Origin: a bacterium
GTDB taxonomy: Bacteria; Gemmatimonadota; Gemmatimonadetes; Gemmatimonadales; JACORV01
Direction: 5' to 3'
NCBI GenBank assembly: GCA_021787855.1
Contig: JAJYLI010000009.1
Location: 1-32,180, forward strand
Length of the DNA stretch: 32,180 nucleotides
Every line of letters starts with the position of its first letter. The stretch's first letter is position 1. The notes under the pieces are model-generated. The model did not search any database, had not been told where the DNA came from, and saw nothing but the letters and a program-made list of their open reading frames with translations. A program made the position numbers and the translations under genes. Positions 1 through 32,180 of the stretch are shown piece after piece.

Positions 1-1
1 G

Positions 2-493
2 CCGGCGGCCCGGCAGCTCGCGGCGGCGCTGGCCGGCCGCGGCGCCGCGGCCGGCACCGCGGCGTTGCTCGAGGAGCGGCGGATCCTGGCCGGGTTCCCG
101 CGGCTCGGCGCGGAGATTGACGAACGCACCCTGCCCCAGGAGGTGCGGCTCGACCAGCTCGGCGCCGTGTCCTACACCAAGGGCTGCTACCTGGGGCAGG
201 AAACCGTCGCGCGCGCGCACTTCCGCGGCCACGTCAACCACGCGCTCGCCGGCCTCGCGCTGGAACGCGAGCCGGCGGCGCTGCCCCTGGCGGCGGTCGA
301 AGGCGAGCGCGCGGTGGGCCGGGTCACGAGCGCCTGCTGGTGGCCGGCGGGCGGGCACTGGGCCGCGCTGGCGATGCTCAAGGCCAGCCTCGCGCCGGGC
401 GACCGCGTGCGGCTCGCCGACGGGACCACCGCCGCGGTGCGGGCGCTGCCCTGGGAGCCCCCCCCTCTCCCCCCGGGCGCGGCGGCTCCGTGA
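2..493 (+). CDS. ygfZ: YgfZ/GcvT-like folate-binding protein, 3' part
   Basis: The gene runs in from the left edge; only about the last 163 residues are present, and the frame stays open back to base 2. It carries the YgfZ signature KGCYLGQE near the middle of the visible part, followed by a C-terminal barrel-like domain resembling the end of GcvT/YgfZ proteins. YgfZ (COG0354) is a tetrahydrofolate-binding protein that supports assembly or repair of certain Fe-S enzymes; the Cys of the signature is important for that role. A TTG at 65 could be taken for a start, but the coding pattern and family length (about 300 residues) say the true start lies outside the window. The stop overlaps the GTG of the next gene (GTGA), so the two are probably co-transcribed. 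Family call firm, exact role inferred. Confidence 0.85.
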   Translation, partial: PAARQLAAALAGRGAAAGTAALLEERRILAGFPRLGAEIDERTLPQEVRLDQLGAVSYTKGCYLGQETVARAHFRGHVNHALAGLALEREPAALPLAAVEGERAVGRVTSACWWPAGGHWAALAMLKASLAPGDRVRLADGTTAAVRALPWEPPPLPPGAAAP

Positions 494-1518
494 GAGTCCT
501 CGTCACCGGGGGCACCGGCCTGGTCGGACGGCACGTCATCGCCGCGCTCGCCCGCCGCGGCGAGCGGATCCGCGCGCTGGCGCGCAGCGACGCCGCCGCG
601 GCCGCGCTCGCGGCGCTCGGCGCCGAGGTGGCGCGCGGCGATCTGTCGGACGAGGCCGCCCTGGACCGCGCCGCCGCCGGCTGCGACGCCGTGGTGCATA
701 CCGCAGCCACCGTGTTGAGCCGGCGCCCCTGGGCCGACTGGCGGGCCGTCAACGTGCTGGGCAGCGAGCGCGTCGCCACCAGCACGGCCCGGGCCGGCGC
801 GCGCCTGGTGCACCTCTCGTCGGTCGCCGTGTACGGCGGCCGCCTCGCCCGCCGCAGCGCGACCCCCCTCGACGAGGCCTTCGACCTGGAGCGCGCCGCC
901 ACGCCCCGCGATCCCTACGCGCGCTCCAAGCGCGAGGCCGAGCTGGCGGTGTGGCGGGTGGCGCAGGCCACCGGCCTGGTGGCGACGGCGCTGCGGCCGT
1001 GCGTCATCTACGGCGAGGGCGACCGCCACTTCTCCCCGCGGGTGGCCCGCGTGGTGCGCCGCGGGCTGGTCCCGCTCATCGGCGACGGCACCAACCGGCT
1101 CAGCGTGGTGTACGCCGGCAACGTCGCCGCCGCGGTCCTCGCGGCGCTGGATCACCCGGAGCACCCGGGCCCGTTCAACGTGACCAACGACGCCGACCTC
1201 ACCCTGCGCGAGTTCGTGACGCACTTCGCGGCCGGGCTCGGCGTGCGCCCGCGCTTCATCCCCATCCCGCGCCGCCTCGCCCGGAGCGTGGCGAAGGCGG
1301 GCGACGCCGCGCTGGCCCTGCTCCAGCCGCGCGCCGCCCTGGTGGGGATGCGCGAGGCCGTGCAGTTCCTGAGCGGCGACAATCCCTTCCGCTCAGACCG
1401 CGCGGAACGCGAGCTGGGCTGGCGGCCGGTCGCGGCCGCCGCGGAGGCCGTGGAGCGAACCGCCGCCTCGTTCCGCGGCGACGGCCGCCGCGCCGCTGGC
1501 GGGTCTCCGGCCCCCTGA
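490..1518 (+). CDS. NAD(P)-dependent epimerase/dehydratase (extended SDR)
   Basis: A 342-residue protein starting at the GTG that overlaps the upstream stop. The N-terminus is a Rossmann dinucleotide site (VLVTGGTGLVGRHV, G-x-x-G-x-x-G). The catalytic segment has SSVAVYGG followed by DPYARSKREAE, giving the YxxxK pair of extended short-chain dehydrogenases, and then LRPCVIYGEGD, a typical NDP-sugar epimerase/dehydratase or 3-beta-HSD-like motif. The C-terminal part (FNVTNDADLTLREF, ELGWRP) is the substrate domain seen in sugar epimerases. The substrate cannot be read from sequence; sugar nucleotide, sterol-like or dihydroflavonol-type substrates are all possible. It is followed directly by a strong hairpin that ends the transcript. 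The longer reading from an ATG at 340 would overlap ygfZ by 150 bases and lacks family support. Confidence 0.85.
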   Translation: MRVLVTGGTGLVGRHVIAALARRGERIRALARSDAAAAALAALGAEVARGDLSDEAALDRAAAGCDAVVHTAATVLSRRPWADWRAVNVLGSERVATSTARAGARLVHLSSVAVYGGRLARRSATPLDEAFDLERAATPRDPYARSKREAELAVWRVAQATGLVATALRPCVIYGEGDRHFSPRVARVVRRGLVPLIGDGTNRLSVVYAGNVAAAVLAALDHPEHPGPFNVTNDADLTLREFVTHFAAGLGVRPRFIPIPRRLARSVAKAGDAALALLQPRAALVGMREAVQFLSGDNPFRSDRAERELGWRPVAAAAEAVERTAASFRGDGRRAAGGSPAP

Positions 1519-1524
1519 AAACAC

Positions 1525-1552
1525 GAAGACCCGGAGCAAGCTCCGGGTCTTC
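1525..1552. terminator. Hairpin terminator between convergent genes
   Basis: GAAGACCCGGAG (1525-1536) pairs perfectly with CTCCGGGTCTTC (1541-1552) around a CAAG loop. It sits 6 bases after the SDR stop and 24 bases from the 3' end of the convergent lipoprotein gene, so it can serve both strands. There is no long T-run on either side. Confidence 0.75.
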
Positions 1553-1575
1553 GCGCCCTTCGCGAGCCGCTCGGC

Positions 1576-1776
1576 TTACATGCCCTTCTTCGCCGGCGCC
1601 GGAGCAGCGGGCGCAGCGTGCGCCGACTCGGCGGCAGCAGGCTTCGTCGTGTCGGTCGGCGCGGCGGCCGGCGCGGGCGCAGCAGCTGGGGTCTGGGTTT
1701 CAGCCGGGGGCGCCGCTTCCTTCTTCGCGCACGCCATCAGACCGAGGACCGCAACTGCCAGGAACAGGCGCTTCAT
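1576..1776 (-). CDS. Small Ala/Pro-rich lipoprotein
   Basis: A 66-residue protein with a textbook lipoprotein signal: MKR, a hydrophobic core, and the lipobox LMAC with the acylated Cys at residue 16. The mature part is only about 50 residues, low in complexity and dominated by Ala, Pro and Thr with a few Lys, so it is probably an unstructured tether or spacer on the membrane or outer membrane. The start is well supported: the minus strand has AAGGAGA four bases before the ATG. It stands alone, with its own promoter candidate at 1859-1886 and a terminator shared with the convergent SDR gene. Function unknown; no catalytic motif is present. Confidence 0.75.
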   Translation of the reverse strand: MKRLFLAVAVLGLMACAKKEAAPPAETQTPAAAPAPAAAPTDTTKPAAAESAHAAPAAPAPAKKGM

Positions 1777-1858
1777 CGAATCTCCTTATGCTAAACGAAC
1801 TCTCAGCGGATCACACCTCGAAGCCATGCGCCGCTGACGCCGGCCTCGACCGGCGCCA

Positions 1859-1886
1859 AAGCTATCCAAACCCCCTGCGCTGTCAA
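1859..1886 (-). promoter_or_regulatory. Promoter for the small lipoprotein gene
   Basis: On the minus strand a perfect TTGACA (1881-1886) is followed after 16 bases by TAGCTT (1859-1864). Transcription would start near 1852, giving a leader of about 75 nt that contains the AAGGAGA ribosome binding site. Confidence 0.5.
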
Positions 1887-1995
1887 GAGTTTCCGCCGCT
1901 CCGCCGGCACCGCTGTTCGCACCAAAACGTGTCACCCGACGCCCCCACACGCGCCGCGCCTCACCCCGCCAGGCGCCCCGCTCCCAGGCGCCGAC

Positions 1996-2022
1996 GCAAC
2001 CGATTGCGCCGCAATGGGTTGC
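1996..2022. promoter_or_regulatory. 27-bp dyad, operator-like
   Basis: GCAACC-g-ATTGCG-c-CGCAAT-g-GGTTGC is symmetric around base 2009 except for one mismatched pair. It lies about 35 bases upstream of the promoter candidate for the AAA+ gene. The AT content of the arms and lack of a loop suit a DNA-binding dimer better than an RNA hairpin. The cognate regulator is unknown. Confidence 0.45.
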
Positions 2023-2055
2023 ACAGCCATGCCGGCGTGGCCGACGCGCGACGGC

Positions 2056-2084
2056 TTGAATGCCGAGCAACGGGGTACGATATC
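2056..2084 (+). promoter_or_regulatory. Promoter candidate for the AAA+ gene, possibly leaderless
   Basis: TTGAAT (2056-2061) is followed by TACGAT (2076-2081), and by GATATC (2079-2084) at 17-base spacing. TACGAT ends 8 bases before the ATG at 2090, which would place the first transcribed base at or next to the start codon. No Shine-Dalgarno sequence is visible before that ATG, which agrees with a leaderless message. Confidence 0.4.
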
Positions 2085-2089
2085 CCGTC

Positions 2090-3559
2090 ATGACCAAACC
2101 AGAGACCCTCGGCGACCTCGCGCAAACGGAGTGGGGCGCCGACGAGCGCCGCCGGCGCACCGTCAAGGACGAGATGCGCGCCAACCTGCTGTGCCGCCTC
2201 GAGGCGGAGCAGCCGGTCTTCCCGGGGATCGTGGGCTTCGACGACACGGTGGTGCCCCAGATCGTCAACGCGATCCTCTCCCGCCACAACTTCATCCTGC
2301 TCGGCCTCCGGGGCCAGGCGAAGTCGCGGATCGTGCGCGGCCTGATGACGCTGCTGGACGAGGAGGTGCCGATCCTGGCGGGCAGCGAGGTGAACGACGA
2401 TCCGTTCGCGCCGATCTCCAAGTACGGGCGGACGCTGGTGGAGGAGCAGGGCGACCGGGCGCCGATCGCGTGGCTGCCGCGGGTCCAGCGCTACGTGGAG
2501 AAGCTGGCGACGCCGGACGTGACCATCGCGGACATCATCGGCGACGTGGATCCCATCAAGGCGGCGCGCGGGGGCCACCTGCTCTCGGACGAGCTGACGA
2601 TCCACTACGGCCTGCTGCCGCGGGCCAACCGGGGCGTCTTCGCCATCAACGAGCTGCCGGATCTGGCGGCGAAGATCCAGGTGGGTCTGTTCAACATCAT
2701 GCAGGAGGGGGACGTCCAGATCAAAGGCTACCCGATCCGGATGTCGCTGGACGTGTGCCTGGTGTTCACCGCGAACCCCGAGGACTACACGGCGCGGGGC
2801 AAGATCATCACGCCGCTCAAGGACCGGATCGGGTCGGAGATCATGACGCACTATCCCCGCACGCTGGACGTCGGGATGGCGATCACCGGCCAGGAGGCGT
2901 GGCTGGAGCGGGGCGGGCGGCCGGTGGTGATCCCGGACTTCATCGCGGAGATCGTGGAGCGGGTGGCCTTCGAGGCGCGCGGCGACAAGCGGGTGGACAA
3001 GCGCTCCGGGGTGAGCCAGCGGCTGCCCATCTCGGTGCTGGAGAACGTGGTGTCGAACGCCGAGCGCCGCGCGACGCGCACCCGCGAGCGGTCCATCGTG
3101 CCGCGGGTGTCGGACATCTACGCCGCGCTGCCGGCCATCACGGGCAAGCTGGAGCTGGAGTACGAGGGCGAGCTGCAGGGCGCGGAGACCATCGCGCGGG
3201 AGCTGATCCGGCGGGCGGCGGGCGCGACGTTCGACGAGCGGGTCGGTGGCGCCAACGTGGACGACATCGTGCACTGGTTCGACGAGGGCGGGGCGTTGAA
3301 GGTGTCGCACGACGAGCGCTCCGACACGCTGCTCAAGGGCTTCGCGGTCGTGCCGGGCCTGCTGGATCTCGTGACAGCCACGGGGCTGGCGAAGCGCAAG
3401 GACCCGGGGACCGCGGTCGCCGGCTGCGAGCTGGTGCTGGAGGGCCTGGCGGCCGAGCGGCGCATCGCGCGCAGCGAGGAGGCGGGCTACACGCGGGCGC
3501 GGCCCGACCGCCCGGGGCCATCCTTCCCCCGAGGCGGACCGGGCCCGGCTCTGGCCTGA
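2090..3559 (+). CDS. ChlI/MoxR-like AAA+ ATPase (Rv0958-like)
   Basis: A 489-residue AAA+ protein of the magnesium-chelatase-I/MoxR branch. Walker A is GLRGQAKS (72-79, Lys78). The Walker B position reads FAINELPDL (Asn187-Glu188), with Asn where most AAA+ proteins have Asp; as I recall, the actinobacterial Rv0958-type group shares this. Sensor 1 is VFTANPEDY and an arginine-finger-like segment PLKDRIGSEI follows. The C-terminal helical domain extends to about residue 450, and the last 35 residues are Pro/Arg-rich. Such ATPases work with a vWA-domain partner to remodel or insert a cofactor in a client protein; the likely partner is the gene at 5723. An ATG ten codons upstream (2060) is possible, but 2090 fits the promoter. 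Client unknown. Confidence 0.85.
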   Translation: MTKPETLGDLAQTEWGADERRRRTVKDEMRANLLCRLEAEQPVFPGIVGFDDTVVPQIVNAILSRHNFILLGLRGQAKSRIVRGLMTLLDEEVPILAGSEVNDDPFAPISKYGRTLVEEQGDRAPIAWLPRVQRYVEKLATPDVTIADIIGDVDPIKAARGGHLLSDELTIHYGLLPRANRGVFAINELPDLAAKIQVGLFNIMQEGDVQIKGYPIRMSLDVCLVFTANPEDYTARGKIITPLKDRIGSEIMTHYPRTLDVGMAITGQEAWLERGGRPVVIPDFIAEIVERVAFEARGDKRVDKRSGVSQRLPISVLENVVSNAERRATRTRERSIVPRVSDIYAALPAITGKLELEYEGELQGAETIARELIRRAAGATFDERVGGANVDDIVHWFDEGGALKVSHDERSDTLLKGFAVVPGLLDLVTATGLAKRKDPGTAVAGCELVLEGLAAERRIARSEEAGYTRARPDRPGPSFPRGGPGPALA

Positions 3560-3595
3560 CCAGAGGTCAGAGACGCGGATCACCAGATTTCAGAG

Positions 3596-3671
3596 CAGTC
3601 GCCAGACGCCAGGTTGCCAGCGGTTCCCAGTTGCCGGACTTGGCAACTGGCAACTTGGCGTCTGGCAACCA
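3596..3671. repeat. Intergenic repeat, copy A
   Basis: GCCAGACGCCAGGTTGCCAG (3601-3620) pairs with CTGGCAACTTGGCGTCTGGC (3647-3666) with a single G-U position, and an inner CAGTTGCC/GGCAACTG hairpin (3628-3649) competes with it. The same words recur at 4326-4471 and 13631-13690. The copy lies between the AAA+ gene and the kinase-like gene. Confidence 0.7.
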
Positions 3672-3684
3672 ATCTTAGGGTGCC

Positions 3685-4320
3685 ATGGCGGTCATCACCA
3701 TCACCCGGCAGTATGGCGCCGGCGGCTCACGGGTGGCGCGGCTCGTGGCCGAGCGCCTGGGCTGGACGGTGATCGACAACGAATTCGTGAGCGAGGTTTC
3801 CCGGCTGGCCGGCCTGCCCCCGGAGGCGGTCGCGGCCCGCGAGGAGCGCGCGCCCTCGCTGCTGGAGCTGCTGGGCCGGGCGCTGGCCATCTCGGCCCCC
3901 GAGCTGTTCGTCCCCGCCGCGACTCCGGAGGCCGGTCCCGACGAAGAGGCCCTGATCCGCGTCACCCAACGGGTGATCGCCGAGGCGGCCGCGCACGGCC
4001 GGGTGGTGCTCGTCGGGCACGGCGCGCACGCGTACCTCGGAGGCCCGCGCGACGCGCCCGATTCGCTTCACGCCTACGTCGTGGCGCCCCGCGAGGTTCG
4101 CGCGCGGACCATCGCCGAGCGGGACGCCCTGGCGCCCCACGAAGCGGCCCACAAGGTCGATGCGGTGGATCGCGGGCGCGAGCGGTATCTCGAGCGCTAC
4201 TACCAGCGTCGGCGCGATGACGCGGCCACCTACCATCTGGTCGTGAATACCGCCTGGCTGGGTTACGAAGGGGCCGCCGAGCTGATCGTGGAGGCGGCCC
4301 GGAAACGGCGGCTTGTCTGA
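3685..4320 (+). CDS. Cytidylate kinase-like family protein
   Basis: A 211-residue P-loop protein beginning ITITRQYGAGGSRVARLVAE, the nucleotide-binding loop typical of the cytidylate-kinase-like family (PF13189-type), followed by VIDNEFVSEV. Later segments VVLVGHGAHAYL and Arg-rich RARTIAERD ... RGRERYLERYY resemble the lid and Arg ligands of CMP kinases. Members of this family are not the housekeeping Cmk, and their substrate is mostly unproven; phosphorylation of a nucleotide or another small molecule is inferred. The start is the ATG at 3685, preceded by AGGG five bases upstream. The gene is bracketed by copies A and B of the intergenic repeat and sits between the AAA+ gene and an opposite-strand MFS gene, suggesting it was inserted there. 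Confidence 0.75.
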   Translation: MAVITITRQYGAGGSRVARLVAERLGWTVIDNEFVSEVSRLAGLPPEAVAAREERAPSLLELLGRALAISAPELFVPAATPEAGPDEEALIRVTQRVIAEAAAHGRVVLVGHGAHAYLGGPRDAPDSLHAYVVAPREVRARTIAERDALAPHEAAHKVDAVDRGRERYLERYYQRRRDDAATYHLVVNTAWLGYEGAAELIVEAARKRRLV

Positions 4321-4325
4321 GACAT

Positions 4326-4471
4326 CAGTTGCCAGACGCCATGTCACCCGGTGTTGCCAGTTCGGAGTGATCGGAAGGCGGACGAGTTGCCCGTCGCTGC
4401 AGCGGGTCTGGTACCGCCGGACTGGCAACTGGTGACCACGGGCAACTTGCCGTCCGGGGACTGGCTACCGG
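4326..4471. repeat. Intergenic repeat, copy B
   Basis: It starts with CAGTTGCCAGACGCCA (4326-4341), 15 of 16 bases identical to 3596-3611 in the same orientation. It contains GTTGCCAG (4353-4360), ACTGGCAACTGG (4421-4432) and the inverted pair AGTTGCCCG (4385-4393)/CGGGCAACT (4439-4447). The right end reaches the last codons of the leftward MFS gene. Confidence 0.6.
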
Positions 4472-5682
4472 AGCAGCGGCACCTCGGGCACCCGCCGCCA
4501 CACGATCAGCGCGGCGGCCGAGCACACCAGGCCGCCGATTGCCGCCGCGGCGGGGGCGCCCAGCCGCTCCGCCACCCATCCCATCTGGTAGGCGCCCAGC
4601 GGGGCCATCCCCGTGAACATCAGGGTGTAGAACCCCATCACCCGGCCGCGCAACGCGTCGGGCACGATCGTCTGCAGCAGCGTGTTCGTGACCGCGGTGT
4701 TCAGGATGATCGCCCCCCCGCTGAGCGGCAGGATGGCGAGGGCCACCGGAAACCACGGCGTTACCGCGAACGCCGCGATCGCCAGGCCGAGGATCGGCCC
4801 CGTCCACAGCAGCAACCGGCCCTTGCGGATGCGGGGGCCGTAGGCCGCCAGGCCCAGCGCCGCCGCCACCGCGCCGACGCCCACCGCGGCCATGAGGACG
4901 CCGAGCCCGGTGGCCCCCACCCGCAGCACGTCGCGCGCGAAGACCGGCATCATGACCAGGTACGGAAAGCCGAAGACGCTGACCACCGCCATCATCGCGA
5001 CCAGCGCCAGCACGCGGCGGTCGCGCCACACGAACACCGCTCCCTCGCGGAACTGGGCCCACGGGTGCGAGGGCGGCGGCGGCTCGAACCGCGGCAGCCG
5101 CATCATCAGGAGCCCCACGATCACGGCCAGGTACGACACGGCGTCGACCACGTAGCACCAGCCCAGGCCGACCGCGCCGATCAGCACGCCGGCGATGGAG
5201 GGGCCCACCACCCGCGCCGCGTTGAAGGCCGAGGAGTTGAGCGCGATGGCGTTGACCAGGTCCTCCTTGCCCACCAGCTCGACCATGAACGCCTGGCGGG
5301 TCGGCATGTCGAACGCGTTGACGACGCCGAAGAACACCGCGATCCCGGCCATCTCGGCGAAGCTGATCCGGTGCGTGAAGACCAGCACCGCCATGGTCGC
5401 GGTCTGCAGGAGTGACAGCGACTGGGTCAGGATCACCAGCCGGTGCTTGTTCACCCGGTCCGCGAACACCCCGGCCGGCAGCGACAGCAGCAGCACCGGG
5501 AGCGACCCCAGCGCACTCACCAGGCCGACGTAGTAGGGGGAGTCGGTCAGTTCCAGCGCCAGCCATCCCTGCGCGATGATCTGCGCCCAGGTCCCGACGA
5601 GGCTGATGGACTGCCCCGTGAAGAACAGCCGGAAGTTGCGGTGCCGGAGCGACTGGAAGGGCGACGGCGGCGGGGCGGGCAT
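4465..5682 (-). CDS. MFS transporter, EntS-like exporter family (MFS_3)
   Basis: A 405-residue membrane protein with about 12 hydrophobic segments. It opens with FQSLRHRNFRLFFTGQSISLVGTW, the characteristic N-terminus of MFS_3 drug/siderophore exporters, and has the loop motif GVFADRVNKHRL between helices 2 and 3 (G-x-x-x-D-R). Further hallmarks are AFDMPTRQAFMVELVG and LRGRVMGFY near the second half. It would act in the inner membrane as a proton-driven exporter; the substrate is not readable. It is divergent from the vWA gene, with only 40 bases between the starts, and its 3' end lies in repeat copy B. It appears to interrupt the AAA+/vWA pairing. Confidence 0.85.
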   Translation of the reverse strand: MPAPPPSPFQSLRHRNFRLFFTGQSISLVGTWAQIIAQGWLALELTDSPYYVGLVSALGSLPVLLLSLPAGVFADRVNKHRLVILTQSLSLLQTATMAVLVFTHRISFAEMAGIAVFFGVVNAFDMPTRQAFMVELVGKEDLVNAIALNSSAFNAARVVGPSIAGVLIGAVGLGWCYVVDAVSYLAVIVGLLMMRLPRFEPPPPSHPWAQFREGAVFVWRDRRVLALVAMMAVVSVFGFPYLVMMPVFARDVLRVGATGLGVLMAAVGVGAVAAALGLAAYGPRIRKGRLLLWTGPILGLAIAAFAVTPWFPVALAILPLSGGAIILNTAVTNTLLQTIVPDALRGRVMGFYTLMFTGMAPLGAYQMGWVAERLGAPAAAAIGGLVCSAAALIVWRRVPEVPLLR

Positions 5683-5722
5683 TGCCGGAATCTGCGGCCC
5701 CGGTGACCTTACGGGCAGTCCC

Positions 5723-7021
5723 GTGCGCTATACCACGTTCTCCAAGTACCTGGCCCAGCTGGCCGACACGGTCAATCTCCAGGACCTGCTCGACCAGCTC
5801 GCGGACTTCCTGCTGCGCTCGGGGTTCGCGGGCGGCGGGACGCCCCTGTGGGGGGGAAGCGAGGAGGGCGAGGGCGAGGCCGACCGCTCGCTCGACGAGT
5901 TGAAGCGGGCCATCCTCGACGCGCTGCGGGCCACCGGGCAGCTCACGCCCGAGATGCTCAAGGCCCTGCGGGGCGAGAGCACCGGCGATCCGGCCCGGGA
6001 CGCGGAGCTGCAGCGCCAGCTCGCCGAGCTCCTGGACGCCATCGTCCAGGCGCTCATGGAGCAGGGCTACCTCGCCAGCACGGAGGCGCCGCGCATGCCC
6101 GGCGGGCACGAGCTGGTCGAGGGCAGCGAGGGCGAGGCCCGGTCGGCCGCGCAGCAGGTGCACTTCAACCTCACCGAGAAGGGCATTGATTTCCTGGGCT
6201 ACCGCGCGCTGCGGCGGCTCCTGGGCAGCGTCGGCAAGGCGAGCTTCGGCAGCCACGAGACGCCGCACCTGGCGACCGGCGTCGAGACCGAGGCCGCCAG
6301 CAAGCCCTACGAGTTCGGCGACACGATGAACCTCGACGCGATCGCGACCCTCCGCTCGGCCATCGAGCGCGAGGGCCTCGGCGTGCCGCTGAACCTCGAG
6401 TACGAGGACCTGATGGTCCATCAGGCCGAGTACCGCTCCAGCGCGGCCACGGTCCTGCTCCTGGATTGCTCGCACTCCATGATCCTGTACGGCGAGGACC
6501 GCTTCACGCCGGCCAAGAAGGTGGCCCTGGCCCTGACCCACCTGATCCGCACCCAGTTCCCGGGCGACACCCTGCGGGTGGTGCTGTTCCACGATGCCGC
6601 CGAGGAGATCCCGCTGGCGCGCCTGGCCCACGCCCAGGTGGGCCCCTACCACACCAACACGGCCGAAGGGCTGAAGCTGGCGCGCCGGCTGCTGCTGGCG
6701 CAGCGCAAGGACATGCGCCAGATCATCATGATCACCGACGGCAAGCCCTCGGCGCTCACCCTGCCCGACGGCCGCGTGTACGTGAACTCCATGGGGCTGG
6801 ACCCGCGGATCCTCCAGGCCACCTACCGCGAAGTGGCGCTGTGCAAGCGCAGCAACATCCTGATCAACACCTTCATGCTGGCGCGGGACCGGATGCTGGT
6901 GGACTTCGTCAAGAAGGTGTCCGAGATTTGCCGCGGGAAGGCGTACTTCACCTCCACCATGACGCTGGGGCAGTTCATCCTGATGGACTTCATGAAGCGC
7001 AAGACGATGCGGGTGACGTGA
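5723..7021 (+). CDS. vWA-domain protein, partner of the AAA+ ATPase (Rv0959-like)
   Basis: A 432-residue protein from a GTG at 5723, where the recognisable sequence begins ([15 protein letters not shown]). Residues 1-240 are helical and charged, with an acidic Glu/Gly patch near 45-55. Residues about 240-425 form a von Willebrand A domain with a complete MIDAS site: DCSHS at 248-252 and MITDGKPS with Asp339. This is the BchD-like half of ChlI/vWA systems, and its expected ATPase partner is the gene at 2090. Normally the two are adjacent; here they are about 2.2 kb apart with a kinase-like gene and a reverse-strand MFS gene between. The stop overlaps the YggT start. A longer reading from 5576 would run antisense through the MFS start and is not favoured. 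Confidence 0.8.
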
Positions 7022-7587
7022 CGCTGTTCTTCGTGCTGCTGCGCTACACCGTGCTGGCCGCGGCCGGGGTGGCGATCCTGGGCGCGTTCGGCGCGATGGC
7101 GGTCCAGGCCCGCACCATCAATCCGTTCGGCCGCACGGCGCGCCTGATCCGCGGCGTCACCGACCCGCTGCTGCGGCCCATCGAGCGCCGCATCCTCCGG
7201 GCCGGCGGCAACCCGCAGTCCGCGCCGTGGTGGCTGGTGGGCCTGGGGGTCGTGGGCGGGATCGTGCTGGTCAGCGGCGTGGAGTGGCTGGCGGCCCAGG
7301 CCTTCTTCCTCGCCGCCGCGGCGGGCGCGGGCCCCGGGGGCGTGCTCCGGCTGGCGGTGGACTGGGCCTTCGAGCTGGAAATCCTGGCGCTGGTCGTGCG
7401 GGTGATCGGCTCCTGGATCGGCGCGACGCGCTACACGCCGTGGATGCGCCCGTTCGCCTGGCTCACCGAGTGGCTGCTGGCGCCGCTGCGGCGCGTGGTG
7501 CCCCCGCTCGGCATGTTCGACGTCACGCCGCTGGTGGCCTGGCTGATCCTGGAGCTGGCGCGCGGCTACGTGCTCCGCGCTCTGTGA
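7018..7587 (+). CDS. yggT: YggT family membrane protein
   Basis: A 189-residue integral membrane protein starting at a GTG that overlaps the vWA stop (GTGA). It has two repeats of the YggT type, each with a hydrophobic helix followed by a conserved turn and another helix: INPFGRTARLIRGVTDPLLRPIERRI in the first half and TRYTPWMRPFAWLTEWLLAPLRRVVPP in the second. The family is widespread and has been linked to cell-shape, osmotic or division functions, but no biochemical activity is settled. The neighbour downstream is DUF167 (YggU), an association seen in many bacteria, which supports both calls. Confidence 0.85.
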   Translation: MTLFFVLLRYTVLAAAGVAILGAFGAMAVQARTINPFGRTARLIRGVTDPLLRPIERRILRAGGNPQSAPWWLVGLGVVGGIVLVSGVEWLAAQAFFLAAAAGAGPGGVLRLAVDWAFELEILALVVRVIGSWIGATRYTPWMRPFAWLTEWLLAPLRRVVPPLGMFDVTPLVAWLILELARGYVLRAL

Positions 7588-7934
7588 GCGGCGCGGCCGC
7601 CCCCCCACCCCCGGGCGGCGCCGGCGCGCCGGCGGGCGGCTGGTGGCAGGCGACGCCCGACGGCGTGCGGCTCGCCCTGCTGGTCACGCCGCGCGCCTCC
7701 CGCTCCGAGGTGGCGGGCGTGGCCGTGGACCGGCTGCGGGTGCGCCTGGCGGCGCCGCCGGTCGAGGGCGCCGCGAACCAGGAGCTGACCCGCTTCCTCG
7801 CCCACGCCCTGGGCGTGCCCCGCGCCGCCGTCGCGCTGGTCGCCGGGGTGGCGGGCCGGCGCAAGACCGTCCTGGTGCGCGGCGTCCGCCCGGAGGCGGT
7901 GCGGCGGCTGGCGCCCGCCGGACCGCCTGGGTAA
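7584..7934 (+). CDS. yggU: DUF167 family protein (YggU-like)
   Basis: A 116-residue protein whose GTG start overlaps the YggT stop. After a Pro/Gly-rich N-terminal tail of about 20 residues, the DUF167 core is clear: VTPRASRSEV, LRVRLAAPPVEGAANQEL and a final GRRKTVLVRG. The fold is small and alpha/beta; the cellular role is unknown. The N-terminal tail is longer than usual, so a start further downstream is possible, but no better start codon with a binding site is evident. The TAA stop lies inside a TAACTT that could be the -10 element of the metH transcript. Confidence 0.8.
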   Translation: MSGAAAPPPPGGAGAPAGGWWQATPDGVRLALLVTPRASRSEVAGVAVDRLRVRLAAPPVEGAANQELTRFLAHALGVPRAAVALVAGVAGRRKTVLVRGVRPEAVRRLAPAGPPG

Positions 7935-7954
7935 CTTCATTCGACAATTGACCC

Positions 7955-8004
7955 CGTGGCGATTTGCGGCGTATTGCGGCCACGTTAAACCTCCGCTAAA
8001 AAGC
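7955..8004 (+). promoter_or_regulatory. SAM-II (SAM-alpha) riboswitch, metH leader
   Basis: The fold and conserved bases match the SAM-II class. P1 is CGTGGC (7955-7960) with GCCACG (7979-7984). Its loop reads GATTTGCGGCGTATTGC (7961-7977), containing the conserved GATTT and GTATTGC, and the 3' arm is GTTAAAC followed by the hallmark GCTAAAAAG (7995-8003), which closes the pseudoknot in this class. SAM-II elements bind S-adenosylmethionine and turn off methionine-synthesis genes, and the next gene is metH, which fits. A TAACTT at 7932-7937 is a possible -10 element for the leader. The known class usually hides the ribosome binding site; here a terminator-like hairpin follows at once. Identified from memory of the consensus, not by a covariance search. 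Confidence 0.85.
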
Positions 8005-8006
8005 CG

Positions 8007-8041
8007 GCCCGGTGGTGCCAGCTTTGGCGCCGCCGGGCTTT
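8007..8041 (+). terminator. Terminator-like hairpin in the metH leader
   Basis: GCCCGGTGGTGCCA (8007-8020) pairs over 14 bp, two of them G-U, with TGGCGCCGCCGGGC (8025-8038) around a GCTT loop, followed by TTT. It lies three bases after the riboswitch 3' element and 20 bases before the metH start, so it could act as an attenuator under riboswitch control. Confidence 0.6.
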
Positions 8042-8060
8042 GACGTCCTGGAGAACCGGA

Positions 8061-13596
<5,536 letters not shown>

Positions 13597-13630
13597 CCGA
13601 GATCTCGACCGTGCGAGGCTGGTGCCCGCG

Positions 13631-13690
13631 ACTCGCCGTCCGGCAGCTGTCTCGGTAGTGGCAAGTTGGCGTCCGGCAGGTATCTTGGTG
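13631..13690. repeat. Intergenic repeat, copy C
   Basis: GTGGCAAGTTGGCGTCCGGC (13658-13677) and the following AGGTATCTTGG align with 3647-3679 (TGGCAACTTGGCGTCTGGC, then ATCTTAGG). An inverted partner CGCCGTCCGGCAG occurs at 13634-13646. It lies between the MetF-fusion gene and the pseudopilin operon. The rest of this 194-base gap shows nothing I can name. Confidence 0.55.
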
Positions 13691-13790
13691 TCGTACCAGG
13701 ACTCAGCCGGAAGAAAGCCATCGGCACGCACCTTGCCCCAGCGCACTCCTGACGATTTCCGAGCCCCCCCTCCTCCGGCCCCGAGCGCCC

Positions 13791-14246
13791 GTGGCGCCGC
13801 GCGACCACGCGCCGGCGGGCTTCACGATCTTCGAGGCGATCCTGGTGGTCATCATCGTGATGATCATCGCCGCGATGCTGATCCCGCGGTTCGGCCTGGC
13901 GATCAGTCATTCGCGCGTCAACCGGGCGGCCAACGTCATCGCGGCGGAGCTGATGCTCTCCCAGACGCTGGCCGGGAGGCAGCACGCCCCGGTCACGATC
14001 CAGATCCGGTCCGACTCGATGTTCCTCCGGATCAGCAACCCGGTCACGAACACGATTCTGCGGACCTTCTACTTCGACGCCTCGTCCGACCTGCAGCTCG
14101 ATTCGCTGGCCTCCACGCCCGCGTCCGTTCAGGTGATGCCGAACGGCCTCGTCACGCAGACGCTCGTCATCACGGTCGGCTCCCCGGCGAACTACTACCA
14201 CCAGGTCACCATGACGATGGCCGGGCAGGTGCGCATCACGAAGTGA
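13791..14246 (+). CDS. Minor pseudopilin, GspH/FimU-like
   Basis: A 151-residue type IV pilin-like protein starting at GTG 13791. The class III signal is clear: a short basic leader MAPRDHAPAG, then the processing site G|FTIFEAILVV with Glu at position 5 of the mature protein, and a single hydrophobic helix of about 20 residues. The rest is a beta-rich globular head like GspH/FimU, which cap a pseudopilus or pilus tip. After cleavage by a prepilin peptidase it would be inserted in the inner membrane and assembled. It is the first of four genes with overlapping ends, in an order matching the fimU-pilV-pilW-pilX minor pilin operon. Confidence 0.85.
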   Translation: MAPRDHAPAGFTIFEAILVVIIVMIIAAMLIPRFGLAISHSRVNRAANVIAAELMLSQTLAGRQHAPVTIQIRSDSMFLRISNPVTNTILRTFYFDASSDLQLDSLASTPASVQVMPNGLVTQTLVITVGSPANYYHQVTMTMAGQVRITK

Positions 14247-14629
14247 CGCGCCGGCGCTCGGGCTTCACGCTGGTCGAGATCATGATGGCGGTGGTGATCT
14301 TCTCCGTCGTGATTCTCTCCCTCGAGGGGCTGTCGTTCCGGGTGTCGCAGAGCTCGACCAGGGCCACCGACCAGGCGCTCAACATGGCGGCCCTGCTCTC
14401 CAGGGTGGACCGCGCGGCCATGACGCCCTTCGGCAGCCTGTCCACCATCGCGGCCTGCGACACCACGGTGAGCGGCCCGTACCAGGTGTACGGGTGCACC
14501 ACCGTGGACAGCATCGCGCCGCGCCTGGACAGCATCCGGATCATCGTGTGGACGACGCTCCCGGGCGCGCGGCCCGACACCATGACGATGCAGCGGGGCC
14601 AGGCGTGGGCCCCCATCCCGCTCCGATGA
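14243..14629 (+). CDS. Minor pseudopilin, PilV/GspI-like
   Basis: A 128-residue protein from a GTG that overlaps the previous stop (GTGA). The leader TRRRSG precedes FTLVEIMMAVVIFSVVI, an ideal prepilin cleavage and methylation site with Glu5, followed by a short head domain. Two cysteines in the head (AACDTT and YGCTT) could form a disulfide, as in many minor pilins. Position two in the operon and the small size suggest the PilV or GspI role in the tip complex. The downstream gene starts within its stop codon. Confidence 0.85.
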   Translation: MTRRRSGFTLVEIMMAVVIFSVVILSLEGLSFRVSQSSTRATDQALNMAALLSRVDRAAMTPFGSLSTIAACDTTVSGPYQVYGCTTVDSIAPRLDSIRIIVWTTLPGARPDTMTMQRGQAWAPIPLR

Positions 14630-15483
14630 GGCGGCGCGCCACGCGGGGCTTCGTCCTCGCGGAGCTGCTGGTGGCGCTGGTGATCGCGGCCATCATCGGC
14701 GCGGCGCTGGTGGAGCTCGTGGTCTCGCAATCCCGCCTGGTCGCGCTCCAGGGCACCATCATGCAGGCGCGAGGCGGCGCGCGGGCGGCGCTCAACGTGA
14801 TGAGCGCGGACCTGCGGATGGTGGGCGACAGCGGGCTGCTGGCCGCGACCCCGGAGTCGGTCACGGTGCGGGTCCCCTACGCGTTCGGCGTGGCGTGCCG
14901 CGCGATCTCGTTCGCGAACCTGCGCGCCGTGGGCCTGCTGCCCGCGGACTCGGCGTCGTACTTCTCCGCCACGATGAGCGGCTACGCGTGGCGTACCGCG
15001 ACGGGGGGATACGCCTTCGACGACGGCGCGACCGTGGTGAGCCAGAGCGCTCCGCAGAGCCGCTGCAACGCCAGCGGCTCCGCGCCGGCCGTCACCACCC
15101 TCACGGCCACGGGCTGGTCCGCCCGCGTCATCTACGTCACGCCCGCCGACACCATGCCGCAGGGGGCGGTGATGTACCTGTATCAGGACCTGCGCTACGC
15201 CTTCGCCCCCTCGAGCCAGCTCCCCGGACGGATCGCCCTGTGGCGGACGGTGCTGTCCACGGGTCAGCGGAGCGAGCTGGTGGCCCCGTTCGATTCCACC
15301 ACCGGCTTCGAGTTCCTCGTGGGCTCGGCGCTCACGCTGACGGCCACGCCGCCGGCCGACCTCGGCACCGTCCGCGGCCTGCGGCTGAACCTGATATCGC
15401 AGAGCGAGACGCCGCCGGAAGGGCGCAGCGCGTACACGTCGTTCGACCTCACGACCGATGTGCTGTTCCGCAACCACTCGTAG
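14626..15483 (+). CDS. Minor pseudopilin, PilW/GspJ-like
   Basis: A 285-residue protein that begins at ATG 14626, sharing bases with the previous stop (ATGA). The leader MRRRATRG is cut before FVLAELLVALVIAAIIG, again with Glu5 and a long hydrophobic helix. The large head with Asn/Asp/Thr-rich beta segments and the segment RLVALQGTIMQARGGARAALNVMSADLRMVG is typical of PilW, where this amphipathic extension continues the pilin spine. It has Cys pairs at GVACRAIS and QSRCNAS. It overlaps the following gene by 26 bases, consistent with one polycistronic message. Confidence 0.85.
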   Translation: MRRRATRGFVLAELLVALVIAAIIGAALVELVVSQSRLVALQGTIMQARGGARAALNVMSADLRMVGDSGLLAATPESVTVRVPYAFGVACRAISFANLRAVGLLPADSASYFSATMSGYAWRTATGGYAFDDGATVVSQSAPQSRCNASGSAPAVTTLTATGWSARVIYVTPADTMPQGAVMYLYQDLRYAFAPSSQLPGRIALWRTVLSTGQRSELVAPFDSTTGFEFLVGSALTLTATPPADLGTVRGLRLNLISQSETPPEGRSAYTSFDLTTDVLFRNHS

Positions 15484-16495
15484 CGCCGCCGCTCGCCGCG
15501 GCTTCGTGCTCGCCACCACGCTGCTGGTGACGACGCTGCTCACGGTCATGCTGGCGGCCTCGTTCCTGCTGGTGTCGGCCGAACAGCGCACCACGGACAA
15601 CTCCTTCGGCGCCGCCAGGGCGCTCGCCATCGCCGAGGCCGGCCTGCAGAGCTACTTCTCGATGATTCGCGGGCTCAGGGACACGACGCGCAGCGCCGAC
15701 TCGGTGCGGATCACCGTCGGAAACGGCTACGCCGACGTCGTGGCCCAGCGATTGCACGGGTTCGGCTCCACGGGGGCCGATTCGCTGTCGCTGTGGGTGG
15801 TGCGCTCCCGGGGCGTGGACCTGACCAACGTGCTGTCGGGCCAGGTCCAGGGCACCCGCTCCATCGCCCAGTTCGCGGAGCTGAGCCCGGTCGTGCCGAT
15901 CCACGCGGCGCTGCTGGCCGCCAATCCCGTCTATGTGAACGACGGCAGGCTGCTGAACGGGGACGATGCGTGCAGCACGAATCAACCGGTGTACGGGCTC
16001 ACCACCGCCGCCGGAGACTATGCCGTGAACAGTCACAGCGGGGCGCTGGGGCAGCTCGGTATCCAGACGCTGTCATCCCGAACCGCCGTCCTCGACACGG
16101 CGCACGTGGACTGGACGCAGGTTGTCGGCGCCGGCTTCACGGCCGACTCCGTGCAGATCGCGGCCGGGGACTACACGCTGCCGGGATCCGGCGCCGGTCT
16201 CCTGGTGGTGAAGGGAAACCTGACGGTGCCGGGGAACGGCGGCTGGAACGGCGTGATCCTGGTCGGCGGCTGGCTCCGGACACAGACGGCCAACCGCCGA
16301 TCGGCGAACTACCTGATCAGCGGGGCGGTGGTCACGGGTCTCAACAACCTGATCACCCCGAACTCGGTCGGGCCCGACAGCCTGACGGGAAGCGGGGCCG
16401 GCAACAGCAACGGCATCCGCTGGAGCCGCTGCGACGCGCCGCTCACGCTCACCCCCCTGGCCAACGCCTGGGTGGACACCTGGAGCACCTACTGA
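15458..16495 (+). CDS. PilX/GspK-like minor pseudopilin with long head
   Basis: A 345-residue protein with an N-terminal basic leader MCCSATTRSAAARRG, then FVLATTLLVTTLLTVMLAAS. The Glu5 of ordinary pilins is replaced by Thr, as in GspK-type proteins, which occupy the very tip and do not need to pair with a subunit ahead. The next segment NSFGAARALAIAEAGLQSYF is typical of PilX N-terminal domains. The head is longer than classical PilX (about 200 residues): after residue 200 there is a repetitive Gly/Asn-rich part (AAGDYTLPGSGAGLLVVKGNLTV...) that looks beta-helical. The start at 15458 overlaps pilW by 26 bases; no later in-frame start keeps the leader. No PilY1 adhesin follows. Confidence 0.8.
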   Translation: MCCSATTRSAAARRGFVLATTLLVTTLLTVMLAASFLLVSAEQRTTDNSFGAARALAIAEAGLQSYFSMIRGLRDTTRSADSVRITVGNGYADVVAQRLHGFGSTGADSLSLWVVRSRGVDLTNVLSGQVQGTRSIAQFAELSPVVPIHAALLAANPVYVNDGRLLNGDDACSTNQPVYGLTTAAGDYAVNSHSGALGQLGIQTLSSRTAVLDTAHVDWTQVVGAGFTADSVQIAAGDYTLPGSGAGLLVVKGNLTVPGNGGWNGVILVGGWLRTQTANRRSANYLISGAVVTGLNNLITPNSVGPDSLTGSGAGNSNGIRWSRCDAPLTLTPLANAWVDTWSTY

Positions 16496-16497
16496 GC

Positions 16498-16516
16498 GCC
16501 GGGCGCCACGCCCGGC
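16498..16516 (+). terminator. Short hairpin after the pseudopilin operon
   Basis: GCCGGGCG (16498-16505) pairs with CGCCCGGC (16509-16516) around a 3-base loop, three bases after the stop of the last pseudopilin gene. No T-run follows, so termination strength is uncertain. Confidence 0.45.
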
Positions 16517-16538
16517 CCACGATGGGAGCCAGTACGCC

Positions 16539-17705
16539 ATGAGCATCATCTCGCCCGCCACCGCCACCCCGCTCACCGTGCTGACCGAGGAAGAGGAGAT
16601 GTTCCGCGGCGCGGTCCGCGACTTCGCCGAGGAGAAGGTGCGCCCGCTCTCGCACGAGATGGACGAGAAGGGCGCGCTCGACACGTCGCTGATCCCGCAG
16701 TGCTTCGAGCTGGGGCTGATGGGCATCGAGGTCCCCGAAGGCCTCGGCGGCGCCGGCGGCAGCTTCTTCCTCGCGGTGCTCGCGGTCGAGGCGCTGTCCC
16801 GGGTGGACCCGGCGGTGGCGATCCTGGTGGACGTCCAGAACACCCTGGTCAACAACTGCCTGCTGCGCTGGGCCAGCGACGAGCAGAAGAGCCGCTACCT
16901 CCCCAAGCTGGCCTCGGAGTGGGTGGGCGCCTACGCGCTCTCCGAGCCCGGCGCGGGCTCCGACGCCTTCGGGCTCGAGACCCGGGCGGAGCGGCGCGGC
17001 GACACGTGGGTGCTGAACGGCCGCAAGCTGTGGATCACCAACGGCGCCGAGGCGTCGCTGTACGTGGTGTTCGCGAACGCCGATCCGTCGCAGGGCTACA
17101 AGGGCATCACGGCGTTCATCGTCGAGCGCGGCTTCAAGGGCTTCTCCGTCGGCAAGAAGGAGAACAAGCTCGGCATCCGGGCCTCCAGCACCACCGAGCT
17201 GATCCTGGACGGGTGCGAGGTCCCCGCGGCGAACGTGCTGGGCGAGCCGGGCAAGGGCTACAAGGTCTCGATCGAGACCCTCAACGAGGGCCGGATCGGG
17301 ATCGGGGCGCAGATGATCGGCGTGGCCGGCGGCGCGCTGGCGGCCGCGACCGGCTACGCCAAGGAGCGCAGGCAGTTCGGCAAGCCCATCGCGGACTTCC
17401 AGGGCGTGCAGTTCCAGCTCGCCCAGGCCGCCACGGAGCTGGAGGCGGCGCGGCTGATGGTCTATAACGCCGCCCGGCTCAAGGACGCCGGGCAGGCCTT
17501 CACCCAGCAGGCGGCGATGGCCAAGCTGTTCAGCTCGCAGGTGGCCGAGCGGGTCACGTCGCTGTGCGTGGAGCTGCTGGGGGGCTACGGGTACACCAAG
17601 GAGTACCCGGTCGAGAAGTACTATCGCGACGCCAAGATCGGGACGATCTACGAGGGCACCAGCAACATGCAGCTCCAGACCATCGCCAAGCTGCTGCTCA
17701 AGTAG
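16539..17705 (+). CDS. Acyl-CoA dehydrogenase, short/branched-chain type
   Basis: A 388-residue FAD enzyme with all ACAD hallmarks: YALSEPGAGSDA (FAD and substrate contact), KLWITNGAEA, GRIGIGAQMIG, KERRQFGKPIADFQG and the catalytic base Glu372 in GTIYEGTSNMQ. The middle (GKKENKLGIRASSTTELILDGCEVP) and the end are close in memory to the short/branched-chain acyl-CoA dehydrogenase ACADSB, so likely substrates are 2-methylbutyryl-CoA, isobutyryl-CoA or butyryl-CoA, as in isoleucine/valine breakdown. It passes electrons to ETF. GGGAG lies ten bases before the ATG. It stands alone between two hairpins rather than in a beta-oxidation operon. Confidence 0.9.
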   Translation: MSIISPATATPLTVLTEEEEMFRGAVRDFAEEKVRPLSHEMDEKGALDTSLIPQCFELGLMGIEVPEGLGGAGGSFFLAVLAVEALSRVDPAVAILVDVQNTLVNNCLLRWASDEQKSRYLPKLASEWVGAYALSEPGAGSDAFGLETRAERRGDTWVLNGRKLWITNGAEASLYVVFANADPSQGYKGITAFIVERGFKGFSVGKKENKLGIRASSTTELILDGCEVPAANVLGEPGKGYKVSIETLNEGRIGIGAQMIGVAGGALAAATGYAKERRQFGKPIADFQGVQFQLAQAATELEAARLMVYNAARLKDAGQAFTQQAAMAKLFSSQVAERVTSLCVELLGGYGYTKEYPVEKYYRDAKIGTIYEGTSNMQLQTIAKLLLK

Positions 17706-17746
17706 CCGCCGGCCCTCCCGCCGCCGTTGACCGCGGCGGCCGGCGG
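17706..17746 (+). terminator. GC-rich hairpin after the acyl-CoA dehydrogenase
   Basis: CCGCCGGCC (17706-17714) pairs with GGCCGGCGG (17738-17746), with an inner CCGCCG/CGGCGG stem, directly after the stop codon and just before TAACTTT. The right half overlaps the promoter candidate for the next gene. Confidence 0.5.
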
Positions 17747-17754
17747 GCTAACTT
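17727..17754 (+). promoter_or_regulatory. Promoter for the deoxyhypusine-synthase-like gene
   Basis: TTGACC (17727-17732), 16-base spacing, TAACTT (17749-17754). Transcription would begin around 17761, just before the outer stem of the structured leader. It is embedded in the preceding terminator-like inverted repeat. Confidence 0.45.
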
Positions 17755-17763
17755 TGCTGGTGA

Positions 17764-17825
17764 ACAAGCCACCCACCCGCGCGATGGCGGTCCGGCCCGG
17801 ACCGTAGCCGGGCCGGGTGGCTTGT
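17764..17825 (+). promoter_or_regulatory. Structured 5' leader, candidate regulatory RNA
   Basis: An 11-bp perfect outer stem, ACAAGCCACCC (17764-17774) with GGGTGGCTTGT (17815-17825), encloses a small CCGC/GCGG hairpin (17777-17790) and GGCCCGG (17794-17800) paired with CCGGGCC (17808-17814). The latter competes with GGTCCG/CGGACC (17789-17803). The outer stem ends eight bases before the GGGAGGG ribosome binding site at 17833-17839. I do not recognise it as a known riboswitch. Confidence 0.5.
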
Positions 17826-17844
17826 CCGTTCCGGGAGGGATGCC

Positions 17845-18906
17845 ATGGCCGAGGCGAAGAAGAGCGACTTCCTCAAGACACCGGTCGCGCACATTGACAT
17901 CAAGCAGCACGACGTGCGGCCGCTGGTGGACGCCATGGCCCAGATGGCGTTCCAGGCGCGGAACCTGGGGCGCGCGGCGCGGATCTACGACACCATGCTC
18001 GCCGACACGGAGTGTTCGGTGATCGTGTGCCTGGCGGGCTCGCTGTGCTCGGCGGGGCTCCGGGACGTGTTCGTGGACCTGATCGAGCACCGCATGGCGG
18101 ACGCGATCGTCTCGACCGGCGCGAACATCGTGGACCAGGACTTCTTCGAGGCCCTGGGCTTCCGGCACTGGCGGGGCGAGATCCGGGTGGACGACGACCA
18201 GCTCCGCCGCCTGGCGATTGACCGCATCTACGACACCTTCATTGACGAGGACGAGCTCAGGGTCTGCGACGAGACGGTGGGCCACATCGCCGACCGGATG
18301 CTCGCCGCCGGCGGGCCCCGGGCCGTCAGCTCGCGCGAGTTCCTGCGGGAGATGGGGGCGTGGCTGGAGAAGGAGCGCCCCGGCACGCGGTCCATCGTCT
18401 CGGCCGCCTACCGGGCCGGCGTGCCGATCTTCGTGCCGGCGTTCTCCGACTGTTCCGCCGGCTTCGGGCTGGTGCACCACCAGACCCGGCACCCCGACGG
18501 CTACATCGCGATGGATTCGGCCGCCGACTTCCGGGAGCTGACGCAGCTCAAGCTCGCGGCCGGCGCGACCGGCCTGCTCATGATCGGCGGCGGCGTGCCC
18601 AAGAACTTCGCCCAGGACATCGTCGTCGCCGCGGAGGTGCTCGGCCACGACGTGGAGATGCACCGCTACGCCATCCAGATCACCGTCGCCGACGAGCGCG
18701 ACGGCGCCCTCTCCGGCTCGACCCTGCGCGAGGCCAACTCCTGGGGCAAGGTCAAGCAGGGCGAGGAGCAGATGGTGTACGCCGAGGCCACCGTCGCGCT
18801 CCCGCTGGTGGCGGGATACGCGTTCCACAAGGGCGCGTGGCGGGCGCGGAGCGAGAAGCGGTACGCGAAGCTGTACGCCGCCGAGGCCGCCAAGTCGGGA
18901 GACTAG
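17845..18906 (+). CDS. Deoxyhypusine synthase-like protein
   Basis: A 353-residue member of the deoxyhypusine synthase superfamily. The imine-forming lysine is present as Lys302 in NSWGKVKQG, matching the SWGK of eukaryotic and archaeal enzymes. NAD-binding segments SLCSAGLRD (about 66-74), STGANIVDQDF (90-100) and MIGGGVPKNF (246-255) are intact. Bacteria lack eIF5A, so bacterial homologues are thought to use small polyamines instead; homospermidine-synthase-like or related aminobutyl transfer is the likely reaction, but the acceptor is not readable. GGGAGGG lies five bases before the ATG; an out-of-frame ATG at 17840 falls within that spacer. It is monocistronic, with a structured leader upstream and a convergent terminator after it. 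Confidence 0.85.
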   Translation: MAEAKKSDFLKTPVAHIDIKQHDVRPLVDAMAQMAFQARNLGRAARIYDTMLADTECSVIVCLAGSLCSAGLRDVFVDLIEHRMADAIVSTGANIVDQDFFEALGFRHWRGEIRVDDDQLRRLAIDRIYDTFIDEDELRVCDETVGHIADRMLAAGGPRAVSSREFLREMGAWLEKERPGTRSIVSAAYRAGVPIFVPAFSDCSAGFGLVHHQTRHPDGYIAMDSAADFRELTQLKLAAGATGLLMIGGGVPKNFAQDIVVAAEVLGHDVEMHRYAIQITVADERDGALSGSTLREANSWGKVKQGEEQMVYAEATVALPLVAGYAFHKGAWRARSEKRYAKLYAAEAAKSGD

Positions 18907-18929
18907 AGGCGGGAGGCGACAGAGGAGCT

Positions 18930-18979
18930 GCGAGACGCCGTGGCGCGGGCGATGCCGAGGTGCTTCCTCGGCGTCTCGC
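18930..18979. terminator. Inverted-repeat terminator between convergent genes
   Basis: GCGAGACGCC (18930-18939) is the exact complement of GGCGTCTCGC (18970-18979), and an inner GCCGAGG/CCTCGGC hairpin (18954-18972) with a TGCTT loop shares bases with the right arm. It sits between the deoxyhypusine-synthase-like stop and the stop of the leftward metallophosphoesterase gene. No T-run. Confidence 0.6.
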
Positions 18980-18982
18980 GAC

Positions 18983-20188
18983 TCACCTGCCGCTCGCATC
19001 CCTGATCGCTGTCTTCTCCCCACGCCGCAGGGTGATCACCGCGACTTCGGCGGCGTGTCCCAGCCGGAACGGGATGCCCCAGTAGTTGGTGCCGGGGTGG
19101 ATGTAGAGCGCGCTGGCGCCGCGCACGTGCGCGCCCATCGCCAGCTCCAGGAACGGGCTCGCCAGGCACCAGCCCCGGCGCGGGAAGCCGAGCTGGCCCC
19201 AGTGCGTGTGCCCGCTCAGCGTGAGCGGCACCCCGCGCTCGGCCAGCGCGGGCCACAGCGCCGGGTTGTGCGCCAGGGCCAGGACGAACCGGCCGTCACT
19301 CACGCCGGCGAGGGCGCGGGCGATGTCCGGCCCGGGGTCGCCGTCCCGCCCGCCGGCGGGGTCGCCGGTGCCGACCACGGCCAGGGCGTTGCCGTTGACC
19401 GAGACCGTCGCCGCCCGGTTCACCAGCAGGGTCAGGGGTAGCCGCTCCAGCCGCTCGCGCAGCTCCTTCCAGCCGGAGTACACCTCGTGGTTACCGGGGA
19501 TGGCGAACACGCCCAGGGGCGCGCGCAGGGCGCCCAGGGCGGCGGCGTAGTGGTCCACGTCGCGCGGGAAGTCGTCCACCAGGTCGCCGGTGACGGCGAT
19601 GAGGTCGGGCCGCGCGGCGTTCACGGCCGCCGCCACGCGGGCCAGGAAGCGCCGCGACGTGTGCGGCCCCACGTGGAGGTCGGAGAGCTGCGCCACGGTG
19701 AAGCCGTCCAGCCACGCCGGGAGGGCGGGCAGCACGGCCACGAGCCGCCGGGTCTCGAGCCGCCGGCTGCCGAGGTAGCCGGCCAGCCAGAGCGCCGCGA
19801 GCAGCGCCGCGCCGAGCGCCAGTGCCCAGCGGCCCGCCGGGCCGGCCGCGCCGAACGGGGCGCCCGCGAGCGCGGCGACGGCCGCGAGCGGCGCCAGGAG
19901 CAGCACCGAGAACTGCGCGTACCACAGCGGGCGGAACACCAGCACCCGGACCAGCGAGCCCGGGTACCAGCGGCGCGCCCGGGTCAGGATGAAGGTGCCC
20001 AGCGGCGCCGCGGTGAACAGCAGCCACGCGGCCAGGGCGAACCACCCGCCGCCGGGCAGCGCCGGCGCGGCCACGGCACCTACCACGAGCCAGCAGGCGG
20101 TGAGGATGGCGAGGACGCGGGCGACGAACACGGCGACGCCGCGGCGGCGGCGCCGCGCGGGCGCCGCCACTCCGGTTTCGGGACTCAC
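18983..20188 (-). CDS. Membrane-anchored metallophosphoesterase (YaeI-like)
   Basis: About 401 residues from the GTG at 20188. Four hydrophobic segments (about residues 17-42, 47-70, 80-108 and 120-138) anchor the protein, followed by a calcineurin-like phosphoesterase domain with the full metal set: LSDLHVGP (Asp170, His172), TGDLVDD, IPGNHEVYSG, LALAHNP and SGHTHWGQ. YaeI-type relatives act on lipid A precursors or other membrane phospho-esters, but the substrate here is inferred only. Upstream of the GTG the minus strand has TAGATT eight bases away and no ribosome binding site, suggesting a leaderless message. A start 19 codons further up (20245) is open but would run through that -10. It is divergent from the peptidase gene. 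Confidence 0.85.
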   Translation of the reverse strand: MSPETGVAAPARRRRRGVAVFVARVLAILTACWLVVGAVAAPALPGGGWFALAAWLLFTAAPLGTFILTRARRWYPGSLVRVLVFRPLWYAQFSVLLLAPLAAVAALAGAPFGAAGPAGRWALALGAALLAALWLAGYLGSRRLETRRLVAVLPALPAWLDGFTVAQLSDLHVGPHTSRRFLARVAAAVNAARPDLIAVTGDLVDDFPRDVDHYAAALGALRAPLGVFAIPGNHEVYSGWKELRERLERLPLTLLVNRAATVSVNGNALAVVGTGDPAGGRDGDPGPDIARALAGVSDGRFVLALAHNPALWPALAERGVPLTLSGHTHWGQLGFPRRGWCLASPFLELAMGAHVRGASALYIHPGTNYWGIPFRLGHAAEVAVITLRRGEKTAIRDASGR

Positions 20189-20196
20189 GGGGTTGA

Positions 20197-20202
20197 AATC
20201 TA
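20197..20202 (-). promoter_or_regulatory. -10 element for the metallophosphoesterase gene
   Basis: TAGATT on the minus strand ends eight bases before the GTG start. The -35 region is weak. The spacing puts the transcription start at or next to the start codon. Confidence 0.35.
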
Positions 20203-20308
20203 CTGCCCCGGCGCCGCGGAACCGCGGCGCCGCCGGCGGCACCACTCGAGCCCGTCGTCGTCCCCGAGCCCGGTCCTCACGCCGCCACGATGCCCACCCC
20301 CGCCGCGG

Positions 20309-20337
20309 TTGAGCCCCCTCCGCGGACGGCGTACATT
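20309..20337 (+). promoter_or_regulatory. Promoter for the M28-like peptidase gene, leaderless
   Basis: TTGAGC (20309-20314), exactly 17 bases, then TACATT (20332-20337). The ATG at 20347 follows nine bases after the -10, with no ribosome binding site, so the message should have almost no 5' leader. Confidence 0.5.
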
Positions 20338-20346
20338 GGTGCGCGC

Positions 20347-22104
20347 ATGGAGATCCGCGGCATCCGGCTTCACCGCCACCCGGCGATAGACCTCTCGGCC
20401 CTCGCCGCCGCGCTGGTCGCGGCCTTCCTGTTCCTGCGGCTGACGGGCGTCCGCGCGCCGACGGTGCCCGTGCCGAGCGTCCCGATCCGCTTCGACCCCG
20501 ACTCCGCCCTGCTCGACACCCGCATCCTCGCCGAGGCGTTCACCAACCGCATCACCGGAACCGAGGCGGGCCGGGGCGCCGCGAGCTATCTGGCCGCGAG
20601 CTTCCAGACGCGGGGCCTCAGGGTCACGCGCCAGCGCTTCCCGCTCACGGCGCAGGGCCAGCCGGCGCTGGGGCGCAACGTGATCGGCGTGAGCCGGGGC
20701 ACCGTACCGGGCACCATCGTGCTGGTGGCGCACTACGACGGCCAGCCCACCTCGGGCCAGTCCGCCGCGGCCGACGCGTCGGGCGTCGGCACCCTGCTGG
20801 AGCTGGCGCGCGTGCTGGAGCGGCACGGCCACCGCCACACCATCGCGTACGTCGCCACCGACGCGAACGAATGGGGGGTCGTGGGGGCGGCCACCTACGC
20901 CCAGTCGCGCAGTCCCGCCGATCGCCCGCTGGCGGTGATCTCGCTGGACCACGTGGATAACGGGATCGGCAAGGTGGTCACGATCACCGGCGCCGGCCGC
21001 GCCGGGGACGGCTACGCGCCCCTGTGGCTGCGCCGCGCCGCCGCCGACGCCTACGCCGTCGGCGGGGTGCGCACCACGGACATCGGCACCCTGGACGAGT
21101 GGATTCACCGGGTCCTGGGACTCAGTCGGACGGACCAGGGTCCGTTCGTGGACCTGGGGATGCCGGCGATCGACCTGGGGGTGGAGGGCCGGCGGCCGGA
21201 GTACGCGTCGTTCCTCTACCACACGCCCGGCGACCGCTGGGAGACGCTCGAGCCGGTATCGTTCGGGCTCCTGGGGGACGGCGCCGAGCGGCTGGTGCTC
21301 GCCTTGGACGCCGCCGCGCGCGACCCCTCGGGCCCCACCGATTACCTGGGGCTGGGCGGGGACCGGATGGTCGGCGGCCTGTGGATCCTGCTGGCGGCGA
21401 TCGCCCTGTTCGTGCCGCTGCTGCTGGCCTGCTGGGAGGCCTGGACGGCGGCGTGGGCCGACCCGGCGTCACGCGCGGCCGTGCGCTCGGAGCTGGTGCG
21501 CGCGGGAAGCTGGTGGGTGATCGCGCTGACCGGACTGCTGGCCGTGCGGGCCGCCGTGGCCATCGGGCTGCTGCCCGACTACGGCGTGGCGCCGCCCCCG
21601 GTGCGCGACCCGTTCCTCTACGCGACGCGGTGGATCCCGTTCCTCGCGACCCTGGCCATCATGGTGATCGTCGCCCTGCTGCTGGGCGCGATGCGCCGGC
21701 GCCCGGGGCTCACGGCCTCACACCCGCTGGCCGGGCGTGCCGCCTCCCTCACCATGCTGGTCGTCATCGTCATCCTGACCCTGCCGCACAACCCGTTCGC
21801 CGCGGTGTGGCTGCTGCTGCTGCCGGCGTGGCTGTGGCCGTGGATCGGCCCGACGCGCCGGCCTGTGACGGGGGCGGCCAGCGTGCTGATCGTGCTGGCG
21901 AGCGCGGTGCCGCTGGTGGTCGCGATCGCGGTGATGAGCCGGCCCCTGGACGTCGGGGCCGGCATCCTGTGGTACCTCTACCTGCAGGCGGCCTACCTGA
22001 GCTGGAGCCCGTTCACGATCCTGGCTTTCGTGGTGATGCTGCTCGCCGCCTCCCGGCTGGTGGGAACGGCGACGGCGCGGCTGCTGCCCGCGGCGGGCGA
22101 CTGA
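20347..22104 (+). CDS. M28-like membrane metallopeptidase with altered catalytic site
   Basis: A 585-residue protein: one N-terminal membrane helix (about 15-33), an M28 zinc aminopeptidase-like domain (about 50-330) and a C-terminal membrane region of about six helices (350-575). Metal ligands are visible: His129 and Asp131 (HYDG), Asp143 (ADASG), Glu175, and a late His in YHTPGD. The usual motif FDGEEWGLLGS reads TDANEWGVVGA (171-181), so the first Glu, normally the general base, is Asn174. The protein may bind metal and peptide without hydrolysing it, or use another base. Start ATG 20347 fits the promoter; the frame is open further up but unsupported. Its last 92 bases overlap the convergent lyase gene. 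Confidence 0.8.
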   Translation: MEIRGIRLHRHPAIDLSALAAALVAAFLFLRLTGVRAPTVPVPSVPIRFDPDSALLDTRILAEAFTNRITGTEAGRGAASYLAASFQTRGLRVTRQRFPLTAQGQPALGRNVIGVSRGTVPGTIVLVAHYDGQPTSGQSAAADASGVGTLLELARVLERHGHRHTIAYVATDANEWGVVGAATYAQSRSPADRPLAVISLDHVDNGIGKVVTITGAGRAGDGYAPLWLRRAAADAYAVGGVRTTDIGTLDEWIHRVLGLSRTDQGPFVDLGMPAIDLGVEGRRPEYASFLYHTPGDRWETLEPVSFGLLGDGAERLVLALDAAARDPSGPTDYLGLGGDRMVGGLWILLAAIALFVPLLLACWEAWTAAWADPASRAAVRSELVRAGSWWVIALTGLLAVRAAVAIGLLPDYGVAPPPVRDPFLYATRWIPFLATLAIMVIVALLLGAMRRRPGLTASHPLAGRAASLTMLVVIVILTLPHNPFAAVWLLLLPAWLWPWIGPTRRPVTGAASVLIVLASAVPLVVAIAVMSRPLDVGAGILWYLYLQAAYLSWSPFTILAFVVMLLAASRLVGTATARLLPAAGD

Positions 22105-23290
22105 CCCGCTCCAGCGCGCCCAAGAGGTCGCGCTCCAGCTCCTCCGCGCTTTCCAGCCCGACCGAGATCCGGATCAGCCCTTCGGTGATGCCCGCGGCGG
22201 CCCGCTCCTCCGCGCTCACGTGCGCGTGGGTCATGGACGCGGGGTGCTCGATCAGGGTGTCGGTGCAGCCCAGGCTCACGGCGCGCTTGGCGAGCACCAG
22301 CGCGTCCATGAACTGGCGGCCCGCCTCCGCGCCGCCCACGAGCTCCAGGGCGATCATCGCCCCGAAGCCGCTCATCTGGCGGCGGGCCACCTCGTGGCCC
22401 GGATCGTCGGCCAGCCCGGGGTAGCGCACCCAGCTCACCAGCTTGTGCTGCGCCAGCTCGGCGGCCAGCCGGCGCGCCGTCCGGGTGGCCTGCTCGACCC
22501 GCAGGCGCAGCGTCTTCACGCCCTGCAGCAGCAGCCAGGCGTCGAACGGGCCCGGCACCGCGCCCAGGACGTTCTTGATCCGCGTGAGCGGCCCCGACAG
22601 GAAGGCGCGGTCGTGCCCCACGACGACGCCGCCCACGACGGTGCCGTGCCCGCCCAGGTACTTGGTCGAGGAGTGGATCACCAGGTCGGCGCCCAGGGCC
22701 AGGGGCCGCTGCAGGATCGGCGTCGCGAAGGTGTTGTCCACGGCCAGCAGGCCGCCGGCCCGGTGCGCCACGTCCGCGGCGTGCGCCAGGTCCACGATGT
22801 CCAGCGTGGGATTGGCCGGCGTCTCGACGTACACCATCCGGGTCCGGGGCGCGCGCGCGGCCCGCTCCAGCGCCGCGGCCGGCTCGCCGGCCCGGACCTG
22901 GGTCACCGTCACGCCGAAGCGCGGCAGCACATCGAGGAACAGCTCCGAGGTGCCGCCGTACAGCGGCCGCACCGCCACCACGTGGTCTCCCTGCCCGACC
23001 GCGGCCAGCACCGCGGCCGAGACCGCGCCCATGCCCGATCCGAAGGCGAGGCCCCCCGCCTCCCGGCCGGTCCCCTCGCTCTCCAGGGCCGCGACACTGG
23101 CCTCCCACCGCGCCACCGTGGGGTTGCCGAGGCGGGTGTACACGTAGCCCGGCGCCTCCCCCGCGAACCGGGCCGCCGCGTCGGCCGTCCGGTCGAAGAC
23201 GAAGGTGCTGGTCTGGTAGATGGGCATCTCGTGCGCGCCGTAGGGATCAGGCAGCAGCCCGTCGGCGGGGAGCAGCGGTCGCTTGCTCAT
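22013..23290 (-). CDS. Methionine gamma-lyase-like PLP enzyme
   Basis: A 425-residue Cys/Met-metabolism PLP enzyme. Features include YTRLGNPT (Tyr51, Arg53 for the neighbouring subunit's PLP phosphate), SGMGAV, PLYGGT, AVDNTFATP (Asp185) and the PLP lysine Lys210 in HSSTKYLGGHG. The C-terminal block AVSLG...HPASMTH and GLIRISVGLES is closest in memory to methionine gamma-lyase, which splits methionine to methanethiol, ammonia and 2-oxobutyrate. However, the active-site Cys of characterised lyases (LYGCT) is Gly113, so cystathionine gamma-lyase or a sulfhydrylase is possible. The start has GGAG seven bases upstream, next to the lrp stop, so it is the second gene of an lrp operon. The last 28 residues extend past the usual end into antisense of the M28 gene. 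Confidence 0.85.
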   Translation of the reverse strand: MSKRPLLPADGLLPDPYGAHEMPIYQTSTFVFDRTADAAARFAGEAPGYVYTRLGNPTVARWEASVAALESEGTGREAGGLAFGSGMGAVSAAVLAAVGQGDHVVAVRPLYGGTSELFLDVLPRFGVTVTQVRAGEPAAALERAARAPRTRMVYVETPANPTLDIVDLAHAADVAHRAGGLLAVDNTFATPILQRPLALGADLVIHSSTKYLGGHGTVVGGVVVGHDRAFLSGPLTRIKNVLGAVPGPFDAWLLLQGVKTLRLRVEQATRTARRLAAELAQHKLVSWVRYPGLADDPGHEVARRQMSGFGAMIALELVGGAEAGRQFMDALVLAKRAVSLGCTDTLIEHPASMTHAHVSAEERAAAGITEGLIRISVGLESAEELERDLLGALERVSRPPRAAAAPSPFPPAGRRRAASPRKPGS

Positions 23291-23294
23291 GGCG

Positions 23295-23777
23295 TCACTC
23301 CACGGGGAGCGCGGTTTCGGACTTCATGGTGGACAGCACGACGGACGAGTTCAGCCGCTCGACGCCGGGCAGCCGGGTAAGGATGTTCAGGACCAGGTGC
23401 TCGTAGGCCGCCGCGTCGCGCACCACGACCTTGAGCAGGAAGTCGGAGCTGCCGGTCGTGTGGTGGCACTCCAGGATCTCGGGCACCCCCCGCACCGCCT
23501 CGCGGAAGCGGCGCACCGCGCCTTCACGGTGCAGCGCGAGGGTCACGGCCACGTACACCGTCATCCCGTAGCCCAGCCGCGCCGCGTCGAGCACGGCCGT
23601 GTAGCGGGCGATGACGCCGGCCTCCTCGAGGCGGCGCAGCCGGTCGTGCACCGGCGGCGCCGTGAGGCCCACCGCGGCCGCGAGCCGGGCCACCGGGGTC
23701 CGCCCGTCGCGCTGCAGCAGCGCCAGCAGCCGGCGGTCCACCGCGTCGAGCGCGGCCTGAGAAGAATGGTTCGCCAT
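23295..23777 (-). CDS. Lrp/AsnC family transcriptional regulator
   Basis: A 160-residue protein with the two Lrp domains: a winged helix-turn-helix (LDAVDRRLLALLQRDGRTPVARLAAAVGLTAPPVHDRLRRLEEAGVI, about 10-57) and an alpha-beta RAM effector domain (about 70-150, with the ligand-site segment TTGSSDFLLKV). I chose ATG 23777, where Lrp homology begins, just downstream of a near-consensus promoter; a longer reading starts 13 codons up, on the promoter's -35. The next gene in the operon is a methionine gamma-lyase-like enzyme, so the natural proposal is an amino-acid-responsive (methionine, leucine or branched-chain) switch for that gene and itself. Confidence 0.9.
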   Translation of the reverse strand: MANHSSQAALDAVDRRLLALLQRDGRTPVARLAAAVGLTAPPVHDRLRRLEEAGVIARYTAVLDAARLGYGMTVYVAVTLALHREGAVRRFREAVRGVPEILECHHTTGSSDFLLKVVVRDAAAYEHLVLNILTRLPGVERLNSSVVLSTMKSETALPVE

Positions 23778-23788
23778 CGCCAGTTTCC

Positions 23789-23816
23789 ATAATAATCTCA
23801 GGCGAAGCGGCGTCAA
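23789..23816 (-). promoter_or_regulatory. Promoter of the lrp-lyase operon
   Basis: TTGACG (23811-23816) and TATTAT (23789-23794) on the minus strand are 16 bases apart, the best sigma-70 match in the window. The -10 ends 11 bases before the ATG, leaving a leader of only a few bases. The A+T-rich patch around the -10 (23785-23799) stands out and would suit Lrp autoregulation. Confidence 0.65.
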
Positions 23817-23876
23817 TCACCTCATTCTCTACCGGATTCCCGGGCCGGACGGGGCGCGCACGCGGCGCGCGCCCGC

Positions 23877-23905
23877 TTGCCACCGGAACCGCGGCGGGGT
23901 ACGTT
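23877..23905 (+). promoter_or_regulatory. Promoter of the peptide-use operon
   Basis: TTGCCA (23877-23882), exactly 17 bases, TACGTT (23900-23905). Transcription would start near 23912, giving a leader of roughly 27 bases that includes GGGAAG (23923-23928) before the ATG at 23939. It is divergent from the lrp promoter, 60 bases away. Confidence 0.55.
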
Positions 23906-23938
23906 GGGCCGCCACTCGACTTGGGAAGCGTGCCCCGC

Positions 23939-25006
23939 ATGATGGATGACCGCGCTCTCCAGCTCCTCAAGCGCCTGCTCGACGCGCCGGGCCCCTCGGG
24001 CTTCGAGCGCGGCCCCGCCCGGCTGTGGCTGGCGGAGGCCCGGGGCTTCGCCACCGTGGAGGCCGACGTCGCCGGCAACTGCTTCGCGACCCTCAACCCG
24101 GACGGGAAGCCGCGGGTGATGCTCACCGGCCACCTCGACGAGATCGGGGTGATGGTGGTGCACGTGGACGACGACGGCTTCCTCTCCTTCGCCGCCATCG
24201 GCGGCTGGGACCCCCAGGTGCTGGTGGGCCAGCGCGTGGTGCTCGAGGGCCGGGCGGGGCCGGTGGTGGGGGTGGTGGGCAGGAAGGCCATCCACCTGAT
24301 GAAGAGCGAGGAGCGCGACAAGGCGTCGAAGATCACCGACCTGTGGATGGACATCGGCGCCCGGACCAAGGCCGAGGCGCTGGAGCGGGTGCGCGTGGGC
24401 GACGCGGGGGTGCTGAGCGCGTCGCCCGTCGAGCTGCCCCACGGCCGGCTGGTGTCGCGCAGCATTGACAACCGGGTCGGCGCCTTCGTGGCGCTGGAGG
24501 CGCTGCGCCGCCTGGCGGCCACGCCGCCCGCGGCGTGCGCGGTGGCGGTGGGCACCACCCAGGAGGAGATCGCCTACACCGGCGGCGGGGCCCGGACCAG
24601 CGCCTTCGGCCTGGAGCCGGACGCGGCGGTGGTGGTGGACGTGACCCACGCGACCGACTCGCCCGGCATCGAGAAGAAGGAGGTCGGCGACTTCAAGCTC
24701 GGCGGCGGGCCGGTGCTCTCGCGCGGCTCGGCCGTGAGCCCCGTGGTGTTCGAGCAGCTGGTCGCGGCGGCCGAGGCGGAGGGCATGCCTTTCGCCATCG
24801 AGGCCGCGCCGCGCGGCACCTCGACCGACGCGGACGCGATCCACACGTCGCGCCGCGGCATCGCCACCGGCGTGGTCTCGGTGCCCTGCCGCTACATGCA
24901 CAGCCCCAACGAGATGGTGGACCTGGAAGACCTCGACCGCGCCGCGAGCCTGCTGGCCGCCTGGGTCCGGCGGCTCGCGCCCAGCACGTCCTTCCTTCCC
25001 TACTAG
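23939..25006 (+). CDS. M42 family metallo-aminopeptidase (TET-type)
   Basis: A 355-residue cytosolic aminopeptidase of family M42. The two-metal site is complete: His65 and Asp67 in TGHLDEIG, bridging Asp177 in RSIDNRVGA, catalytic Glu209-Glu210 in TTQEEIA, Asp234 in VVDVTHA and a late His in RYMHSPNEM. An inserted PDZ-like subdomain (about 85-165) is typical of the tetrahedral dodecamer (TET) enzymes that trim N-terminal residues from peptides. The start is ATG 23939, ten bases after GGGAAG; the adjacent ATG 23942 is equally possible. The gene is the first of four that together import and break down peptides. Confidence 0.9.
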   Translation: MMDDRALQLLKRLLDAPGPSGFERGPARLWLAEARGFATVEADVAGNCFATLNPDGKPRVMLTGHLDEIGVMVVHVDDDGFLSFAAIGGWDPQVLVGQRVVLEGRAGPVVGVVGRKAIHLMKSEERDKASKITDLWMDIGARTKAEALERVRVGDAGVLSASPVELPHGRLVSRSIDNRVGAFVALEALRRLAATPPAACAVAVGTTQEEIAYTGGGARTSAFGLEPDAAVVVDVTHATDSPGIEKKEVGDFKLGGGPVLSRGSAVSPVVFEQLVAAAEAEGMPFAIEAAPRGTSTDADAIHTSRRGIATGVVSVPCRYMHSPNEMVDLEDLDRAASLLAAWVRRLAPSTSFLPY

Positions 25007-25022
25007 CCGGGCCGGAGCCCTC

Positions 25023-27074
25023 ATGAGCCAACCGTTCAAGCCGTACGTCTCCGCGACCACCGAGATGGCGGAGTTCACCCTTCGCGCGGTGCTGATCGGC
25101 CTCGTGATGTGCGTCATTCTCGGCGCGGCCAACGCCTACCTCGGCCTCAAGGCCGGGATGACGATCGCCGCCACCTACCCGGCCGCCGTCATCGGCATGG
25201 CGGTGCTGCGGGTCATGAAGGGCTCGATCCTGGAGGAGAACATCGCGCGGACGGTGGGCTCGATCGGCGAGTCCGTCGCGGCCGGCGCCGTGTTCACCAT
25301 CCCGGCGTTCTACATCGCGGGGATCTGGACCGAGTTCGGCTCGGTCAGCCATTACCTCCAGGCTTCCCTCATCATGCTGGCCGGCGGCATCCTCGGGATC
25401 CTGTTCGTCACCCTGCTGCGCCGGGTGATGGTGGAGGACGTGGAGCTGCCCTTCCCGGAGTCCATCGCGGCCTCGGAGATCCACAAGGCCGGCCGCCGCG
25501 GGGGCACGGGCGCGGCCTACCTGTTCGGGGCGATGGGGATCGGGGCCGTGATCCAGGGGCTGGCGCAGATCAACCTGTTCGCCAGCGCCTGGCAGAAGTT
25601 CGTCCGCTTCTCCAAGGCCACGATCCAGCTCGCCCAGGGGAGCGGGACCACGGCCGGGCAGGCGGCCACGGGGCAGAGCGGCATCCTGCTCTCCTCGCCC
25701 TCGATCAGCCCGGCGTTCGTCGGCGTGGGCTACATCATCGGCCCCAAGCTGGCCGCGCTCAACTTCAGCGGCGGCCTGCTGGCCTGGGGGCTGCTGGTGC
25801 CGATCATCGCCTACTTCATCGGCCCCACGGTCTTCCCCGCGGGCGCCGCGACCACCGACCAGTGGATCGCGCTGTCCAACAACGTGTGGTTCAACATCGT
25901 CCGGCCGATGGCCATCGGCGGCATGCTCACCAGCGCGGCCTGGACGCTGTTCAAGATGCGCCACAGCCTGATCGCGGGCATCCGCCGCTCGATCGGGGAC
26001 GTGAAGAAGGCCGCCGCCGGCCTGCCGGTGGGCGACCGGACGGAGCAGGACCTGCCGTTCACCCGGGTCATGCTGGGCGTGCTGGCGACGTCGGTGCTGG
26101 TGTTCTTCATCTACGACTACTTCACGCGGAACGCCTGGGGCGCGGCGCTGGTCGCGACCGTGGTGCTGGTCATCGCCGGGTTCTTCTTCGCGGCGGTCTC
26201 CGGCTACCTGGTGGGGATCATCGGCTCGAGCAACAACCCGGTCAGCGGGCTGACGCTCTCGACCCTGGTCATCGCGGCCATCCTGATGGTCGCGCTGGGC
26301 ATGACCGGGCAGTCGGGCGTGGCGGCGGTGCTGGGCGTGGCGGGCGTGGTGTGCGTCTCCTCCGCCGTGGCGGGCGAGATGCTCCAGGACCTCAAGGTCG
26401 GCCACATCCTGGGCGGCACGCCGTGGAAGATGCAGGTCGGCGACATGATCGGGATCGTGGCGGCCGCCGCGACGCTGTTCCTGCCGCTGGTCGTGCTGCA
26501 CGTGGGCGACATCAAGGCGGGGCTGATGGCGGTGCCGCCCTACCAGGGCGGGTTCGGCGGGCCCAACCTGCCGGCGCCGCAGGCCAGCCTGATGGCGCTG
26601 CTGGCCAAGGGCATCGTGGGCGGGCAGATCGCCTGGCCGCTGATCATCGTCGGCGCGGTGCTGGGGATCGTGATGGTGCTGATGCAGGTGCCCAGCCCGA
26701 TGCTGGTGTGCGTGGGGATGTACATCAACCTCGGCACCACCTTCGCCATCTTCATCGGCGGGGTGATCCGGGCCATCGTGAACGCCCTGGGCAAGGCGCG
26801 CGGCCACAACGCGGCCCAGAAGGCCCGGGTGGAGAACAACGGGATCCTGCTGGCGGCGGGGCTGATCGCGGGCGAGGCGCTGATCGGGCTGCTGTTCGCG
26901 GCCCTGGCGTTCGGCAACGTCAACTACGCCGCGGTGCTGGTGAAGAGCGGGTCGGTGCTGGGGTTCTGGTTCGCCGTGCTGGTGCTGATCCTCCTGGGGT
27001 GGCTGCTGGTGCAGATCCCGCTGCGGCACGCGGGAGCGCCCGACGAGCCGGCGCCGCCGAGCGCGGTGATGTAG
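25023..27074 (+). CDS. OPT family oligopeptide transporter
   Basis: A 683-residue inner-membrane protein with roughly 14-16 hydrophobic helices. The N-terminus (EFTLRAVLIGLVMCVILGAANAYLGLKAGMTIAATYPAAVIGM) is the OPT signature region, with NAYLGLKAGMT especially diagnostic, and SSNNPVSGLTL, VCVSSAVAGEMLQDLKVG and MYINLGTTFAIFIGG follow as in bacterial OPT proteins. The family imports small peptides, or in plants metal chelates, with protons. It lies 16 bases after an aminopeptidase and close before a dipeptidase, so peptides are the likely cargo. GGAG lies eight bases before the ATG. Full length; no internal break. Confidence 0.9.
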   Translation: MSQPFKPYVSATTEMAEFTLRAVLIGLVMCVILGAANAYLGLKAGMTIAATYPAAVIGMAVLRVMKGSILEENIARTVGSIGESVAAGAVFTIPAFYIAGIWTEFGSVSHYLQASLIMLAGGILGILFVTLLRRVMVEDVELPFPESIAASEIHKAGRRGGTGAAYLFGAMGIGAVIQGLAQINLFASAWQKFVRFSKATIQLAQGSGTTAGQAATGQSGILLSSPSISPAFVGVGYIIGPKLAALNFSGGLLAWGLLVPIIAYFIGPTVFPAGAATTDQWIALSNNVWFNIVRPMAIGGMLTSAAWTLFKMRHSLIAGIRRSIGDVKKAAAGLPVGDRTEQDLPFTRVMLGVLATSVLVFFIYDYFTRNAWGAALVATVVLVIAGFFFAAVSGYLVGIIGSSNNPVSGLTLSTLVIAAILMVALGMTGQSGVAAVLGVAGVVCVSSAVAGEMLQDLKVGHILGGTPWKMQVGDMIGIVAAAATLFLPLVVLHVGDIKAGLMAVPPYQGGFGGPNLPAPQASLMALLAKGIVGGQIAWPLIIVGAVLGIVMVLMQVPSPMLVCVGMYINLGTTFAIFIGGVIRAIVNALGKARGHNAAQKARVENNGILLAAGLIAGEALIGLLFAALAFGNVNYAAVLVKSGSVLGFWFAVLVLILLGWLLVQIPLRHAGAPDEPAPPSAVM

Positions 27075-27081
27075 GAACGCG

Positions 27082-27450
27082 GTGGCGCGCGAGGCGCAGG
27101 CGCCCGTCAACCTGTTCGAGCTCCGGCCGCGGCGCCGGGCGCGGTTCGCGCGGGGCATTGACGGGCTGGTGACGGTGCTGGTCCCGAAATTCACGGGCCG
27201 GCTCGCCGTTCGCTGGCTGGTGCCGCTGATGGCGCGGCCCGACGTCTCGGTGCGACTGGACCGCGAGGGCAGCTTCGTGTGGGACCGCTGCGACGGCGCC
27301 ACCACGGTGGAGGCGATCGCCGCCGCGCTCCACGCGGACCTGGGGGCGGCGGGCGACGAGGCCGCGGTGGCCGAGCGCGTGGGCCGCTTCGTGGAGAAGC
27401 TGGCGCACGCCAGTCTGGTGACGCTGGACCTTCCGGGAGACGGACGATGA
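27082..27450 (+). CDS. PqqD-like peptide-binding protein, orphan
   Basis: A 122-residue protein starting at GTG 27082, seven bases after the OPT stop. The C-terminal half (VRLDREGSFVWDRCDGATTVEAIAAAL ... VEKLAHASLV) is a PqqD-type winged-helix domain, the leader-peptide-binding (RRE) fold used by radical-SAM and other RiPP enzymes. The N-terminal half is basic with a hydrophobic stretch FTGRLAVRWLVPLM. No PqqE-like radical SAM enzyme, precursor peptide or protease of a RiPP cluster is in reach. Its position between a peptide transporter and PepD suggests peptide binding in transport or processing, which is inference. Its stop overlaps the pepD start (ATGA). Confidence 0.7.
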   Translation: MAREAQAPVNLFELRPRRRARFARGIDGLVTVLVPKFTGRLAVRWLVPLMARPDVSVRLDREGSFVWDRCDGATTVEAIAAALHADLGAAGDEAAVAERVGRFVEKLAHASLVTLDLPGDGR

Positions 27451-28901
27451 GCGACGCGACAGCCGGCCTGCAGCCGGCGCTGGTGTGGAAGTACTTCGCC
27501 GAGATCGCGCGCATCCCGCGCGGCTCGAAGCACGAGGAGAAGATCTCCAGATACGTGGTGGAGACGGCGAAGCGGCTCGGCCTGGAGGCCAGGGCCGACA
27601 AGCTGGGCAACGTGGTGGTGAAGAAGCCGGCCTCGCCCGGCAAGGAGCGCGTCCGGCGCGTCGCCCTGCAGGGCCACCTCGACATGGTGTGCGAGAAGAA
27701 CAAGGAGAAGGCGCACGACTTCTCCCGGGACCCGATCGAGCTGGTCCGCAAGGGCAACTTCCTCACGGCCAACGGCACCACCCTGGGGGCCGACAACGGG
27801 ATCGCCGTCGCGACCAACCTGGCGATCATGGAGGACCGCTCGCTGGTCCACGGCCCGCTGGAGTTCGTGTTCACGATCGACGAGGAGACCGGGCTCACCG
27901 GGGCGGCGGGGCTCCAGCCGGGATTCGTGGAGAGCCGCACCCTCCTGAACCTCGACTCCGAGGAGGAGGGCGCGCTGTACGTCGGCTGCTCGGGCGGCCG
28001 CGACACCATCGGCACGTGGAAGCTCGCGACCGACGCGTCGCCGGCGGGCGCGGTGGCGGCGACGCTGAAGGTCACCGGGCTCAAGGGCGGGCACTCCGGC
28101 CTCGAGATTGACAAGGGGCGGGGCAACGCGGTGAAGATCGCCAACCGCGCGGTGCTCGCGCTGGCGGAGCTGGGCGTGCGCCTCGCCGCGATCGAGGGCG
28201 GCGACAAGCACAACGCCATCCCGCGCGAGTGCGAGGCCGTGGTGTGGGTGCCCGCCAGGCAGTGGGACGCGGCCCTGTTCGCCGTGGGCGAGTTCCAGAA
28301 GACCGCCAAGGCGGAGCTGGCCAGCGCGGAGCCCGCGCTCGCGGTGACGCTGGAAAAGAAGGCCGCGAAGAAGGGCAAGGTCCTCAAGCGCGCCCTGCAG
28401 CAGAAGCTCTGCCAGGCCGTCGCGGCGCTGCCGCACGGCGTGCTCAAGATGAGCGCCGACATCCCCGGCCTGGTGGAGACCTCCACCAACGTGGCGGCGA
28501 TCCACACCACCGGGCGCGGGATCGCGATCGCGACCAGCCAGCGCAGCTCGGTGGCCTCCGAGCTGGACGAGGCCTGCTTCATGGTGCGCGCGGTGTTCGA
28601 GATGGGCGGCGCCGCGGCCACCACCAGCGACGGGTACCCCGGCTGGAAGCCCAACCTCGACTCCCCGATCCTCAAGACGGCCAAGGCGACCTACCAGGCG
28701 CTGCACGGCAAGGAGCCGGAGGTGAAGGCGATCCACGCCGGGCTGGAGTGCGGGATCATCGGCGAGCGCTACCCCGGCATGGACATGGTGTCCTTCGGGC
28801 CGACGCTCGAGGGCGTGCACTCGCCCGACGAGCGGATCCATCTCGATACGGTGCCGAAGTTCTGGGACTTCCTGCTCGGGATCCTCAAAGCGGTGAACTG
28901 A
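27447..28901 (+). CDS. pepD: Aminoacyl-histidine dipeptidase
   Basis: A 484-residue M20 family peptidase of the PepD type. Zinc-site residues are visible: His77 and Asp79 in QGHLDMVCE, Asp116 in GADNGIA, Glu146-Glu147 in IDEETGLTGA, Asp170 in LNLDSEEEG and a late His in GVHSPDERI. The extra dimerisation lobe between about 190 and 400 (GGHSGLEIDKGRGNAVK) is as in PepD/carnosinases. It hydrolyses Xaa-His and other dipeptides in the cytosol. Its ATG overlaps the stop of the PqqD-like gene, so it completes the peptide operon. It ends at a strong hairpin shared with the convergent ECF operon. Confidence 0.9.
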   Translation: MSDATAGLQPALVWKYFAEIARIPRGSKHEEKISRYVVETAKRLGLEARADKLGNVVVKKPASPGKERVRRVALQGHLDMVCEKNKEKAHDFSRDPIELVRKGNFLTANGTTLGADNGIAVATNLAIMEDRSLVHGPLEFVFTIDEETGLTGAAGLQPGFVESRTLLNLDSEEEGALYVGCSGGRDTIGTWKLATDASPAGAVAATLKVTGLKGGHSGLEIDKGRGNAVKIANRAVLALAELGVRLAAIEGGDKHNAIPRECEAVVWVPARQWDAALFAVGEFQKTAKAELASAEPALAVTLEKKAAKKGKVLKRALQQKLCQAVAALPHGVLKMSADIPGLVETSTNVAAIHTTGRGIAIATSQRSSVASELDEACFMVRAVFEMGGAAATTSDGYPGWKPNLDSPILKTAKATYQALHGKEPEVKAIHAGLECGIIGERYPGMDMVSFGPTLEGVHSPDERIHLDTVPKFWDFLLGILKAVN

Positions 28902-28926
28902 CGGGGGCAAGCGGTCAGGAGGCGGA

Positions 28927-28967
28927 GAACAGGCCCCGGGCGGCTACGAGCTGCCCGAGGCCTGTTC
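28927..28967. terminator. Inverted-repeat terminator between pepD and the ECF operon
   Basis: GAACAGGCC (28927-28935) pairs with GGCCTGTTC (28959-28967), with an inner GGGCGGC/GCTGCCC stem. It begins 26 bases after the pepD stop, and its right half codes for the last residues of the leftward ATPase gene, so leftward transcripts would form it around their stop codon. No T-run. Confidence 0.6.
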
Positions 28968-29807
28968 CGCGTCCCGCGACGATTCTGCGTTCTGCGTCCA
29001 CCGCACACCGCGTAGCGCCTCGACGACCTCCGCGGCGCGCACCGGCCCTCCGGCCAATCCCAGCGCCATGCTGATCTCGACGGTCGTGGGCGGCTTGAGC
29101 CCGACGCGCGAGAGCGCCGCCCGGTCATACATCAGATCTCCCACCGCCCGGTCCTCGACGATCCTCCCGTCCCGCATCACCACCGCCCGCTCCGCCAGCT
29201 CGGCCACGAAGGCCAGGTCGTGCGAGACGGCCAGCACGGTCACGCCGGCGTCCGCCCGCCGCCGGAGCGCCGCGACCACCCGCTCGCGCTCCCGCCGGTC
29301 CAGGCCCGCCGTGGGCTCGTCCAGCACCAGCAGCCCCGGCTCCATGGCCAGCACTCCCGCGAGGGCCACCAGCTTGCGGGTGGGCGGCGGCACGTCGTAG
29401 GGGTGCAGTCCGGCCACCGCCTCCAGCTCCAGCTCGTCGAGGGCCGCGGCCACGCCGCTTGCGGGCCGCCCGAGCCGTCGCGGCCCGAAGGCCACGTCGT
29501 CGGCGATGGTCCGGGCGAAGAGCTGCTGGTCGGCGTGCTGGAACACGTAGCCGACGCGCCGGGCCATTTCGTCTGGGCGCCTGGTGGCCACGTCCCAGTC
29601 CCCGACCAGCACGCGCCCGGCCGCCGGACGCCGCAGCGCCACCAGGAGGCGGGTCAGGGTGGTCTTGCCCGCGCCGTTGGGGCCCAGCAGCGCGACGCGC
29701 TCGCCGGCCGCCACGTCGAGGCTCACCCCCTTCAGCGCCTCGACGTCCCCTTCGCCTCCTCCGTAGGCGAACCGGACGGCCTCCACCCGGACGGCGTATC
29801 CCGTCAC
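28944..29807 (-). CDS. ECF transporter ATPase with intact Walker motifs (EcfA/CbiO-like)
   Basis: A 287-residue ABC ATPase from GTG 29807, overlapping the previous stop. Walker A GPNGAGKT (42-49, Lys48), Q-loop Gln90 (YVFQHADQQLF), Walker B LLVLDEPTAGLD (Asp163, Glu164) and switch His196 (VSHD) are all consensus. The ABC signature is not: in place of LSGGQK it has VPPPTRK (139-145). The C-terminal 60 residues (LKPPTTVEISMALGL) are typical of CbiO/EcfA proteins. It should form a heterodimer with the ATPase encoded just upstream, which has the opposite set of defects, and drive the EcfT scaffold. It is the last gene of the operon and ends in a terminator. Confidence 0.9.
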   Translation of the reverse strand: MTGYAVRVEAVRFAYGGGEGDVEALKGVSLDVAAGERVALLGPNGAGKTTLTRLLVALRRPAAGRVLVGDWDVATRRPDEMARRVGYVFQHADQQLFARTIADDVAFGPRRLGRPASGVAAALDELELEAVAGLHPYDVPPPTRKLVALAGVLAMEPGLLVLDEPTAGLDRRERERVVAALRRRADAGVTVLAVSHDLAFVAELAERAVVMRDGRIVEDRAVGDLMYDRAALSRVGLKPPTTVEISMALGLAGGPVRAAEVVEALRGVRWTQNAESSRDAEQASGSS

Positions 29808-30565
29808 CGCGCCACCCTCCGCGCGAGGGCCGGCACATCCAGCGGCAGAGGCGGCGGGCAGCCCGCCGCGCGCGCGATCACCGCCACGGTGGTGCCGTCC
29901 AGCACGCGGCCCGGTGCGCCCTCGGCGACGACGCGGCCGCGCTCCAGGACCACGGCGCGGCTCGCGACCGGCGCGGCGCGGTCCAGGTCCGGCGTCGCCA
30001 GGAGCACCGCCGTACCCGAGGCCGCGATGCCCGGCAGGGCCGCGTACAGGGCGTCGGCCGCCGCGGGATCCAGCTCCGCGGCCGGGTCGTCGAGCGCGAT
30101 CGCGTCCGGCTCCAGCGCCAGGGCGGCGGCGACCACCACCCGCTGCAGCTCGCCGCCCGAGAGCCGGGCGGGGTCGCGCCCGGCCAGGTGCGCGACCCCC
30201 AGCGCGTCCATGGCCCGCGCGGCGGCCGCCCGTACCGTCTCGCGCGGCAGGCCGCGCGACGCCGGCCCGAAGGCGACCTCGTCCCGCACGGTCGAGCACA
30301 GGCCGCTGAGCTGGGTCCAGGGCCGCGAGAACACCACGGTGCAGCGCCGCGCGGCGATGTCACGGGCGCCCAGGAGCCGGCCACCCACGACCCGCGGGGC
30401 GAAGCCGGTCGCCACGAGCAGCAGCGTCGAGGTGCCGGCGCCGGTCTCGCCCGTCACCAGCAGCACCTCCGCCGGCGCGACGCGCAGCGACACCTCCTCG
30501 AGCGCCGGGCGGTCCGCGCCCGGATACACGAAGCTCACGCGGTCCAGGGTGATCAGCGCGCTCAT
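29804..30565 (-). CDS. ECF transporter ATPase with degenerate catalytic motifs
   Basis: A 253-residue ABC ATPase from ATG 30565, overlapping the EcfT stop (ATGA). The fold and the signature RLSGGELQRV (134-142) are clear, but the nucleotide site is altered throughout. Walker A is GETGAGTST with Thr45 instead of Lys. The Q-loop position is Ser80 (VVFSRPWTQL). Walker B ends Asp159-Asp160 instead of Asp-Glu. The switch His is Pro192 (LATPDLD). The DNA reads ACC at codon 45, so this is not a misread frame. The protein probably contributes only its signature motif to the active site formed with the downstream ATPase. A longer reading that starts at 30853 runs antisense-like through ecfT and is rejected. 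Confidence 0.85.
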   Translation of the reverse strand: MSALITLDRVSFVYPGADRPALEEVSLRVAPAEVLLVTGETGAGTSTLLLVATGFAPRVVGGRLLGARDIAARRCTVVFSRPWTQLSGLCSTVRDEVAFGPASRGLPRETVRAAAARAMDALGVAHLAGRDPARLSGGELQRVVVAAALALEPDAIALDDPAAELDPAAADALYAALPGIAASGTAVLLATPDLDRAAPVASRAVVLERGRVVAEGAPGRVLDGTTVAVIARAAGCPPPLPLDVPALARRVAR

Positions 30566-31359
30566 CCGCGCATGCTCCGGAACTTCCACGCGTAGGCCGC
30601 GAGCACCAGGACGAGCAGCGCCCAGCGCACCACCCGCTGAGCCGTGGAGTCGCGCGGCGGGTCGAGGGCGGTGCGCCGCGCCGCCCCCCCGCCTCCCTCC
30701 CCCCCTTCCCTCCGGTCGCCCGCGCCCCGTGCGTCCAGCGCGAGGACCTGCTCGTCCACCTCCGCCAGGGCGCCCAGCACCAGCGGCAAGGCCAGCGGCC
30801 CCAGGGCCTTGAGGCGCGCCAGCGGCGAGCCGCCCAGCCGGAGCCCGCGGCACTGCTGCGCCTCCAGGATCAGGGCGGCCCGCTCGCGCATGCGGGGCAG
30901 CACCGTGAGGGTGGAAGAGAGCAGGAAGATCCGGCCGAACGGCTGCCCGCCGGCCGTCATGGCCTCCACCAGCCGGTGCGGCGCGGTGGTGGCCAGCGCC
31001 GTCAGGAACGCGAGCACGATCGCGGTGACCCGGCCGCCCAGCACCAGCGCCGTGGCGATGCCGGCCGCGGAGAGCCGGACCGGGCCGAAGAACACGCGCG
31101 GCTCGGGGCCCAGCAGGCCGTGGAGCACGAACAGCAGCACCCAGATCGGGAGCGCGAGCAGCAACGCGGGCTTCGCGCTGGAGCGGAGTGTGGCACCGCC
31201 CCCGAGGGCGGCGAAGCCCGCGGCCCCGAGCACCAGCAGCCCGACCTGGAGCGGCCGCGTCATGGCGAAGGCCCCGAGCAGCACGGCGCCGGCCAGCGCG
31301 AGCGTGGTGTAGGGATGGGCGCGGTGCAGGATCGAGCGCCCCGCGACGTAGCCGATCAT
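30562..31359 (-). CDS. ECF transporter transmembrane (T) component
   Basis: A 265-residue EcfT/CbiQ-like protein with five to six hydrophobic segments. The coupling helices carry the two short motifs that dock on the ATPases: EAQQCRGLRL (an X-R-G variant) and ALDARGAGD (A-R-G). It scaffolds the S component and the ATPase pair in the inner membrane. After the second motif there is a Gly/Arg-rich linker (GEGGGGAARR), then a final membrane helix. The start ATG 31359 overlaps the stop of the S component gene (ATGA), and its own stop overlaps the next ATPase start, so the four genes are translated as a chain. Confidence 0.85.
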   Translation of the reverse strand: MIGYVAGRSILHRAHPYTTLALAGAVLLGAFAMTRPLQVGLLVLGAAGFAALGGGATLRSSAKPALLLALPIWVLLFVLHGLLGPEPRVFFGPVRLSAAGIATALVLGGRVTAIVLAFLTALATTAPHRLVEAMTAGGQPFGRIFLLSSTLTVLPRMRERAALILEAQQCRGLRLGGSPLARLKALGPLALPLVLGALAEVDEQVLALDARGAGDRREGGEGGGGAARRTALDPPRDSTAQRVVRWALLVLVLAAYAWKFRSMRG

Positions 31360-31916
31360 CGCGCCAGCGCCGGGAAGCGCGTCGCCAGCGTCCGCGGCAG
31401 CGAGCGCAGCAGCAGGGTCACCAGGACGAAAGCGATCGTCTTGTCCAGCAGGTCGGTGGCGTAGCTGGCGGACGCCACCGCCACGCCGAGCGGCGCGCCG
31501 AGCGCCCGCACCACCGTGGTGACGACCGTGACCCCGCCGGCCGTCACGCCACCGAACAGGAAGTAGGAGATCGGCGCCGAGCAGGAGGCCGCCACGAGGC
31601 CCATGCCGAGGCCGGCCGGCACGGCGGTGGCGTAGCTCCGGAACGCGCCCAGCCGCGCCGCGGCCGTCGCGTACAGCGCGATCACCACCTGCACCAGGCC
31701 GAACGGCAGCCAGGAGAAGTTGCCGGAGATCACCGCGTTGAGGACCTGCGAGACCAGGCCCGCGGCGATCGCCGCCCGCGGGCCGACGAGCGCCGCCACC
31801 AGGATGGTGCCGACGGAGTCCAGATAGACGGGCAGCAGGAGCGCGGCCACGATCTGCCCGATCACCAGGTTGACGGCCACGCCGAGCCGGATCAGGACCA
31901 GGTCGCGCAGGGTCAC
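31356..31916 (-). CDS. ECF transporter substrate-binding (S) component, substrate unknown
   Basis: A 186-residue protein with about six hydrophobic helices, starting at GTG 31916. The segment LLPVYLDSVGTILVAALVGPRAAIAAGL resembles a group of uncharacterised S components, and it sits directly before the T gene. S components bind vitamins, precursors or metal ions with high affinity. No vitamin or metal biosynthesis gene lies nearby, and I saw no TPP, FMN or cobalamin riboswitch upstream, so the cargo stays open. The frame is open 68 codons further upstream, but that part has no membrane or family character and a small separate reading frame ends just before the GTG. Confidence 0.75.
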   Translation of the reverse strand: MTLRDLVLIRLGVAVNLVIGQIVAALLLPVYLDSVGTILVAALVGPRAAIAAGLVSQVLNAVISGNFSWLPFGLVQVVIALYATAAARLGAFRSYATAVPAGLGMGLVAASCSAPISYFLFGGVTAGGVTVVTTVVRALGAPLGVAVASASYATDLLDKTIAFVLVTLLLRSLPRTLATRFPALAR

Positions 31917-31923
31917 GGCGCCG

Positions 31924-32154
31924 TCAGGCCAGGTCCTTCGCCATGCACACCGACGTGGACGCGCACAACACCCGGAACTCGGTGGTGCCACGCGCGGTCT
32001 TCGCGCGTGGATCGGCGGATCCGGACGGGTAGCGGCGGCATACGGAACAAGGAGAATGCCGAGGACGGCCGCCCGGCACAACTCGCGCGCCCCCGACCCG
32101 GCGGCGCACCCGTGAACCATTCTCGATGAGGCGGTGTACTGGTGCCCACTCCAT
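31924..32154 (-). CDS. Possible small Cys-rich protein ahead of the ECF operon
   Basis: A 76-residue open frame on the minus strand with a strong GGAGGAG about six bases before its ATG. Its stop is seven bases before the S component start, an arrangement typical of translational coupling. It has four cysteines in two pairs, SPCSVCRR (C-x-x-C) and VLCASTSVCM (C-x5-C), which could bind zinc. Against it: codon third positions are only about 75% G or C over the whole frame, lower than in its neighbours, although the last third is typical. A 9-bp inverted repeat (31988-32010) lies inside it. It could be a real small gene, a decayed one, or a chance frame in a leader. Confidence 0.3.
   Translation of the reverse strand: MEWAPVHRLIENGSRVRRRVGGARVVPGGRPRHSPCSVCRRYPSGSADPRAKTARGTTEFRVLCASTSVCMAKDLA
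31988..32010. repeat. 9-bp perfect inverted repeat upstream of the ECF operon
   Basis: CCACGCGCG (31988-31996) and CGCGCGTGG (32002-32010) flank a 5-base spacer. It could be an operator or an RNA hairpin in the ECF transcript. The rest of the window to 32180 shows no other feature. Confidence 0.4.
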
Positions 32155-32180
32155 GACGCCCTCCTCCGGGATCTCGCGCC

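Follow-up and report, generated by a model that had tools for sequence, protein, structure and literature searches.

A SAM-II riboswitch and a candidate transcription attenuator ahead of metH in Gemmatimonadota

The 32,180-nucleotide stretch of DNA analysed here (the window) comes from a 2.8-Mb genome of the phylum Gemmatimonadota, not Proteobacteria, and contains a rightwards-transcribed metH gene encoding a B12-dependent methionine synthase (8061–11768, + strand). The gene begins with GTG at 8061, and its product has the Pfam domains S-methyl_trans, Pterin_bind, B12-binding_2, B12-binding and Met_synt_B12. A ribosome binding site, GGAGA, is located at 8050–8054 (+), and upstream on the same strand is a DUF167/YggU gene (Pfam PF02594; 7227–7934). 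Between these two genes lie an aptamer and a hairpin, which are the subject of this report.

The aptamer matches the full length (1–79) of the Rfam SAM_alpha model (SAM-II, RF00521) at 7946–8019 on the + strand, with a score of 41.9 bits (gathering cut-off 36). RF00521 occurs once in the source genome, SAM_alpha is the only Rfam family matched in the whole window, and no other family matches at E ≤ 1 within 7700–8200. Identities as SAM-V or SAM-I were considered and rejected, as the SAM-V model has no match in 7700–8200 at E ≤ 1 and SAM-I (RF00162) has none anywhere in the source genome. A sequence-only reading of this DNA had recognized a full SAM-II core ahead of metH, and the covariance models bear this out, with each of its parts in place. 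From the RF00521 alignment, P1 is formed by CGTGGC (7955–7960) and GCCACG (7979–7984), and the L1 core GATTT (7961–7965) is invariant in the six leaders of the window's family. The loop motif GTATTGC is seen at 7971–7977, and the conserved 3′ core GCTAAAAAG at 7995–8003 is evident from the sequence, the RF00521 alignment and the leader collection described below; all of these are on the + strand, as are the strands of the P2 pseudoknot, CGGC (7967–7970) and GCCG (8003–8006).

P1 is 100% paired in the alignment of the six family leaders, and the P2 strands are assigned from their covariation across the window's order. Among 60 scorable leaders, the pair formed across the two P2 strands is, 5′ base first, C-G in 35, G-C in 20, U-A in two and a mismatch in three, such that position-specific counting across the order finds this position complementary in 57 of 60, with three pair types. 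A permutation of P2 duplex energies was not significant where position-specific counting is clear, which we suspect reflects out-of-register pairing of GC-rich 8-mers. The full leader folds modestly better than shuffled sequences (z −1.9). Judged by these comparisons, the metH leader aptamer is a genuine SAM-II riboswitch, and it is predicted to bind SAM.

Immediately to the right of the aptamer is an intrinsic-terminator-like hairpin (8007–8041, +), in which 8007–8019 pairs with 8026–8038 and A8020 with U8025, enclosing a loop at 8021–8024 and followed by TTT at 8039–8041. The GC-rich stem of 13–14 bp has a folding energy of about −30 to −33 kcal/mol (z −4.4), with none of 200 shuffles as good. 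The sequence-only reading had described a 14-bp hairpin with a TTT tail followed by GGAGA, and that arrangement stands. The tail, UUUGACGU, has four Ts in eight with at most three consecutive, and a strict terminator scan does not list the hairpin because it demands at least five Ts in eight; same-genus relatives have runs of four and six consecutive Ts.

Relatives provide a better measure of the hairpin's significance. We assembled 111 SAM-II leaders, 109 of them from the window and its relatives and two (L034 and L071) from named Gemmatimonadota records. A hairpin and T-rich tract directly follow the aptamer in 103 of the 111, compared to 25% of dinucleotide-shuffled tails; the hairpins start a median of 8 nt past GCTAA, with a mean score of −19.8 versus −3.7 in shuffles, and 33 of the 103, including the window's, have the minimum of four Ts in eight. 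Across the order the hairpins have different sequences but recur at one position, and this supports them more strongly than do the six near-identical family leaders; within the family hairpin no pair has both sides changed, the six being too similar to inform. The conservation that the sequence-only reading had proposed examining is present in relatives. From these comparisons the hairpin after SAM-II is conserved in the order and would act as a transcription attenuator, and termination at the metH leader hairpin itself is predicted.

The DUF167/YggU gene stops 11 nt short of the aptamer match, which would put a metH promoter within the 3′-terminal part of that gene. A probable promoter can be proposed there (7909–7937, +), comprising a −35-like TGGCGC (7909–7914), a 17-nt spacer and a −10-like TAACTT (7932–7937). 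A consensus scan called no promoter. TGGCGC and a −10-like hexamer are present in five of the six family leaders, and across the order 69 of 107 SAM-II leaders contain TANNNT 12–22 nt upstream of P1, compared to about 11.5 in shuffles. Transcription probably begins near 7944–7946 in the window, and a few nucleotides ahead of the aptamer in these leaders. We also note an A-rich stretch (ACAAYYGA in many) upstream of P1 within the upstream 60 nt of the 107 leaders.

The segment of the aptamer that might pair with the terminator was sought by comparing each segment's complementarity to its own terminator with that to swapped terminators of other leaders, using 5000 permutations. Across all 103 leaders, both P2 strands give a signal (5′ strand z −7.9, 3′ strand z −4.5, each with 0/5000 swaps as good), and there is no matched-versus-swapped signal for the P1 strands, L1 or the joining segment. 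The two P2 signals separate by downstream gene. In metH leaders, one per genus, only the P2 3′ strand has a signal (z −4.5, 0/5000), and in non-metH leaders, one per genus and gene, only the P2 5′ strand does (z −7.8, 0/5000); this sampling is the only way in which the permutations account for relatedness. The P2 3′ signal holds under permutation within genes (1/5000) and recurs, again at 0/5000, in de-duplicated leaders outside the GCCG-loop class. The P2 5′ signal is lost within genes (1533/5000), in our reading because this strand rarely varies within a gene, and it therefore rests on between-gene differences. Pairings of the P2 3′ type include AAAAAGC/GCTTTTT (L006, L016, L126), AAAACGC/GCGTTTT (L013, L027, L030, L034, L136), AAGACG/CGTTTT (L139) and ACGGC/GCCGT (L019); those of the P2 5′ type include GCCGCG/CGCGGC, GCCGCC/GGCGGC, CGAGGC/GCCTCG (metF) and GGAGGC/GCCTCC (L014).

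For the window these patterns, together with folding, point to a putative antiterminator at 8000–8025 (+), in which AAAGC (8000–8004) pairs with GCUUU (8021–8025) and GGC (8006–8008) with GCC (8017–8019). When the right arm of the terminator is omitted, the transcript adopts this structure in five of six leaders of the family, the exception being that of genome G004, and 95.8% of its cells are paired in the family alignment. The antiterminator is short, with 5 + 3 pairs and a duplex energy of about −5 kcal/mol versus about −30 kcal/mol for the terminator, and control would thus have to be kinetic.

We propose, with a probability of roughly 80%, that the metH leader is a cis-acting, SAM-sensing OFF switch operating through transcription attenuation. 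Transcription would start just upstream of P1, and when SAM is scarce the P2 3′ strand and adjoining bases would pair with the terminator loop and inner left arm as described above, blocking the terminator so that polymerase reads into metH. When SAM is abundant, it would lock the P1–P2 pseudoknot and sequester the P2 3′ strand, such that the 13–14-bp hairpin (8007–8038) forms and transcription stops ahead of metH. The direction of control is inferred from the antiterminator excluding both P2 and the terminator. Consistent with this switch, the ribosome binding site lies outside the hairpin, and the genes downstream of these leaders are mostly of the methionine or aspartate pathways.

Three other readings were weighed. 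The first is that the hairpin attenuates constitutively or stabilizes the transcript, uncoupled from SAM, with SAM-II acting on mRNA stability or translation. The terminator is indeed far more stable than any alternative fold, its short U tract may make termination leaky, and an uncoupled terminator has been reported downstream of the Sinorhizobium meliloti metA riboswitch (Scheuer 2022, PMC9373788). However, an uncoupled hairpin has no need of the covariation seen between its loop and inner-arm sequences and the P2 strands, and the Shine-Dalgarno (SD) sequence is neither in nor adjoining P2, and we regard this reading as improbable. Slightly less probable still is the simple switch suggested by the sequence-only reading, in which GCCAC of the P1 3′ strand (7979–7983) pairs with GTGGT (8012–8016) in the left arm of the terminator. 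This complementarity is present in the window, and CGTGGC occurs inside the hairpin in a few other leaders (L013, L015, L134), but the P1 3′ strand gives no significant matched-versus-swapped signal either in all leaders (2136/5000) or in metH leaders only (275/5000), and the fold without the terminator right arm keeps P1 and leaves GCCAC/GTGGT unused. In metH leaders the better antiterminator on present comparisons is the P2 3′ strand with the terminator loop. Finally, masking of the SD by P2, as for the SAM-II element of a Sargasso Sea metX, is rejected as very unlikely in the window, where the SD (8050–8054) is outside the hairpin and 44 nt past P2, too distant from it, although in relatives L004, L005 and L007 the terminator is missing and AGGATG immediately adjoins the 3′ end of P2.

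The attenuation that we favor for metH has precedents elsewhere. SAM-II was described in alphaproteobacteria, along with a few examples from the Bacteroides group and other proteobacteria; many of the elements were noted to be followed by putative intrinsic terminators (Corbino 2005, PMC1273637), which were reported again in 2007; SAM-dependent attenuation was subsequently predicted for S. meliloti metZ and supported by expression data (Scheuer 2022, PMC9373788). The suggestion of the sequence-only reading that a terminator would constitute a different SAM-II expression platform is therefore not sustained. What is added here is the phylum, the wide use of SAM-II within it, and sequence evidence for a P2-based antiterminator, this kind of methionine-saving switch being already known.

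The window's element shares with the alphaproteobacterial SAM-II elements with terminators P1, the P2 pseudoknot, GATTT, GCTAAA, the placement of the terminator between P2 and the open reading frame, complementarity of the P2 3′ strand to the terminator, and methionine genes downstream; it differs in phylum and in its P2 and loop sequences. RF00521 scores are 27–61 bits in the window's order, compared to mostly 48–88 bits in the order of Ancylobacter, and metH is the main target in the window's order, unlike in alphaproteobacteria. The P2 3′ complement is often in the terminator loop in the window's order, versus the outer left arm in the alphaproteobacterial elements. In 26 SAM-II leaders with terminators from the order of Ancylobacter, the permutation counts are 11/5000 for the P2 3′ strand, 788 for the P2 5′ strand and 1492 for the P1 5′ strand; the P2 3′ pairings are often GACC/GGTC or GGCC/GGCC, and the signal is weaker than in the window's order. 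Its presence there suggests that the logic is shared and not special to Gemmatimonadota.

The metZ element of S. meliloti (RZ sRNA) is likewise predicted to terminate transcription in response to SAM immediately past the aptamer, and differs from the window's in gene and phylum; it is supported by expression data, whereas the window's switch is a proposal from sequence. For metZ the coupling is a prediction, and here about 100 natural variants define how a 50-nt pseudoknot may be coupled to a terminator, with pairing rules specific enough for compensatory-mutation tests. The Sargasso Sea metX element has the same aptamer core, with translational control through SD occlusion (PMC9373788) in place of the terminator in the window.

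The sequence-only reading had also suspected a phylum other than that of the alphaproteobacteria, correctly, and SAM-II proves to be common in it. RF00521 is found in 59 of 61 near relatives of the window genome and in 202 of 298 Gemmatimonadota genomes (77 of 119 genera), compared to 0 of 150 Actinomycetota and 8 of 148 Bacteroidota, and within Alphaproteobacteria the order of Ancylobacter has it in 47 of 61 genomes; searches of more than 40 genomes used stricter filters that lose weak matches, and these counts are thus lower bounds. An Rfam search of 16 named metH-bearing loci found SAM-II only in the two Gemmatimonadota records, L034 and L071, and in the latter (Gemmatimonadetes bacterium M_DeepCast_50m_m2_218) the element precedes metF, with metH lying about 1 kb further on. 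The genome of L071 and genome G175, a member of the window's order, agree in contig and coordinates and are 100% identical over 983 bases, which places the window in Gemmatimonadota; a MetH protein tree by itself did not place it. Our literature search found no published report of SAM-II in Gemmatimonadota, an absence that is not proof. The range of SAM-II, long regarded as chiefly alphaproteobacterial, thereby takes in an entire phylum whose members are difficult to culture.

The genes following SAM-II in relatives include metH, metF, metX, metY-like genes and others. We incline, by a slight margin over even odds, to a broader view in which SAM-II is a main methionine regulator of Gemmatimonadota, with two antiterminator wirings of one aptamer that depend on the target gene (before metH, P2 3′ pairs with the loop of the terminator; before metF, panB, metY/metX-type genes and others, P2 5′ pairs with its left arm), and a regulon that reaches panB, thrC and a RimK-like ligase.

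Several further observations concern the wider collection. Matches of 27–36 bits, below the cut-off (L174, L177–L188 and others), carry full SAM-II cores, and the RF00521 cut-off therefore appears too strict for Gemmatimonadota, although one match at 26.5 bits (L189) looks false. The metH-type leaders without a terminator and with AGGATG at the P2 3′ end (L004, L005 and L007, at 1501–1575) indicate that a translational SAM-II type probably also exists in the window's order. SAM-II is also found ahead of non-methionine genes (L002, L112, L113, L146, L152, L165, L166 and others), among them panB (confirmed by NCBIfam) and genes for threonine synthase, a RimK-family-like ATP-grasp ligase, aspartate kinase, an aspartate-type aminotransferase and phosphoadenylyl-sulfate reductase. 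In one relative (genome G019, contig C13) two SAM-II elements point away from each other across about 200 bases, at 14227–14302 on the − strand (L002) and 14510–14583 on the + strand (L164), with panB and the RimK-like gene driven in opposite directions.
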